The notes under the pieces were generated by a model, which saw nothing but the letters and a program-made list of their open reading frames with translations, made no database searches and was not told where the DNA came from. Position numbers and translations under genes: made by a program. A stretch of DNA of 64,000 nt, taken from the NCBI RefSeq assembly GCF_028369105.1, contig NZ_JAQNDO010000001.1:7100501-7164500 (forward strand). The letters are read 5' to 3'. Shown here in pieces: positions 1 to 64,000 of the stretch; within the stretch, counting starts at the first letter, position 1, and each line of letters starts with the position of its first letter. Source of the DNA: Polyangium mundeleinium (GTDB taxonomy: Bacteria; Myxococcota_A; Polyangia; Polyangiales; Polyangiaceae).

Positions 1-590
1 TCAGTCGCTTCGACGTGATCGCGGCGAGCGCGCTTCCGCATAAGGATCCGTGGTCGAAGGTGCGCGTGGCCGGGATGGTCGAGGGATACCGCGAGCGCAT
101 CTTCAAGGGCGGCGGCGGCAAGGTCGCGTTTTTCCACCTCGAAGACACGAGCGGCCGCGTCGAGGTGAAGGTGCGCGACAAGCAGATCGAGACGTACGGC
201 GCGATCCTGCAGGGAACCGACCCGGTCCTCGTCTCGGGCAAAGTGAGTTTTCCGCAGGTGGAGGAAGGCGCCGAGGACGAGCAAGCGGCGCCGCGAGAGC
301 CGACGTTGATGCTCGACGAGGTCGTGCCGCTCGCGGACGCGATCCGCGCGGAGACGAAGAGCGTGCGCATCCGCGTACAAGCCCGGAAGGCGACGCGGGA
401 TCACATCGGCAAGCTACGGGACGTCCTGGCGTCGAGCCGCGGTGTCTGCCCGGTGCACCTCTTGATCCAGCTCGACGACGGCGCCGAGGCGGTGCTCGCG
501 CTCGGGCGTGATCTCACGGTGACGCCGAGCGACGAGATGCTCGCGCGCCTGGAAAAACTCTTCGGCGAGAAGGTCGCGGAGCTGCGCTAA
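1..590 (+). CDS. dnaE: DNA polymerase III alpha subunit, C-terminal fragment (5' end outside window)
   Basis: The frame is open to the left edge, so only about the last 195 residues are present. DnaE is the catalytic subunit of the replicative polymerase. What remains is the C-terminal OB-fold (tRNA anticodon-type) domain, recognisable from VRVAGMVEGYRERIFKGG, AFFHLEDTSGRVEVKV and LMLDEVVPLADA, which align with the DnaE single-strand-binding region. The tail after it resembles the terminal tau-binding part. The polymerase and PHP domains lie upstream. The stop codon overlaps that of the convergent MoxR gene by three bases. PolC can be set aside because its OB domain is N-terminal. Confidence 0.85.
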   Translation, partial: SRFDVIAASALPHKDPWSKVRVAGMVEGYRERIFKGGGGKVAFFHLEDTSGRVEVKVRDKQIETYGAILQGTDPVLVSGKVSFPQVEEGAEDEQAAPREPTLMLDEVVPLADAIRAETKSVRIRVQARKATRDHIGKLRDVLASSRGVCPVHLLIQLDDGAEAVLALGRDLTVTPSDEMLARLEKLFGEKVAELR

Positions 591-1525
591 CCCGACGCCG
601 CCGTGGCCTTCACCATCGTGTCGAGGCGCGGCTCGACCGCGGCCTTGTCTTCCTGGTGCTTGAGCAAGAGGCCGAGCGTGTCGCGCGCGAGGTCCGGCTC
701 GAGCTTGCTCTTGCCGAGCAGGACGAGCGCGCGCGCCCAGTCGAGCGTCTCGCTCACGGCGGGCGCCTTGCGTAGATCCATCTTGCGGAGCTCGCCGATG
801 AACGCGACGAGGTGCGCGGCGAGCGTGTGATCGATGCCGGGGACGACGAGCTCCAGGATGGCGAGCTCGCGCGAGGAGGACGGGTAATCGAGGAAGGCGT
901 GCAGGCATCGCCTACGGAGCGCCTCGGTCATCTCGCGGGTGGCGTTCGTCGTCAGGAGCACGAGCGGAGGGTGCTTGGCGCGGAAGGTGCCGAGCTCAGG
1001 GATGGTGACCTGCAGCTCCGAGAGGATCTCAAGGAGAAACGCCTCGAACTCGGGATCGGCGCGATCGACCTCGTCAAGGAGCAGGACGACGGGAGCTTCG
1101 CTGCGGATCGCGGCGAGCAGGGGGCGGGAGAGGAGGAAGTGCTCGGTGAAGAACGAGGCCTCGCTGCTGGCCACGATCTGCGCGGCTCCGGCGATCGACG
1201 CGCCGTGCGTCTCCGCGGCGATCGCGTCGCGGAGGAGCTGCGTGTAGAGCATCTGCTTGGCGTAGTCCCACTCGTAGAGGGCTTTGGCCTCGTCGAGGCC
1301 CTCGTAACACTGCAACCGGACGAGCGGACGGCCGAGCGCCTGGGCGGCGGCGCGGGCGAGGTCGGTCTTGCCGACCCCCGCGGGCCCTTCGAGCATGAGC
1401 GGGCGCCCCATGCGGAGGGCGAGCCAGAGGGAGAGGGCCGTGGCCGGGTCGCAGAGGTAGCGCGCCGCGCCAAGGGCAGCCGAGAGCGCCTGGGGAGAGG
1501 CGATCGGGTCGGGGGAGGCGGTCAC
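587..1525 (-). CDS. MoxR-family AAA+ ATPase
   Basis: A MoxR-type AAA+ chaperone ATPase of about 312 residues. Walker A is GPAGVGKTDLA, Walker B is VVLLLDEVDRADP, sensor 1 is LLTTNATRE, and a helical lid domain follows. Family members remodel or insert metal cofactors, often with a von Willebrand A partner; no such partner is encoded next door in this window. The frame stays open upstream to 1819, but that part overlaps the divergent gene and reads as non-coding, so I chose the GTG at 1525; the GTG at 1534 is an equal alternative. Family certain, substrate unknown. Confidence 0.85.
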   Translation of the reverse strand: MTASPDPIASPQALSAALGAARYLCDPATALSLWLALRMGRPLMLEGPAGVGKTDLARAAAQALGRPLVRLQCYEGLDEAKALYEWDYAKQMLYTQLLRDAIAAETHGASIAGAAQIVASSEASFFTEHFLLSRPLLAAIRSEAPVVLLLDEVDRADPEFEAFLLEILSELQVTIPELGTFRAKHPPLVLLTTNATREMTEALRRRCLHAFLDYPSSSRELAILELVVPGIDHTLAAHLVAFIGELRKMDLRKAPAVSETLDWARALVLLGKSKLEPDLARDTLGLLLKHQEDKAAVEPRLDTMVKATAASG

Positions 1526-1601
1526 GGGGAGCACGGTAGCATGGCCATCCCCGCGGAATGCCGGGGCATGTCCCGCTCGTGTCCTGCTATAAACCGAGCA
1601 G

Positions 1602-2857
1602 ATGGGCGAGGACGGCCACGATCTCGTGCGCGTGGACGGCACGGGTACGGCGCACCCAGTCGGCAAGCTGGCAAGCCAGCGAATGCGCGCGCGACAAGGC
1701 GCGTTCCGACTGATGCCGGCGCCTGCGCACGTGGTCGTGATGCGACGCGCGGAAGGGGTCGAGGCCGGGAGCTTGCGGCTCTGCGGCGAGATCACGAGCG
1801 CGAGCGCGCTTTGCGACATCGTGTCGATGATCGGCCAGAGCGCGTGGACCGGCGAGCTCGCGATCTACGACGGCGCGACGAACCGAAGCGTCTTCTTCGA
1901 GCACGGCGCGGTGGTGGGCGCGCTGTCGAGCGCCGAAGGCGAGCGGCTCGGCGAGATGCTCTACCGCTACGGCGCGCTCTCGCTGGAGCAGCTGCAAGAG
2001 GTGGCGAGGGCCGTGACGGGCGACGTGCGCTTCGGCGAGATGGCGGTGCGCATGGGGCACATCTCGCGCGAGATGTTGTTCCAGCTCATGGGCCGGCAGG
2101 TCGAGGAGATCGTCTACGCGGTGATGCGTGCCGAGAGCGGGATGTTCTACTTCCTCGATCGTTTCGACGAGGCGCGGCTGACGTCGCGGCAGAACCTGCC
2201 CGTGAGCGGCCTCTTGATGGAAGCGGTGCGGCGCATGGACGAGATGCGCTACTTCCGCGAGCGCATTCCCTCCGCCGAACACGTGCCGGATCGCGTGCCG
2301 GATCGGCCTCCGCCGACCGAAGGCGACGTCGTGCAGATCTACGCGGCGATCGACGGGGTGCGATCCGTGGCCGACATCTGCCGCGCGGTGGGGCAGGGGG
2401 AGTTCGAGGTCACGCGGCAGATCTTCCAGCTCGTGCAAGGAGGCTGCGTGACGGTGCGCGCGCCGCGGCCCACGGGGCCAGCCGCGATCGTGGCGCTCTT
2501 CAACGAGGCGATGTCGATGGTGATGCGTGAGGTCGACGCCGTGAAGCGAGGCGACGAGGTCCGGCAGCACCTCGCCTCGTTCGCGACAGGCGCGGGCATC
2601 TACGACGCGCTCTTCATGCGCGCCGGGCCCAAGCCGGACGGCACGCTCGACGACGGGCAGATCATCGAGAACGTGGCGATGCTCGTCGGCCCGGATCAAG
2701 CCGAGGCGATGCTGGCGCAGTGGCTCTACGACTACGTGTCGTTCGCGATCTTCATCGCGGAACCGGTGCTGCGCGAGGTGTCGACGCGCAGCGGGGCAGG
2801 GGCGCCGCTGCTCGCGAAGAGCGTGGCCGACATCATCGCGCCGCTCGCGCCCTCCCA

Positions 2858-2861
<4 letters not shown>
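1602..2861 (+). CDS. DUF4388 domain protein
   Basis: The segment from SLRLCGEITSASALCDIVS through WTGELAIYDG, RSVFFEHGAVVGA and LGEMLYRYGALS is a DUF4388 (PATAN-like) domain, a module common in myxobacterial signalling proteins and often found with receiver domains or kinases. A second helical region near residues 230-290 may be a degenerate repeat. No membrane segment or enzyme motif is seen. The start is uncertain: a TATAAA at 1588-1593 sits so close to the ATG at 1602 that this start would be nearly leaderless, and ATGs at 1683, 1713 and 1740 are in frame without a clear Shine-Dalgarno. Function unknown, probably cytoplasmic regulation. Confidence 0.7.
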
Positions 2862-4381
<1,520 letters not shown>

Positions 4382-4445
4382 ACCTGCCTCCCGTCGGGGC
4401 AGGAAGCACTGGCGCGCCGGCCGAGGAACGGCTACGGAGCGCGGG

Positions 4446-5300
4446 ATGGGCAAGGTCTGCGGTTCGACGTCTTCGAGGCCCTCGGCGCGGTTCGCCCGAG
4501 CGCTCGGCTTCGTCGTGCCCCTTCTTCTCCTCGCGGCCGCGGGCTGCGATCTCCAGGTCGGCGACGGGCGCAAGGCGACCCTCACCTACACGGACGACGC
4601 GCGCGCCGCCTACGAGGAGGCGATGCGCTCGTACCGCAGCAAGTCCTGGGAAGACGCGCGCGCCCTGTTCGCCGAGGTGCGCAAGCTCTTCCCGTACAGC
4701 CGGTACGCGACGCTCGCGGAGCTGCGCATCGCCGACGTCGAGTTCGAGCAGGAGAAATACGCGGACGCCGTCTCGGCCTACCGCGAGTTCATCCAGAACC
4801 ACCGCACGGATCGCGACGTCGAGTACGCGCGCTACCGCATCGCGAAATCGCTCTTCCGCGACATCGACGACACGTTCCTCCTTCCGCCGCAGGAAGAGCG
4901 TGATCAAGGCACGGCGCTCGAAGCCTACCGCGAGCTCGGCGCGTTCCTGCGCGACAACCCGCGGAGCCGCTACTCGGAGGACGTGCGCAAGATGCACCAG
5001 GCCGTGCAGGGCCGGCTCATGCGGCACGAGCTCTACGTGGCGCGCTTTTACCTGCGGCAGGACATCTACCCGGCGACGATCGCGCGGATCGATCACGCGC
5101 TGAAGCTTTTCCCCGGTTCGGCGCTCGAACCCGAAGCGCTCGTGCTCAAGGGCGAGACGCTGATGCGGATGGACAAACTCGACGACGCGCGCGCCGTCTT
5201 CCAGAAGGTGCTCGACGAGTACGGCGGGCCCTTCGCCGTGACGGCGAAGCGGTTCCTCTCGGAGCTCGACGCGCAAAAAGCGGGCAAGCAGGGAACCTAG
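4446..5300 (+). CDS. bamD: BamD/ComL-like TPR lipoprotein
   Basis: A 284-residue lipoprotein. The signal peptide ends in the lipobox LLAAAGC with the lipid-modified cysteine at residue 34. TPR-type helices follow (AAYEEAMRSYRSKSWEDARA, FAEVRKLFPYSRYA, YREFIQNH), the arrangement of BamD, an outer-membrane assembly factor that recruits BamA to incoming beta-barrel proteins. Length fits the family. BamD is essential in many Gram-negatives, and a BamB-like lipoprotein is encoded 6 kb downstream. The start ATG at 4446 has GGAG just upstream and places the signal peptide at the N-terminus. The main alternative is a generic TPR lipoprotein. Confidence 0.8.
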   Translation: MGKVCGSTSSRPSARFARALGFVVPLLLLAAAGCDLQVGDGRKATLTYTDDARAAYEEAMRSYRSKSWEDARALFAEVRKLFPYSRYATLAELRIADVEFEQEKYADAVSAYREFIQNHRTDRDVEYARYRIAKSLFRDIDDTFLLPPQEERDQGTALEAYRELGAFLRDNPRSRYSEDVRKMHQAVQGRLMRHELYVARFYLRQDIYPATIARIDHALKLFPGSALEPEALVLKGETLMRMDKLDDARAVFQKVLDEYGGPFAVTAKRFLSELDAQKAGKQGT

Positions 5301-5305
5301 TTCGG

Positions 5306-5638
5306 ATGGACGCGTCGCAGAGACGCCCCACGGCGGGCGTGCGGTACGCGCTCGCGCGCGGCGAGGGCGAGGAGGAAGGGGCGGGCGTGACCTACCGCGG
5401 GTTCGCGCACTTGCCCGACGTGGACCTGCCGCTCGAAATCCGCGTCGAGCCAACAAGCGAGGGCGGCGCGGAAGGCCGAGCGAACGTGGCGGCGCGGATC
5501 GAGGGCGCAGCCGTTGGGGTGGACGTCGCGGGCCTGGAGAAAGCGGGCGCGGCGCTGGTCAAGGCGGCCCTGCGCGCGGCGCGTGACGCCGGCAGGCCGA
5601 TGCCGCGGCGGATCGTACGCTGGCGCGGCCCGAGCTGA
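5306..5638 (+). CDS. small hypothetical protein
   Basis: A 110-residue protein starting 5 bp after bamD, so probably co-transcribed with it. The first half contains a beta-strand-rich stretch (VTYRGFAHLPDVDLPLEIRV) and the second half alternates Ala/Gly-rich and hydrophobic segments ending in a basic tail (RRIVRWRGPS). There is no signal peptide, membrane segment or recognisable motif. Codon bias is consistent with real coding. I do not recognise a family. Confidence 0.55.
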   Translation: MDASQRRPTAGVRYALARGEGEEEGAGVTYRGFAHLPDVDLPLEIRVEPTSEGGAEGRANVAARIEGAAVGVDVAGLEKAGAALVKAALRAARDAGRPMPRRIVRWRGPS

Positions 5639-5726
5639 CGGGGTGGGCGCGGCGTTGGCGTGAACATGCTAAAGGGGATCGAAGGTTCGGCTCGGCGTGT
5701 CCGAGCGTCGTTTTCGAGGTGTTGCG

Positions 5727-6203
5727 ATGTCTGAAAAGGTGCCCATGACGCCCGAAGGGCAAGCTCGGCTGCGCGAGGAGCTCGAGCGGCTCAAGAAGAT
5801 CGAGCTCCCGCAGGTGGTCAAGGACATCAGCGTGGCCCGTGATCACGGCGATCTGTCGGAGAACGCCGAGTACCACGCCGCGAAGGAGCGTCAGGGGCTC
5901 ATCGTCGCGCGGATCACGTTCATCGAGCAAACGCTGAGCCGCGCGGAGGTCATCGACCCGAGCAAGCTGAGCGGCAGCAAGATCCAGTTCGGCGCCCGCG
6001 TGAAGCTCATGAACGTCGATTCGGACGAGGAAGTCGTCTACCAGATCGTCGGCCCCGAAGAAGCGGACATCAAGCAGAACCGCATCTCGGTGTCCTCCCC
6101 GCTCGCGCGCGGGCTCATCGGCCGCGAGGTCGGCGAGGAGGTCCGCGTCGTCATGCCGGCCGGGCCGCGCACCTACGAGATCCTCGAGATCATCTACGCA
6201 TGA
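5727..6203 (+). CDS. greA: transcription elongation factor GreA
   Basis: A 158-residue GreA, the usual length. It rescues backtracked RNA polymerase by stimulating transcript cleavage through the secondary channel. The N-terminal coiled coil carries the acidic tip ARDHGDLSENAEYHAAKE with the catalytic Asp and Glu present, and the C-terminal FKBP-like domain contains ISVSSPLARGLIGREVG. An in-frame start lies 30 bases upstream, but the ATG at 5727 gives standard family length and has GAGG about 7 bases before it. The stop overlaps the start of the next gene (ATGA), so the two are translationally coupled. Confidence 0.96.
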   Translation: MSEKVPMTPEGQARLREELERLKKIELPQVVKDISVARDHGDLSENAEYHAAKERQGLIVARITFIEQTLSRAEVIDPSKLSGSKIQFGARVKLMNVDSDEEVVYQIVGPEEADIKQNRISVSSPLARGLIGREVGEEVRVVMPAGPRTYEILEIIYA

Positions 6204-9200
6204 CGAACCGCGGCGGGGAGGGCGCACACGTCCCGCCCGCCGCGCCTCGACCGAGCCGCGCAAAGGGTCGGCTCGCGGTCTCGGCGCCCAAGCCGGACCG
6301 GGACGGCACGAGCGTGGTGCGGACGCGCGCGCGGACGCGGGATCTTCCGCTCGGATGGCGGATCGCCGACGGCTATCTCGCGATCGGCGTGTTCCTGCTG
6401 ATCGAGCTCGTCGTCATCGGCGTCGTCTTCCGGCGTGAGCTCGTCGGGCTGCACGAGCTCACGCTCGCGCTCGGAAAACTGTGGCCGATCGCGTTCGCGG
6501 CGGCCGCGCCGGTCGCGGCGATCGGCGGGGTCGTCGTCGAGCTCGCGCGCCATGCAGAAGGACGCTGGGGCAGGGGCGGTTTCGCGCTCGCCGCGGCAGG
6601 TTTTGCCGGTGCCGTGGCGTTTGGCGTGTCCACGGGGCGCCTCCTGTCCGGGTCTCTCCGCGCGCCGTTCGTGGGGATCGTCGCGGCCGTCGCGTTCGCC
6701 GGCGTGTTCGTGATCGGGCCGGTCGTGGCGCGGGCGCTCGCGCCGAAGCCGCGACGCACGTTTGGCCTGGGCGTCTTTCTCGGCGTGATCGCGCTGCTTG
6801 TCGTGATCGAGCTCGTCAACCTGCTGGTCCTGCCGCGCCTTTATCCGGCGTTCCACCGTGGCCTCGCGCTCCTCGCGCTCCTCGTCGCGCCGTTCGCCAC
6901 CGTCGCGTGGGACGCGCCGCGACGAACGCGACCAGGAAGCACGGACGATCCGGAAGGGCCGATCGCGCCCGTCGGCATGAAGCTCGCTCGCGCGGCGCTC
7001 GCGCTCGGCTTGTTCGCTTTGTCCGCGGCGGCATCGCCCTCGGCGGCGGAGCGGCTCGCGCCCGCGGACAACGTGCGGCTCGTGTACCTGACGCGCGCGC
7101 CGGTGCTCGCGAACGCCGTGGAGATCGCGGCCGCGCTCTCGCCGCCGCCGCCGCTCGACGACGCGCCGCTCGTCATGAATGAGGGGCAGGCGGGGCACGC
7201 GGTGGATCTCGCGGGCCGCGACATCGTGCTCGTCACGATCGACGCGCTGCGCGCCGATCACGTCGGCGCCTACGGGTATGGGCGCAAGACCACGCCGACG
7301 ATCGACGCGCTCGCGGCCGAGGGTGTGGTCTTCGAACGGGCCTACACGCCGACGCCGCACACCTCGTACGCCGTCACCTCGCTGATGACGGGCAAGTACA
7401 TCCGCCCGCTCGTGTTGCAAGGACTCGGCGGCGACTCCGAGACGTGGGCCGGGCAGATCCGCCGTTACGGCTACAAGACCGCGGCCTTCTTCCCGCCGGC
7501 GGTCTTTTTCATCGACGCCGAGCGCTTCGGCTCGATCCGCGAGCGTGGACTCGACTTCGAGTACCGCAAGGTCGAGTTCGCGAGCGCCGAGCGCCGCGCC
7601 AAGCAGGTCGAGTCGTACCTCGACGGCGTCGACAAGAACGCCCGCGTCTTCATGTGGGTACACCTCTTCGAGCCGCACGAGCCTTACGAGACGCACCCCG
7701 AGCACGACTTCGGCGATCGCGACATCGATCGCTATGACGCGGAGATCGCCGCGGCGGACGCGGGCCTCGGCTCGATCCTCGCCACAGTACGCGCGCGTCG
7801 GCCGGGCGCGGTGGTGATCGTGAGCGCCGATCACGGCGAGGAGTTCCAGGATCACGGCGGCCGGTACCACGGCACCACGGTCTACGAGGAGCAGGTCCGC
7901 GTGCCGCTCGTGGTGCATGCGCCGGGGCTCTTCGCGCCGCGGCGCGTGTCCGCTCCGGTGCAGCTCGTCGATCTGCTGCCGACGGTGCTCTCGGGGCTCG
8001 ACATCCCGCGGCCGGCACGCGTGCGCGGCGCGGATCTCGGGCGCGCGCTCGTGGGGACGGCCACGAGCCCGGAGGACGCTCGCGGCTTCGCGTTCGCCGA
8101 GACGGAGACGATGACCATGCTGGCGCGTGGGCCCCTCCGGCTCGTTTGTGCTCGAAGGATCGGCGCGTGCGCGCTCTACGACGTGGAGCGGGATCCGACC
8201 CAGACGCGGGATCTCTCGGGCGCGCGCGCCGCTGACATGGCTGACATGCGCACCGAGCTCCGCGGCGTGGAGGCCTCGCACGGGCGGTACGAGATCGCGG
8301 GGTTGCGCAGCGAGGGCAAGGGCTGGCCCGAGGCGCTCCGGCGCGGGATCGCGGGGGATGCGGACGCGGCGCTCGACGTGGCCGCGCTGCTCGACGACGC
8401 AGACGTGCTCATCCGGCGCAAGGCCGCCGAGGTTCTGTTTGATCTCCAACGGCCCGAGGTCTCGCCGACGATGCGGCTCGCGCTCGTGCGGGACGAGGAC
8501 GACGAAGTGCGGCGCTGGTCGGCGCTCACGCTGACGAGGCTCGGCGAGGGAGCGCCGCGCACGCGCGAGCTGCTCGAAGATCGGGATCCCCGGTGGCGGC
8601 GCCTCGCGGCGCTCGCGCTCGCCGAGGGCGGAGACGGCCGCGGGGAGGACGATCTCGTGGCGTGGTTCCGCGAGGCGTACGGCAAGCGCGCGCAGAAGCG
8701 CGAGGTCATCCCGTTCGAACGGGCGAAGGAGATCGTCGCAGCGCTCGCGAAGATCCGCGCCAAGTCCGCGCTGCCCACGCTCATCACGGCGCTTGACGAC
8801 GTCCGCCTGCGGCCACACGTGGCCGAGGCGCTCGCTGCGATCGGCCAGGACGCGGCCCGCCCCGCGCTCGCCGAGCACCTCGCGACCGAACGCTACCAGC
8901 ACGCGCGTGTCGCGCTCTCCGAAGCGCTCGTCACGCTCGGCGCCGGCCCCGAGCTCCGCGCCCCGCTCATCCGGCTGCTCGGCGTGCCCGACCCGCTGCC
9001 GAACGGCCTGCGGATCGCGCTTCAAGCGGACGTGCTCGAGCTCGTCGGCGGCCCGCGGGATCGCGATTTGGAGAAACTCCGGCGGTTCGCACGGAGCGGC
9101 GTCGCGGTCGGCATGGTCGTGCCGAAGTCCGACGGCGGCGGCGATGCGCTGCGCGTCCTCTGCCGCGTGCGTTCAAACGACGACCGGCCCGGCGAGATCC

Positions 9201-9541
9201 GCTTCGGCGTGGGGACGCGCCGCCTCGTGAGCAGCGGCGATCGCGAGACGGGCGGCCTCGTTCCCAAGCGCGCGCCCGAGCTCGATGCGCGCACCGCGGC
9301 GACGCTCTACGTCCCGCCGGGCGACAAGCCGCAAGAGGTCTTCGCGCCGCTGCCCGCGGCGGTGAAGGTGCGCCCCGGTCAGCACGGCGAGTTCGTCGTC
9401 TACGCGACGCAAAACGTGGAGCTCTCGGCCTGCGCGGTCGTCCCGCTCGTCGCCGAGCTGCCTCCGCCGCCGCCCGAGCCGTGGACGCCCGAAGAGGGCG
9501 GGGAAGGCTCGTCCGACGGGGATCCTCCGCGAAATCCGTGA
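6200..9541 (+). CDS. membrane-anchored alkaline-phosphatase/sulfatase-fold protein with HEAT repeats
   Basis: 1113 residues. The N-terminal part holds about six membrane segments (roughly 58-237) plus a seventh hydrophobic stretch near 260-280. A sulfatase-fold domain follows (about 340-680) with the metal ligand in VTIDALRADH (Asp348) and SADHGEEFQDHG. HEAT-like repeats occupy about 730-1000, then a Pro-rich tail. Where arylsulfatases have the formylglycine Cys/Ser of C-x-P-S-R, this protein reads HTSYAVTSLMTG, placing Thr388 at the nucleophile position. Threonine is the nucleophile of LtaS and phosphoethanolamine transferases, so transfer of a phospho-group to lipid or glycan is a fair inference. 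It overlaps greA by 4 bases. Confidence 0.75.
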   Translation: MTNRGGEGAHVPPAAPRPSRAKGRLAVSAPKPDRDGTSVVRTRARTRDLPLGWRIADGYLAIGVFLLIELVVIGVVFRRELVGLHELTLALGKLWPIAFAAAAPVAAIGGVVVELARHAEGRWGRGGFALAAAGFAGAVAFGVSTGRLLSGSLRAPFVGIVAAVAFAGVFVIGPVVARALAPKPRRTFGLGVFLGVIALLVVIELVNLLVLPRLYPAFHRGLALLALLVAPFATVAWDAPRRTRPGSTDDPEGPIAPVGMKLARAALALGLFALSAAASPSAAERLAPADNVRLVYLTRAPVLANAVEIAAALSPPPPLDDAPLVMNEGQAGHAVDLAGRDIVLVTIDALRADHVGAYGYGRKTTPTIDALAAEGVVFERAYTPTPHTSYAVTSLMTGKYIRPLVLQGLGGDSETWAGQIRRYGYKTAAFFPPAVFFIDAERFGSIRERGLDFEYRKVEFASAERRAKQVESYLDGVDKNARVFMWVHLFEPHEPYETHPEHDFGDRDIDRYDAEIAAADAGLGSILATVRARRPGAVVIVSADHGEEFQDHGGRYHGTTVYEEQVRVPLVVHAPGLFAPRRVSAPVQLVDLLPTVLSGLDIPRPARVRGADLGRALVGTATSPEDARGFAFAETETMTMLARGPLRLVCARRIGACALYDVERDPTQTRDLSGARAADMADMRTELRGVEASHGRYEIAGLRSEGKGWPEALRRGIAGDADAALDVAALLDDADVLIRRKAAEVLFDLQRPEVSPTMRLALVRDEDDEVRRWSALTLTRLGEGAPRTRELLEDRDPRWRRLAALALAEGGDGRGEDDLVAWFREAYGKRAQKREVIPFERAKEIVAALAKIRAKSALPTLITALDDVRLRPHVAEALAAIGQDAARPALAEHLATERYQHARVALSEALVTLGAGPELRAPLIRLLGVPDPLPNGLRIALQADVLELVGGPRDRDLEKLRRFARSGVAVGMVVPKSDGGGDALRVLCRVRSNDDRPGEIRFGVGTRRLVSSGDRETGGLVPKRAPELDARTAATLYVPPGDKPQEVFAPLPAAVKVRPGQHGEFVVYATQNVELSACAVVPLVAELPPPPPEPWTPEEGGEGSSDGDPPRNP

Positions 9542-9664
9542 CTTTTGTCACGAACGGGCAGGGGACGGAGGCGCCGAGCGTGGCCCCCGGACGACCGCGG
9601 AAGTCCCGCGGAAACCGCGATGAGGCCGATTGACGCCGGGGGCGGCGCGGCTAGAGTCCCGGGC

Positions 9665-10984
9665 GTGTCGCGAGAGGACAAGCAGTCGGAAGAGGGCCGC
9701 GCGAAGCGCGAGGACGAGGACGCGCGCGAGGCGGAGACCTCGGGTGACGACGAGCCGTCGAAGGCTCATGCGTCGGAGTCCGAGGACGAAGCCGCGCAGC
9801 GTGTCGCCGCCGCGCTCGGCGTCGCGGGGGAAGAGGACGCCTCGATCGAAGGCGGCGACGCGGCCGCGGAGCCCGACGAGGGCGAGAAGGAAGAAGAGGA
9901 GGCCGCGAAGCCGAACCGCGCGGCGCGCAGGCGGGAAGATGCGCTCGCGCGACGCAAAAAGCGCGTCGGCGGTGCGACAGCCGCGGAGGACGACGCGGCG
10001 CTGCCTCGCGACAAGAACGCGCGCGCCAAGGAGCTCCTGAAGCGGCGCCGCGAGCAGGCGGACGCGGCCGAGCGCCGCCCGGTCGCAAGCTCGCTCGACG
10101 CGGGCGAGATGGTCGACGACGCGCTCGCGCGGAGCGCCTCGGCCGTCACGAAGTGGCTCAAGACGAACGTCGGCGTCCTCCAGTGGGTGGTCCTCGCGGC
10201 GATCGTCGGCGCGGGCGGATATGCCTTCTGGTCGTCGCGCTCCGACAAGAAGCTCGGGGATGCCTCGTCGGATCTCTTCACAGGCGTGGCTGCGAACCGC
10301 GGCCTCGTGATGGAAGAGGACAAACGCCCCGACGATCAGAAAGAGATCGATCCGACGCGCGTCTTCAAGAACGAAGCCGACAAGACGCAGGCCGCGCTCG
10401 ACGCGTACGGCAAGGTCATCGACAAGCACGCCGGCACGGGCGCGGCGCTGCTCGCGCGGCTCGGCCAGGGCGGCACGTACCTCGAAAAACGCGACTGGGA
10501 CAAGGCGATCGAGGCCTACTCGTCCGTGCTCTCGTCGCCGCTCGCGGCCGCGGATCCGGACGTGAAGGGTCGCGCCACCGAAGGCATCGGGTACGCCAAG
10601 GAGGGCAAGGGCGATCTCGACGGCGCGATGGCGAGCTTCAAGGAGCTCGCGGGCATCGACGTCAAGGGATACAAGGACCTCGCGACCTACCACGAGGCAC
10701 GTGTCCTCTTCGCCAAGGGCAACAAGGACAAGGCGAAGGAGGTCCTGAAGCCGCTCGACGAGAAGCTCGCGCTCCCGAGCAAGGAGCCCGAGCCGCTCGA
10801 GTACCTCAAGGGCGCGGTGCACGATCTCATGGTCCAGATCGATCCGGCCGCCGCAGCCGCGCAGCAGCCGGTGTTCGGGGGCGGCGCGCCTGGGGCTTTG
10901 CCCGCCGACATCCAGGAGAAAGCGCGGCGCATGGTCGAGGAGGCCCAAAAGAAGGCGGCCCAGCAGCAGGGCGGGACGCCGTGA
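9665..10984 (+). CDS. membrane-anchored TPR protein (YfgM-like)
   Basis: About 439 residues. A long, highly charged N-terminal region rich in Glu, Asp, Arg and Ala is followed by one membrane segment (WVVLAAIVGAGGYAFW, about 172-190) and a periplasmic TPR region (AALDAYGKVIDKHAGTGAAL, WDKAIEAYSSVLSSPLAA). Single-pass anchor plus TPR directly before a BamB-like gene is the YfgM-BamB arrangement, which links Sec translocation and outer-membrane assembly. The acidic N-terminal extension is not typical of YfgM. The start is uncertain: the GTG at 9665 is preferred over a TTG at 9545 and an ATG at 9620. Its stop overlaps the GTG of the next gene. Confidence 0.7.
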   Translation: MSREDKQSEEGRAKREDEDAREAETSGDDEPSKAHASESEDEAAQRVAAALGVAGEEDASIEGGDAAAEPDEGEKEEEEAAKPNRAARRREDALARRKKRVGGATAAEDDAALPRDKNARAKELLKRRREQADAAERRPVASSLDAGEMVDDALARSASAVTKWLKTNVGVLQWVVLAAIVGAGGYAFWSSRSDKKLGDASSDLFTGVAANRGLVMEEDKRPDDQKEIDPTRVFKNEADKTQAALDAYGKVIDKHAGTGAALLARLGQGGTYLEKRDWDKAIEAYSSVLSSPLAAADPDVKGRATEGIGYAKEGKGDLDGAMASFKELAGIDVKGYKDLATYHEARVLFAKGNKDKAKEVLKPLDEKLALPSKEPEPLEYLKGAVHDLMVQIDPAAAAAQQPVFGGGAPGALPADIQEKARRMVEEAQKKAAQQQGGTP

Positions 10985-12360
10985 TCGAAGGACGCGTGAG
11001 GGCTCCCGTCGCGATCTCGCGTGGCGTTCTCGCGGCCGCCGCGGCCCTCGCGCTCCCGCTCTTCGGCTGCGAGAGCCTGAGCATCCCGGCGACGCCGCAG
11101 GTCCCGACGTGGCTGCACCACCCGGGCGGCACGCTCTCGATCACGTACCGAAGGCCGCTGACGGCCGAGTCGCGCCAGCAAGCCGAGGTCTACGAGCGCG
11201 GCCAGCCTGCGATCGACGTCGCCGGTCGGCGCGTCTTCGTCCCGTCGAGCGACAACGGCCTTTACGCGCTCCGCGTCGAGGACGGCTCGACGATCTGGCG
11301 CTTCGAGACCATGGGGCCGGTGCAGAGTGAGCCACTCTTCGACGCCGTCGAGGACGTCGTCTACTTCGGCTCGAACGACGGCGCGGTCTACAAGGTGAAC
11401 GCGACGAACGGCCGCATGCTCTGGCGGTTCGCAACGAACGCCGAGGTGGGCCGGAAGCCGGTGCTGCGGAACGGCGTGCTCTACATCACCAACGCCAACG
11501 ACACGTTGATCGCGATGAACGCCGCGACCGGGGCGCTCAAGTGGCACCAGCATCGGACGCCGGCGTTCGGCATGGAGTCCGCCGGTTACGCGGGGCCGGC
11601 GCTCGGGCGAGACAAGGTCTACACGGCGTACTCGGACGGCGTGGTGCTCGCGTACGACCTCGAAGACGGCTCGGAGCAGTGGCCGGCCGTGGATCTTGCG
11701 GCCGAGGCGGAGCAGCAGACCGGCGGTGATACGCCGCGTTATCTGGACGTGGACACGACACCGTTGGTGGCGCGGATCACCTCGGGTGAGGTCGTGTTCG
11801 TGGGCAGCTACGCGGGCGGCGTGTACGCGCTCGACGCGGAGAACGGCACGCGGGCGTGGGTGAACGAGAAGGCCGTCGGGGTGACGGAGCTCGTTTTGTG
11901 GGAGCAGCCGGCGCACGCGCCGCGAACGGGGCCGCTTGTCAACGCTCGGGGGCTGGGCTCGGATGAGCCGAGCTCCGCCCCCAAACCCCCGTCGGTCCCG
12001 GGGCAGCGCATCCTGTTCGCTGCAAGCGGGATCACTGGGCTTTGGGCGCTCGATCCGAACGACGGGCGGACGCTCTGGCGTCGGAACCTGCCGGAGGGCG
12101 GGATCACGGCGCCGGTCCCGGTGGCGGGCGCGCTGCTCGTGGGGACGACGCGGTACGGCTTGTTCCTGTTTTCGCCCGTGACGGGTGGGCTCATCGACGG
12201 GATCCTGCCGGGCGGCAGCTTCGCGATGACGCCGGCCGCGTTCGGGGTGCGGGCGTTCGTGGTGGGCAACGGGGGTTCGTTCCTCAGCGTGCTCGTCACG
12301 CCGCCGGCGCCGGCGCCGGCCGACACGACGATGAGCTGGCTCGGCGGCAAGGGCGGCTGA
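10981..12360 (+). CDS. bamB: BamB-like PQQ beta-propeller lipoprotein
   Basis: About 459 residues. The lipoprotein signal ends in ALPLFGC, followed by repeated PQQ-type blades (VEDGSTIWRF, ATNGRMLWRF, NAATGALKWHQ, LEDGSEQWPA, NDGRTLWRR), the fold of BamB, an outer-membrane assembly scaffold. The GTG start at 10981 overlaps the upstream stop (GTGA) and places the signal peptide correctly. A Pro/Ser-rich insertion between blades (LVNARGLGSDEPSSAPKPPS) corresponds exactly to a palindromic repeat element, listed separately. BamB is the best match; other PQQ-fold lipoproteins are possible. Confidence 0.75.
   Translation: MIEGRVRAPVAISRGVLAAAAALALPLFGCESLSIPATPQVPTWLHHPGGTLSITYRRPLTAESRQQAEVYERGQPAIDVAGRRVFVPSSDNGLYALRVEDGSTIWRFETMGPVQSEPLFDAVEDVVYFGSNDGAVYKVNATNGRMLWRFATNAEVGRKPVLRNGVLYITNANDTLIAMNAATGALKWHQHRTPAFGMESAGYAGPALGRDKVYTAYSDGVVLAYDLEDGSEQWPAVDLAAEAEQQTGGDTPRYLDVDTTPLVARITSGEVVFVGSYAGGVYALDAENGTRAWVNEKAVGVTELVLWEQPAHAPRTGPLVNARGLGSDEPSSAPKPPSVPGQRILFAASGITGLWALDPNDGRTLWRRNLPEGGITAPVPVAGALLVGTTRYGLFLFSPVTGGLIDGILPGGSFAMTPAAFGVRAFVVGNGGSFLSVLVTPPAPAPADTTMSWLGGKGG
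11948..11982. repeat. palindromic repeat element inside the bamB-like gene
   Basis: Bases 11948-11962 can pair with 11968-11982 around a 5-base loop: 13 Watson-Crick pairs, one G-T wobble and one mismatch. The core is GCTCGG-loop-CCGAGC, flanked by GGGGG and CCCCC and followed by AAACCCCC. The same organisation occurs between genes at 46887-46918. Here it is read in frame and encodes a linker between propeller blades. Confidence 0.6.
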
Positions 12361-12812
12361 CGAGACCGGGGCGGAGGGGCGTTCGGGAGGACGCCGCCGT
12401 CCGCGTGTAGAACGGCGGTGACGGAAGCCGTCGGCCGGGGCGACCGGCCGCGAGGCCGAGGTGCGCGCGCGTCGCGCAGCCGTCGTGTGTCCGGACGAAC
12501 CCAAGGAACGCCTGGATTCAGGCCGGTTTACGGCTCGGATCCCCCTCCTCCGGGCTCGTTTAAATTTCGCATAAGATACATTATGTCAACTCGCGCGATC
12601 CGCCTCAGGGCGGATGTGGATGCGGCGCCAGACCTGGCGACGGAGATGCCCCCGGACCCGACGCAGACCAACCCGGCCCCCGGCCGAGCTCCCCGAGCTC
12701 GACCCCGATCCCGGTCCATCGGCCTCGCCCGGAAGACACACGTCTCCCTCGGCGCGCCCCGCGCATCCCGCCCGCCCCTCGCGCTCCGCCGCCCCGACCT
12801 ACCGGCCGGACG
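12361..12812. other. 452-bp intergenic region between convergent genes
   Basis: No convincing gene. A 7-bp inverted repeat (CCGCCGT/ACGGCGG, 12394-12400 and 12412-12418) may form a terminator hairpin for the bamB-like gene but has no T-run. An unusually AT-rich island lies at about 12559-12590 and contains the dyad CATAA-GATACA-TTATG (12570-12585). Open frames across the region lack the local codon bias and run into the acetyltransferase gene. Confidence 0.5.
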
Positions 12813-13361
12813 TCACTGCGCCCGGAACGACCTCCAGATCAGGACTTCGCCAGGCCTCGTCAGCGGACGCCCGCCCAAACGCTCCTCGCGCCACCCGAGC
12901 ACCTTCCGCGACGCCTGGTCCCCGAGCTGCGTGAAGCCGTGGTGCGTGTAGAACCCCTGCGCCCACGTGGCCTTTTCGAACATCCTCGCGATTGCGTCAT
13001 TCAGCCCACAACCGAGCGCGTCCTCCTCGAACTTCTGGAGCAGCTGCGTCCCCACGCCGAAGCGCTGGAACTGCGGGTGCACCGAGAGCTCTTCCAGGTA
13101 CGCGACGCCCGGCGACTCGTCCCGCCACGCGAGGTAGCCGGCGACCTCGTGATCGGCCTCGGCCACGAAGACGTTGTGATGCCGCGGCAGATGCGCGATG
13201 TCGTTCCAGGTTCGCGGCGGCACCTCGGCCGCGTCGAAGCCGAGGTCGTGGTACATCGCCGTGCACGCCTTTTCGAGCGCCACGAGATCGCTGACTTGCG
13301 TCTCCTGGAGCTTCGTGATGCGGATGCGTTGCGGCCTCACTCGATCCGATGCGTCCGTCAT
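12813..13361 (-). CDS. GNAT-family N-acetyltransferase
   Basis: 182 residues. The GNAT core is clear: strand 4 is AYLEELSVHPQFQRFGVG with the acetyl-CoA pyrophosphate-binding loop (QRFGVGTQL), and strand 5/helix 4 carries FYTHHGFTQLGD. Such enzymes transfer acetyl from acetyl-CoA to an amine; the substrate cannot be read from sequence. The start gives a normal family length. The gene ends near a long AT-containing intergenic region and starts about 20 bp downstream of the Pro/Ala-rich gene's stop, so the two may share a transcript. Confidence 0.85.
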   Translation of the reverse strand: MTDASDRVRPQRIRITKLQETQVSDLVALEKACTAMYHDLGFDAAEVPPRTWNDIAHLPRHHNVFVAEADHEVAGYLAWRDESPGVAYLEELSVHPQFQRFGVGTQLLQKFEEDALGCGLNDAIARMFEKATWAQGFYTHHGFTQLGDQASRKVLGWREERLGGRPLTRPGEVLIWRSFRAQ

Positions 13362-13382
13362 GGGTGATCCCCTTCCGAGCTT

Positions 13383-15002
13383 CTAGAGGCCCACGAGGCG
13401 GCCGATCACGGCGGCGTCCTCGTCTCCGGCGGGAACGAGCAAGGCCACGGCCGTGCCGGGCGGCGGGCTCTGGCCCGGCGCGAGCGGGACGACCCGAATT
13501 TCCCCTTCCCGGCCGACCACGGCGACCCGAACCGCGACGACCAGAGCCACACGAGGAGCCATCGGCGCGGCCGCGACCGGCGCAGGTGCAGCGGCGGGCG
13601 CGGGCGCAGGTGCGGCAGCCGGGCTCGGCACGTTGGCGGGAGCCACGGGGCGTACCGGCGCGGGGCCGACGGGAACGACGCGGGCCGGCGCAGGCGTGAC
13701 CGCAGCGATGGGCGCAGGCGCGGCGGGTGCGACTGGAGCAGCCACCGGCGCAGGCGCAGGCGCAGGCGCGGCGACGACGGCGGGCGCAGGCGCAGCGACG
13801 GGCGCAGGCGCAGCGACGACGGGCTCCTGCGCGGGCGTCACCGGGATGCGACCGAGATCCTTGCCGGAGAGCACGTTCGTCTCGCCGTCGAGGTCATCGA
13901 CCGGAATGTCGAACAGGTCGTTATGCGCCTGCGAGGCCGTGATCTCTTCCTCGGGGGGCGGCGGCGGCGGCGCGACGGGCGGCGCCGAGGGGGCGAAGTC
14001 GCCCCAGGCCTGGTCAATCACGGTCGTCTTCGGGGTCGGGCGTTTCGGCGCGGCCGCGGCGGGCGCGGGAGCTGCGGCCCCAGCCGGCGGCGCTTGGGGC
14101 GCGCCCGGCGCGCGGGGGTCGGGACGCGCGGCCGCAGGATTCACCGCGGCCATGGCGGCGGCACTCTTCCGAGCGCCGGTGCGCGACGGAAGCCGCTTGC
14201 GGGGCCCCGGCGCTCCGGGAGCCCTGCCCGGCTGCGCGGGCGCCTCGGCGGGCGCAGGCGTGGCAGCGACCGGCGTGGCGGGCGCAGGCGTGGCAGCGAC
14301 CGGCGCGGCAGGCGCAGCACGCGGCACCGTGCCGACCGGGAGCACGGCAGGCCCCACGCCACCCGTATTCGGTCGCACGTGGCTCTGCGGGCCGACCGAC
14401 GGAGGCGTCGGCGTGGCGGCCGGCGGCACCACAGGACGCGCGCCCCGCGGCAAGGGCGGAGGCGGCGGCGCGCCCCGCGTCACGGGGGCCGGCGTGGCCG
14501 GTGCTTGCGTGACGGGCGGCTGGGTCACGAGCGGGGCGCGCGGCGCAGGCGCGGACACGGGCACCGCACGCCCGGGCGGGAGCGGCGGCGGGACCGAGCG
14601 ACTCGGCGGCGGCGGCGGCGTCGAGCGGAGCGGCGCAGGCGCGGACGCGGCCTGGGGGGCCGACTCGGGCGCGGGTGCAGCTTGCGGAACGGGCGGTGGC
14701 GCGGCTTGTGGCGCGGGAGCCGGCGGTGGCGCGGCTTGTGGCGCGGGAGCCGGCGGCGGCGCGGCTTGTGGCGCCGACGCGGCAGCAGCGGCGAGCATGG
14801 GCGCGATGTCCGCGGCCGCCTTGAAGAGCTCGAGCGAACGCATGTCCTTGTCCGCGTCGGAGGCTTGCTCCGCGGCGCGCTTCAGCCAGCGCAGCGCTTC
14901 GGCTCGCTCCCCGCGGCCCCACAGCGCGGAGGCCGTCGACAGCGCCCAGTGGACATCCTCGTCGTCGTCGTCTTTCGGGGGCGGGATCGGGCTATCAACC
15001 AT
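13383..15002 (-). CDS. Pro/Ala-rich protein with N-terminal TPR-like segment
   Basis: About 539 residues. The N-terminus (MVDSPIPPPKDDDDEDVHWA) leads into a helical TPR-like stretch (ALWGRGERAEALRWLKRAA), then about 400 residues of Pro, Ala and Val low complexity. A small acidic island contains DLFDIPVDDLDGETNVLSG, and the C-terminus is more ordered (RVALVVAVRVAVVGREGEI, ending VIGRLVGL). The coding sequence holds two 30-bp tandem duplications. There is no signal peptide. The ATG at 15002 is chosen because upstream sequence is basic and non-coding in character. I do not recognise a function. Confidence 0.65.
   Translation of the reverse strand: MVDSPIPPPKDDDDEDVHWALSTASALWGRGERAEALRWLKRAAEQASDADKDMRSLELFKAAADIAPMLAAAAASAPQAAPPPAPAPQAAPPPAPAPQAAPPPVPQAAPAPESAPQAASAPAPLRSTPPPPPSRSVPPPLPPGRAVPVSAPAPRAPLVTQPPVTQAPATPAPVTRGAPPPPPLPRGARPVVPPAATPTPPSVGPQSHVRPNTGGVGPAVLPVGTVPRAAPAAPVAATPAPATPVAATPAPAEAPAQPGRAPGAPGPRKRLPSRTGARKSAAAMAAVNPAAARPDPRAPGAPQAPPAGAAAPAPAAAAPKRPTPKTTVIDQAWGDFAPSAPPVAPPPPPPEEEITASQAHNDLFDIPVDDLDGETNVLSGKDLGRIPVTPAQEPVVAAPAPVAAPAPAVVAAPAPAPAPVAAPVAPAAPAPIAAVTPAPARVVPVGPAPVRPVAPANVPSPAAAPAPAPAAAPAPVAAAPMAPRVALVVAVRVAVVGREGEIRVVPLAPGQSPPPGTAVALLVPAGDEDAAVIGRLVGL
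14251..14310. repeat. 30-bp tandem duplication inside coding sequence
   Basis: Two adjacent 30-bp copies (14251-14280 and 14281-14310) differ at two positions. They are in frame and duplicate ten residues of the Pro/Ala-rich region. Confidence 0.85.
14701..14774. repeat. 30-bp tandem repeat, about 2.5 copies, inside coding sequence
   Basis: Copies at 14701-14730 and 14731-14760 differ by one base, and 14761-14774 is a partial third copy. The repeat is in frame and encodes the ten-residue unit APQAAPPPAP. It is unrelated in sequence to the repeat at 14251-14310. Confidence 0.85.
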
Positions 15003-15292
15003 GGTCGTCGCGCTCGTTTGCCTCGCAGTTTGCCCATACCACGACTCTCCTCGCGCCGTCTCCCGCCGCGCACGGGCCCGCCCTGGCGTCTGCCCCCGCC
15101 CCTCCGGAAACCGCCCGAATTTTCCTCGCTCGCACCCCTCGCCTGTGCGGAAAACCCCTTCGCATGGCGATTCCGCTGCTTCTTCTTGAGCCGCAAGCGG
15201 CGATCGTGACACCCTCCCCTACGCGGTAGCCTTCGCTCCCCTTTTCCCTCGCGGTCCCGCTGCCGAGGACGCATCCCAGAGGATCCTCGTTC

Positions 15293-17074
15293 GTGCTTCA
15301 TAACCGAGATCTCAAGCCCGGCGTCACGCTAGGACGCTACGAGATCCTCATGCCCGTGGCGCAGGGCGGGATGGCCGCCGTGTGGGCCGCTCGCATGGTC
15401 GGCTCGCGCGGCTTCCAGAAGATCGTCGCCATCAAGACGATGCTGCCGGGCCTCTCGGAAGATCCCGAGTTCGAGGCGATGTTCCTCGACGAGGCGCGGC
15501 TCGCGGCGCGCATCCGGCACCCGCACGTCGCCGAGATCCTCGACCTCGGCGACGAGAACGGCGTGCTCTACATCGTGATGGAGTGGATCAACGGAGAGTC
15601 GCTCTTCGTGATCAACCGCAATGCCAAGGATCAAGGCGGCTTTCCCCTCCCCTTGCTCCTGCGCATGCTCTCGAGCGCCTGCGCGGGCCTGCACGCCGCA
15701 CACGAGATGCGCGACGACGAGGGCCGCCCGCTCGGCCTCGTGCACCGCGACGTGAACCCTGCGAACGTCATGGTCTCGTACGACGGGATCGTGAAGATCG
15801 TCGACTTCGGCGTCGCGAAGGCCACGGCGAGCGTCACCATCACGCGCGTGCCCGGCATGCTGAAGGGCAAAGCGCACTACATGTCGCCCGAGCAGATCCG
15901 CGGCGAGCGGCTCGATCGGCGCTCCGACCTCTTCTCGCTCGGGATCCTCATGTACGTGATGATCACTGGGCGTCACCCGTTCAAGGCGAGCACGGACAAG
16001 CAGACGATGGACAACATCGTCGGCACCGAGCCCGTCCCGATCCGCGATCTCGTCCCCTCGGTGCGCCCGGACCTCGAGGCCGTCGTGATGCGCGCGCTCG
16101 CGAAGCGCGTCGAGGATCGCTGGGTCGACTGCGCCGAGATGCAACGCGCGCTCGATCAGATCACGAACGCCATCGGCGCGGCCGTGACGGACGGCGACCT
16201 TTCTTCGTTTGTGCGCCAACTGATGGGCGAACGATCGTCGCAGCGCCGCGCGGAGATCGCCGCCGCGATCCAGGCTGCGGACGCGCGCGGGGTCGAAGCC
16301 GCGGAAGCGCCTGCATCGCGGAGGGCCGACGGGTCTATGTCACGTCGTCGCGGCGGCACGCCGTCGTCGCGTGGCGCTTCGCTCGAAGGCATCATCCCGA
16401 TCGCGCTCGACGGCGGGGGTGCCGCGCCTCCGCCGCCTCCGGCGATCGTCGTCCCCAGCGTGCCGCCTCCCCCGCCATCTGCGCCGGCAGCGCTCGTCAC
16501 GTCGAAGCGCAAGCCGTCCGTTTGGCCGTGGCTCGTGCTCGTGCTCGTCGGCGCGCTCGGCGGCGCGGGCGCGGCGCTTCGCATGGGCCATCTGCCCGCG
16601 GCCGAGCCGCTCGTCCCGCCGGCCCTTCGCTGGCTCCTGCCTCCGCCCAAGGCCGAGGCCACGCATGCCCCCACGCCTCCTCCGCCGCCTGCGAGCGTCG
16701 CGCCTGCGCCGAGCGCTGCACCTCCCGCGAGCGCCGCTCCTTCCGCGACCGCGCCGAGCGAGGACACACTCGCCCTCGATGCAAGCGCGCCGAGCGACGC
16801 GGGGACACCAGGCGACGCGGGCAGCGATGCAGGGACCGACGCAGGGACCGACGCAGGCGACGCGGGCTCCGACGTGCTCGACGGCGGCTTGCCCGACGGT
16901 GGCGGGTACAGGTTTCTCCCGCCGAACCCTGGCGGCGGCTGGAAGCGCATCGACGGCCTCTGGTATCCGCCCCCGTGGTGGAGGCCGCCGTCACGCCTGC
17001 CGGGCGGAGCCACCACGGCCGCGCCGACGGGCGGCGCGCCCAAGGTCGACACCAACGATCCGTACGGCGAGTAG
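15293..17074 (+). CDS. Hanks-type Ser/Thr protein kinase with single membrane segment
   Basis: 593 residues. The kinase domain (about 15-290) has the glycine loop VAQGGMAAVW, the ATP lysine in VAIKTML, catalytic loop HRDVNPANV, magnesium loop DFG and MSPEQ before helix F. The usual catalytic-loop Lys of HRDLKPxN is Asn here. A Pro-rich linker, one membrane segment (WPWLVLVLVGALGGAGAAL, about 405-425) and an outer tail follow; the tail holds tandem Asp-Ala-Gly units from 12-bp repeats near 16830-16860 and ends in a Pro/Trp-rich stretch. The start is GTG. Substrate unknown. Confidence 0.9.
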   Translation: MLHNRDLKPGVTLGRYEILMPVAQGGMAAVWAARMVGSRGFQKIVAIKTMLPGLSEDPEFEAMFLDEARLAARIRHPHVAEILDLGDENGVLYIVMEWINGESLFVINRNAKDQGGFPLPLLLRMLSSACAGLHAAHEMRDDEGRPLGLVHRDVNPANVMVSYDGIVKIVDFGVAKATASVTITRVPGMLKGKAHYMSPEQIRGERLDRRSDLFSLGILMYVMITGRHPFKASTDKQTMDNIVGTEPVPIRDLVPSVRPDLEAVVMRALAKRVEDRWVDCAEMQRALDQITNAIGAAVTDGDLSSFVRQLMGERSSQRRAEIAAAIQAADARGVEAAEAPASRRADGSMSRRRGGTPSSRGASLEGIIPIALDGGGAAPPPPPAIVVPSVPPPPPSAPAALVTSKRKPSVWPWLVLVLVGALGGAGAALRMGHLPAAEPLVPPALRWLLPPPKAEATHAPTPPPPPASVAPAPSAAPPASAAPSATAPSEDTLALDASAPSDAGTPGDAGSDAGTDAGTDAGDAGSDVLDGGLPDGGGYRFLPPNPGGGWKRIDGLWYPPPWWRPPSRLPGGATTAAPTGGAPKVDTNDPYGE

Positions 17075-17106
17075 CCCGCCGCCTCCGCGACGGGCCGAGC
17101 GCCTCC

Positions 17107-17880
17107 TCAGTACAGGCCAGTCTGCTCGGGCAAGCAGACGCCCATCGCGCACAGGAGCAGATCGATGTCCGCGCCCGCGCAGCTCACCTGGCGCGCGCAG
17201 TAGTCATCGTATGCACACAAACGATGGCAGGACTGATCCGATCCGAGCGCGCGCACGTTCATGAGGCAAGCCCAGCCGGACGTCAGCCACAGGCCCTCGG
17301 GCTTGTCGAAGAGGCAGACTTCCTTGCGCTCCTCGGAGTCGTAGACCTCGGCCGTGCAGGCGTCGCGCTCGATCTTCTCGCGCGACTTCCCCATCGTGTT
17401 GAGCATGTACGTGAAGTCGCAGGCGCCGGCCGAAGTCGTGTCGCGCGAGACGCGGTAGCGCAGCGACGGGATGTCGAGCGAGCGTTGACGCACGCCTCGG
17501 AGCATCGCGACGAACTGGTTGTTGCCGCCGTCTTCCTTCGGCCCCTCGCGCAGCGCCGCGAGGATCTGCTCGTTCTGCGCCTCGACGCCGGGGTCCTCTT
17601 TGTCCGAGTAGCCGAGCCGGACGTACTTCTCGGGCGTCTTCGTCGTGCACGGCTTGGCGTGCTCCCAAAGCTTCTCGCTCACGACGGGCGGGCGCTTCGT
17701 CCCCTCGCGCTTGCACACCCCGATCGCGCCCACGGGCACGGCGCCCGAAGCGCGATCGGTCGGCTGACCCGGCGGCTCCTGGATGAACTCCGTGGACGTG
17801 CAGCTCACCGCTCCCACGGACACCACGAGCCCCGTCACGGCGAGGGCGGCGACCCGATGCAACGCTCTCTTCGTTCCCAC
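17107..17880 (-). CDS. cysteine-containing lipoprotein of unknown function
   Basis: 257 residues with a lipoprotein signal peptide (VTGLVVSVGAVSC, lipidated Cys27). The mature part holds about a dozen cysteines, several paired late in the protein (CHRLCAYDDYCARQVSC, LLLCAMGVCLPEQTG), suggesting disulfides outside the cytoplasm. No catalytic motif is recognised. It converges on the upstream kinase gene with about 30 bp between stops and is separated from the ligase operon by about 120 bp. Function unknown. Confidence 0.7.
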   Translation of the reverse strand: MGTKRALHRVAALAVTGLVVSVGAVSCTSTEFIQEPPGQPTDRASGAVPVGAIGVCKREGTKRPPVVSEKLWEHAKPCTTKTPEKYVRLGYSDKEDPGVEAQNEQILAALREGPKEDGGNNQFVAMLRGVRQRSLDIPSLRYRVSRDTTSAGACDFTYMLNTMGKSREKIERDACTAEVYDSEERKEVCLFDKPEGLWLTSGWACLMNVRALGSDQSCHRLCAYDDYCARQVSCAGADIDLLLCAMGVCLPEQTGLY

Positions 17881-18003
17881 GAGCGCACGGTATCACCGCG
17901 GAGGGCCCGGACAGAAATCCTCGGTGACAAAAGGCGCCTGACCAAAGGCCAAGTAGCCGGATCTTTTTGATTTTTTGGCGCGGACGGGCGCGAGTGCGGG
18001 CGC

Positions 18004-19131
18004 TCAGGCACCCATCGCGGTCTGCTCGATCAGGTGATCGACGATCGCCTGCACGCTCTGCGTCTTCTGGAAGACGGCGAGCTGTTTGTCCGCGCTCGTC
18101 CCCTCCCGGAGGATGCCGCGGACGCGGTCGAGATCGGCCTCGGACTTGAAGATGGCCGCGGCCTCCTCGACGAAGTCGAGCAACTCGCCGATGAGCACGC
18201 GCACGGGCAGTTGCTCCTGCTTGCCGAAATCGATGAGCTGGCCGTCGATGCCGTAGCGCAGCGCGCGCCACTTGTTCTCCTCGATGAGCTCGCGCGCGTA
18301 CTCGCGGAAGCCCATGTTCTTCCGGTAGAGCAGATAGAGCTTGCCCATGAGCGCCTGGATGAGCGCCGTCAGCGCGACGGTGTCGTCGATGCGCGTCGTC
18401 ATGTCGCAGATGCGCACCTCGACCGTGTCGAAGAACGGATGGGCGCGGACGTCCCACCAGATCTTCTTCGCGTTGTCGATACAGCCCGTCTTCACGAGCA
18501 GATCGACGTACGACTGGAACTGCGCGTACGAGTCGAAGTGGCCCGGGATGCCCGTGCGCGGGAAGCGCTTGAAGATCTCGCTGCGGATGCTCTTCAGGCC
18601 CGTCGAGCGACCAAGCCAGAACGGCGAGCTCGTCGAGAGCGCGAGGAGGTGCGGCAGGAAGTAACGGACCTGGTTCGCGAGCGCCATCGCGACCTCCTTG
18701 TCCTTGATGCCGACGTGGACGTGGAGGCCGAAGATCAGGTTCGCGCGCGCGACGTCCTGCAGGTCCTCGACGATCACCTTGTAGCGCTCGCCGTCGGTGA
18801 TCTCCTGCTTCTTCCAGTCGCTGAACGGGTGCGTGCCGGCCGCGACGATCCGGAGGCCGTGTTTGCCCGCGAGCGCACTGAGCTCCCCACGCAGTTCGCA
18901 GATTTCCTGGCGCGCCTGCCGGATGTCGCGGCAGATGCCCGTGCCCGTCTCGACGACGGACTGGTGCATCTCGGGCCGCACGCGCTCGCGCAGGACCGAG
19001 TGTTTCCCGCCCTCGAGGAGCTGACTCACGTACGAGCGGAGCTCGCGCGTCTCGGGGTGGACGATCTGAAACTCTTCCTCGATGCCGAGCGTGAATTGAC
19101 CGTCGAGCAGACCCTGGACCGTGGTGCTCAT
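18004..19131 (-). CDS. GCS2-type carboxylate-amine ligase (YbdK family)
   Basis: 375 residues, the normal length for the GCS2/YbdK glutamate-cysteine-ligase-like family, which makes amide bonds from a carboxylate and an amine using ATP. The signature LGIEEEFQIVHPETREL begins the protein; VVETGTGIC, GLHVHVGI and the late VEVRICDMTTR strand supply metal/ATP ligands known in the family. Its start overlaps the stop of the preceding gene (ATGA), making it the third gene of a coupled three-ligase operon. The context argues against routine glutathione synthesis and for a dedicated peptide-like product; that is inference. Confidence 0.88.
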   Translation of the reverse strand: MSTTVQGLLDGQFTLGIEEEFQIVHPETRELRSYVSQLLEGGKHSVLRERVRPEMHQSVVETGTGICRDIRQARQEICELRGELSALAGKHGLRIVAAGTHPFSDWKKQEITDGERYKVIVEDLQDVARANLIFGLHVHVGIKDKEVAMALANQVRYFLPHLLALSTSSPFWLGRSTGLKSIRSEIFKRFPRTGIPGHFDSYAQFQSYVDLLVKTGCIDNAKKIWWDVRAHPFFDTVEVRICDMTTRIDDTVALTALIQALMGKLYLLYRKNMGFREYARELIEENKWRALRYGIDGQLIDFGKQEQLPVRVLIGELLDFVEEAAAIFKSEADLDRVRGILREGTSADKQLAVFQKTQSVQAIVDHLIEQTAMGA

Positions 19132-20519
19132 GAATCTCCCTCGATGATGAACGTGGGGACCGTTCCCGCCCCCGCATGAACGTTACACATGTTCGTCGCG
19201 GATAACCTGCCCAGCATACCGCCGAGCTCGCCCCGAAACAGGATCGGATCGAGCTCGATGTGGCGCCGCGAGAAGTAGAGCTCGCCCGCCGCGCCGACCT
19301 CTGGGAACATCGCCGTCGGCAATGAAACGCGGAGCTGCAAAACGGACGGATCGATGAGCGCGAGCTTCAGCGCTCGCTCCCACACGCTGCTCTCCACGTT
19401 CGCGCCGATCACCACGCCGCGCCCGCCGACCTCGTCGTTCGGCTTGATCACGAGGCGCGCGCGGTTGTCACGAGCCCACGGGACGAGGTCGATCTCCTCG
19501 CCGTCCGGGCCTTCGGTCTTCATCTCCTCGACGTGCCTCGTCCACGGGATGAACTGGCGCACGGCGACGCTCTCGTCCTTCGTGTAGAGCGCCGTGACGC
19601 GCGGATCGAAGAGCAAGGCGAAGAGGACCTTCTTGTCGAGGAGCTTCGCGCGGAAGCTGTTCACGACGCACACGACGCGCGCCTTGTACGCCTCGATGAG
19701 CGGCCGCACCTCGTCCTCGCGGCCGAGCAGTTCGCTCGTGAGCACGCGGCGGTAGACGAGATCGATCTCCTCACCCTTCGCCGAGAGCTTGCCGTCGCGA
19801 TACTCGAGCTCGCGTGGATCGACGAACCGCGCCGGGATGCCGTGCAGCCGGAAGCGCTCGCAGATCATGTCGAACTCGGTCCGCGTCGCGACCTCCTGCC
19901 AGTCGACGACGGCGACCTTCGGGACGTGCGTCCCGCCGAACTCGTGCCACGCGTCGAGGATCGATCCGACGAGGGAGTTGCCCGCGTAGACCGGCGTGAT
20001 CGGCGAGACGCGCGCGAACTCGCGCATCGGCTGGAAGGCCTCGAAGAGCTCGGTGAGCCGGTCGGCGTAGCTCGGGCCGAAGGCGCCCTCGGCGTTGAGC
20101 TCGACGAACGAGAGCTCGGAGCCCGCAAGGATCGCGTCGAGGCGCGTGACGACGCCGACGGACTCGAAGGCCGGGTTGTAGGAGAAGAGCCGCCGCTCGC
20201 CGTCGGTCAGGCCCATGAGCTCGAGGAGCGTGGGCTCCGCGAGGATGAGGTCCTTGGCCTTGATGACGGCGCTGCGGAAGTGCCTGAGCGCCCCGAGGAG
20301 CAGGTTGTACTGGGCGCGGAGGACGAAGTTCGGGCGGAGGAACGTGCAGAGGGGACGACCGGCGAAGACGGCGCCTCGCGCCACCATACGCTCGAGCAGG
20401 GCGAGGTGATCCTCGCCCCCTCGATCCACGTAAGCCGTGAGCGCGTCGTGGTAGCGGTCGACGGCTGCGTCGAGCGCGGCGGTGAAGGGGTGCTTCGACG
20501 GCCGCTCGCAGAGGGTCAC
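19128..20519 (-). CDS. circularly permuted ATP-grasp-like ligase
   Basis: 463 residues. The layout fits the circularly permuted ATP-grasp type-2 families: SELSFVELNAEGAFGPSY early, VDWQEVATRTEFDMICERF, YRRVLTSELLG and VVNSFRAKLLDKKVLFALL in the middle, then LVIKPNDEVGGRGVVIG, a likely nucleotide-binding loop with lysine and glycines. These enzymes form amide bonds through acyl-phosphate intermediates. Both ends overlap neighbouring genes by 4 bases. No signal peptide. The exact family name is less sure than the fold. Confidence 0.75.
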   Translation of the reverse strand: MTLCERPSKHPFTAALDAAVDRYHDALTAYVDRGGEDHLALLERMVARGAVFAGRPLCTFLRPNFVLRAQYNLLLGALRHFRSAVIKAKDLILAEPTLLELMGLTDGERRLFSYNPAFESVGVVTRLDAILAGSELSFVELNAEGAFGPSYADRLTELFEAFQPMREFARVSPITPVYAGNSLVGSILDAWHEFGGTHVPKVAVVDWQEVATRTEFDMICERFRLHGIPARFVDPRELEYRDGKLSAKGEEIDLVYRRVLTSELLGREDEVRPLIEAYKARVVCVVNSFRAKLLDKKVLFALLFDPRVTALYTKDESVAVRQFIPWTRHVEEMKTEGPDGEEIDLVPWARDNRARLVIKPNDEVGGRGVVIGANVESSVWERALKLALIDPSVLQLRVSLPTAMFPEVGAAGELYFSRRHIELDPILFRGELGGMLGRLSATNMCNVHAGAGTVPTFIIEGDS

Positions 20520-21496
20520 GTGCTTCTATCCCACCGGATGGGTTCGACTTCGGCCGCCATCTTGCTCCAGGCGTAACGGTCGCGGATCGTGCGGCCTTCC
20601 TTGGCGGCGCGGACGCAGAAGTCGACCATCCAGTCGGTGACCGTGTCGAAGAAGCGCTCGCCGAGATGCTCGATGTGCATGTCGGGCGCGGGGTTCGTGA
20701 AGTCGATCGCGTAAGGGACGCCGTCCTTGATGGCGAACTCGACCGAGTTCATGTCGTAGCCGAGCGCGTGGTTCAGGCGCAGCGCGTCGTTGACGATGCG
20801 GTCGTGCAGGTCCTGCGGCAGCCAGCGCTCCTGGTCGCGGAAGATGTAACGACCGCGGAGCCCGGTCGGGCCGATCTGCTTCGGGTCGTACTGGATCGTG
20901 AGGACACGCTCGCGGCCGATGCAGATACAGCGCGCGTAGTCGTCGAAGTCGATGAACTCCTGCAGCGTCATCACGTTGAGGTTCGAGTCGTTGTAGGCGC
21001 GGAGCAGATCCCCCGGCGTGCGCACGACCGTCACGTCCTTCCAGCCGCCGCCGTCGGCGGGCTTGAGGATCGCGGGGAACTTCACGTAGTCGACGATCGC
21101 CTCCCAGTTCAGCGGGAACTCGAGGTTGCGCAGCGAGCGGTTCTTGTCGATCGCGGGGATGTAGTCCTTCTGCGGGAGCATCACCGTGCGCGGCGTGGCG
21201 ACGCCGAGGCGCGAGGCGAGCGAGTAGCCGAAGAACTTGTCGTCGGCGCTCCACCAGAGGGGGTCGTTGATGACGTACGCGCCGCCGAGCGCCGCGGCCT
21301 TGAGGTAGAAGCGGTAGTGCTTGACCTCCTGGCTGATGCGGTCGACGAGGACGCGGTACGGAGAGACGAAGCGCTCCGGCGTCCCTCCGATCTTCGCGAA
21401 CTCCGCGTGGATGCCCGGGACCCGGTTGCACCGATCGATGAACGCCTGGGGGAAGGACTGCTCCCAGCCAGCGAGAATGCCGATCCGCTCCGTCAT
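20516..21496 (-). CDS. ATP-grasp domain ligase
   Basis: 326 residues with an ATP-grasp layout: preATP-grasp domain (RIGILAGWEQSFPQAFIDRC), a lysine-bearing strand FPAILKPADGGGWKDV, hinge MTLQEFIDFDDYARCICIG, and the metal-binding end VEFAIKDGVPYAIDFTNPAP in which Glu, Asp and Asn are placed as in family members. It resembles RimK/D-Ala-D-Ala-type ligases. It is the first gene of the three-ligase operon and is transcribed away from the tRNA genes. The substrate is unknown. Confidence 0.82.
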   Translation of the reverse strand: MTERIGILAGWEQSFPQAFIDRCNRVPGIHAEFAKIGGTPERFVSPYRVLVDRISQEVKHYRFYLKAAALGGAYVINDPLWWSADDKFFGYSLASRLGVATPRTVMLPQKDYIPAIDKNRSLRNLEFPLNWEAIVDYVKFPAILKPADGGGWKDVTVVRTPGDLLRAYNDSNLNVMTLQEFIDFDDYARCICIGRERVLTIQYDPKQIGPTGLRGRYIFRDQERWLPQDLHDRIVNDALRLNHALGYDMNSVEFAIKDGVPYAIDFTNPAPDMHIEHLGERFFDTVTDWMVDFCVRAAKEGRTIRDRYAWSKMAAEVEPIRWDRST

Positions 21497-21635
21497 GCGA
21501 CTCTCCGTTCCTCCTCGGGCCGCCCGAAGCGGCCAGGGCGCGCCTTCGATCGTGCGCCCGCGGCGTCGACTCTAGCCCGATTGTCCGGGCAGGCGGAAGT
21601 TTGCCGTGGCGGGATCCGCCCCAGAAAAAAATCTC

Positions 21636-21663
21636 TTGACGGAAAAGGGTCCCTGAGTAGACT
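21636..21663 (+). promoter_or_regulatory. sigma-70 type promoter of the tRNA-Val gene
   Basis: TTGACG at 21636-21641 and TAGACT at 21658-21663 are separated by 16 bases, close to consensus. Transcription would begin about 10 bases before the tRNA. An A-rich tract (AAAAAA) precedes the -35 box as a possible UP-like element. Confidence 0.65.
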
Positions 21664-21680
21664 CCGCGGCCTCTCCGTCA

Positions 21681-21752
21681 GGGCGGGTAGCTCAGCGGTA
21701 GAGCATTGGCCTTACAAGCCGATGGTCGCAGGTTCGAACCCTGTCCCGCCCA
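21681..21752 (+). tRNA. tRNA-Val (anticodon TAC)
   Basis: A 72-base cloverleaf. The acceptor stem GGGCGGG pairs with CCCGCCC, D arm GCTC...GAGC, anticodon stem TTGGC/GCCGA with loop CTTACAA giving TAC, and T arm GCAGG-TTCGAAC-CCTGT. The discriminator base is A, and the CCA end is not encoded. Confidence 0.95.
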
Positions 21753-21811
21753 CCCGACTCCCCATCGAAGTTGATGCGAGGTCGGAGGCGGAAAAAAAAG
21801 AAAACAGGGGC

Positions 21812-21840
21812 TTGCAAACGGGAAACAAGGTTGGTAAACA
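21812..21840 (+). promoter_or_regulatory. possible promoter for tRNA-Asp
   Basis: TTGCAA (21812-21817) and TAAACA (21835-21840) with a 17-base spacer would start a transcript about 45 bases before tRNA-Asp. The -10 box is weak, so read-through from the tRNA-Val promoter is equally possible. Confidence 0.3.
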
Positions 21841-21889
21841 CCGGCCCCGTCAGCGAGAACGAAACAGCGACGACGCAGTTCGCCACATT

Positions 21890-21963
<74 letters not shown>

Positions 21964-21984
21964 CCTCCCTGTATGCAGTATGTG

Positions 21985-22022
21985 AAACAGCCGATCCCGA
22001 AAGGGTTCGGCTGTTTTGCTTT
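21985..22022 (+). terminator. intrinsic terminator after the tRNA genes
   Basis: The 10-bp stem AAACAGCCGA/TCGGCTGTTT encloses a 12-base loop and is followed by TGCTTTTG. Placed 21 bases after tRNA-Asp, it closes the tRNA transcript. The facing stop at 22070 may also use it. Confidence 0.8.
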
Positions 22023-22069
22023 TGTCTGCCCGCTCGGCGCTCCCCTGCCCCGCCCGATGCGCCGAGGTC

Positions 22070-22897
22070 TCAGGACTCGGAGACGGCGCCCGCCTTCGAG
22101 ACGTTGAACGAGAACGACTTCGCGCTGCTCTTCAGCGTGACCTTGATGGTGTCCTCGTCGACACGCCCGAAGCTCATCTCGATCGAGCGCTCCTTGGGAT
22201 CGGCGAGCCTGTAGGTCCCCGCCTGCGGCACGGGATCGACCCAGCGGAACTGCACGCCCTCGATCGCGAGATCCCACGTGCCGCCCTGCCCCGTCCACGC
22301 GCGCGCGCCGTCGACCTGAAAGCCCTCGGCGAGCCCGCCTTCGAGCGGCCGCTGCGTGCGATCGCCCGTGCCCTTGCCGGTCTTGCCGTCCGAGAGGCGT
22401 GTCCAGTCGAGCTCGTGCACGACGTGGCGGGTCTTGTCGCTCGCGCTCCACGTGACTTCGGCCGTACCGCTCACCTCAACGCGGCCGTTCGAAAGCTTGG
22501 TCCACGTATGGTTCACGACGACATCGCTCATGTCGTTCTTCGTGACTGTGATCTCGTGCGTGCCGCTGTACGTGTTGCCCTTGTAGGTGCAGCTCCCGGG
22601 GTTCTTGCCGTACTCGACGGTGAGCGTGGCGCCCGCGAGCGTGACGGCGGCGCACGGGAGCTGCGAGGTGACGAAGTCGCGGATCTCCTGCGCCGCGGCC
22701 TCAGCGGCCTGACCGATGGTGAAGTCGGTGGTGATCTCGATGCTGCCCGAGGTGACGTTCTCGGCGTCGCCCGAGACGCTGGCCTCTTGCACGGCTTGCA
22801 GCGCCTCGGCCGTCGTCATCTCCTCCTGCTTGCGGCAGGACGTGGTGGCGAGCGTGGCGGGGATCAACAGGGCGATGGCGAAAACGCGCGTGTGCAT
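22070..22897 (-). CDS. hypothetical lipoprotein
   Basis: 275 residues starting at the ATG at 22897, which has GGAGGG about 6 bases upstream; the longer frame upstream is not coding-like. The signal peptide ends in ATLATTSC (Cys21). The mature part is beta-rich (SGSIEITTDFTIG, GTHEITVTKNDMSDVVVNHTW, GRVEVSGTAEVTW, TRHVVHELDWTRLSDG), suggesting a beta-sheet fold exposed in the periplasm or on a membrane face. No family recognised. It diverges from exonuclease III with about 150 bp between starts. Confidence 0.75.
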   Translation of the reverse strand: MHTRVFAIALLIPATLATTSCRKQEEMTTAEALQAVQEASVSGDAENVTSGSIEITTDFTIGQAAEAAAQEIRDFVTSQLPCAAVTLAGATLTVEYGKNPGSCTYKGNTYSGTHEITVTKNDMSDVVVNHTWTKLSNGRVEVSGTAEVTWSASDKTRHVVHELDWTRLSDGKTGKGTGDRTQRPLEGGLAEGFQVDGARAWTGQGGTWDLAIEGVQFRWVDPVPQAGTYRLADPKERSIEMSFGRVDEDTIKVTLKSSAKSFSFNVSKAGAVSES

Positions 22898-23045
22898 GCG
22901 GGTCCCTCCTCGATGGGATGTCCTGGTGCTTCGGACACGGGAGCCGCTGCACGGGTAAAAACGAGCGAGCGTTCGGCTCCTCCCGGCGAGGGACCGGTTT
23001 TCCTTGACACGACCCGGCCAAACCCTAGAGAGCTGTCTTCGACGC

Positions 23046-23834
23046 ATGAAGATCGTGAGCTGGAACGTAAACGGGCTGCGCTCGGTCCTCGGAAAAGGGT
23101 TCTGCACGTGGCTCGCGGAAGAGCGGGCTGACATCGTGGGCATCCAGGAGGTGCGCGCGCAGGAGGCGCAGCTCGGGCCGTGCCTGGAGTCGATCGGCGG
23201 CGCGTGGCTGCGCGCGTTCTCGTCGGCCGAGCGGCCGGGCTACAGCGGCGTGGGGCTGCTCTCGCGGCTGCCGGCGGATCGGATCACGACATCGATGAAG
23301 GACGCAGCGTTCGACGCCGAGGGGCGCGTGCAGATCGCGCGCTTCGGGAGGCTCACGCTGGCGAACGTGTACTTCCCGAACGGCAGCGGGCCAAACCGCG
23401 ACAACAGCCGCATCCCGTTCAAGCTCGCGTTCTACCGGCGCCTCTTCGACGTGCTCGAGCCGAGGCGGCGCCGTGGTGATCCGATCCTCGTGATGGGCGA
23501 TTTCAACACGGCCCACCGGGAGATCGATCTCGCGCGGCCGAAGGAAAACGTGAAGACGAGCGGTTTTACCTCGGAGGAGCGTGAGGAGCTCGATCGGTGG
23601 ATCCGCGCCGGCTACGTGGACACGTTCCGCGCCTTCGAGCCGGGGCCCGGGCACTACTCGTGGTGGAGCCAGCGGTTCGGCGTGCGCGCGAAAAACGTCG
23701 GGTGGCGCATCGACTACGTGCTCGCGTCGGAAGGCGCGGTGAAGCACCTCAAGCGCGCGTTCCTCTCGCCTCACGTGACGGGCAGTGATCACTGCCCCGT
23801 GGGTGTCGAGGTGGAGGACGCGATCGTGGGCTAG
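23046..23834 (+). CDS. xthA: exodeoxyribonuclease III
   Basis: 262 residues, standard length. XthA is an AP endonuclease and 3'-5' exonuclease in base-excision repair. Endonuclease/exonuclease/phosphatase motifs are complete: MKIVSWNVNGLRSV, the metal ligand IQEVRAQE, VYFPNGSGPNRDNSRIPFK, VMGDFNTAHREIDLA and the catalytic GSDHCPVGVEV. The start at 23046 puts MKIVSWN at the N-terminus as in the family. The stop overlaps that of the convergent downstream gene. Confidence 0.95.
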   Translation: MKIVSWNVNGLRSVLGKGFCTWLAEERADIVGIQEVRAQEAQLGPCLESIGGAWLRAFSSAERPGYSGVGLLSRLPADRITTSMKDAAFDAEGRVQIARFGRLTLANVYFPNGSGPNRDNSRIPFKLAFYRRLFDVLEPRRRRGDPILVMGDFNTAHREIDLARPKENVKTSGFTSEEREELDRWIRAGYVDTFRAFEPGPGHYSWWSQRFGVRAKNVGWRIDYVLASEGAVKHLKRAFLSPHVTGSDHCPVGVEVEDAIVG

Positions 23835-24868
23835 CTGCGCGCGGCGAGCGAGAACCAACACGCCGCCGCGAAGGTGTATGGCGCTGCGCGCGGCGGCGTG
23901 CGCGTGCGGCGCGCGGCGTCCTCGACCCAAGGCGCGATCGAGGCCATTGGAGACGGGAGGCGAGGCAGGAGCGCTGGACCTGCGGAGAGCCAATCTTCGA
24001 GGTCACGTTCGTCCGCGAGCGTCGTGAGCGCGCCGTCCGCGAGGGCGCCGCTCGCATCCACGTGCACGCGCGCGAGCGTGAGCGATCCGTCGAGCGGACT
24101 CGCCACGGAGAGCACAGCCGTGCGCGCGCCGTCCTCGCCCCGCTCCGAGGCGAACGCGAGAGCGCGCACGCCCTCCACGCTCGCGCGTCCCGACGAACGA
24201 AAGACACGCGCGAGGACGTCGGCCCAGCGCGCGCGCGGCGCCTTGCTCGGCGCCTCGTGCCAGAGCGACTCGCACAGCCACACAGCCGCCGCGCCGCCCT
24301 CCTCGACGATGCGATCCACGGCGACGTCGCCGATGCCGAGATCGTCACGACGGATGAGGTCTTCGTACAGAAACGCCGCAGGGACCCGCGCGCGCTTGCG
24401 CAGGCGCTCGATCTGCTCGAAACGCGCGAGGCGGGATTCGAGCGGCTGGCGCGCGACCTTCTCCGAGATCTCGGGCAGGCGCGCGGGCGCCGTGGCGATG
24501 CCCGCGATCACCACGAGGAGCTGCGCGTCGTTCATGGCGAGGAGCTCGGTCTGCGTGACCTGCCGCGCGAGCTCCTGCGCGCGGGTCGGATCAACCGATC
24601 GCACGAGCGCGAGCGCGACGGCGCGCCCCTCGATCGGCGCCCGCGCGTCGAGGAGCACGCGGGTGAGCGCGGGCAGATCCGACGTGGTGAGGCCGAGGAA
24701 GGCAAAGGCGCGCACGTAGATCGGGACCTCGCGCGGGAGCGCGCCGTGCGCGGCGAGGCGCGCGACGAGATCCCTGCGGAGCTCGTCCTTCGTGATCTCC
24801 GCGAGCCGCTCGTAGAGCTCCTCGTCGGAGCGAGGTCGCTGTCGAAACAGGTGCTCCGTATCGTTCAT
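23831..24868 (-). CDS. hypothetical protein, helical/HEAT-like
   Basis: 345 residues from the ATG at 24868, which has GGGGAGGGGAG upstream. The first 200 residues are alpha-helical with spacing reminiscent of HEAT repeats (ALTRVLLDARAPIEGRAVAL, LVRSVDPTRAQELARQVTQ). The C-terminal part is more mixed (TAVLSVASPLDGSLTLARVH). No membrane segment or signal. It is the last gene of the chemosensory run, 53 bp after the kinase-pseudoreceiver gene, and may be co-transcribed. Function unknown. Confidence 0.65.
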   Translation of the reverse strand: MNDTEHLFRQRPRSDEELYERLAEITKDELRRDLVARLAAHGALPREVPIYVRAFAFLGLTTSDLPALTRVLLDARAPIEGRAVALALVRSVDPTRAQELARQVTQTELLAMNDAQLLVVIAGIATAPARLPEISEKVARQPLESRLARFEQIERLRKRARVPAAFLYEDLIRRDDLGIGDVAVDRIVEEGGAAAVWLCESLWHEAPSKAPRARWADVLARVFRSSGRASVEGVRALAFASERGEDGARTAVLSVASPLDGSLTLARVHVDASGALADGALTTLADERDLEDWLSAGPALLPRLPSPMASIAPWVEDAARRTRTPPRAAPYTFAAACWFSLAARS

Positions 24869-24921
24869 GACGCGCTCCCCTCCCCCCAGGAAATGACGAG
24901 CGGCCGAACGATCGGCCCGCG

Positions 24922-26271
24922 TCACGATTCGAGAATCTTCTGCAACGTAGCTTCGAGCTGGCGTGGATCGAAGCGCTTCGGCAGCACCGCTTGCACGCCG
25001 ATCACGCGCGCCTCTGCTTCGAGCTCCGGCGTGATGTCGGCGGCGAGCAAGATGAACGGGACGTCGGCGAGGCGCGGGTTCTCGCGCATCGAATGGCAGA
25101 GCTCGAGCCCCGACATGCCCTGGAGCGTCCGTTGACAGACGATCGCATCGGGCACGGCGCCGCGCATCGCGGCACGCGCCTCGTCGCCCGTGGAGGCCTC
25201 GATGACAGTGTACCGCTGGCCGAGGCTCGCGCGGACGAGCGCGCGGAGCGTGCGCGACTCATCGACGACGATGACACGTGGTTTCGCCGGACGAACCGTG
25301 GCGCGATCCCGCGCCTCGTGGCGGTGGATCGGGAAGAGGCGCGCGATCGTCTCCATGAGCAGCTCGCTCGGCGGCGGCGAGGTATGCAGGCGGAGCTTGC
25401 CGATCGCGTCGACGATCTCGAGTCCACGCGAGGGGCGGTTGTCGGGGTCGCGATCGAGCAGCCGGTGGACGATCTCGTCGAACTCGGGCGGGACGGCGCG
25501 GTTCTGGCTCGACGCGGGTGGCAGGTCCTCGGTCGTGACGCGCTGGATGGTGTGCGCCTCGGTCTCGCCGGTGAACGCGCTCCTGCCCGTGAGCATCTCG
25601 AAGAGGACGACGCCGAACGAGAAGAGATCCGAGCGCGCGTCGAGGCGGCCGCGCAGGATGGTCTCGGGCGCCATGTAGGCGAATTTCCCCTTGAGCGTGC
25701 CTGCGCCGCCCTGCGTGGGCGAGAGTCGCTCGCGTGCGCGCGCGATGCCGAAGTCGGCGAGCTTCACGACGCCCTCGCGCGAGAGGAGGATGTTCGATGG
25801 GCTCACGTCGCGATGGACGATGAGCAAGGGACGGCCGTCCTCGCCGAGCTTGTGGTGCGCGTAGTCGAGGCCGCGCGCGGTCTCGACCGCGATGTGCGCG
25901 ACCTCGGGGATGCTGAGGCGCTCGCCGCGCTTGCGGAGCTCGTAGAGCGTGGCGCCGAGGCTCGGGCCGTCGACGTACTCGAGGACGAGGTAGTACTGGC
26001 CGCCCTCCTCCGCGAACTCGACGACCTGCACGATGTTGCCGTGATGAAGGCGCGACGTGATGCGCGCCTCGTCGCGGAACATCGCGATGAACTCGTCGTT
26101 CGACGCGTACTGCGGGAGCACCCGCTTGACGACGACCTCTTTCATGAAGCCGTCGGTCCCCGTGAGGCGGCCGAGGAGCACCTCGGCCATGCCGCCATAG
26201 GCGAGCCTGCGGTTGATCTGATACTTCCCCAGCCGCTCCGGGAGCTCCGGCTCCTGCATCGGAGGAACCAT
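24922..26271 (-). CDS. Ser/Thr kinase fused to a degenerate receiver domain
   Basis: 449 residues, no membrane segment. The kinase domain (about 15-285) has LAYGGMAEVLL, VVVKRVLP, HRDVSPSNI, DFG and MAPETI. The tail (about 330-449) is a receiver fold: VIVVDESRTLRALV, then PDAIVCQRTLQGMSG, then LLAAD, then VLPKRF. The phosphoacceptor Asp aligns with Gln380 and the conserved Thr/Ser with Ala, while the Lys is kept, so it cannot be phosphorylated in the normal way. It follows CheB by 18 bp in the chemosensory operon, suggesting a regulatory output or adaptor role. Confidence 0.88.
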   Translation of the reverse strand: MVPPMQEPELPERLGKYQINRRLAYGGMAEVLLGRLTGTDGFMKEVVVKRVLPQYASNDEFIAMFRDEARITSRLHHGNIVQVVEFAEEGGQYYLVLEYVDGPSLGATLYELRKRGERLSIPEVAHIAVETARGLDYAHHKLGEDGRPLLIVHRDVSPSNILLSREGVVKLADFGIARARERLSPTQGGAGTLKGKFAYMAPETILRGRLDARSDLFSFGVVLFEMLTGRSAFTGETEAHTIQRVTTEDLPPASSQNRAVPPEFDEIVHRLLDRDPDNRPSRGLEIVDAIGKLRLHTSPPPSELLMETIARLFPIHRHEARDRATVRPAKPRVIVVDESRTLRALVRASLGQRYTVIEASTGDEARAAMRGAVPDAIVCQRTLQGMSGLELCHSMRENPRLADVPFILLAADITPELEAEARVIGVQAVLPKRFDPRQLEATLQKILES

Positions 26272-26289
26272 ATCAGCTCCTTCGCTCCA

Positions 26290-27756
26290 TCAATGACGCG
26301 AGCGCGCCGGGGCACGGACGCGCTCGACGATTTCGGGGCCGAGTTCGTCGAGGGACAAAACGGCATCCGCGTATCCGCGAGAAATCGCGGCACCTGGCAT
26401 ACCGCTTACCACGCAGGAATCCGGCGACTGGACGAGCACACTTCCGCCGGCCGCTTTGATTGCGCGCAGGCCCTCGACGCCGTCGTTGCCCATGCCCGTG
26501 AGCATCACGCCGAGCGCGCCGTCGCCGAAATGCCGCGCAAGGGATTCGAAGAGCGGCGTGCCCGAAGGGCGATGGTTGCCGACGGGCGGGCCCTCGATGA
26601 CGCCGATCGTGAGCGGCGATTGCGCGACGAGGTGCTTGCCTTCGGGCGCGAGCGCGATGACGCCGGCGCGCAAGGGCATGCCGTGCGTGGCGAGGCGAAC
26701 GGGGAGCTGCGTGACCTCGGCGAGCCACTCGGCGAGGGCTTCGTCGAAGCCCGCGAGGACGTGCTGCACGATCAGGACCGGGACGGACGAGGTGGCCGCG
26801 GCCAGGCCCGGCAACATCGCGGCGATGGCCGCGGGGCCGCCCGTGGAGGCGCAGATGCCGACGACCGTGGCGCGGTTCTGCGCGCGATGGCTGCCGCCAC
26901 GGCGTGATCGCACCGAGCGCGGCCCGTCGGCCCAGCGACGAACCACGGGGATCTCGGCGAGCATCTTGATCTTGTCGCGCAAAGCGACGGCCTGCGGCCC
27001 CATCGGATCACCCCAGCTCGGCCGCGCGATCACGTCGAGCGCACCGGCCTCGGTCGCGGCGAAGATCTGCGCGGCGGGGCGGCTGCCCTGCTGATCGGAG
27101 ACGATGACGACGCGGGTCGGCGCGAGGGCCATGATGCGGCGGGTGGCGGCGACGCCATCGAGGCCCGGCATCATCGCGTCGAGCAGGATGATCTGCGGGT
27201 TCTCGCGCACGGCGAGATCCACCGCGCCCTGGCCGTCGCGCGCCATGCCGACGACGTCGATCTCGGGATCGGCCTTGAGGACACGCGCGAGCAGCGTGCG
27301 GCCGACCTCGGTGTCGTCAGCAATGACGACGCGGATCACGGGGCGCACCCTGCGGCTCGAAGGGACGACCGGCGCGGACGGGATCGTGAGCGCGAGGATC
27401 GTGGAGACACGCGCGGCGAGCTGCGATCCGTCGACGGGCTTCGGGAAGAAGGCGTCGATGTAACCCGTGGCCAGAAGATCGCGCTCGCGGAGCTCCTTGT
27501 TCGCGCTGATGAGGATGACCTTCGGCGCGAGCGTGCCTCCCCTCTCCTTCACGCGACGCGCGAGCTCGAGCCCGTTCATGTTGGGCATCGCGTAGTCGGT
27601 GATGACGAGATCGAAGGGCTGGCTCGACGTGCCCATGCGCGTGAGCGCGTCGTCGCCGTTGCTCGCGACCTCGAGATCGAGCGCGAGTCCGGCGAGGTGG
27701 GCGCGCACGATGTCGCGCATCACGACCGAGTCGTCGACGATGAGAACACGTGCCAT
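26290..27756 (-). CDS. cheB: CheB methylesterase with two receiver domains
   Basis: 488 residues: REC1 (1-120, phosphoacceptor Asp54 in VITDYAMPN), REC2 (about 138-265, IILLDAMMPGLDG) and the CheB catalytic domain (about 295-480) with serine in CASTGGP, histidine in IVQHVLAGF and aspartate in GMGNDGVEG. CheB removes methyl or amide groups from MCP glutamates. The canonical CheB has one REC; the extra N-terminal REC could take phosphate from CheA or from another input. The start overlaps the CheA stop by one base. Confidence 0.93.
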   Translation of the reverse strand: MARVLIVDDSVVMRDIVRAHLAGLALDLEVASNGDDALTRMGTSSQPFDLVITDYAMPNMNGLELARRVKERGGTLAPKVILISANKELRERDLLATGYIDAFFPKPVDGSQLAARVSTILALTIPSAPVVPSSRRVRPVIRVVIADDTEVGRTLLARVLKADPEIDVVGMARDGQGAVDLAVRENPQIILLDAMMPGLDGVAATRRIMALAPTRVVIVSDQQGSRPAAQIFAATEAGALDVIARPSWGDPMGPQAVALRDKIKMLAEIPVVRRWADGPRSVRSRRGGSHRAQNRATVVGICASTGGPAAIAAMLPGLAAATSSVPVLIVQHVLAGFDEALAEWLAEVTQLPVRLATHGMPLRAGVIALAPEGKHLVAQSPLTIGVIEGPPVGNHRPSGTPLFESLARHFGDGALGVMLTGMGNDGVEGLRAIKAAGGSVLVQSPDSCVVSGMPGAAISRGYADAVLSLDELGPEIVERVRAPARSRH

Positions 27757-30479
27757 CAGGCCCTCCCCACGAGCTCGTTCACGGTCTTCACAAACACCTC
27801 GTGATCGAACTCGCTCTTGACGATGTAGGCGTCGGCGCCGACGGCGAGGCCTGCGCGGCGATCCTCATCGGAGCCGAGCGACGTGACCAGGACGACCGGG
27901 AGCCGCCGAAGCCGCTCGTTTTGCCGAATGTTCGAGCAGAGCTCGAGGCCGGACATTTCGGGCATCGAAACGTCGCTCACGACGATGTCGAAGGTCTCGA
28001 GCTCGAGCGCCGAGAGCGCTTCGTTGCCGTCTGCGACCGCGACGACGTCGAAGCCGGCGACCTCGAGGACGGATCGCTCCAGCGCGCGGGTGGTGAATGA
28101 ATCGTCGACCAAAAGGAGCCTCGGCTTGGGGCGGTTTTCGACCCTCGGCAGGAGCGCCCGGAAGCGGTCGGCGTCGCGTCCGGAGGCCGAGCGGAGGAGA
28201 TCGATGGGATTTAACATCAACACGACACGGCCGTCCCCAAGGATGGTCGCACCTGCGATGTTCCGTACACGAACCAGCGGCGGTTCGAGGTTTTTTGCAA
28301 GGACCGTCTGATCACTGACGATCTCCCGGACCGCGAGCGCGCACCGGGTCTCGCCGATGCCGATGACCAGGACCGGGATGCGCTCGGGCGGCGGAGGAAG
28401 CTCGACCGGAAGGCCGAGGAGCGTGGCCAGCGGGACGAGCGCGATCGGACGGCCATCGACGACGATCGCATGCGTGCGCTCGACCTCCAGCACGTCCGTC
28501 GCGCTGATGCGCAAGATGCGCTGGATCGAGGAGATTGGCATCGCGAACTGCTCCTCGCCGACGCGCAGGAGCAGCGAGTGGACGACGTAGATCGTGAGCG
28601 GCAGGACGATGACGAAGGAGGTCCCCACGCCCTGGCGCGACTCGACGGTGACCGTGCCGTGGAGCCGCTCGATGTTGGTGCGGACCGCGTCGAGCCCGAC
28701 GCCGCGGCCCGAGAGCTCGCCGACCTCGGAGCGCGTCGTGAGGCCGGGCGCGAAGAGCAGTTCGAGGACGCGGTGCTCGGGCATCTCCGCCGCTTCGAGC
28801 GCCGACGCGAGGCCCGACGCGATCGCCGCGCGGCGCACGCCGGCGATGTCCACGCCCGGGCCGTCGTCGCTCACCGTGATGGTGACGACGTCACCGCGAT
28901 GCTCGGCGCGGATGCGGATCGTGCCGCGCGAGGGTTTGCTCGCAGCGGCGCGGGCGCCCGGGTGCTCGCAGCCGTGATCGATCGCGTTGCGAAGGAGGTG
29001 GTAGAGCGGATCGCGTAGCTCTTCGAGGACCTTCTTGTCGAGCTCGAGCTCGGCGCCCGTGATGACGAGGTCGACCATCTTGCCGGCCTCGCGCGCCATG
29101 TTGCGGACCGCGCGCGGCAAGGGCTCGAGCACGCTCGCGAGCGGGAAGGTCTGGATGCGGCGGATGTCCTCCTGGAGCTGGCCCGAGAGGATCGTCGACT
29201 GGAGCGCGTCGGCCTCGAACGCGCGCACGATCTCGCGCAGCCTGCGCACGAGGAGTCGCTCGTGTTCGAGGTCCTCGTTCTGCACCTCGACGAGCCGCTC
29301 GGACCAGCTTTCGAGCTTCGCCGGCGCCTCGTCGCGCACCATCGCGCGGATCGCGGTCTGCGCCTTGAGGCGCTCTTCCTCGGCGGAGAGGACGGCGCGG
29401 AGCTCGGCGAGGCGTTGATCGGTGCGCACGCGCGCGGCGAGGAGCTCGCCGACCTGCGCCATGAGCGCCGAGAGTTTTTTCATGGAGACGCGAAGCGTCT
29501 CTTCGGTGCTCGAACGTAGCGGCGCGGGAGCGTTCGGGATCTTCGGGAGCTGCCCCGTCGCATTTGGGCCCCGCTCGCTGCCTTGGGCCATCGAGCGGGC
29601 CGCGGCCACCGCAGCGCCGGCCGAGGTGCCGGGCGAGCCCGCGGACGTGCCGGGTGCGTTGCCGCCCGAGGTGCCAGGCGTGACGACAGGCGCAGGCGGC
29701 GGCGTGATGCCCCCCGGAATCCCGAGGTCCGCGCGCGCGACGTACCCCGTCGAAGGGCCGTACGGGCCGATCGCGGGCGAGCTGAACCCGACCGGCGGAG
29801 GAGGACCAAAGCCCGCGGGGATCGGCGCGCCGTCGTAGTGCGAGGACACGAGGGGCACGCTCGCGTGCGGATGCGGCGGCGGCTCGCTGTGCTTCGTCTT
29901 CGGCTCGGCGTAGCCCGCGCTCACGTTGGGCGCCGGCGCCGGGGCCTCGGCGGCCATCCGGTGCTGCCGCAAGATCGACTGGGGGCTTCGGGATCGCGTC
30001 GCGACCGTGATGCCGTCGGCCGGCCGCACGACGGGCGGCGGCGGCGGGGCCGGCAGCGGCAGGGCATGCGAGGGTTTTGATGCCAGGAGCACGGCTTCGA
30101 GGCCCTCGATCGCCTCCAGGATGACGAGATCCGGCTCGGGGTTCGGATCCACGCGCAGCGCGTGGTGCACGGTCGAGAGGCCCGCGTTCAGCGTGTCGAA
30201 GACCTCGGGCGCGCGCTCGTGGTCCATCGCGCGGAGCGAGGCGAGGACCGACTCGATCGCGTGCGCGAGGCGCGCCGTGTGCGCGAACCCGAGCGAGCTC
30301 GCGGCGCCTTTCATGTTGTGCGCTTGCCGGAACGCCTCGTCGATGAGCTGCTCACGCGCGCTGCCCTCGGCGCCGCGTTCGACGAGGAGGAGCGCCGTGC
30401 CGATGCGCTCGACCTGCTCGACGGCCTCGTTGCGAAGGGTCTCGCAGAGGGCCTCGAACGCCGCGTCGTCGAGGGCCAT
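27756..30479 (-). CDS. cheA: CheA histidine kinase-receiver hybrid (FrzE-like)
   Basis: 907 residues. An Hpt domain with His54 (RQAHNMKGAAS), a Pro/Gly-rich linker (about 140-330), dimerisation and HATPase domains (LLRNAIDHGCEHPG, DDGPGVDIAG, GRGVGLDAVRTNIE), a CheW-like regulatory domain, and a C-terminal receiver with phosphoacceptor in FDIVVSDVSMPEMSG. CheA-REC fusion is the architecture of FrzE of Myxococcus. It autophosphorylates in response to the MCP array and passes phosphate to its own REC or to CheB. Overlap with the upstream CheW gene is one base. Confidence 0.93.
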   Translation of the reverse strand: MALDDAAFEALCETLRNEAVEQVERIGTALLLVERGAEGSAREQLIDEAFRQAHNMKGAASSLGFAHTARLAHAIESVLASLRAMDHERAPEVFDTLNAGLSTVHHALRVDPNPEPDLVILEAIEGLEAVLLASKPSHALPLPAPPPPPVVRPADGITVATRSRSPQSILRQHRMAAEAPAPAPNVSAGYAEPKTKHSEPPPHPHASVPLVSSHYDGAPIPAGFGPPPPVGFSSPAIGPYGPSTGYVARADLGIPGGITPPPAPVVTPGTSGGNAPGTSAGSPGTSAGAAVAAARSMAQGSERGPNATGQLPKIPNAPAPLRSSTEETLRVSMKKLSALMAQVGELLAARVRTDQRLAELRAVLSAEEERLKAQTAIRAMVRDEAPAKLESWSERLVEVQNEDLEHERLLVRRLREIVRAFEADALQSTILSGQLQEDIRRIQTFPLASVLEPLPRAVRNMAREAGKMVDLVITGAELELDKKVLEELRDPLYHLLRNAIDHGCEHPGARAAASKPSRGTIRIRAEHRGDVVTITVSDDGPGVDIAGVRRAAIASGLASALEAAEMPEHRVLELLFAPGLTTRSEVGELSGRGVGLDAVRTNIERLHGTVTVESRQGVGTSFVIVLPLTIYVVHSLLLRVGEEQFAMPISSIQRILRISATDVLEVERTHAIVVDGRPIALVPLATLLGLPVELPPPPERIPVLVIGIGETRCALAVREIVSDQTVLAKNLEPPLVRVRNIAGATILGDGRVVLMLNPIDLLRSASGRDADRFRALLPRVENRPKPRLLLVDDSFTTRALERSVLEVAGFDVVAVADGNEALSALELETFDIVVSDVSMPEMSGLELCSNIRQNERLRRLPVVLVTSLGSDEDRRAGLAVGADAYIVKSEFDHEVFVKTVNELVGRA

Positions 30480-31084
30480 CAGCCGCGCTCCTCGACGCGC
30501 AAGGAGCGGTCGGACAGGAGCGATCCGAGATCGAGGACGACGGTGCGATCCTCGAGCACGCCCAGCGTGTGACGCTGGACCAGCGGGGGAAACGTGGGCA
30601 TGGCCTTGGCGATCGTGCGGCGGTTGACCTCGATGATATTGTGGAGCGCGTCCGCCGCCACCGCGCAGACGACCTCCGCGTTCGACGCCATGACGAGGTG
30701 CTCGGCAGACGTTTCGGAGCGCGCGTCGGGCGTGAAGAGCAGCGGCAGATCAACGACGGCGACGATCCGACCACGGCGCGCCGCGACGCCGAGGAAATAC
30801 TCGGGCACGCCGGGGACACGCGTGATCCGGCTCATCGGGCCGACCTCGTCGACGGACTCGAGCTGCACGGCGTAGCGCCGCCCGCTCCGCTCGAAGACGA
30901 TGCAGCTGATCGAGTCAGGCGCGCGCTCGAGGCGCGTCGGCTCGCGCGCGATGCGGCGCGTCCGCTCGGCGAGGATACGCGGATGAACCTCACGCTCGCC
31001 GCTCTTGCCCTCGCGCAGCTTCTCCTCGAGCTCGGCGAGCGAGGTGCGCAGCTTCTCGTAGACGCTCTCTTCCCGGGCGCTCAT
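30479..31084 (-). CDS. cheW: CheW-like adaptor (second in operon)
   Basis: 201 residues. The N-terminal ~50 residues are charged and helical (EEKLREGKSGEREVHPRILA), then a CheW domain begins at SCIVFERSGRRYAVQLESVDEV and runs through ITRVPGVPEYFLGVAARRGRIVAVVDLPLLF. It bridges MCP and CheA. Its ATG at 31084 overlaps the CheR-TPR stop and its stop overlaps the CheA start. The N-terminal extension is longer than usual for CheW. Confidence 0.9.
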   Translation of the reverse strand: MSAREESVYEKLRTSLAELEEKLREGKSGEREVHPRILAERTRRIAREPTRLERAPDSISCIVFERSGRRYAVQLESVDEVGPMSRITRVPGVPEYFLGVAARRGRIVAVVDLPLLFTPDARSETSAEHLVMASNAEVVCAVAADALHNIIEVNRRTIAKAMPTFPPLVQRHTLGVLEDRTVVLDLGSLLSDRSLRVEERG

Positions 31085-32484
31085 TGGATCTCGGTGTCTC
31101 GAAACAGCCGGAGCAGCCGGCCCACGGTCATGCCGTCCCATCCCTCGATCGGCGCGTCGACGCCCTTGCCCCGCGCGACCGTGAGGGCGCGCAGGCGTGC
31201 GGCGTGGCGTTCGACGAGATCCGGGCGGCCGAGGCGGAGGCCCGCCACGGCCGCGCCCGCATGCGCGAGCATCATCGAGGGATCGAGGTACACGCAGCGG
31301 CGGAAGGCGTCGAGCGCTGCTTCGAAGCCGCCGAGCTCGACCAGGAGAAGCCCCTCGAGCAGGTGCGCCCGCGGCTCCTCGGGCTCCTCTTCGAGCAGCG
31401 CTTCGAGCTCGGCGAGGGCGGCTTCGAGGTTCCCCGCATCGGCGTGGGCGAAGGCGCTCGCGAGCGAGGGCGCCGCACCCGAGGCCAAAGGCGCGGGCGC
31501 AGGCTCGGGCACCACGGGCGGAGGTGTCGCGGCGACGACCGGAGGCGCGGCCACGCCCTCCGTACGCAGTGCCGGCAAGGGCGCGGGCGGGATCGAGAGA
31601 AGCGCGTACCGGCGGCCGCGCGGCGAGGAGGGCGGCACGCTCACGGGCCCGAAGCGCTCGTGCACCACGACCTCGCCGACGTGCACCGATCGGCATCCGG
31701 GCACGTCCCCGGCGTGGTCCACGGGGCCGAACATCAAGACGCCGCCCGGCGCGAGCGCGGCCGCGAGCGAGGCGATCACCTCAAGCCGCGCATCCGGCTC
31801 CAGGTAATAAAGGACGTTCTGGCAGAGGATGAGATCAAAGCCCCTCGGAAACACGTTCACGAGCGGACCTTCCGTGAGCCCGAAACGACGAAACCGCACG
31901 AGGCGACGCACGTCCTCGGCGAGGTGCCAGAAGTCGCCCTCGGTGCGGAAATACTGGCGGCGCACCACCTCGGGCACGTCGCGCAGTGACCACTCCGAGT
32001 ACCGCGCGGATTCGGCCTTCTGCAAGGAGCGCGGGTTCAGGTCGACGCCCGTGACCTCGACGCGCAGCCCCTCGTTCATGGCGGCCTCGCCAAGCACGAT
32101 CGCGAGCGAATAGGCCTCTTCGCCGGTGGAGCAGCCGGCGGAGAGCGCGGTGATCACGCGCTCCTTGCGCCGCTTGCGCACGAGCGAAGGGACGAGCTCG
32201 CTGCGCAGCGCCTCGAACTGCGGAGGGCCGCGAAAGAAGTGGGTCTCGCCGACCGTGAGCTCCGCGATGAAGGGCTCGAGCTCGGCCGTGTCGTGCGAGA
32301 GGATCACGTGCTCGAGGTAGGCGTCCGTGGTCACGCCACGCTCGGCGGCGCGACGCTCGGCCACGCGCTCGATGATCTCGAGGTTGCGGGGGCGCATCTG
32401 CAGCCGCGTCCGCGCGCGGACCAGCTCGCCGAGGCGCCGCACGACACCCGGATCCGGGGCACGCCGGGCCTCAGCTCGAGCCAT
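31081..32484 (-). CDS. cheR: CheR methyltransferase with C-terminal TPR (FrzF-like)
   Basis: 467 residues. The CheR N-terminal helix region and SAM-binding domain are present: VGETHFFRGPPQFEAL, ALSAGCSTGEEAYSLAIVL (SAM loop), GVDLNPRSLQKA, and FDLILCQNVLYYL. A Pro/Ala linker then leads to TPRs (LASAFAHADAGNLEAALAEL, LLVELGGFEAALDAFRRCV). It methylates glutamates on the MCP. CheR with TPR is the FrzF architecture. The ATG at 32484 is chosen over an upstream start because the extension overlaps CheW; the overlap is then 14 bases. Confidence 0.92.
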   Translation of the reverse strand: MARAEARRAPDPGVVRRLGELVRARTRLQMRPRNLEIIERVAERRAAERGVTTDAYLEHVILSHDTAELEPFIAELTVGETHFFRGPPQFEALRSELVPSLVRKRRKERVITALSAGCSTGEEAYSLAIVLGEAAMNEGLRVEVTGVDLNPRSLQKAESARYSEWSLRDVPEVVRRQYFRTEGDFWHLAEDVRRLVRFRRFGLTEGPLVNVFPRGFDLILCQNVLYYLEPDARLEVIASLAAALAPGGVLMFGPVDHAGDVPGCRSVHVGEVVVHERFGPVSVPPSSPRGRRYALLSIPPAPLPALRTEGVAAPPVVAATPPPVVPEPAPAPLASGAAPSLASAFAHADAGNLEAALAELEALLEEEPEEPRAHLLEGLLLVELGGFEAALDAFRRCVYLDPSMMLAHAGAAVAGLRLGRPDLVERHAARLRALTVARGKGVDAPIEGWDGMTVGRLLRLFRDTEIQ

Positions 32485-32899
32485 GGTAGGCGTCCTCCGG
32501 ACCGAGCACGAGCACGAGGTCGTCCTCGATACGCACGACACCCGGCGAACGTACGCCGGCGATATCCCCCGGCTTTTCGATCGCGTCCTCCTGCACGGTC
32601 ACCACGTCCCGGACCTCATCGACCGCAAGCCCGAGCAGCTTTCCGTTCGCGGCCCGGACGATGACGAGGTGCTGGTAGAACGGCAGCGGCTTCGTCTGCG
32701 AGAGCCGTCCGCGCAGATCGATCACCGGCACGACGCGGCCGCGCAGATTGATCACGCCGAGCACCTCGGAGGGCGCGTCGGGCACGTGATCGAGCTGCAC
32801 ACGCGGGATGATCTCGACCACGTGCTCGCACGGGATCGCGCAAGGGCGGCCGCCCATCCGCGTGAGGACGAGGTTCGTCACCCCGCCGTCCAAGCTCAA
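32471..32899 (-). CDS. cheW: CheW-like adaptor (first in operon)
   Basis: 142 residues, a single CheW domain of normal length: [41 protein letters not shown] and [13 protein letters not shown]. It overlaps the MCP gene by 4 bases (ATGA). Two CheW proteins in one operon match the FrzA/FrzB pairing. Confidence 0.93.
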
Positions 32900-33981
32900 G
32901 CCTCCGTGCCGTGGTCGTGGGCCCGGATCGGCTCCGTCAATCGGGCCAGCCGATCGAGCGCGATTTCGGCCTGCTCCACGCTGATCTTCGTCTCCTGCGT
33001 GGCCATGTTGATCTGCTTCATGCCCTGGGCGATCTGCTCGAGCCCGAGGCTCTGCTGCCGCATCGCGCCCGTGATCTGCCGGGCCGCGCGCGTCGTCTGG
33101 TTGATGACGTAGACGAGCTGCCCGAGTCGCTCGCCGATGCGGCGCACCTTGGAGCTGCCCTCGGTCGCGGCCTTCGAGCCCTCCTCGGTGACCATCGCGG
33201 CGCTGTGGCTCGCCTTCTGGATCTCGCCGAGGATCGAGCGCACCTGCTGCGTCGCTTGCTTCGACTGCTCGGCGAGCGTGCGGATCTCGAGGGCGACGAC
33301 GGCGAAGCCGCGTCCGTGCTCGCCGGCCTTCGCTGCCTCGATCGAGGCGTTCAGGGCGAGCAGCTTGCTCTGCTCGGCGATCTCGTTGACGCTGCTGATG
33401 ATCTCGCCGATCTGCTGCGTGCGCTCGGTCAGATCAAGGATCTTGGCCGCGATCAGCTCGACCTGCTGGCGCAGCCGGTCGATGCCCTCGATCGCGGCGA
33501 CGACGTCGCGCTGGCCGTCCTGCGAGATCTGCTCCGATTGCTCGGCGATCTGGATGATCCCTTCGGCCTTCTCGACGTTCTGGATCCCGACCTCGTTGAG
33601 CTCCTCGATGGTCGTCGTGATGTCGTTGACCATCCCGGCCTGCTGGCTGCCGCTCGCGGCCTGCTGACGCGTGCTCGCGAGGAGCTCGGCGAGCGTGCCC
33701 GCGACCTGCTGGCCGAGCGTGCGCATGCGCGTCGCGGCCGCGACCCCGCGGCCCGCCTTCCGGTTCGAATCGACGAGCGTGGAGAGCGCCGCGTGGAGGC
33801 GGGCCGCGCGCGGCTCGTCCGCCGGCGGAGCCGCGAGCTCGCGCCCGTCGTCGCCGCGCGCGATGGCCTCGACGTCGGTGACGATGCGATCGAGGTAGAC
33901 GTCGATCTTGCGCCGTGTAACCGCGCGGCGGGCCGCGGGATCGCGCTCTTTCTGCTCGTTCGAATCCGTCTTGTCAGCCAC
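32896..33981 (-). CDS. cytoplasmic methyl-accepting chemotaxis protein
   Basis: 361 residues with no membrane segment or HAMP domain, like FrzCD. The signalling hairpin tip is conserved ([40 protein letters not shown]), flanked by coiled coils with glutamates that CheR/CheB could modify. The N-terminal ~100 residues are a short helical region rather than a known sensor domain. GTG at 33981 is chosen because GGAGA lies about 5 bases upstream, rather than a TTG at 34026. The FIST protein 60 bp upstream may supply the sensing function. Confidence 0.9.
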
Positions 33982-34041
33982 TTGCTCTCCGCTTCTCAGC
34001 TTCGGCTCGGTCGCCCCGTTTTTCAACCCGGATCGTCTGCT

Positions 34042-35229
34042 TCAGTCGGGCAGGATCGCGACGACCGAGGTCGAATTGTGCCAGCCAGACTGCTGCCCGG
34101 GCGTGAGCGCGATCTCGCCGTACGTCTCCCAGCCGATCAGCGGTACGTCCTGACCAACGACCGAGCGGAACGCGGCGACCTGACGCTTGTATTGCTCGCC
34201 GAGGAAGATCCGACGGCAAATGCAGTCGAACACCAGGACCGCGCCCGGCCGGCCCCCCGCGAGGTTCGCGAGCGCGCTGCGCGCCGCGTGCTCCGCCGCG
34301 GACACGAGCTTCTCCTCGCTGCCCGTCATGATGGTCACGCTCGCGCCCACGGGCACCTCGGAGGCCATGACGATCGCGCGCTCCTCGGTCGCCTTGAGCG
34401 GCGCCCGGATCTTGTACTCCCCGCTCGACGTCAGCATGCCGAGCTCGTGCGTGATCATGAACGCGTCGCGGTTCGCCTCCGTGATCGGCTCGCCGATCCC
34501 CGCCGCGAACCGCTCGTAGGCGTCGAGCGCCGGGCGTCCGTCGATCTCGTGGATCACGTTGTCCGCGGCGCGCGTCACGATCATGCTCGGACACGCGGGC
34601 GAGAGGCCGTGACGCACGCCGATGCCGATCGGCGTCTTCGAGAACGCGTACACCACGACGATCGCGTCCGTGTAGTGCCGCTCGTCGAGGAAGACATCCG
34701 TCCGCGCGAACTTCGCGTCGTCCGCCGCGGCGCCGCCGACGACCTGCGCGAGCATGCTCGCGCTCGCGTGCACCGACTCCACGATGTCCTCGCCTTGCCC
34801 GGCGAGCCCGTCGCTCAGCACGATACACGTCGCGTGCGTGAAGCCCGCGGCGCGCGCGGCGCGGTGCTCCGCGGCGAACGATTTGAGCGCCTCGGTCGTC
34901 GCGCTCTGGCGCATGGCCTTGAGGCCGCGGCCGAAGCCCACGCGGAAGCGGATCACGTCGCTCTTGATCGCCATCACGGCGACCGAGCCGTGCCCCACGT
35001 GGGCGTGCGTGAACTCGCCCGCGGTCGAGCAGCCGACGAGGGGCACGGGGCCGATGATCTTGCGGATCGCGGGCAGGAGCTTGCCGTAGTCGTGGTTCGT
35101 CGACGCGAAGACGAAGACGATGTCCGCTTCCCCGCCGCCGAGCGTTCGCAGCGCCTCTTGCGCGGCCGCCGTCCCCGCGTCGGTCGAGGACGATTCGTTC
35201 GAGAAACCGACACCGGCCTTGGTCGTCAT
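34042..35229 (-). CDS. FIST-domain sensor protein
   Basis: 395 residues. FIST_N (ADIVFVFASTNHDYGKLLPA, PLVGCSTAGEFTHA, CIVLSDGLAGQG) and FIST_C (AGIGEPITEANRDAFMITHE, VLVFDCICRRIFLGEQ, PLIGWETYGEIAL) are both present. FIST proteins are predicted small-ligand, possibly amino-acid, sensors that act with chemosensory or two-component systems. The start has GGGAGG about 6 bases upstream. It is the first gene of the chemosensory run and has no membrane segment, so it would sense in the cytoplasm. Confidence 0.9.
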   Translation of the reverse strand: MTTKAGVGFSNESSSTDAGTAAAQEALRTLGGGEADIVFVFASTNHDYGKLLPAIRKIIGPVPLVGCSTAGEFTHAHVGHGSVAVMAIKSDVIRFRVGFGRGLKAMRQSATTEALKSFAAEHRAARAAGFTHATCIVLSDGLAGQGEDIVESVHASASMLAQVVGGAAADDAKFARTDVFLDERHYTDAIVVVYAFSKTPIGIGVRHGLSPACPSMIVTRAADNVIHEIDGRPALDAYERFAAGIGEPITEANRDAFMITHELGMLTSSGEYKIRAPLKATEERAIVMASEVPVGASVTIMTGSEEKLVSAAEHAARSALANLAGGRPGAVLVFDCICRRIFLGEQYKRQVAAFRSVVGQDVPLIGWETYGEIALTPGQQSGWHNSTSVVAILPD

Positions 35230-35556
35230 GCGCGCCTCCCGTCGATGCGACGAGAGCCACGGTGCCCGACCTCGGGCCCCTCCGTCAACCGCCCCCCGGA
35301 CAGCCGCGCCGTGCGAGCCACGCCGCGGGAGGACCTCCCTTTCGGTCCTTCGCAGGGCTCGATGTACCCTGCGACACCAGCTCACGCGCGAGCCTGGATC
35401 CACGCTTTCGGTGCGAACCGGGAGCCCGTTTTTTTTGCGCACCAAAAACTCGCATCGATTGCGATCCAGGGGCACTCTTCGGTAGCATGGTTTGCAGTGG
35501 GGGTGCGTACTGGAGCACGCGCACCACTGATCTGATCCGGCTCTCCAGCGAGGTGA
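35230..35556. other. divergent regulatory region between the chemosensory operon and a kinase gene
   Basis: 327 bp without a gene. It holds an AT-richer tract at about 35430-35465 containing a run of T and the sequence GCATCGATTGCGAT, and a short palindrome GGGAGGACCTCCC near 35329. Promoters for both flanking transcripts must lie here, but I cannot assign a -35/-10 pair with confidence. Confidence 0.4.
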
Positions 35557-37278
35557 ATGTCGACCATGGAGGGGTCCAGCGTCACGAAGGGGCCCGAGGC
35601 CAATACCCTCGGCAAATACAGGCTCATCGCCGAGCTTGGCCATGGCGGCATGGCCGAGGTGTATCTGGCCGTCGTGCAGGGACCTGCAGGGTTCAACAAG
35701 CTCTGCGTGATCAAGCAGATCCGCCCGCAGCTCGCGACGGATCCCGAGTTCCTCGGCATGTTCCTCGATGAGGCGCGGCTCGCCGCTCGCCTCTCGCACC
35801 CGAACGTCGTGCAGACGAACGAGGTCGGTCAGGAGGGCGATCGGTACTTCATCGCGATGGAGTACCTCGAAGGGCAGCCGCTGAACCGCATCCTGCACCG
35901 GATCGGCCGCGACGGCGGGCTCACGCTCGCGATGCACCTGCGCATCATCGTCGACATGCTCTCGGGCCTGCACCACGCGCACGAGCTCACGGATTTCGAC
36001 GGCACGCCGCTCAACGTCGTGCATCGCGACGTCACGCCGCACAACGTGTTCGTCACGTACGACGGTCAGGTGAAGGTCGTCGACTTCGGCATCGCGAAGG
36101 CGATGAACTCGTCGGCCGAGACGCGCCTCGGCGTGGTGAAGGGCAAAGTCGCGTACATGGCGCCCGAGCAAGCGCGCGGCGAGCGCGTCGACAGGCGCGC
36201 GGACATCTTCTCCGCGGGCGTGATGTTGTGGGAGGCCGCGACGGGCCGGCGCCTCTGGAAGGGCATCCCGGATCTGACGGTCCTGCACCGCCTCATCAAC
36301 GGCGACATCCCCTCGCCTCGCTCGGTGGATCCCGACGTCCCCGAAGGCCTCGAGAAGATCGTGATGAAGGCGCTCGCGCTGCGCCGCGAGGATCGCTATG
36401 CGACCTCGACGGACCTCGCGACCGCGCTCGAAGAGCTCCTGGATCAAATGGGCGACAAGTCCTCGCTGCGCGAGGTCGGCAAGCTCGTCGCGAAGCACTT
36501 CGAAGAGAACCGCTCGAAGATCAAGCAGATCGTCGAGACGCAGCTCAAGGCCGCGAAGTCGTTGGCGACGACGGAGTTCCAGTCGATCGGCCTGCCGCAC
36601 CTCGACGGCACCTCGGCGTCGGGCCCGATGTCCGTCGATCGGACGGGCGCGCGCGAAGCGATGTCGAGCCAGGATCTCTCGTCGCCCGGCACGCGCCGCA
36701 CGAATGGCGTCTCGTCGCCGACCTCGCTCACGGCTTCGACCGCCGCCGCGACGGGCACGGGCTCGCAGGCGGTCGCGGCGCCGAAGCGTGGACTGCTCGG
36801 CGCTGTCGCGCTCATCGCGGTCGCCGCGGCCGGCGTGGGCATCTTCGTCATGACGCGCCAGCCGCCGCCCGCGCCGCCGACGCAAGCGACGGCCGCGCCC
36901 GTCGTGGGCGACATCGAGGTGACGATCACGGTCACGCCGCCGAACGCGAAGATCTTCCTCGACGGCAAGGAGCTCGCGACGAACCCCTACATCGGCAAGT
37001 TCCCCCGCGAGGACAAGACGCATATCATCAAGGCGGAGGCCGCAGGTTTCACCACGCGCAGCCGCGACGTGACCTTCGACAAGGACCGCACGATCGAGAT
37101 GGTCCTCGAACAGCAGGCCGCGGCGCCTTTGGCAACGCCGCAGCCCACGGACACCTCGAAGGAAAAGACCAAGGTCATCTTCGTCCCGCAGCCGACCACG
37201 ACCGCCGAGGATCCGATGAAGACCGGCGGCACCAAGAAGACGAACCGCACCGTCGACCCGAACAACCCGTATCAGTGA
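35557..37278 (+). CDS. Ser/Thr kinase with membrane segment and PEGA domain
   Basis: 573 residues. Kinase domain (about 20-290) with LGHGGMAEVYL, VIKQIRP, HRDVTPHNV, DFG and MAPEQ; the catalytic-loop Lys is replaced by Thr. One membrane segment (LLGAVALIAVAAAGVGIFVM, about 410-432) and an outer PEGA domain (about 455-530: DIEVTITVTPPNAKIFLDGK, FTTRSRDVTF) follow. The ATG at 35557 has GAGGTGA just upstream. The stop overlaps the next ATG (TGATG), which couples it to a second PEGA-containing membrane protein, a likely partner or substrate. Confidence 0.9.
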   Translation: MSTMEGSSVTKGPEANTLGKYRLIAELGHGGMAEVYLAVVQGPAGFNKLCVIKQIRPQLATDPEFLGMFLDEARLAARLSHPNVVQTNEVGQEGDRYFIAMEYLEGQPLNRILHRIGRDGGLTLAMHLRIIVDMLSGLHHAHELTDFDGTPLNVVHRDVTPHNVFVTYDGQVKVVDFGIAKAMNSSAETRLGVVKGKVAYMAPEQARGERVDRRADIFSAGVMLWEAATGRRLWKGIPDLTVLHRLINGDIPSPRSVDPDVPEGLEKIVMKALALRREDRYATSTDLATALEELLDQMGDKSSLREVGKLVAKHFEENRSKIKQIVETQLKAAKSLATTEFQSIGLPHLDGTSASGPMSVDRTGAREAMSSQDLSSPGTRRTNGVSSPTSLTASTAAATGTGSQAVAAPKRGLLGAVALIAVAAAGVGIFVMTRQPPPAPPTQATAAPVVGDIEVTITVTPPNAKIFLDGKELATNPYIGKFPREDKTHIIKAEAAGFTTRSRDVTFDKDRTIEMVLEQQAAAPLATPQPTDTSKEKTKVIFVPQPTTTAEDPMKTGGTKKTNRTVDPNNPYQ

Positions 37279-38348
37279 TGAAGACATCCCGACGTATCGC
37301 CCTCGCGGTCGCCCTCTCGCTCCCCGTCGTCCCCCTCGTCGTCTCGGCTCAGCAGCCCGCGGGCGGGGCCCCGGCCGCAGCCCCCGCGCAGCAAGCCGAA
37401 CCCACGAAAGAAGCCAAGGAAGAAGCGTCGCGGCGCTTCAAGCGTGGCATCGAGCTCTTCGGCGAAGGCGACTACCGCGCCGCGCTCATCGAGTTCCGGC
37501 GCGCGTACGAACTCGCCCCGAATTACAACGTCCTCTACAACATCGGGAACGTCTACTTTCAGCTCCAGGACTACGCGAACGCGCTCGTCTCGTTCGAGAA
37601 GTACCTGGCCGAGGGCGGCGCCACCATCGACCCGAAGCGCCGCGCCGACGTGGACAAGGACATCGAGAAGCTGCGCACCCGCGTCGCGCGCGTGGAGATC
37701 GTGACGAGCGTCCCGGACGCGGACGTGACGATCGACGACGTGCTCGTCGGCAAGTCGCCCTTCACGAAGCCGCTGCTCGTGAACCCGGGCCGCCATCGCA
37801 TCGTGGCGACGAAAGAAGGCCGCACGAGCGCGTCGAAGACCATCGAGGTGGCGAGCTTCGACTCGGAGAAGGTGACGCTCGATCTGGCCGAGATCGCGCC
37901 GAAGCCGCTCGAGACGGGGACCGTGCCGACGACGCTGCCGACGGCGCCCACGACGACGGCGTCGGCGACGAGCACTGCGCCCGTGACCCCGCCTCCCCCG
38001 CCCCCGAAGACGATCCCGTGGGCCGGATGGGGCGTGACGGGCGCGCTCGCCGTCGGCGCGATCGCCACGGGCGCGCTCGCGCTCTCGAAGAACGGTGAGC
38101 TCGCGGATCTGCGCAACCCCGACTCGGGCGCGACAAAGAAGCAGCTCGACGACGCTTCGAGCTCCACCGCGACCCTCGCGCTCGTCAGCGACATCTTCAC
38201 GGGCGCCGCGGTCGTGGCGGGCGCCGTGACGCTCTACTTCACGGTGCGTGATCCCGCGCCTGCGAAGGAGCAGCCCAAAACGGGGCTGATCAAGCGCGTC
38301 GACGTCGGGGTTTCGCCGACGGGCTTCACGCTGAAGGGCAGCTTCTAA
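37278..38348 (+). CDS. TPR-PEGA membrane protein
   Basis: 356 residues. Signal peptide (LAVALSLPVVPLVVSAQ), two or three TPR units (FKRGIELFGEGDYRAALIEF, VLYNIGNVYFQLQDYANAL), a PEGA domain (RVEIVTSVPDADVTIDDVLV), a Pro/Thr linker, then two membrane segments near 250-272 and 300-325. Translational coupling to the kinase and the shared PEGA domain suggest an envelope-stress or surface-sensing unit; this is inference. It ends just before an intrinsic terminator. Confidence 0.75.
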   Translation: MKTSRRIALAVALSLPVVPLVVSAQQPAGGAPAAAPAQQAEPTKEAKEEASRRFKRGIELFGEGDYRAALIEFRRAYELAPNYNVLYNIGNVYFQLQDYANALVSFEKYLAEGGATIDPKRRADVDKDIEKLRTRVARVEIVTSVPDADVTIDDVLVGKSPFTKPLLVNPGRHRIVATKEGRTSASKTIEVASFDSEKVTLDLAEIAPKPLETGTVPTTLPTAPTTTASATSTAPVTPPPPPPKTIPWAGWGVTGALAVGAIATGALALSKNGELADLRNPDSGATKKQLDDASSSTATLALVSDIFTGAAVVAGAVTLYFTVRDPAPAKEQPKTGLIKRVDVGVSPTGFTLKGSF

Positions 38349-38369
38349 CTCCCTCCCCGCCCGTGAACG

Positions 38370-38404
38370 AAGGCCGCGGCGCCGAAGGGCACCGCGGCCT
38401 TTTT
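38370..38404 (+). terminator. intrinsic terminator for the kinase-PEGA operon
   Basis: A perfect 10-bp stem AAGGCCGCGG/CCGCGGCCTT (38370-38379 and 38392-38401) with a 12-base loop, followed by a T tract, 22 bases after the stop codon. Confidence 0.9.
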
Positions 38405-38430
38405 CGTGTCCGCACATTTGCGCGTACATT

Positions 38431-38468
38431 CGAAACGAAGACGCCGCCCCGAAGGACGGCGTTTCGTT
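38431..38468 (-). terminator. intrinsic terminator with UUCG tetraloop for the LivJ-like gene
   Basis: On the minus strand CGCCGTCC-TTCG-GGGCGGCG forms an 8-bp stem (one G-U pair) capped by the stable UUCG loop, extended by CGAAA/TTTCG flanks and followed by TTCGTTT. It lies 18 bases after the stop of the minus-strand gene and back to back with the plus-strand terminator. Confidence 0.85.
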
Positions 38469-38485
38469 CCTTTCCGCGCGCCGCT

Positions 38486-40222
38486 TTACTTGCAGGCGTC
38501 GGTGAACGTGCCCTGGAGCATCTGCGATTCCGCGTCGTAGTACAGGCCGGAGAGCTGCTCCTTGGTCTTGCCGGTTCCATCGTCGGACAGGCAGAACACC
38601 TGGACGTTCGCTGCGGGATCATTCGTCACGGGGTCGAAGTCGAGCGGGCCGAAGGCGCCGTTGTAATCGATCGACTTGTATTCGCCCGACATGAGCTTCT
38701 TCATCGTATCGCTGAGCTTGCCCGGGCCGGAGTTGATCTCGGCGACCATGGCAGGATCCGCGTTCGACATCTTTGTCATCCCCTCGGCGAGTTTCCGGCC
38801 CGTGATGACGCCGTCGGCGATGGTCGACGCGCTGTAGAACAGCAGGTAGGCGGCGTCGTACGCGCTCGCGGCGCCGAGGATCGAGGGATCGCCATTCTCG
38901 GTCCCGAACGTCGTCCCGTACAGGTTCACGAAGAGCTGGTAGTTCTGGTCAGTGTTCCGCGGACCGGGCACGACGCCCGTGGTGCGCTTGCGCCAGTCGG
39001 CCTTTGCCGCTGCATCCGCCCCGACGTCGATGGCACCCGCGAGCGCGCCGGTGTTGTAGTTCGAGTCGGAGAAGACGTACCGCGGCTTGTACCCGAGCGC
39101 GCTGTTCCACCCGATCTCGATGGGGCCGTACAGCGACGACACGGCCTCGCCCGTTCCGAACATCAGGACGATGTGCGAGCCGTGGTTCTTCACCGCTTCG
39201 ATCGTCTCGGGGTACTTGGTCGTGCCTTCGGGATCGCCGTAGTCGACGAGGAGGAAGTTCTGGCCGTTCTCGAGCGCGGTCTTGCCGTTGAAGGTCAGCG
39301 TCGTCTCGAGGGCGGATCGGAGGCCCCGGCCGTAGGCGTCGCCCTTGTGGACGAGCGCGAGCTTGATCGGCTCGTCGGTGAGCCCAAGCTCCTCGCGGAT
39401 CCGCACCTCGAGCTTCGGCACGTACTGCAGGATCGCGTTCGCCTGGAAGATGTCCGAAGGGACCGTGCGCCAGAGGAGCCCGGCCGTCGCGCCGGGGGGC
39501 TTGTCGGAGAGATCCGTCAACGCGATGCCCGTGGCGGACGCGCTGATGAGCAGCACGCCTGCATCGACCGTCGCCTGGTTGGCCGTCTCGATTGCGACGC
39601 CGCTGAACGCGCCGCCGATGATGGCCTGGACGCCGAGGTTATTGATGAGGTGCCTGGCCGCGTTGACGCTCGTGGTGGCCTCGCCCGCGTCGGTGCAGCC
39701 GATCATCACGACGGGGCGCGGGGACCCTCCCCCGACCGACGGCAGGCCGCCCACGTTCCCCTTCATGTCCCGGACCGCGAGCCGGATGCTGTTCTCCATC
39801 GACACGCCGATCTCGCCGTCGAAGCCCGTCGCCGTGGTCGGATGGATCGAGCCGATCAGGAAGGCGTTTTCGACCGTCGGATCCCCCTCGATGACCTGAC
39901 ACTCGGGGGACTTCAGCGGCTTGCACACGCCGGACGCCGCGCCGGGCGCCTTGCGGCAGAACTGCTCCGCGCCGGCCGCGCTGCATTCGCTCGTCTTCGC
40001 GCAGAGAACGTCGCCGCCGCCGACGCAGACCCCTTCCTCGCACTTCATGCCGTTCGGGCAATCCGTGTTCACGTCGCACTGCTTCGTGCTCGTGTCGACG
40101 ACGACGGAGCAGGAGGGCGTGATCGCGACGATACCGAGCGCGAGCGCGAGCGCGCCGAGGAGGCCCCGCCGATATGAATTTCGCTTCTGCACGTCACCGC
40201 TCCCGCCAAAGGACAAATCCAT
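38486..40222 (-). CDS. LivJ-like periplasmic-binding lipoprotein with Cys-rich N-terminus
   Basis: 578 residues. Lipoprotein signal ends in AITPSC (Cys38). Next comes a Cys-rich spacer with about ten cysteines (CDVNTDCPNGMKCEEGVC), then a Peripla_BP_6-type domain (FLIGSIHPTTATGFDGEIGV, AIIGGAFSGVAIETANQATV, KLALVHKGDAYGRGL), the fold of branched-chain amino acid binding proteins. No permease or ATPase gene is nearby, so it may be a solo receptor. The ATG at 40222 has GAGG about 7 bases upstream. Confidence 0.82.
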   Translation of the reverse strand: MDLSFGGSGDVQKRNSYRRGLLGALALALGIVAITPSCSVVVDTSTKQCDVNTDCPNGMKCEEGVCVGGGDVLCAKTSECSAAGAEQFCRKAPGAASGVCKPLKSPECQVIEGDPTVENAFLIGSIHPTTATGFDGEIGVSMENSIRLAVRDMKGNVGGLPSVGGGSPRPVVMIGCTDAGEATTSVNAARHLINNLGVQAIIGGAFSGVAIETANQATVDAGVLLISASATGIALTDLSDKPPGATAGLLWRTVPSDIFQANAILQYVPKLEVRIREELGLTDEPIKLALVHKGDAYGRGLRSALETTLTFNGKTALENGQNFLLVDYGDPEGTTKYPETIEAVKNHGSHIVLMFGTGEAVSSLYGPIEIGWNSALGYKPRYVFSDSNYNTGALAGAIDVGADAAAKADWRKRTTGVVPGPRNTDQNYQLFVNLYGTTFGTENGDPSILGAASAYDAAYLLFYSASTIADGVITGRKLAEGMTKMSNADPAMVAEINSGPGKLSDTMKKLMSGEYKSIDYNGAFGPLDFDPVTNDPAANVQVFCLSDDGTGKTKEQLSGLYYDAESQMLQGTFTDACK

Positions 40223-40338
40223 GATCTTGCCTCGATCCTGCAACATTCTTCGAGTGAGATGATACCCGCGTGAAGGCGCGCGGGGAGCACGAAATGCGCG
40301 GCCCGTGGGCCTCGGATCGTTTTTCCGGGCCGGGCCGC

Positions 40339-42879
40339 TCACGTCTTTGCGGAGAGCGCGCGCTCCATCATCGCCGCGCGTTGCTCGATGAGCGCGAACG
40401 GCGCCGCGGGCGGGCCCACCTCCGTCGCAGCCACGAGCGCCGCTGCGAAGGCCACGATCGCGGCTTCGATCACACGCCCGAGCGGCCGATCGGCGCGCTC
40501 CGCAAGCCCCTCCAGCGCCGCCACCGCACCCATGAGCGCAGCGCGCACGGAGGCCGCAGCCGCGGGCGGCGCTGCGACGCCGGCATGCTGCGCGATCTCG
40601 TGCACCAAGGGGTCCGTGAGCCTGGAAACGAAGCGCTCTTCGACATATGCCTCGAGTCCCGGATCGGTGCGTTTTCGCTCGTCCGTGAGATCGCCGAGCG
40701 GGCGTAGATCCGCCGCGAGCATGCGCCGCGCGGGCTCGAGGGCCTTCTCGATCGAGGCCACAAGGTTGCGTCGATCGTGCCGAAGCTTGGCCGCGGACGC
40801 GAGGAGCACCTCGTGCGTCGCGCGCGCCTCCTCGATCTTCGCGCGATCCTCCGCGGCGCGCGCCGACGCGACGGACGCGAGCTCGCGCGCGATGCGCAGC
40901 GCCCTGCGGCGGAGGGCTCGCTCGCGCAGCTCTGCCGATCGATCGACGATCCGCTCGGCGAAGAGCGCCTCGACGCCCGCCCACCCCGAAGCTTCGAGCG
41001 CGTCCGCGTCGCCGAGCTTGCCCTTCAAGGACAGCCGCGCCGAGAACGCGAGCGGCGGCGCGTAGGAGCCGATCCCCGTCTCCTGGAGGCTCGTCTGCAC
41101 ATGCACGAGCACACGCGCGAGCTCGTCGGGCGAGAGGCGATCGGCCTTGTTGACGAGGATCTGCACGGGCACGCCGAGGCCTTTGATCTCGGAGAGCACG
41201 CGCCGCTCACTCTCCTTCATCGGTCCGCTCGCGTCGAGGAGCCACACGGCGACGTGCGCTTCGTCGAAGGCCTGCCGCGCTGCGGCGATGTGATCGGGAT
41301 CGGGCGCGTTGAAGCCCGGCGTGTCGAGGATCTCCACGCGCTTGAGCCGCTCGATCGGCGCGTAGATGAAGACCCTCTCGACCCGCTCGCCGCTCGCGGC
41401 GAGGCTCTTCAAGGCGGCCTTCAAACCAACGTGCGGCACGACGCGATCAGGCGCCCCGCGCACCACGATGCGCGCGAACGGATCCGGCGCCCACGCGACC
41501 CAGTGCATCGTCGCGGTCGTCGGCAAGACGCCCGTCGGCGCGACGTCCTCGCCGAGCAGCGCGTTCAGGAACGTGCTCTTGCCAGCGTTGAACTCGCCCA
41601 CCACCGCGACGCGCAGCGGGCGCTCGCGCTCGACGGCGATCGCCTCGACGCCCGTGACGACGTCGAGCCGTTCGAGCGCACGCGCGGAGCGGCCAAGCTC
41701 GTCGAGCAGATCGGGCCACGAGGCGATGCCCTCATCGGGGACCCAGCTCCGGATGATCCCGCTCGCGATCTCGGCCGACCACGCGGCAGCTTCGCCCGAG
41801 ACACGTTCGAGCTTGGCGAGCGCCGCGCGATGACGTCCCTCGGCCGCGAGCACGGCGCCCTCGCGCAGCGTGCGCAGGTCCTCGGGCAGGCGGCCCGGAT
41901 CCCGCGCGGCGAGCGTGTGCAGGGCGTCGAGATCCCGCGTCTCGGTGGCGAGCCGGAGCAGCGCCGCAGCGGCGCCCGCGTGCCCGGCAGTCAGGCCCCG
42001 CGAGAGCGCGGCCCGCGCGTCGGCGCGGCGGCCCTCGGCGAACGCAAACGCCGCGGCCCACGCAGGCTCCTCGATGAGGCCAGCGGCCGTCACCACGCGG
42101 CGCGCGCGATCGACGAGCAAGGCATCGCGGCAGCCTGCGATGAGCGCGGAGAGCAGCTCCGCGGAGCCCGGCGCGTCGAGGATGCAGGCGCGCAGGCCGA
42201 GGTCGAGCGCGGGTGACCACTGTCCCTGCGCAAACGCGAGCCGCGCGCGGACGAGCGCGCCGCGACCGTCGAGCCGCTCGGGATCCACGACGGGCGCGTA
42301 CCGCGCAGTCGCAGCCATGTCGCCAAGCGCGAGCGCGCACTCCGCGCGCCGCAACGCGACCTCGCGATCGGGCGCCGCAGGCAGCTCGGTCCCGGTCGTC
42401 GCGGCGACCGCGAGCGACGTGCCAATGCGATCGAGCCAGCGGCCGGCCCGCGCCGGATCTCCGGCCCATAGGTCACGGTCACAAAGGTCGAGGAGCGCGA
42501 GCCGCGCGGCGTCACGCACCTCGGGCGCATCGGCGGCGCGCTCGAGTGCCTCGGCCGCGCGCACGTCACCCATGCGCGCCCGTGCCTGACCGAGCCGCAG
42601 CCACACGTCGGCGCGCCAGGGGACGAGCGTGGCGAGCTCGGCGAGCGCTTCGGCCGCCTCGTGATCGAGGCCCGCATCCTCGGCAGCATCCGCCCACAAC
42701 GCGAGCCCGAGCGGTGAGCCGGGCACGCTCGCGAGGATGGTCCGTGCGAGATCCCGCGCTTCGAGCGGGCGACCCCGCGCGAGCGCGAGCTCTGCGGCGC
42801 GGCGCTCGTTTTCGAGGCCACGCGCCAGGATTTCGACCCGTCCGAAGAAGTTCGACAGGCTTTCGACGAGCCGCGCCAT
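40339..42879 (-). CDS. dynamin-family GTPase with N-terminal TPR-like region
   Basis: 846 residues. The first ~400 are alpha-helical TPR-like repeats (AAEALAELATLVPWRADVWL, LRLGQARARMGDVRAAEALE). The GTPase domain has P-loop GEFNAGKST, switch region GVLPTTATMHW, G3 EILDTPGFN and G4 VNKAD. A long helical stalk-like C-terminus follows. Bacterial dynamin-like proteins remodel or tether membranes. There is no membrane segment; lipid binding would be by the stalk or paddle. Fusion to TPR is less common than the usual dynamin layout. Confidence 0.85.
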   Translation of the reverse strand: MARLVESLSNFFGRVEILARGLENERRAAELALARGRPLEARDLARTILASVPGSPLGLALWADAAEDAGLDHEAAEALAELATLVPWRADVWLRLGQARARMGDVRAAEALERAADAPEVRDAARLALLDLCDRDLWAGDPARAGRWLDRIGTSLAVAATTGTELPAAPDREVALRRAECALALGDMAATARYAPVVDPERLDGRGALVRARLAFAQGQWSPALDLGLRACILDAPGSAELLSALIAGCRDALLVDRARRVVTAAGLIEEPAWAAAFAFAEGRRADARAALSRGLTAGHAGAAAALLRLATETRDLDALHTLAARDPGRLPEDLRTLREGAVLAAEGRHRAALAKLERVSGEAAAWSAEIASGIIRSWVPDEGIASWPDLLDELGRSARALERLDVVTGVEAIAVERERPLRVAVVGEFNAGKSTFLNALLGEDVAPTGVLPTTATMHWVAWAPDPFARIVVRGAPDRVVPHVGLKAALKSLAASGERVERVFIYAPIERLKRVEILDTPGFNAPDPDHIAAARQAFDEAHVAVWLLDASGPMKESERRVLSEIKGLGVPVQILVNKADRLSPDELARVLVHVQTSLQETGIGSYAPPLAFSARLSLKGKLGDADALEASGWAGVEALFAERIVDRSAELRERALRRRALRIARELASVASARAAEDRAKIEEARATHEVLLASAAKLRHDRRNLVASIEKALEPARRMLAADLRPLGDLTDERKRTDPGLEAYVEERFVSRLTDPLVHEIAQHAGVAAPPAAAASVRAALMGAVAALEGLAERADRPLGRVIEAAIVAFAAALVAATEVGPPAAPFALIEQRAAMMERALSAKT

Positions 42880-42910
42880 GGCTGCATCAAAGGCCGGCCG
42901 CGGCTTCGGA

Positions 42911-44359
42911 TCAAGGGGCTTCGCCCGTGACGTCCCTCGCCGCGTCGGCCCGTCGCCGCAGCACCAGGTACGGCAAGCCGGGCACGCGGCTCTCCGCGCT
43001 CACCACGAAGCTTGCGGCCATGTCCGGAAAACGCGCGATCCGCGCCTCGACGCCGCGATCGAAGATCGAAGCCGTCCACGGCGTCTCGACACGCGCGCCC
43101 GGCGCAAGCAGGAGGACGAGCGTGTCCACGCCGCGGGCGTCGAGCATCGCCGGCGCGATCCGCTTCGTCGTGTGCCCGCCCGGCAAGGCACCGATCGCCG
43201 GATCCGTCAGGCCCGCGAGATCGACGATGCTCGCCTCGGTCGCCGCGCCGACCCAGCCTGCGTCGAGCGAAGCCACGACGCGGGCGCCTTCGAGCGCAGG
43301 ACCGAGCTCGCGCACGAGCGCGGCCCGAGCCGCGCCGACACGCGCAGCCACGGGGCCGATCTTGATCATGACGAAGAGCTCGCCCGCGAGCGCAAGCGCG
43401 ACACGCGCCACCGTCACGCGCGCGTCCGCGACGGAGCCGAGGTGCGCAGCCGCGAGGATCACCGCGGGGAGCACGGGGACGACGAGGCGCGAGAGCGGCA
43501 TCCAGTCGCCGCCCGCGACCGCGACCGCAGCGAAGTGAACGGCGACTGCGAGCACGAGGCCACGCACGAACGCCGTCGATCGAAGGAGCGCACGCGGCGC
43601 GACGAGCGCGAGCGGACCCGTGAGCAGGAAACACGCGAGCGCGTACTTCGCCCCGAGCCATGGATCCGAGGGCTTGGCGAGCACCGCGAGCGGCGTCGGA
43701 CGACCGAACACGGCGAGGCGGATCGCGACGACGAGGAAAAAGGGCGCCGCGGCGAGGGCCGCACGAACCACCTCCGCGCGTCCGAGGCGCATCGACTCCC
43801 CCGGCGGCGGCGTGATCGCGACGACGAGCCCGAACGGCAAGAGCTCCGGCCGAAGCGCCGCCGCGAGCCCGAGCGGAACCACGCCTGCTTTCGGACGCCC
43901 GAGCGCAACGAGGCACACCGCGATCGACACGAGCGCGGTTGCGAAGCCCGTTTCGAGCCCCGCAACGCTCCACGCCGCGAGCGGCGCCGATGCAGGCAAC
44001 ATCACGAGCGCGGACCAGCGAGCGCGCGACGAAGACGCACGATCGATCGTGACCGCGAGCATCGCCGCCGCCGCTGTCCATACGAGCAGCCCGAGGACCT
44101 TTGCCGTCGCGAGCGCGTCGAGTGGTCCCCCCGCGGCGAAGGGCGCGAGCAGGTACGGAAATCCGAGCGGCGTGACAGCGTCTGTGATGGGACCGTGGAC
44201 GTTCCAGCGGTAGCCGAGGCCACGCGCGATGTGGGTCGCGTAGCGCGCAGGGATGAGCGCGTCGTCGACGGTGAAGCCGAACAAGTAGAGCGCCGGCGCG
44301 AGCGCGAGGGCCGCGCCGAGCGCGGAAATTCCGAGGGCGCGCGGCCAAAAAACCGGCAC
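42911..44359 (-). CDS. GT-C-type polytopic membrane protein (putative glycosyltransferase)
   Basis: About 482 residues with about ten hydrophobic segments. The first loop carries FTVDDALIPARYATHIARGL, matching the DDxxIsxRYA motif of AftB/arabinofuranosyltransferase-like GT-C enzymes, which use polyprenyl-phosphate sugars. The C-terminal part is a periplasmic-type domain (VVASLDAGWVGAATEASIVD). I chose GTG at 44359 because AGGAG lies about 8 bases upstream; the frame continues to 44458, almost touching the divergent gene, which would leave no promoter space. Substrate unknown. Confidence 0.72.
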   Translation of the reverse strand: MPVFWPRALGISALGAALALAPALYLFGFTVDDALIPARYATHIARGLGYRWNVHGPITDAVTPLGFPYLLAPFAAGGPLDALATAKVLGLLVWTAAAAMLAVTIDRASSSRARWSALVMLPASAPLAAWSVAGLETGFATALVSIAVCLVALGRPKAGVVPLGLAAALRPELLPFGLVVAITPPPGESMRLGRAEVVRAALAAAPFFLVVAIRLAVFGRPTPLAVLAKPSDPWLGAKYALACFLLTGPLALVAPRALLRSTAFVRGLVLAVAVHFAAVAVAGGDWMPLSRLVVPVLPAVILAAAHLGSVADARVTVARVALALAGELFVMIKIGPVAARVGAARAALVRELGPALEGARVVASLDAGWVGAATEASIVDLAGLTDPAIGALPGGHTTKRIAPAMLDARGVDTLVLLLAPGARVETPWTASIFDRGVEARIARFPDMAASFVVSAESRVPGLPYLVLRRRADAARDVTGEAP

Positions 44360-44460
44360 GGACGGGCTCCTAGCGACACTCCATCGGTTTGTCCACTCCG
44401 CGACGATCGATGCACAAAACTTAGGAAGCGACAGAAGCCTCTTTAGCATTCGGCCCACGG

Positions 44461-46824
44461 ATGACCGGCCTTACTCTCGTTGCCCGACGCCCCGAGATCC
44501 AGCCTGCCTCGACCTCCTCGGTCGACGGCCCGGCGCTGCGCGCGCTCTTCGACCTCGTGCTCGATCGCGCCCCCGACGCCACCGTCCTTCCCGAGCGCGA
44601 CGCGACTGCGCTCGTGATCGACCTCGCTTACACGGTCGCGGACCTCTGCGCTTTCCGGAGGCGTCGCGTCGCCATCCGCGTGAGCCTCGGCGGCGAGCCC
44701 TGGGAGCTCGGCCTCGAACGCGCCGGGCGAGACGTGCTCGTCTCGCTCGCGCAGACGAGCTCGAAGCCCGAGGTGGCGATCCACGAGCGACGCGTCGACG
44801 GCGACGCGCTCTCCACGCGGATCCTCGGCGCCCTCGACGCGCTCGCGCGCCCTTCGGAGCAAAGCGCCATCGCCTCGCTCGCGTCCCTCGACGGCGGCGA
44901 AGCTCCGAGGTCCCAGCTCTACGGAGAAGCCGCGCGTGTCGCAGCCGCACGTGAGCACCTCGCCGCAAGCTCACCCTTCGGCGCAGGCGAGGACCTCGCC
45001 GAGCCCGCCGTCGTCGCGGTCGAGCCCACGGGCGACGTGCCGATCACGATCGCGGCCGACATTCTCATGCGCACGCCCGCACCCTCGGCAGCGGCGGAGA
45101 CGGCCGTGCAGCGCGCCGATCTCTTCGCGCTCCTCTTCCGAGGCAAGCTGCGCGTCATCGTGGGCGAGCACGCGCGCGAGTTGCCCGACGTGTTCGTCTT
45201 CCTCTTCGCGGAGCAGCTCGTGGAGATCACGCTCGAAGCGCTCTCCGCGTGGGCGCTCGGCCGGCCCTACTACCGTCGCCTCACCATCGGCGGCGCCGTC
45301 TGCGCCGTGCGCATCCAAGGCGAAGGCCACGCCTCGCTCACGATCGGCATGCCGCGCCGCGGTACCGACGAGCGGGGCCACGTGTGGACGTTCCCGGCCG
45401 TCGACGTGGGCGCGCTCGTGCAGAGCGTCGTCGCCTTCGGTCGCGCCCTCGCGCGAAGCGTCGTGCGCCGCAACCGCGCACAAGCGCAGAACCTCCGTCT
45501 CTCCGCGTTCCGCACGAAGGTGCGCGAGCTCGGCGAGCGGATGCGCGACCTCACGCGCGACGACTCGAAGATCAACGACGCGCCCGAGGGTTACCGCGCC
45601 TTCGCCGCGTCCCTCCGTCAGCCGCCGCAGCCGCAACAAGAGGACGAGACGCTCGCGTCGAGCCGTCTGCGCTACACGCCGCGCTGGTTCGCCGCGATCC
45701 CCTCGATCGACCTGCGCGCCACGTTCCTCTGCGGCGACGCACTCGTCGTCGGCGCCACGCGCGAGCTCTCCTGCATCGATCGTCGCACCGGCGAGCTCGC
45801 ATGGACGCGGCCCGTGCCGCGCGCCGCGAGCGTGATGACGCCGCTCGGCCTCGCGCGCATGGAGGCGGAAGGCGCGCTCCACCTGCATGACCTGCAGACG
45901 GGCGACGTCCTCTGGACCACGAGCCTCACGCCACGCGCCGGCGCGAGCACCTCGGGCGTCGTCGTGAGCACACCGGGCCTGCCGCGCATGCTCGTCGTGA
46001 GCGAAGGCGCGCGCCACCTCGCCGCGATCGATCTCCACGGCGGCGAAGTGCGGTGGCGCTACGCGTCGCGGAGGAGCGGCATGTTCCGGCTGCGGCGCGC
46101 AGGCAAGCTGCTCGTCGTCGCCTCGGGCGAGTCCGCGCTCGTCGCGCTCGACGTGCTCACAGGCGAGGTCGTCTGGCGGTTCTGCGATCGTCGTCGCTTC
46201 GCCTCGCACGTGACCGTCGATCACGACGCGCTCTTCGCCGTGAGCGGCGACGGCGCCTTCGTCGATCGCGGCAGCGCCCGTCTGCACCACATCGACCCCT
46301 GGTCCGGCGCCGCGCGCTGGAGTATCGATCTGCCCGCAGACACGCGCCCGCTCGGCGCGCCGCTGCTCGCACCCGACACCGTCGTCATCCAGACGCACGG
46401 GCGCCGCGGCACAGGCCTCGTCGGCTTCGATCGCGCCACAGGCGCCCCGCGCTTCGACATCGTCGCCTGCGCCTCGGCCGCCTCGTGCCTCGTCGTGGAC
46501 GGCACCGTCATCCTCAACAGCGAGGGCGGCGAGCTCGTCGCCATCGACGCAAAGGACGGCGCGACGCGGTACCGTCACGTCTTCGGCGGCGCCGAAGGCG
46601 ACAGGCCGCGCAGGCTCGAACCGATGCTCCGCTCAGGCGCACTCTTCGTCCCGCAGAGCGAGCTCTTCGTCGTTCGCCCCCAGGATGGAAAGCTCCTCGG
46701 CCGCGTCCCCGCCGACCTCGTGCCCGACCTCTTCCGCGTGGACGAGCGTTGCGACGTCTACGTCGTCGAAGAGAGCGGTCACATCGCTGCGTTCTCCACC
46801 GGCCCGCGTCTTCGGCTCGTGTGA
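44461..46824 (+). CDS. PQQ-type beta-propeller protein
   Basis: 787 residues, no signal peptide visible. The N-terminal ~380 residues are a mixed helical region (LRALFDLVLDRAPDATVLPE, ADLFALLFRGKLRVIVGE). The C-terminal half is a PQQ/WD-like propeller with repeated blades (SCIDRRTGELAWTRPV, HDLQTGDVLWTT, AIDLHGGEVRWRY, LDVLTGEVVWRF, HIDPWSGAARW, AIDAKDGATRYRHV). Likely a scaffold or ligand-binding protein; no catalytic residues recognised. The N-terminal region is not one I recognise. Confidence 0.75.
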   Translation: MTGLTLVARRPEIQPASTSSVDGPALRALFDLVLDRAPDATVLPERDATALVIDLAYTVADLCAFRRRRVAIRVSLGGEPWELGLERAGRDVLVSLAQTSSKPEVAIHERRVDGDALSTRILGALDALARPSEQSAIASLASLDGGEAPRSQLYGEAARVAAAREHLAASSPFGAGEDLAEPAVVAVEPTGDVPITIAADILMRTPAPSAAAETAVQRADLFALLFRGKLRVIVGEHARELPDVFVFLFAEQLVEITLEALSAWALGRPYYRRLTIGGAVCAVRIQGEGHASLTIGMPRRGTDERGHVWTFPAVDVGALVQSVVAFGRALARSVVRRNRAQAQNLRLSAFRTKVRELGERMRDLTRDDSKINDAPEGYRAFAASLRQPPQPQQEDETLASSRLRYTPRWFAAIPSIDLRATFLCGDALVVGATRELSCIDRRTGELAWTRPVPRAASVMTPLGLARMEAEGALHLHDLQTGDVLWTTSLTPRAGASTSGVVVSTPGLPRMLVVSEGARHLAAIDLHGGEVRWRYASRRSGMFRLRRAGKLLVVASGESALVALDVLTGEVVWRFCDRRRFASHVTVDHDALFAVSGDGAFVDRGSARLHHIDPWSGAARWSIDLPADTRPLGAPLLAPDTVVIQTHGRRGTGLVGFDRATGAPRFDIVACASAASCLVVDGTVILNSEGGELVAIDAKDGATRYRHVFGGAEGDRPRRLEPMLRSGALFVPQSELFVVRPQDGKLLGRVPADLVPDLFRVDERCDVYVVEESGHIAAFSTGPRLRLV

Positions 46825-47017
46825 GAGGGGGCTTTCGGGGCAGCGTAGCGCCGGGGTTTCACCCCGGGCCCCGTCTGTTCAACGATGGGGCGTAGCTCGG
46901 CACGCCGAGCTGCGCCCCAAACCCCGGGGCTGTCCGCCCCTGGACCCGGACCAGGGCAAGCCCTGGACCTCGGGTGCATCGACCGCGATGCGGTCGATGC
47001 AAGGGTCGAGCGCTGTG
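46825..47017. repeat. 193-bp convergent intergenic region filled with palindromes
   Basis: Holds several hairpins: CCGGGG/CCCCGG pairs near 46850-46870; a 14-bp stem (46887-46900 and 46905-46918) with loop CACG; partial CCCTGGACC direct repeats near 46938 and 46961; and a perfect 11-bp stem (46976-46986 and 46990-47000) with loop GAT. No T-run follows any of them. These may act as bidirectional terminators, mRNA stabilisers or REP-like elements. Confidence 0.75.
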
Positions 47018-47479
47018 TCAGCGACGCTTCTTCTTCGCTGATTTCTTCGGCGGCATCGACACGACGCGCAGCACCACGTCGGCGACGCCCATCCGCACGA
47101 TGCCCAGCGCCTCGGCTGCGCGCCGTGACAGATCGATGATCCGCCCTCGCACGTGGGGACCTCGATCGTTGATGCGCACCTCGATCGAACGCCCCTCGCG
47201 CTCGACCCGCACGATCGTGCCGAACGGCAGCGTCTTGTGCGCCGCCGTCATCTCGGTCGGCTCGTACGGCTCTCCGCTCGCGGTCGGCCGTCCCTTGAGC
47301 TTGTCCGAGTAATAACTCGCCCCGCCGCGCTCGACCTCCCCCGCACCAGCCGCGCCCGGAGACGTCGCCTCCGGCGTGACCGCGCCTCGCCCCGTCGCTT
47401 CTGCGCCGCCGCCGCAACCCGTGGACAGGCCGAGGACCGTCGCGAGAACGAGCACCGAAAAGAGACGTCGAACCAGCAT
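47018..47479 (-). CDS. rlpA: RlpA-like septal lipoprotein
   Basis: 153 residues. Lipobox ending LGLSTGC (Cys22). The double-psi beta-barrel domain is complete: GGASYYSDKLKGRPTASGEP, TAAHKTLPFGTIVRV, EVRINDRGPHVRGRIIDLSR, AEALGIVRMGVADV. RlpA proteins bind or cleave denuded peptidoglycan glycans. No SPOR domain is fused. The basic tail (PPKKSAKKKRR) is unusual for a secreted protein. Converges with the propeller gene across the palindrome region. Confidence 0.88.
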   Translation of the reverse strand: MLVRRLFSVLVLATVLGLSTGCGGGAEATGRGAVTPEATSPGAAGAGEVERGGASYYSDKLKGRPTASGEPYEPTEMTAAHKTLPFGTIVRVEREGRSIEVRINDRGPHVRGRIIDLSRRAAEALGIVRMGVADVVLRVVSMPPKKSAKKKRR

Positions 47480-47566
47480 GTTCGGGAGGCGCGCCGAAAG
47501 CGCGGCCCTACGTCCCGTCTATCCCGACATGCTGGGGGCTCCAAGCAAATTGGACGGCGGTGACGC

Positions 47567-48085
47567 CTACGTGGTGGCCGTCGCCGGCGGGTGCTCACGT
47601 TGGCCAGGAGCCTGCGCTCCCGCCTCTTCCACGGCCGCGGCGACGACGCTCGGCGTCAGGAGCTGCTTCACGCCGGCCTTCGATCGCACGAACCGCGCGA
47701 GCTCGACGAAGGGCACGCGCGTCGGGCAGATCTCTTCTTTCTCCGCGAGCACCTCCATCGGCACGTGCGCGAGAGAACGCGCCGCGGCGTCGTAGTCCGG
47801 CATGCTGCGCGACGACGAGAGCACGATCGTCATGAGCCCGGGGTACTCCCCACCCGAGGCCGCGATGCGATCCGCCTCGCCCACATCACAACGCCCACAT
47901 GCGATGCACCGCGAAAAACTCGCGATGCGCTCGCGTTCTGCGGCATCGAGCGCTGGCAGACCGTCGGCGTCGTAGTTCTCGTGGAACAGAGGAAGGCCCG
48001 TCTTCCGCCCGAACAGCCTCCCAACGAGGACCTTGAGCAGCGACCAGGCAAGCACCACGAGAGCGAGCGCGCGACCGGAGAGCAC
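47567..48085 (-). CDS. membrane-anchored protein with CxxCxxC motif
   Basis: About 172 residues. One N-terminal membrane segment (ALALVVLAWSLLKVLVG), then SRCIACGRCDVGEADRIA and later EICPTRVPF. The spacing CxxCxxC and a later CP resemble a 4Fe-4S ferredoxin-type site of heterodisulfide-reductase-like proteins, but I see only the four cysteines and not a full double cluster. The GTG at 48085 has AGGGAG closely upstream. Cofactor and partner unknown. Confidence 0.6.
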   Translation of the reverse strand: MLSGRALALVVLAWSLLKVLVGRLFGRKTGLPLFHENYDADGLPALDAAERERIASFSRCIACGRCDVGEADRIAASGGEYPGLMTIVLSSSRSMPDYDAAARSLAHVPMEVLAEKEEICPTRVPFVELARFVRSKAGVKQLLTPSVVAAAVEEAGAQAPGQREHPPATATT

Positions 48086-48205
48086 GTTCTCCCTATAGCA
48101 ACGCGCGCGCCTCGGGGCAGGCGTGGTTTCGAGAACGACACGAACGAGCTGCCCGGGCCTTTGGATCCAAGCATCGCCCGAGACGTGGTAAGACCCCGCC
48201 AGGAG

Positions 48206-49087
48206 ATGCGCTTCTTTCGCGACTGCTTCGCCATGTGCGCCCCGACCCGCGTTGCCGCGCGACCTTCCGTGTTCGCGCTCCTCGTCGCCCTGGCCGCCTC
48301 GGCCTGCAGCGGCACGGGCGACGGCGGCACGGGCGATCCGCCCAGCAAACCTGCCGCCGATCCCTGCGGCGGAGGCGACCGACTGTCTGACGTCGTCGCA
48401 AAGCCGACCTGGGTCGATCCCACCCAGGCGATGAGCAAATCGTGCAGCTACCCGCCCGACCGACCGGTCAACCTCTCGGGCCTGCGGATCGTCGCCATCG
48501 ATCGCTACGACGAGACCGGGAACGGCGCGTCGGGCAACTACTACGTGCAAGACGGCTGCGCCGATCCCATCGGCCCCTACGCGGGCATGACGGTCTACGC
48601 GCCCTCGTTCAGCCCGCCGGATTTGCGCCTCGCCGAAGGTGACGTCGTCGACGTGCTCGGCAACCTCATGGAGTTCGCCGGCCCCACGAGCGGCCCGTTC
48701 CCGCAGTGCCGCACCTTGCCGGAAATCGGCGGCACCATGACCTTCCGCTTCGAGCTCGGCTCGACGCTCCCCGCGAAGACGATCCCGACCACCGACCTCA
48801 GAACGTACGAGGGCGCGCGCCAGTATCTCGGCATGCTCGTGCGCATCGAGAACGTCACGATCGCGGACAAGGCCTACGAGAGCAGCGGCCGTTACTCCGC
48901 GCCGATCGACGTCGGCGGTGGCATCAGCCAGATCGACGTGCCCAGCATCTCGAACGAGCTCTTCGACCTCAAGAACCAGGGCCCGCTCCTCGCCGAGGGC
49001 GTGAAGTTCAAGTCCGTCACCGGCGTCGTCACCTACTTCTACGGCTTCAAGATCGCGCCTCGCTCCGCGGCCGATTTCGAGCTCTGA
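48206..49087 (+). CDS. putative OB-fold-like lipoprotein
   Basis: About 293 residues. Signal peptide ends ALAASAC (Cys34). The mature part is beta-rich (LSGLRIVAIDRYDETGNGAS, NYYVQDGCADPIGPYAG, LAEGDVVDVLGNLMEF, YLGMLVRIENVTIADKAY), like secreted OB-fold/DUF5689-type proteins often attached to nucleases. No nuclease motif is present. The start is unsure: ATG at 48206 touches its own AGGAG, and ATG 48233 or GTG 48185 are alternatives. Confidence 0.6.
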   Translation: MRFFRDCFAMCAPTRVAARPSVFALLVALAASACSGTGDGGTGDPPSKPAADPCGGGDRLSDVVAKPTWVDPTQAMSKSCSYPPDRPVNLSGLRIVAIDRYDETGNGASGNYYVQDGCADPIGPYAGMTVYAPSFSPPDLRLAEGDVVDVLGNLMEFAGPTSGPFPQCRTLPEIGGTMTFRFELGSTLPAKTIPTTDLRTYEGARQYLGMLVRIENVTIADKAYESSGRYSAPIDVGGGISQIDVPSISNELFDLKNQGPLLAEGVKFKSVTGVVTYFYGFKIAPRSAADFEL

Positions 49088-49103
49088 CCGCCGAGCTCCG
49101 GCC

Positions 49104-51584
49104 ATGATGACGACGCCCGAGACCCCGCCCGAGACCCCACCGCGGCGGCCTCCGTCGCGAACGTTCGTACACATCGCCGCGCTCGCCGCGCCCCTCGCAC
49201 TCGCCTCTTGCAGCGGCGCGAATGCATCCTCCACGCGGGGTGGCCCTTCGGTGCTCGCCGCGCCCGGAGGCACGCCGATCGCGGGGATCGAGGTCCATGC
49301 CCTCGACGAACGCCCGCGCCTCACCCTCGTGAACCGCGACGGGGATCCCACGCCCGCCATCGCCGTCGCGTTCGCCACCGATCCGGGCCCGGCCACGGCG
49401 GCCGCACTGTCGGCGCTCGTCGAAGCGCGCCTCGCGGCCGCGGGGTTCGAGACGCGCGTGCGCGCCGATCGCACCGGCTTCCGCGTCGAGTGGCTCGTCG
49501 ACAACACCACGCGCATCACGCCCTTCTTCACCGCGCTCGTCCGCGCGATGCGTGAGCCCGTCGTCGCGAACGGCCCCGAGGCGCCCCTCGTCACGCGCCG
49601 CCTCGCGGCCTTGCGAAAGACGCCGCTCGACGCGCCCGAGCTCGCGGCGATCGCGGCGTGCACCGGTCGCCTTGGCCTCTCCCCGAGCGAGTCCATGCCC
49701 GATCCCGCCTCGCCCACGTTCGCCGGCGAGCTCGAAGGACAACGCCGCGAAGGCCTGCACGCGGGCCGCGCCTCGATCGCCGCCGTCGGCCCCGCGTCGT
49801 TCGGCGCGCTCGTCGCGAAGGCGCTCGAGGCGAGCGAAGGATGGCCCGTCGGCGAGCCCGCTGCCGATCCCTTCCCGACCGCGGACACCGTCGCGAGTTA
49901 CGTCGCGCTGCCGCAGAACGCGCCGCGGGGTCAGGTCACGCTCGCCGTGCGGCTCGGCGATGCCCTCGGCGCGGTCGCCACCGCCGAGCGCCTCGCGGCC
50001 CCCAGATCGCCGCTGCATGCACGGCTCGGCAGCTTGCCCGATGCCTTCCACGCCGTGGAGGTCGTCGGCGTCGCGCGTGCGCGCGGCGGCTGCGTGAGTG
50101 TCACGATCGAGCCCGACACGCGCCTCGATGCCACGGCGCTCGAGCGCGCCGCTGCCCGCGCGGCTGCCATCGCGCGTCACGAGATCCGCCTCGAAAGCGC
50201 GGCCCCCACGAACGCCTCCGTCGCGATGCGCCAGATCCTCTCCGCGGCCGACCCGCGCGACGCCGCGTCCCGCGCCGCCTGGTGGGATCTCACGACGCCC
50301 GTCCCCGCCGCGCTGCCGCGTGTCGCCGTCGCGCTCGCCTTGCCGCCGCGCGCCACGCCGGCACCTGGTTCGGCCGGACGCACGTTTGCCACCGAGCTCG
50401 ACAACGCGTGGGCGAAGGCGAACGAGCCTGTCGTCGAGCGTCGCGCCGCCGTCGAGCGTGGCCAGGGTGAGCTTTGGGCCCTCGTCGCGAGCCCTTGTGG
50501 CGTCGTCGACGAAGGTGCCACCGACGCGGGCGTGACGGCCCTCGCGATGCTCGCCGCGTCGGCCTCGCGGGAGCCGAGCGCGGGCGTCGCGCTCGAACCG
50601 TGGATCGGACCGGACGGAGTTGGCCTCGTCGCGCATGCCGCACCGCGTGACGAACACGAGACGCCCGTCGAGCTCGCGCGACGTGTCGGCGACGCGGCCG
50701 CGCGTGCCTTGTCGCCGGCTGCGCTCACGCCGATCACGCTCACCGAAGCGCGCACCTCGGCCCTCGCGCACCTCGAGCGCACGACCGGCCGCGGCGGCGT
50801 CGCCTTCGAAGCGCTCGCCTCTGCGCTCGTGCCCGAACATCCTTCGTGGCTCGATCCGCTCGGCATCTACACGCGCGTCTCCGGCGCGGGCCTCGAAGGC
50901 ACGCGCCTCCACCTCCGCACGCTCCTCGAAGGACCACTCCGCCTCGCGGTCCTCGCGAACGCGGACGCCGCGCAGGCCACCGAGGTCGCGCAAGCCGTCG
51001 ATCGATGGCTCGTCCCGCACCCGCCTGCGCGCGCGTGCCCGACGCCGACGCGCGGCGCGTCGCGCACCGGCCCGCTCACCGCGCGCCTTGCGCGGGATGC
51101 CGGCCTCGCGCAAGCGCTCATCGCGGCGCCCATGCCGGCAGTCGGCGCACCGGGTCACGACCTCGCGCTCTTCGTCGCGCTCGCGCTTGGCGGCGAAGGT
51201 GGCCTCCTCGAAGCCGCGCTCCCGCCCTCGGGTGGCGTCCGCGCCACCGCGCGCATCGTCGGCACGACGCAAGCTGCCGCGCTCGTCGTCGACGTCCGCG
51301 CGCCTTCGGATCTGCTCACCTCTGCGGTGAACGACGTCCGCGCGCTCCTCGGCCGGCTCTCGCGCTCGGGCCTTGGCGCGCCGGAGTTCAGCCGCGCTGC
51401 GTCGCTCGCGTCGAGACGTGACACCGAGTCACGCGCCGACCCGCGCCGCCGCCTCATTCATCTCTGGTCCGGCCGCAGCCAGACGCCCCGCGAGACGCCC
51501 ACGGCCCAGGCGATCACCGCATTCCTCGCGACGTCGCTCGCCGAAAGCGCGCTGCTCGTCGTCGAGGCGCACCCGGATCCCTGA
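49104..51584 (+). CDS. M16-like (insulinase-fold) lipoprotein without zinc motif
   Basis: 826 residues. Lipobox APLALASC (Cys36). The body repeats the two-half M16 pattern, for example PAIAVAFATDPGPATAAALS, LHAGRASIAAVGPASFGALV, then LAVLANADAAQATEVAQAVD in the second half. The catalytic HxxEH of M16 peptidases is absent at the expected place (ALSALVEARLAAAG), so it is probably an inactive partner-like subunit. It follows the OB-fold lipoprotein by 16 bp and may be co-transcribed. Confidence 0.65.
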   Translation: MMTTPETPPETPPRRPPSRTFVHIAALAAPLALASCSGANASSTRGGPSVLAAPGGTPIAGIEVHALDERPRLTLVNRDGDPTPAIAVAFATDPGPATAAALSALVEARLAAAGFETRVRADRTGFRVEWLVDNTTRITPFFTALVRAMREPVVANGPEAPLVTRRLAALRKTPLDAPELAAIAACTGRLGLSPSESMPDPASPTFAGELEGQRREGLHAGRASIAAVGPASFGALVAKALEASEGWPVGEPAADPFPTADTVASYVALPQNAPRGQVTLAVRLGDALGAVATAERLAAPRSPLHARLGSLPDAFHAVEVVGVARARGGCVSVTIEPDTRLDATALERAAARAAAIARHEIRLESAAPTNASVAMRQILSAADPRDAASRAAWWDLTTPVPAALPRVAVALALPPRATPAPGSAGRTFATELDNAWAKANEPVVERRAAVERGQGELWALVASPCGVVDEGATDAGVTALAMLAASASREPSAGVALEPWIGPDGVGLVAHAAPRDEHETPVELARRVGDAAARALSPAALTPITLTEARTSALAHLERTTGRGGVAFEALASALVPEHPSWLDPLGIYTRVSGAGLEGTRLHLRTLLEGPLRLAVLANADAAQATEVAQAVDRWLVPHPPARACPTPTRGASRTGPLTARLARDAGLAQALIAAPMPAVGAPGHDLALFVALALGGEGGLLEAALPPSGGVRATARIVGTTQAAALVVDVRAPSDLLTSAVNDVRALLGRLSRSGLGAPEFSRAASLASRRDTESRADPRRRLIHLWSGRSQTPRETPTAQAITAFLATSLAESALLVVEAHPDP

Positions 51585-51632
51585 AGGCTCGAAATTCGCT
51601 CGAAACGCGCTCGAACCTCACCACGCTCGACG

Positions 51633-51656
51633 CCCCTCTCCCGCGAGGGAGAGGGG
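51633..51656. repeat. GNRA-capped hairpin repeat between genes
   Basis: CCCCTCTCCC-GCGA-GGGAGAGGGG is a perfect 10-bp stem with a GNRA tetraloop, followed by CCGGGGGTGAGG. Similar CCCTCTCC-type palindromes are widespread in GC-rich genomes as extragenic repeats. It sits between convergent genes and may act as terminator. Confidence 0.75.
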
Positions 51657-51679
51657 CCGGGGGTGAGGAAGCCGCTCCC

Positions 51680-52471
51680 TCAGAACAGATCGTCCGACTC
51701 CTCGAGGATCTGCGGCTCTTCCGCGTCCGCCTTCGCCTCGGCTTCCGCCTCGGCGTCCGCATCATCGATATCGTCGTCGTCCTCGTCGTCCTCGTCGTCC
51801 TCGTCGCGCTCTTCCTCGTCGATGTCCTCATCGTCGCTCTGCGCGAGCACCGGCAGACGGCGCTTCCCGACGGGCCCCTCGTCGACGTAGTCGCGCAGCC
51901 CCATCATGTCGCGCAGCGCTTGCAACTTCGCGAGCGCCTTCACCTCGACCTGGCGGATGCGCTCGCGCGTCAGGTTCATGATCGCGCCCACGTCTTCCAG
52001 CGTCGTCCCGCCGCGATCGGCCACGTCGAGCGCGCAGCTCTCGCTCATCTCCCAGGCTTCGAGGTCCGGGAAGTTCAGCTTGATCGCGCCCGTCCTCGCC
52101 GACACGTCGAGGAAGAGGTGGTGCTTGCACGACACGTACGGGCAAGGCCGCGGACCGTCGACGCACTCGGCGCGCGTGCGGGGCTTCCAGTAGTCCATCT
52201 CGGGATAGAGCATCCGCCCGATCTCGAGCTCCCGCTTGGTCATGCGCTTGACGCTGATCGTGCGGGCGCGGACCTCACGCTTCCGACGCGAGCGCCTCTG
52301 CTCGCGCGTGATTGCTGTCGCGGATGTCGCGGGGGCTGCCTTTCGGGCGAGCGCGCCCTCGACGAGGTTCTCGTCCCCGGTCTCCCTCGTCTGCGCGTCG
52401 TTCATGCCGCCGTCCATGTCTCCCTCGAGCTCACTGAAACCGCCGAGCTCGCCATCACCCATCGTTGCCAT
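51680..52471 (-). CDS. sigma-70 region 4-only protein with Cys motif and acidic tail
   Basis: About 263 residues. After a variable N-terminus comes [18 protein letters not shown], then [20 protein letters not shown] with three to four cysteines, then a helix-turn-helix like sigma region 4 ([20 protein letters not shown]). The C-terminus is a long Asp/Glu-rich run. No sigma region 2 is present. Region-4-only proteins of this type regulate transcription or bind DNA/RNA polymerase; the role here is unknown. The ATG at 52471 has GGGAGG about 7 bases upstream. Confidence 0.72.
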
Positions 52472-52678
52472 GCGCTGCCTCCCGCTGGTCCTTCCGTACT
52501 GCGCGCGCACGTCCCCCTGCCCGTTCGGAGACCGGTCCGGACGAGTGCAGGGGTCCTGCTCCCTGTCGATTACGTTTTCGTCTTCATCGATGGAGGACGG
52601 TCCAGCCGTCCTTCATCGACTTGAAATCAGCCCCGGGGCGTCACCCGCGACACCGCCGGAAAATTTCTTTTTCGATCC
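52472..52678. other. 207-bp intergenic region, no gene seen
   Basis: Lies upstream of the sigma-like gene and downstream of the MerR gene, both minus strand. It contains AT-richer patches (GATTACGTTTTCGTCTTCATC near 52570 and a GAAAATTTCTTTTTCG stretch near 52660) that could hold the promoter of the sigma-like gene. No clear -35/-10 pair assigned. Confidence 0.4.
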
Positions 52679-53203
52679 TCAGGAGCCTGCTGCCGCTGCT
52701 CTTCGCGAGAGCCGGGCCTGGGCCATCAATCGCTCTTCGATCGCCGAGAGCTTGGCCACGAGGTCCTTGGCGAGCCTCTCCGCCATGGAGAGCTCCTGAT
52801 GAATGGCTCGGTCGCTCGTCTCGCTTCGTCGTTCTTTCGCTGCGTCACGAAGCGCATCGAATACCTTGCCAATCGTCCGCTCGAGCTCCTCGATATCGCC
52901 CCGCACGAAGAGGAACTCCCGCTGGATCTCCTCGATCGTGTAGTCCTGCGCCATCATCTCCTTGATGCGCTGGATCTGCCTGACCACCGTCGCCGGGTAG
53001 AGCCCTTGCGAGCCCTGGTGCTTGCCCTTTTTGCCCACCCGGACGCTCCGGGGCAGGAGGCCGAGCTGTACGTATTTTCGAAGCGTGGCCTCACTGAATT
53101 TGATTTCGTGGGCGGCGAAGATGTCGAGGATCTCGGCCGACGTGATGCCTTGTTCGTGTTCGCGTTCGAGACGATCGAGCGCGTCGTCCGAGATCCGCTG
53201 CAA
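52679..53203 (-). CDS. MerR-family transcriptional regulator
   Basis: 174 residues. N-terminal winged helix-turn-helix (ITSAEILDIFAAHEIKFSEA, TLRKYVQLGLLPRSVRVG, YPATVVRQIQRIKEMM) with the ATLRKYVQLGLLP signature, then a long dimerisation coiled coil (GDIEELERTIGKVFDALRDA) to the C-terminus. No metal-binding cysteines, so it is not a metal sensor of the MerR/ZntR kind. The start is a TTG with GGAGGGG about 6 bases upstream. The promoter has the MerR arrangement described separately, suggesting autoregulation. Confidence 0.88.
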   Translation of the reverse strand: MQRISDDALDRLEREHEQGITSAEILDIFAAHEIKFSEATLRKYVQLGLLPRSVRVGKKGKHQGSQGLYPATVVRQIQRIKEMMAQDYTIEEIQREFLFVRGDIEELERTIGKVFDALRDAAKERRSETSDRAIHQELSMAERLAKDLVAKLSAIEERLMAQARLSRRAAAAGS

Positions 53204-53249
53204 GGTTTCCCCTCCGCCCCGTTCGGGGCAGCTCCCAACGACGCGAGTG

Positions 53250-53279
53250 AATGTATTCCACTGAGTAGAATACAGTCAA
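53250..53279 (-). promoter_or_regulatory. MerR-type promoter/operator of the MerR gene
   Basis: On the minus strand TTGACT (53279-53274) and TACATT (53255-53250) are separated by 18 bases, longer than optimal. The 23-bp dyad TGTATTC-N9-GAATACA (53252-53274) spans the spacer, where MerR proteins bind and untwist the promoter. The inferred start site lies about 40 bases upstream of the TTG start codon. Confidence 0.65.
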
Positions 53280-53486
53280 TCTAACGGATCGTGATTATTT
53301 CCGGATGCACGAAGACTCGGCGCATCCCGCATTTTCCGAAACGCGCTAGGACATTTCCGGTCCGCCCCGAGATCATTTTTTCTTGACGGTTTTGTGCATC
53401 TGAGGATCCCCCCCTCGGCCGTCAATTGGTGCATTTCCCTACACAGCCTGCCCCTTTCCGCACGACTGATAGGCTTGCCTCCTCCC

Positions 53487-54338
53487 ATGGCCGACAAGAA
53501 CCCCGACCCCCCCGCGCGGGTCTTGCGGGACGTCAACGCCCGCGGCGTCCGCATGCGTGTCCTCGAAGCGGGCTCGGGGCCCGCGCTCTTGCTCGTGCAC
53601 GGCTTCCTCACGAGCCACCGCTCGTTCGACGAGATCATCGACGCGCTCGCCCCGCGCTTTCACGTCATCGCGCCCGATCTGCCCGGCTTCGGCGAGAGCG
53701 AGAAGCCGAGCCCGACGCGGTATCCGTACGGGATCGAGGCCTTCGCCGAGTCGATGGCCGATCTCATCGCGGCCTTCGGTGTCGGCCGCGCCTCCGTCAT
53801 CGGCCACGCGATGGGCGCGGCCGTCGCGCTCACGCTCGCAGCCGAGCACCCCGAGCTCGTGACGCGCCTCGTCGTAGAGGACGCGCTCTGTTACCCGTTC
53901 CCGCTGAGCCTCCGCGGCCGCTTGCCGCTCCTGCCCGTGATCGGCGGCGCGATCTTCAAGCAGCTCTACGGGCGCAGGACGTTCCGCGCCTACTTCCGCG
54001 ACGAGTTCTTCCGCCCCGGCGCGGCGCTGCCGCACGAGCGCATCGATCAGCACTACGACTTCTTCAACGGCCCCTCCGCACGCGAAAGCGCGTACGCGGT
54101 GCTGCGCAGCATCCTCGACACGCGGCCGATCATCGCGCGCATCACGCGCATCACGACGCCCACGCTCGTCGTGTGGGGCCGCGACGATCGCATCTTCCCC
54201 GCCGCCTCCGCGCAGCGCCTCGCCCGCGAGCTGCCCCAGGCCAAGCTCGCGATCCTCGACGCCGCACACGCCCCGCACGAGGAGCGCCCGCGCGAGTTCG
54301 CCGACCTCGCCGCGCAGTTCTTGGAGGGCAAACGGTGA
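53487..54338 (+). CDS. alpha/beta hydrolase-fold protein lacking the nucleophile serine
   Basis: About 283 residues from the ATG at 53487. The fold is clear: ALLLVHGFLTSHRSFDEIID, oxyanion region, VIAPDLPGFGESEKP, then the elbow VIGHAMGAAVALTLAAEHPE, acid WGRDDRIFP and His in DAAHAPHEER. The elbow Ser of GHSMG is Ala108 here, and the DNA codon is unambiguous (GCG), so classical hydrolysis is unlikely. Its stop overlaps the GTG of the permease-fusion gene, so they are one operon. It may act as a binding or structural subunit. Confidence 0.85.
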   Translation: MADKNPDPPARVLRDVNARGVRMRVLEAGSGPALLLVHGFLTSHRSFDEIIDALAPRFHVIAPDLPGFGESEKPSPTRYPYGIEAFAESMADLIAAFGVGRASVIGHAMGAAVALTLAAEHPELVTRLVVEDALCYPFPLSLRGRLPLLPVIGGAIFKQLYGRRTFRAYFRDEFFRPGAALPHERIDQHYDFFNGPSARESAYAVLRSILDTRPIIARITRITTPTLVVWGRDDRIFPAASAQRLARELPQAKLAILDAAHAPHEERPREFADLAAQFLEGKR

Positions 54339-56947
54339 ACGTCCGCGAGGCCGCGCGGACCTTCGTCAAAAACCCCGCGCAACGTACGGGGTTTTTCCTC
54401 GTGCTCGGCCTCGTCGGTTTTTCGCTCCTCGGCCCCCTCCTCCTCCCGCACGATCCCAACACGAGCGACTTCTCCCTCGTGCGCGACGCGCTCGGCGCGC
54501 CCCCCGGCCCCTCGCGCGCGCACCTCCTCGGCACCGACGCCCTCTACCGCGACGTGCTCGCGCGCCTCGCCCACGGCGGGCGGCTCTCGCTCGGCATCGC
54601 GGCCCTCGCCACGTTGATCGCCACGCTCGTCGGCACCGTCGTCGGCGTGACGGCGGGGTATGCCGCTGGGACGCGCGCCGGGGCGATCGACGTCGCGTTC
54701 ATGCGGATCGTCGACATCCTGCTCGCGCTCCCCTTCCTGCTCACCGTCACGGCGATCGGTGCGTTCGTCGGTCGATCCGATACGCTCACCGTGCTCTGCG
54801 TGCTCGGCCTCTCGGGCTGGGGCGGCTTCGCGCGTGTCCTCCGCGCGAAGACGATGCAGATCCGCTCGCTCTCGTTCGTCACGGCCGCGCGCGCGCTCGG
54901 CGCCGGGCATGTGCGTATCGTCTTACGCCACGTCCTGCCGAACGCCGCGAACTCCATCGCCGTGCTCGCCACCACGAGCGTCGGGCAAATGATGCTCGCC
55001 GAGGCCGTGCTCGGGTACCTCTCGCTCGGCGTACCGCCGCCCGAAGCCACGTGGGGCCGCATGCTGCATGAGGCCGAGCCCTTCGTCGGCACGCGCCTCG
55101 GCCTGGTCGCCGCCCCCGCGATCGCCATCCTCCTCTCGGTGCTCGCCTTCGGTCGTGTCGGCGAGGGACTGCGCGACGCGTTAGATGCTCCGGCGGGACA
55201 AACCCCCCCGAAGGCGCGCTTGCAAGCCGATCTCCTGCTCGTCGTGGCCGCGCTCCTCCTCGTCGCCGTCGTCCGCCCCGCGCCCGTCGCGCCGCCCATC
55301 GCCGCGCCCCCGCCCGACCGCTCGCCCATGCGCGGGGGCACGCTCCGCGTCGCGACCCTCGTCAACGTGCGCACGCTCGATCCCGCGCTCGCGTATGACG
55401 AGGCCGCGACGGCGCTCTCCGACCTCGTCTTCGCGCGCCTCGTGACCTTTGCCGAAGACGGCCGCATCGTCCCCGAGCTCGCGCGGGACCTCGAGGTCTC
55501 GGCCGACAGCCGCACGTACACGTTTTTCCTGCGCGACAACGTCGTCTTCCACGACGGCGCGCCTCTCCGCGCAGCCGACGTCGCGCGCTCCCTCGAACGC
55601 ACGCTCCACCCGCGCACGCCCTGCCCGGCCGCGAGCCACTACGCGTCCATCCAGGGTTTTTCCGCCTTCCATGCGGGAAAAACGCCGCACCTCGAAGGCG
55701 TGCGCGCCACGGGGGACCTCACCGTGGAGATCACGCTCGAGCGCCCCGACCCGACGTTCCTCCCGCTCCTCACGCTCGGCTTCGCCGCGCCCGTCTGCCC
55801 GTCGTCCGGCGCGACCGTGGATGCCGCTCGTCCGCCGACGCCTTGCGGCGCAGGCCCTTTTCGCGTCGCGTCGTGGGAGCCCGAGGGGCCGATCCGGCTC
55901 GCGCGACACGCGGCCTACTTCGTACCTGGCAAACCCTACCTCGACGCGATCGAGTGGCACACGAGCGAGCGCCCCACCTCGCAACGTTACAAGTTCGAAC
56001 GCGGCGCGCTCGACTACACGCGTGACCTCGGCAGCCAGGACGCCGCCCTCTACCGCGCGAGCCCCGCGTGGTCGGGGCAGCACGCGTTCTCGCCTTCCCG
56101 CGCGACGAACGCGATCTTCATGAACACCGAGCTCCCGCCCTTCGACGTGCGCGCCGTGCGCCGCGCGGTGGCGCTCGCGATCGATCCGAGCGTGCTCGAA
56201 AAGGTCCGCGTCGAAGCACGCGAGACCTCACGCGTGCTGCCCGAAGGCATCCCGGGCGCCGACGGCATCCCGCACATGCGCCGCCACGACCTCGCCGCGG
56301 CGCTCGAAGAAATGCGGCGCGCTGGCTACGCCTTTGATCCGGCGACGGGCCGCGGCGGCTACCCGCATCCCATCGACTACCTCGCGCCCGCAGACACCTT
56401 CGAACAACAAGCGGCCGAGATCTTCGCGCAGCAGCTCGCGCGAATTGGTCTACGCATCCGGCTGCGGCTCACGAGTTACGCGACGTACCTCGCGGAAGCC
56501 TCGCGCAGGCGCACGACGCCGATGGGCTGGGCCGGCTGGAAGGCCGACTTCCCCGACCCCGGAAACTTCTTCGAGCCCACGCTCTCATCGCGCGCGATCA
56601 GCGACGAGCACTCGCAGAACTACGCCTTCTTCGCGCACGAGGAGCTCGACCGTGTGCTCGGCGCCGCGTCGAGCGAGCGTGATCCCGAGGCGCGTGGCCG
56701 CCTCTTCTTGCGCGCCGAAGAGATCGTCCGTGACGAGGCCCCGTGGGCGCCGACGTACTCGCCTCGCGTCTTCGAGATCTGGCAGCCCTACGTCCGCGGC
56801 TACACGCCGCACCCGGTCGTCCCGCAGCGCTTCCGCGACACGTGGATCGACACAATCGCCCTCGCCTCGACGCAAACGCGCGCGTCGCTCGGCCCCGCGT
56901 CGCTCTTGCTCCCGTTCGGCGCGCGACGAGGTGCTCCGTGGCGATGA
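54335..56947 (+). CDS. ABC peptide/nickel permease fused to a binding protein
   Basis: About 870 residues. N-terminal DppC/OppC-type permease (six membrane segments, residues ~1-290) with SLGIAALATLIATLVGTVVG and the EAA-like loop SFVTAARALGAGHVRIVLRH. A further hydrophobic segment (LLLVVAALLLVAVVRP) leads into a SBP_bac_5 binding domain from about residue 332 (MRGGTLRVATLVNVRTLDPA, LPEGIPGADGIPHM) to the C-terminus. Normally these are separate proteins. The extra segment would tether the binding domain on the outer face. No ATPase gene is in the window. Its stop overlaps the next permease start (ATGA). Confidence 0.85.
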   Translation: MNVREAARTFVKNPAQRTGFFLVLGLVGFSLLGPLLLPHDPNTSDFSLVRDALGAPPGPSRAHLLGTDALYRDVLARLAHGGRLSLGIAALATLIATLVGTVVGVTAGYAAGTRAGAIDVAFMRIVDILLALPFLLTVTAIGAFVGRSDTLTVLCVLGLSGWGGFARVLRAKTMQIRSLSFVTAARALGAGHVRIVLRHVLPNAANSIAVLATTSVGQMMLAEAVLGYLSLGVPPPEATWGRMLHEAEPFVGTRLGLVAAPAIAILLSVLAFGRVGEGLRDALDAPAGQTPPKARLQADLLLVVAALLLVAVVRPAPVAPPIAAPPPDRSPMRGGTLRVATLVNVRTLDPALAYDEAATALSDLVFARLVTFAEDGRIVPELARDLEVSADSRTYTFFLRDNVVFHDGAPLRAADVARSLERTLHPRTPCPAASHYASIQGFSAFHAGKTPHLEGVRATGDLTVEITLERPDPTFLPLLTLGFAAPVCPSSGATVDAARPPTPCGAGPFRVASWEPEGPIRLARHAAYFVPGKPYLDAIEWHTSERPTSQRYKFERGALDYTRDLGSQDAALYRASPAWSGQHAFSPSRATNAIFMNTELPPFDVRAVRRAVALAIDPSVLEKVRVEARETSRVLPEGIPGADGIPHMRRHDLAAALEEMRRAGYAFDPATGRGGYPHPIDYLAPADTFEQQAAEIFAQQLARIGLRIRLRLTSYATYLAEASRRRTTPMGWAGWKADFPDPGNFFEPTLSSRAISDEHSQNYAFFAHEELDRVLGAASSERDPEARGRLFLRAEEIVRDEAPWAPTYSPRVFEIWQPYVRGYTPHPVVPQRFRDTWIDTIALASTQTRASLGPASLLLPFGARRGAPWR

Positions 56948-57972
56948 TCCTCGCGCGCATGGCGCGACGCGTCGGCTGGGCGCTCGTGGTCGTCTACGGC
57001 GTGACGATGGTGTCGTTCGTCCTGGTGCACGTGCTCCCGGGCGATCCGGTGCGGATGCTCGTCGGCCCGCAGGCCTCGGCCGCCGACGTCGCGCGCGCGC
57101 GCGAGCTCTACGGACATGGAGGCTCGCTCCGCGTGCAGTACCTGCGCTTCATGCGAAGGCTCGTGCACACCGGCAGTGGCCCCACCGCCGAAGCGCGCAA
57201 GGAGCCCGAGCACCGGAGCTGCGCGGCGATCGGGCCGGTGCACGTCGACCTCGGGCACAGCTTTCATTACCGGCGGCCCGTCGTGGACCTCGTGGCAGCA
57301 AAACTCCCGCGCTCCCTGGAGCTCGCGCTCGCCGCGCTCCTCGTGCAGCTCACCCTCGGCCTCGGCCTCGGCATCAGCACGGCCGCGCGCCGCGGCACCC
57401 GCTGGGACGAGCTCGGCGCGGGCCTCTCGCTCCTCGGCATCAGCGCCCCCACGTTCCTCACCGGGCTCGCGCTCCAGTACGTGCTCGCGCATCGCCTTGG
57501 CGTCCTCCCCTACGACGGCCCCGGAAAAACCCCCGGCGAACATCTCCTTTCACTCGTGCTGCCGGCCCTCACGCTCGGCATCTACGGGAGCGCCCTCTAC
57601 GCGCGGCTCGTCCGCGTCGAGCTCGGCACGGCGCTCGCCGAAGACCACGTGCGCACCGCGATCGCCAAGGGCGCCTCGCGCGCGCGTGCCCTCGTCGTGC
57701 ACGGCCTGCGCACGACGCTCGTCCCGATCACAACGCTCGCCGCGCTCGATCTCGGCGCGCTCGTGGGCGGCGCCGTCGTGACCGAGCGGCTCTTCCGATG
57801 GCCGGGCATGGGGCAGATGGCCGTCGAATCGCTCTTGAACCGCGACGGGCCCGTCATCGTCGCGACGGTGCTCGTGGCGTCGACGGCCGTCGTGCTCTCG
57901 ACCTTGCTCGTCGATCTGCTCGCGCCGCTCCTCGATCCGCGGATCGACCGCGCTCCGAACAACGGCGCGTGA
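56944..57972 (+). CDS. DppB-type ABC permease
   Basis: 342 residues. Six membrane segments; N-terminal LVVVYGVTMVSFVLVHVLPG and the EAA loop HVRTAIAKGASRARALVVHG, typical of DppB/OppB. An unusual loop insertion (HTGSGPTAEARKEPEHRSC) lies near residues 75-95. It would pair with the fused DppC-type half. The stop abuts the stop of the minus-strand response regulator with no gap. Energy must come from ATPases encoded elsewhere. Confidence 0.88.
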   Translation: MILARMARRVGWALVVVYGVTMVSFVLVHVLPGDPVRMLVGPQASAADVARARELYGHGGSLRVQYLRFMRRLVHTGSGPTAEARKEPEHRSCAAIGPVHVDLGHSFHYRRPVVDLVAAKLPRSLELALAALLVQLTLGLGLGISTAARRGTRWDELGAGLSLLGISAPTFLTGLALQYVLAHRLGVLPYDGPGKTPGEHLLSLVLPALTLGIYGSALYARLVRVELGTALAEDHVRTAIAKGASRARALVVHGLRTTLVPITTLAALDLGALVGGAVVTERLFRWPGMGQMAVESLLNRDGPVIVATVLVASTAVVLSTLLVDLLAPLLDPRIDRAPNNGA

Positions 57973-60549
57973 TCACATGCCGGCGAGCGCGCGGCACTCC
58001 GCGCCGCGCGCCGACTCGGGGCCGGCGATCTCGGCACACTTGCGGAACGCGGACGCGCCGCCGCCCGCCGCGCCGAGCAGGTACCAAGCTTCCGCGCTGC
58101 CCGGAGATTGCTGCGTGTACTGCTTCGCGAGCTGCCGCGCTTTGCCCATGTTGCCGGACTCCATCGCTTTCTGGATCCGCACCGGCAGCGGGCCCGAGTC
58201 GTCCGCCGGCGTGGGCGCGGGCGCAGGCTCCGACGCGGGCGCATCGCCGCCACCCGCGGGTTTGCCCGTGGACGTCGACTGCGAGCTCGGCGCGGACGAC
58301 GGGGCCGCCGTGGGCTCGGCCGTCGGCGCGGCCGTGGGCTCCGTCGTCGGCGTGGTCGTCGGCGTCGGCGCAGGCGGAGGCGCTTGGGTCGTGGCCGCAG
58401 GCGCGACCGCGTTTTGCGTGGTCGTCGGCGTCGGCGCAGGCGCGACCTGCGTCGGCAGCGGCGCCGGGGTCGTGCCCTTCGTCTCGGTTCGTCCGGACAA
58501 CTGCTGCTTCACCACGCCGATCAACACGAGCGCGGCGAGCACGGCGAGCACCCCGCCGACGATCTTCATCATGCGCGCCTGACGCGCGCGTTGCTCGGGC
58601 GACGGCCCGATCGGGAGCACGTCGCTCGACGGAGGCGGCTCGCTGATGCGCGCCATCTCCGCGCTGGCCGCTTCCTCCAGCGGCTCGCCCGCTCCTTCCG
58701 CGTCCGGCTCCTCCGCGGGGAACGCCGCGCCCTCGTCGCTCGCGTTCGCCTCCGCCGGAGCTTCTTCCGCCGCGTCCGTCGCTTCCTCCGCGGCCGCTGC
58801 TTCCTCCGCGGCCGGCGCCTCTTCCTGCGCCGCCTCCGCAGCCTCGGCCGGCGCCTCTTCCTGCTGCGCCGCTTCCGCTTCGGCCGGTGCCTCGGCCGCC
58901 TCCGACGCCGTCTCCTCCGGCGCGGCCTCGGGCTCCGGCAGAGCCACGGCTTCACGCTCGGTGCGTTGCGTCGTCTCGGCTGCCTTCAGCGGCTCCGGCG
59001 CTTCTTCCGGCGTGGGGTCCGCGGCTGCATCGGCTGCTGCCGGCTCCGGCGACGACGCGGCGGGCGGCGGTGCGCCGGGCACTCGACCCGACGCCGTCGT
59101 CGGCGGCGCGGTCTCCTCACCCTCGTCCGCGGCGAGCCGGTCCGGCACGCCGAGCGCTCCCTTCCCACCTGCACGACGCGTCTGCGGCGGCCGCTCCTCT
59201 TCGGCGGACCGCGTGCCTGCCACCACGCTCGCGCCGGGCGTTCCTTGCCGGATCGTCTCCGGCCCGCGCGGCGGATTCAGCCGACTCTCGGGCGCAGGCG
59301 CGATCCCGATCGATCGAATCGGACTCGTCACGCCGCCCCACGCGCCCGCACCTCGCCCCCGCGAGCTCACCGGCGCTGCCGACGAGAGCAACATCGACGA
59401 CGCGGCCGGCACGACCGGATCCTCGAAGAGCAGTTCCCCCGGCATCGGCGCGATCGGCTCACCTGGAACGACGGCGCGTTGCGACGACGTCGCGCCGAGC
59501 AGCGAACGCGCCATCGCGGTCTGCGGCGCCGCCTCGTCGTGCCCGTGCTCGCCCACGACCGCGTCTTCCAGCGGCGCCGGCGGCTCCGAGGGTTCCACGC
59601 GCGGAACGAGCAGCCCCTCGAAGTAGAGCTTTGAAATGGTCGACAGCGTCGAGAGATCCTCGAACGGCGACGCATCGACGACGGCCATCAGATCACGACG
59701 ACCGTCGAACAGCCGAAGAATCCCGTTCAGCTCGTCGGGGATCTCGTTCAACCGATCGACGAGCTCCTCGGCGTTCACTTCGAACACCGTGGTGAGCGAC
59801 GGTAGCGCTTCGAGCAGGCGCCCCCACTCGTCGACGCGCCGCATGCCTTCCATCAGGAGGCCCTGCGTCGAGGCGCCGATCACGTCGACATTGTCGACCT
59901 TGCAGAACTCGACCTCGAACGATCCCTCGTTCCAGAGGAGCGCGCGGTAAACGGCCTCCTCTCCCATGAGCCGCCCGAGCGTCGCGTCGACGACCTTGCC
60001 TTCGCGGAAGTAGATGTGCGCGTCGTGCCGCTCGTAGCGGATGTGCACGATGCCGCTCTTGCGACTGACCTCGAAGGTCTGCAGCAAGTCGACCACGCCC
60101 ATGTCCGAGACCAGCCCAGCGAAGCGCGTACGACCGCCGGTCTGGTTCTGTTGCTTCGTGGCGATGCCCTCGCGCGTACGCCGCGCGATGAGCAGATTCA
60201 CGCGCGCGATGAGCTCGCGGACGAAGATGGGCTTCGTGAGGTAGTCCTCGACGCCGAGCTCGAGGCCCCGGATCTTGTCCTCGATCGACTTCTGGCTCGT
60301 GAGGAAGACGACGGGGATCGACGCCCAGTCGCGGTTCTCCTTGAGCCGCCGCACGAGCGCGTAGCCGTCCATGTTCGGCAAACGCGTGTCGGTGAGGATC
60401 AGGTCCGGCGGAGAGAGCTCGATCTTCGAAAGGGCATCTGCTCCGTCTTGCGCCGTCGTGACGCTGAAACCGGCCTTTTTGAGGCTTACTTCGAGCACCC
60501 GCAGGCTGCGGGCGTCAGCGTCGACCAGGAGGAGCTGTTGTTTTGCCAC
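57973..60549 (-). CDS. response regulator with DUF4388, membrane segment and outer tail
   Basis: 858 residues. Receiver (1-125) with phosphoacceptor in [13 protein letters not shown] and Lys in [11 protein letters not shown]4388 (about 140-250: [40 protein letters not shown]). A ~300-residue Ala/Glu/Pro-rich linker leads to a single membrane segment ([18 protein letters not shown], about 662-682), then a Pro/Thr linker and a C-terminal TPR-like helix pair ([20 protein letters not shown]). A membrane-spanning receiver protein is unusual: phosphorylation inside could be relayed to the outside. Start ATG at 60549; the kinase gene begins upstream on the same strand. Confidence 0.85.
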
Positions 60550-60662
60550 GAGGGTTTTCCGCCCAGGAAGGATGGCGAGGGCGCGCGTCGGGTGTCAAGT
60601 CGGGCGATCCCGCCAGCAAGGGCCCGTCGTTCGCACGTGATCGAGAACGCCGGCGTTCTCCG

Positions 60663-62306
60663 CTAGCCCCACGGATCGACGACGTCTCCACCGCCGCCCG
60701 ACTTCTTTTTCGTCGTCGTGGCGGGCGGCGCCGTCGGCGTGGTCGCAGGCGCGGTCGCGGTGGGCGGCGCCCCTGTGCTCTTCAACGTCCCGCCGGTGGT
60801 CGTGCCAAACGGACGCACCACGGCCGTCTGCGTGCCGGTCGGAGGCGGCGCGACCTGCGTGGTCTGCGTCGGCGCCGTCGGATCCTCCGTCGCGATCGCG
60901 GGCGGTGTCGTCACGGTCGGCGTCGGCGCAGGCGTCGCAACCGCGGCCGGCGTGGTCGGCGTCGCCGGGACCGTGGCCGTCGGCGCGGTCGGCGCCGTGG
61001 GGGCGGTCGCCGTCGCTCCTGTCGTCGGCGGGTTGAGCGGCGGCTGGATCGCGAGATACGCGACCACGCCGAGCGCGATCACCGTGGCCGCGGCGAGCAC
61101 CACGACGAGCGGCCCACGCGCGGCCGACGCGGCGGGCGCCTCGCGTTTTTCCACGCGCGGCGGTCCGATGGCCTGGCCTTCCTCGCCGAACATGAGATCG
61201 CCGCTCTGCGGGATGAGACCCATCGCCTCTTCGAGCGCCGCCGCGAGCTCCGCCATCGTGGCGAACCGCTCGGCCGGGTTTTTCGCGAGGCACCGATTGA
61301 TGATGTCGCCGAGCGGCCCGATCTGCGTGGGATCGGGGACACGTTGCTCGACGGGCACGGCCGCGCCGTGGATGTGCTGATCGAGCACGCCCTTGAAGCT
61401 GTCGGCCTCGAAGGGCACGCGGCCGGTCAGGCACTCGTACATGATCACGCCGAGCGCGTAGATGTCGGTGCGGTGATCCACCGGCTGCCCCATCGCTTGC
61501 TCGGGGCTCATGTAGTGCGGCGTGCCGAAGATGATGCCCTGGCGCGTGACGCGGCTCGTGCCCGCGATCTTCGCGAGGCCAAAATCGAGCAGCTTGACGA
61601 ATTCGCGATCGCCGCTGCGCACGAGAAAGACGTTGTCCGGCTTGAGATCGCGGTGGATGACGCCCGCCTCGTGCGCGGACGCGAGGCCGAGCGCGCACTG
61701 GAGCCCGATCGCCGCCGTGCGATCCGCCGGCAGGATCCGCTCGCTGCGCAGCACGCTCGCGAGCGAGCTGCCCGTGAGCAGCTCCATCACGAAGTACGGG
61801 ACCTTCGAGGTGAGCGGCGCGCTCTTGTCCGGCTGCACCTCGCCGAAGTCGCTCACGGCGACGATGTTCGGATGCCCGATCGCCGCGGCCGCCTTCGCTT
61901 CCTGGATGAAGCGCGTGACGATCTGCGCGTCCCGCGCGATGTCGGCGCGCAGCACCTTGAGCGCGAACCTGCGCCCGAGGGTCGTGTGCCGGACCTCGTA
62001 CACCGAGCCCGTGCCGCCCTCGCCGAGCACCGACACGACCTCGTACCGCGCGTCGATGATCTGGCCGATCAGCGGATCGGCGTTCGGGTTCCAGTCCGGC
62101 GCGTCGATGAGCGCGTCGCCGTCGAACGGGCAGAAGCGCACCTCGCCGGAGAAGCACTTGTCGCACGCGGGGCAGCGCCGGGCGCGCGCCCGCTTTTGCT
62201 TCCCGTCGGCCACGAGCGATGCGTCCACGGCGGCTCCGTTCGACTCGCGAGGAGGGGCGGGCGAAGGCGCCGGAGCGTCATTCCCTATACGGATGGTTCG
62301 CGCCAC
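60663..62306 (-). CDS. Ser/Thr kinase with N-terminal zinc ribbon
   Basis: 547 residues. A four-cysteine zinc ribbon (Cys45, 48, 51, 59; [20 protein letters not shown]) precedes the kinase domain (about 80-345) with [21 protein letters not shown], catalytic loop HRDLKPDNV (canonical Lys kept), DFG and MSPEQ. One membrane segment ([20 protein letters not shown]) and a Pro/Thr/Val-rich outer tail follow, ending [18 protein letters not shown] start. Activity can be expected from the intact motifs. The substrate is unknown; the membrane-spanning response regulator downstream is one candidate partner. Confidence 0.88.
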
Positions 62307-62535
62307 TGAACAACTCTAACCGAGGAACCGGCAGGCCGCGTCCTCAAAATGGTCTTCCACGCGGGGACAAACCGACGGCCCCCGCCGACCAGCCCCCGAG
62401 CTCCAAGGTATCAATCCGCCCGAGCGTCGGGCAACCTTCTCGAAACGCCTTCACGCCTCGAAAACGAAGGACGAAGCACGGGCGCCCGCGGATCCCGCGA
62501 GGCGCCCGCGCTCATCGCCGAGGCCGCTCGGCCGC

Positions 62536-63681
62536 TCAGATCTCTTCGAGGATCTTCGCCTTGCGCGCGTTGAAGTCCTCATCGCTGATGAGGCCCTGCT
62601 GCTTGAGCGAAGCGAGCTTCTGGAGCCGCACCTCCACGCTCTGCGTCCCGCCCGCCGCCTGCTGCGGCTGCGGGGGCTGCTGCTGCTGAGCGTACTGCGG
62701 CTGCTGGAAGTTCTGCGGCTGCATCATCTGCGCCATGCCCATGCCGATCGCGGCCTGCGCGCCGAGCTGCGCGACGCCCGTGCTCCCGCCGCCCTTGGCC
62801 ATGCCCTCGCCCGCGCCCATCATCGCCTGCCCCGACGCGTAGTTGTTCCACGCCGGCGAACCTGCGAGGTGCTGCACGTACCGCGCGTCCTGCTGGAACT
62901 TCTGATCGAGCTGGAACTGCTGCGCCCGCGCCGTGTCCGCCGCGATCCCGACGCCGCGCCGCGCCTCGGCCCGCGCCTTGTTCGCCTCCGTGAGGCGCTT
63001 CTGATCGTCGGCCGCGAAGTTGATGTTGAAGTTGCCGATCTGCAGGATCTTGACCCCGATCTCGTCGAGGTTCGGCGCGCTCTGCTGGATGCGCCCCGCG
63101 ATCTCCATGCTCATGCCGCCGAGGTTGAGCAGGCTCTTGCCCTGCTGCGCACACATCGTGCCGATGACCGTCTTCACGCTCATGAAGAACAGGCCCTTGA
63201 TCCAGTTCAGGATCACGTCGTTGTCCTGCGCGCCGGCCGCCTGGCCGTGGTAGCCGATGACGAACCGCACCGGGTCCGTCACGACGAGCGAGAACTCGCC
63301 GAAGATGCGCGGCGTGACGAACTCGTAGAGGATCGGATCCTCCATCGACTCGAGCGGGCCGCCGAACGGGACGCTCCGGATCGGCTGCATCTTCACGAAG
63401 TAGATCTCCGCGATGAAGACGTCGCCGCCCGTGAAGCTGTTGATGAGGTTGTTCAGGAACGGGATGTTCTGCGTCTGCAGCGTGTGACGCCCCGGCGGCA
63501 AGTAACCCATGTACTTGCCGTCCTTGAAGAAGAGCGCGCACTCGTCGCTGTCGACGGTGAGCTGCGACCAGAACGGGATGTTCTGATCCGGGTGCTTGTA
63601 GACGATGAGGTTTTTGAACCTATCGGGGCGCGCAATCATCATCTCGCGCACGCCACCCTTGACGAAATCCATGATCCCCAT
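62536..63681 (-). CDS. SPFH/band-7 protein with SHOCT domain
   Basis: About 381 residues. The SPFH-like domain begins near MDFVKGGVREMMIARPDRFK and runs through GEFSLVVTDPVRFVIGYHG and IGVKILQIGNFNINF. A Gln/Ala/Pro-rich linker leads to a SHOCT domain (VEVRLQKLASLKQQGLISDE, DFNARKAKILEEI). No signal peptide or membrane segment, fitting the soluble virion-core-like/YdjI class. SHOCT marks oligomerisation. The ATG at 63681 has GGGAG about 7 bases upstream. Upstream frame is not coding-like. Confidence 0.85.
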   Translation of the reverse strand: MGIMDFVKGGVREMMIARPDRFKNLIVYKHPDQNIPFWSQLTVDSDECALFFKDGKYMGYLPPGRHTLQTQNIPFLNNLINSFTGGDVFIAEIYFVKMQPIRSVPFGGPLESMEDPILYEFVTPRIFGEFSLVVTDPVRFVIGYHGQAAGAQDNDVILNWIKGLFFMSVKTVIGTMCAQQGKSLLNLGGMSMEIAGRIQQSAPNLDEIGVKILQIGNFNINFAADDQKRLTEANKARAEARRGVGIAADTARAQQFQLDQKFQQDARYVQHLAGSPAWNNYASGQAMMGAGEGMAKGGGSTGVAQLGAQAAIGMGMAQMMQPQNFQQPQYAQQQQPPQPQQAAGGTQSVEVRLQKLASLKQQGLISDEDFNARKAKILEEI

Positions 63682-63871
63682 GTCGAGCTCCCTGCTCTCC
63701 GCCCGCGCGCCGGCGGGACGGACGCCTTGCCACGTCACGAGAAACCCGCTTTCGGCAGGCTCGCTTCCCATGGCCCGAACTTTTCGCCGCGACGGACCGC
63801 GACGTCGGTGAGAATAGTGCCGAGCACGGTCTCCAGCAATGGCAAGCCGGCCGGAAGAGCACAGGTCCCCC

Positions 63872-64000
63872 ATGGCTCCCCCCATCGACATCAGCTCCCT
63901 GCCAGGCCCAGCCCAAAAGCTCGTCGACCCGAGCGCGCCGCCGAAGCTGCAAGAGCTCGCCGCGCGCGGCGTCGCGCCGGGCCTGAAGCCGCCTGCCATG
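63872..64000 (+). CDS. N-terminal fragment of a further gene (3' end outside window)
   Basis: ATG at 63872 opens a frame to the right edge: MAPPIDISSLPGPAQKLVDP, then SAPPKLQELAARGVAPGL. Third-position G/C is high. The pattern resembles the start of HEAT-repeat proteins that myxobacteria encode, but too little is present to be sure. Divergent from the SPFH gene with about 190 bp between starts. Confidence 0.5.
   Translation, partial: MAPPIDISSLPGPAQKLVDPSAPPKLQELAARGVAPGLKPPAM

Follow-up and report, generated by a model that had tools for sequence, protein, structure and literature searches.

The window, the 64,000-nucleotide stretch of the Polyangium mundeleinium genome analysed here, carries an operon whose positions, like those of the other features, were taken from the ORF listing, tblastn or genome searches. 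The ORF listing shows three intact minus-strand genes in the order AGR, CPG, and GCS2. AGR (20516..21496) encodes a putative RimK/Ddl-like ATP-grasp ligase of 326 aa. CPG (19128..20519) has a GTG start and encodes a putative circularly permuted ATP-grasp ligase of 463 aa. GCS2 (18004..19131) encodes a 375-aa carboxylate-amine ligase of the PRK13515 type, a relative of YbdK. The first two were assigned by profiles and motifs, and the third by Pfam and NCBIfam. Overlaps of 4 bases, with the sequences GTGA and ATGA, join AGR to CPG and CPG to GCS2. The three frames were open in all 6 Polyangium copies compared, with dN/dS of approximately 0-0.20. The genes are translationally coupled and encode three different peptide-bond-forming enzymes. 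The ORFs, overlaps, and family profiles bear out the original prediction that a single coupled transcript encodes three distinct amide-forming ligases. Of the 44 window ORFs in a rough GC-based gene call, which misses 23004-23834 and picks the wrong strand in places, 20 proteins were scanned with Pfam. NRPS, PKS, and transporter domains were absent from these 20, in agreement with the claim that no thiotemplate or transport genes lie nearby, and so were alpha-E, NTN hydrolase, and transglutaminase domains. A defence system and a plasmid origin were also considered and rejected: PADLOC gave no match for seven proteins, and megablast of window positions 17107-21496 gave none against a plasmid collection.

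AGR reached only E = 0.054 in Pfam. Against the NCBIfam model rimK_fam it scored 35.2 bits (E = 8.5e-9), below the cut-off of 143.4 for the RimK glutamate ligase family. A 17-member AGR profile matched biotin carboxylase (E = 1.6e-9), D-Ala-D-Ala ligase (E = 1.9e-9), and 3vpb (E = 1.9e-6), and residues K145, P146, G149, G150, E253, D265, and N268 were invariant across the 17 aligned sequences. Judging from this homology to solved enzymes and from the kept Lys and Mg-binding residues, AGR is a member of the ATP-grasp superfamily. CPG matched Pfam CP_ATPgrasp_2 (PF14403) with E = 3.4e-5 and 23.4 bits, below the gathering score of 32. Its 21-member profile matched 3n6x (E = 1.4e-13), Cp1B 9cjn (E = 1.2e-11), glutathione synthetase 5oes (E = 1.1e-6), and glutathionylspermidine synthetase (E = 4.8e-5). 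R126 was invariant in the 21 aligned sequences, and D128, E140, and N142 were nearly so. Because the profile matches 3n6x, Cp1B, and 5oes, the second protein of the operon is ATP-grasp-like and permuted, as had been claimed. The GCS2 protein matched Pfam GCS2 (E = 2.7e-68), YbdK 1r8g by profile (E = 1.2e-77), and NCBIfam PRK13515 (NF010039; E = 2.6e-159, 529.9 bits against a cut-off of 371). By this curated score, it is a full member of the PRK13515/YbdK carboxylate-amine ligases. AlphaFold models were of low confidence (pLDDT 51.8 for CPG and 46.5 for AGR) and too poor for a fold search.

The CPG matches to glutathione and glutathionylspermidine synthetases would fit a glutathione-type thiol pathway, in which GCS2 makes gamma-Glu-Cys, CPG supplies the third residue, and AGR attaches another group. 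A nitrilase-family gene comes after CPG and GCS2 in genomes G117 and G136, truncated by the contig end in the latter, and this family includes a repair enzyme of deaminated glutathione. Against such a pathway, a canonical GshB N-domain is encoded elsewhere in the Polyangium genome (PF02951, E = 1.6e-33), and GCS2 passes the PRK13515 cut-off but none of the listed glutamate-cysteine ligase equivalog cut-offs. CPG is also missing from 15 of the 21 genomes with GCS2, and one of the remaining 6 has only a CPG remnant. We regard the thiol pathway as quite unlikely.

The gene downstream of the operon, LIPO (17107..17880, minus strand), lies 123 bp away and encodes a 257-aa protein that looks by eye like a Cys-rich lipoprotein; Pfam and NCBIfam gave no match for it. 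It follows the operon in Polyangium, G196, and G347. Among 115 genomes sampled from the order, including the genome of the window (G000), LIPO was matched in 11. It was associated with AGR (Fisher P = 7.6e-4, uncorrected for phylogeny), but 15 of the 22 AGR genomes lack a match, and it was found in four genomes without an intact AGR orthologue (G120, G331, G353, and, beside a decayed AGR, G163). LIPO is therefore unlikely as a pathway member and is probably a syntenic neighbour. A lipoprotein-like gene at this position would suit ligases that modify a protein or a cell-envelope polymer, by peptide tagging or decoration, instead of making a free metabolite. Addition of glutamate to protein ends is known for RimK-like ATP-grasp enzymes, and 5 of the 21 inspected loci of GAT, a gene described below, have a MurJ flippase gene close by. 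However, these MurJ genes occur only at the Polyangium, G196, and G347 loci, and no gene for an acceptor accompanies the operon consistently. In the CP_ATPgrasp_2/alpha-E tagging system, the genes for alpha-E, NTN hydrolase, and transglutaminase are adjacent. None of the three was among the 20 window proteins scanned, and CPG reached 23.4 versus 32 bits, so no match to this system was found. The original prediction had left peptide tagging open as a reading, and it gained no positive support. Modification of a protein or polymer appears unlikely to us, if somewhat less so than the thiol pathway.

A hidden peptide precursor was also looked for. Forty-six small ORFs of 20-80 aa surround the operon: 40 are inside or antisense to genes, and the 6 outside the main genes were examined. 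Five of these lie around two tRNA genes and one over the LIPO gene start. Their matches in G196 and G347 were 33-85% identical, with the higher figures confined to short segments. None of the 6 showed a convincing pattern for a precursor of the kind that a graspetide (an ATP-grasp RiPP) has beside its ligase, which agrees with the claim that no short precursor gene is visible.

The original prediction had described GCS2 with two ATP-grasp types as a hallmark unit, which the genome comparison supports in part. Few genomes (5/115) have the intact trio. CPG is its least conserved member, full-length in 6/115 genomes (G000, G327, G344, G346, G196, and G115), internally deleted in G347, and represented in G272 by a distant relative with only a partial match. 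The trio as the conserved unit was thus rejected. AGR adjoins GCS2 without CPG in six genomes (G239, G287, G290, G293, G296, and G339), and G117 and G136, two genomes from a different family, have CPG beside GCS2 but without AGR. The GCS2 match in G117 has a reported internal TAG, and a TAG reported in the AGR of G348 is at the tail and makes no break. In the phylum sample, 31 genomes have copies of the YbdK/PRK13515 type. Of 26 copies inspected, 20 had neither an AGR orthologue nor CPG nearby within stretches of approximately 6-20 kb, and the Polyangium operon differs from them in this.

The idea of the trio as a system held for the coupling of its ligases, but important partners are encoded outside the operon. 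These are GAT (G000:C1:7526900-7527796), a class-I glutamine-amidotransferase-like protein; AGR2 (G000:C1:12201050-12201943), a paralogue of AGR; and CPX (G000:C1:5914306-5915493), a second CP-ATP-grasp-like protein. At the thresholds used, AGR orthologues were present in 22/115 genomes and GAT in the same 22 (Fisher P = 4e-24, a value that ignores phylogeny). Of these 22 genomes, 20 have CPX, 18 have a GCS2 orthologue, and 16 have AGR2, so neither GCS2 (missing in 4) nor AGR2 (missing in 6) is obligatory. CPX and AGR2 were found in no genome outside the 22, where the only traces of the set were a decayed AGR in G163 and three distant GCS2 proteins (52%). The remnant in G163 is 34% identical and lacks the K-P/GGG and DFTNP motifs, and GAT, CPX, GCS2, and AGR2 had no match in this genome at the thresholds used. 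The set has decayed together in G163. G348, too, forms the sole long branch in the AGR and CPX families and is among four long rows in GAT, even though its AGR, CPX, and GAT sit on different contigs.

The genes are also physically linked in some genomes. In G339, all five genes lie within 5 kb, GAT (cut by the contig end), AGR, and GCS2 with CPX and AGR2 convergent, and G006 carries the same five-gene cluster. G115 has a one-strand run of GAT, an esterase, AGR, CPG, and an M28 peptidase, and GAT adjoins AGR in G041 and G144. Overall, GAT is adjacent to AGR or one gene off in only 5/22 genomes, and in most genomes the members are unlinked or on separate contigs. This scatter, together with Fisher values that ignore phylogeny, would be expected if the co-occurrence were mostly shared ancestry, with a few clades keeping many genes and AGR, GAT, CPX, GCS2, and AGR2 not cooperating. 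The uncorrected P values do overstate the association, since LIPO, which we judged a mere neighbour, also reaches P = 7.6e-4. The distance matrices of four families correlate (Pearson 0.74-0.91), as shared ancestry alone would predict. However, within each of the families f1 and f4 some genomes have the whole set and others lack it entirely, and genus g11 is split, with AGR and GAT in G115 and neither in G249. The AGR and GAT calls agree across all 115 genomes, and the five genes are clustered in G006 and G339. Shared ancestry as the main cause is therefore the least likely of the alternatives, and we consider it very improbable. Two operon members belong to an enzyme set that relatives tend to retain or lose as a group, and this points to a pathway, not described before, that makes a small peptide-like compound.

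GAT is a distant relative of named amidotransferases. The Polyangium protein scored 17.3 bits against Pfam GATase, below the gathering score of 22.8; the G115 protein had no Pfam GATase match, NCBIfam amidotransferase models matched far below cut-off, and PDB gave no match. Nevertheless, C112, H214, and E216 are invariant in 8 sequences, and the triad is also present in a partial ninth. Because GAT keeps the class-I Cys, His, and Glu and shares the genomes of AGR, the pair may be a glutamine-dependent amide synthetase. Carbamoyl-phosphate synthetase likewise pairs a class-I glutaminase with an ATP-grasp enzyme; GAT and AGR are separate GATase-like and ATP-grasp proteins that co-occur in 22/22 genomes. 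Unlike that enzyme, AGR is a single short ATP-grasp protein nearest to RimK and Ddl, and GAT is divergent. CPX had no match in Pfam, NCBIfam, or PDB, but it aligned with the CPG profile over 353 columns (hhalign probability 95, E = 5e-8) in a single comparison with a shallow alignment. Its motif has E-x-Q instead of the E-x-N of ATP-grasp enzymes, and Q mostly replaces the R of R-x-D. With Q at the N position and mostly at the R position, the activity of CPX is uncertain.

We believe, with moderate confidence, that the operon is part of an NRPS- and ribosome-independent pathway that joins free small building blocks into an amide-linked metabolite. The blocks would be amino acids, amines, or other carboxylic acids joined by successive ATP-dependent ligases, and the product would be a small peptide metabolite, probably amidated and gamma-glutamyl-like. 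The pathway would be spread over the chromosome, with AGR, CPG, and GCS2 in the operon and GAT, AGR2, and CPX elsewhere. AGR, AGR2, CPG, and CPX are expected to activate a carboxylate as acyl phosphate, from the fold assigned by profiles (most weakly for CPX), and GCS2 to form the bond between an amine and an acid (in the classical case, the glutamate gamma-carboxyl). A bolder version is possible but more tentative: an unknown small amide-linked metabolite or cofactor common to Polyangiales, the product of five or more enzymes that are dispersed but inherited together, whose committed step is catalysed by a new two-protein, glutamine-dependent amide synthetase (a short RimK-like ATP-grasp protein with a divergent class-I GATase), with the operon CPG derivatising the Polyangium version. 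Should AGR and GAT work in this way, the pair would be a new enzyme for glutamine-dependent amide formation, with a so far undescribed product shared by myxobacterial genomes in a patchy pattern. Clustering alone is a poor guide to NRPS-independent ligase pathways, and here most members are unlinked; the genes picked out by the presence pattern are AGR, GAT, CPX, GCS2, and AGR2, plus CPG and perhaps the esterase.

The set of AGR, GAT, CPX, GCS2, and AGR2 was not found in the literature searched, which mostly did not extend to subscription journals. Iyer et al. 2009 reportedly described amidoligase networks. The operon resembles these networks, as far as their available description goes, in the linkage of ATP-grasp and COOH-NH2 ligase genes. 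It differs from them in that the gene set is dispersed and includes a class-I GATase-like protein, and in the absence of alpha-E, NTN hydrolase, and transglutaminase from the 20 window proteins scanned. Linked ATP-grasp and COOH-NH2 ligase genes have been taken to perform successive ligations, as described in PMC4431377, which cites Iyer et al. 2009.

CPG may be an accessory ligase. As it is present in some Polyangiaceae-like genomes, the product made in Polyangium may bear an additional group that those of its relatives lack. One of the closest comparisons is the fungal E-64-type pathway, in which Cp1B acts with Cp1D and two ligases work in succession without an NRPS. Cp1B, a relative of CPG by the profile match given above, activates a free carboxylate and joins a free acid to free amino acids to give pseudodipeptides, after which a second ligase acts (PMC12568646, available portion). 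A Cp1B-like E-64 ligase is defined by ATP-dependent amidation of a dicarboxylic acid with an amino acid, and CPG is linked to it by homology. GCS2, GAT, and RimK-like ligases are not mentioned in that portion of the paper, and no counterpart of the Cp1A oxygenase of the E-64-type pathway was found among the 20 window proteins scanned. By eye, the R-x-D and E-x-N residues required by Cp1B (PMC12568646) can be matched to R126/D128 and E140/N142 of CPG.

In the window, AGR (a RimK/Ddl-like ATP-grasp protein, 20516-21496), CPG (a circularly permuted ATP-grasp protein, 19128-20519) and GCS2 (a PRK13515-type carboxylate-amine ligase, 18004-19131) are open reading frames on the minus strand, with a 4-base overlap at both the AGR/CPG and CPG/GCS2 junctions. 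The lipoprotein-like gene (17107-17880) follows 123 bp after GCS2, and the opposite strand carries genes for tRNA-Val and tRNA-Asp upstream of the operon. The surrounding genome is 13.25 Mb in two contigs, of which the window spans C1:7100501-7164500. In four named Polyangium genomes, the trio proteins were 94-100% identical to the window copies. In all six Polyangium copies compared, the three reading frames were intact (dN/dS approximately 0-0.20). The window also contains a chemotaxis-type cluster (CheB, CheA-like kinase, CheR and MCP; 24922-34026, minus), which adjoins a Ser/Thr kinase fused to a receiver domain.

The family assignment of GCS2 is secure (Pfam E 2.7e-68; NCBIfam PRK13515 E 2.6e-159, over the cut-off), and YbdK was found by the GCS2 profile. 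Single-sequence searches with AGR were weak (Pfam ATP-grasp_3, 0.054; rimK_fam, 8.5e-9, under the cut-off). A profile of 17 AGR sequences matched biotin carboxylase (1.6e-9), D-Ala-D-Ala ligase (1.9e-9) and 3vpb (1.9e-6). In all 17, the ATP-grasp Lys and the metal-binding positions are invariant. CPG scores under the Pfam cut-offs, and its profile (n = 21) matched 3n6x (1.4e-13), Cp1B (1.2e-11), glutathione synthetase (1.1e-6) and YgiC (1.4e-6). The motif order in CPG is that of permuted ATP-grasp proteins, the E-x-N preceding the Lys-Gly loop. R139, D141, E163 and N165 of Cp1B correspond to R126-x-D128 and E140-x-N142 of CPG; this correspondence was drawn by eye because HMMER left that stretch of Cp1B unaligned. 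According to PMC12568646, replacement of these four Cp1B residues abolished or significantly attenuated activity. Structure prediction yielded no model of usable quality.

The distribution of the genes was determined in 115 genomes from the order. Because most of these assemblies are drafts (completeness 64-100% in the rows listed), a gene missing from one genome may reflect a gap. The intact trio was present in five (G000, the window's own genome, and G196, G327, G344 and G346). G115 has AGR and CPG without GCS2. In G347, AGR and GCS2 are accompanied by a CPG remnant from which the catalytic middle is missing, and G272 gave a partial match, to a more remote relative of CPG. Six genomes (G239, G287, G290, G293, G296 and G339) have AGR directly adjoining GCS2, without CPG. 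In G117 and G136, from another family, GCS2 and then a nitrilase-family gene come after CPG, and the AGR search gave no match. The CPG-GCS2 and AGR-GCS2 links thus recur separately.

Three further genes co-occur with AGR. GAT (a class-I glutamine-amidotransferase-like protein) and CPX (a second CP-ATP-grasp-like protein) were found among AGR neighbours in relatives, AGR2 emerged as a second match of AGR, and the presence of each was scored across the 115 genomes. AGR orthologues (E <1e-115) occurred in 22, excluding the weaker match in G163 (E 2.7e-45). GAT (E <=1e-20) occurred in the same 22 genomes. Of these, 20 carry CPX (E <=1e-6; G041 and G115 do not) and 16 carry AGR2, and neither gene occurred in the other 93. 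The GCS2 orthologue (E <1e-160) was present in 18/22, missing in G041, G115, G144 and G283; at a 1e-60 threshold, a 52% GCS2 appeared in three further genomes (G066, G309 and G310). Fisher P values among the five families ranged from 4e-24 (AGR-GAT) to approximately 2e-14, uncorrected for shared ancestry, and are to be read with caution, as AGR gave 7.6e-4 with the neighbouring lipoprotein-like gene and 2.7e-5 with CPG. Within each of families f1 and f4, some genomes have the set and others have none of it; genus g11 is split for AGR and GAT (G115 with, G249 without). Provided that these taxa are monophyletic, the pattern requires several concordant gains or losses, a partial correction by reasoning. 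A longer AGR relative (open frames mostly ~410-500 aa, roughly 30% identical; e.g. L129:16233-17549) occurred in 29/115 genomes and in 0/22 with the AGR orthologue (P 9e-4, uncorrected). Across the phylum (282 genomes), AGR-like proteins accompanied PRK13515-like GCS2 in 21/31 GCS2 genomes (P 1.4e-5, uncorrected).

In Polyangium, GAT (C1:7526900), CPX (C1:5914306) and AGR2 (C1:12201050) are unlinked to the operon. All five genes fall within 5 kb in G339, where GAT (truncated at the contig end), AGR and GCS2 share a strand and CPX and AGR2 occupy the opposite one; the same five-gene set is found in G006. GAT adjoins AGR in G041 and G144. In G115, GAT, an esterase, AGR, CPG and an M28 peptidase follow on a single strand. 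An esterase-type alpha/beta hydrolase (L086:5527-6561, L174:4991-5770, L203:12429-13208 and L041:7700-8482) adjoins AGR2 in G006 and G339, lies 3.8 kb from CPX in G144 and stands between GAT and AGR in G115; this placement makes it a possible additional member of the pathway. Among 21 GAT loci inspected, a divergent subtilase (S8) gene lay within ~2 kb of GAT in 12, and a MurJ gene lay near GAT in five, all from the Polyangium, G196 and G347 group (loci listed for S8/MurJ: L081, L082, L086, L169, L170, L214, L217, L218, L220, L221, L225 and L226).

In G163, the lipoprotein-like gene sits next to that of a 34% AGR-like protein whose ATP-grasp motifs are lost, and no GAT, CPX, GCS2 or AGR2 match was found at the counting thresholds. 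This genome with a decayed AGR also carries the longer AGR relative. In G348 (86% complete), branches were long for AGR (0.51) and CPX (0.81) and measured 0.48 for GAT; three other rows of the GAT tree were also long. Pairwise distances of four families correlated at 0.74-0.91, values that shared ancestry alone could give. The four genomes without GCS2 group together in the GAT tree and fall in one open 8-row group of the AGR tree, which also includes family f4.

The family or profile relation and motifs of each enzyme, the gene coupling and the co-occurrence are observed, and the reactions that follow are inferred. AGR, AGR2, CPG and CPX would make acyl phosphates, and GCS2 would join an amine to an acid (in the classical case the gamma-carboxyl of glutamate). 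GAT would feed ammonia to AGR; it goes with AGR and not with GCS2, since it is kept in the four genomes without GCS2. CPG would add an accessory group. The activity of CPX is uncertain: it carries E-x-Q and mostly Q-x-D and aligned to the CPG profile across 353 columns, with no matches of its own in the databases searched. As the product, a small free compound with amide linkages is most likely. Glutathione is unlikely, because a GshB domain is encoded elsewhere in the genome; a thiol is still conceivable.

Among known systems, the E-64 pathway, which uses the ATP-grasp ligase Cp1B, is the nearest biochemical parallel found. The alpha-E tagging system differs in domain content (20 window proteins scanned; a rough gene call gave 44 ORFs), and the Pfam score of CPG does not fit it either. 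The general idea that linked ligases serve successive ligations is set out in PMC4431377, which cites Iyer et al. 2009 for it.

At L045 (G229:C155, 220-5746, minus), a gene for a MATCAP/QEGLA-type protein (PF08014 E 3.3e-85; TIGR02421 309 bits, under the cut-off) is flanked by two CP-ATP-grasp ligase genes of the same strand. By its Pfam name, PF08014 is akin to microtubule-associated tyrosine carboxypeptidases, and such a pairing of ligase with carboxypeptidase could form an add-and-remove cycle in bacteria. Two MAG contigs, one of them named as Eremiobacterota, have a common gene order that places a 315-aa putative caspase-fold peptidase (recognized by eye) after a CP-ATP-grasp gene (L037:3552-5758; L038:8001 onward).
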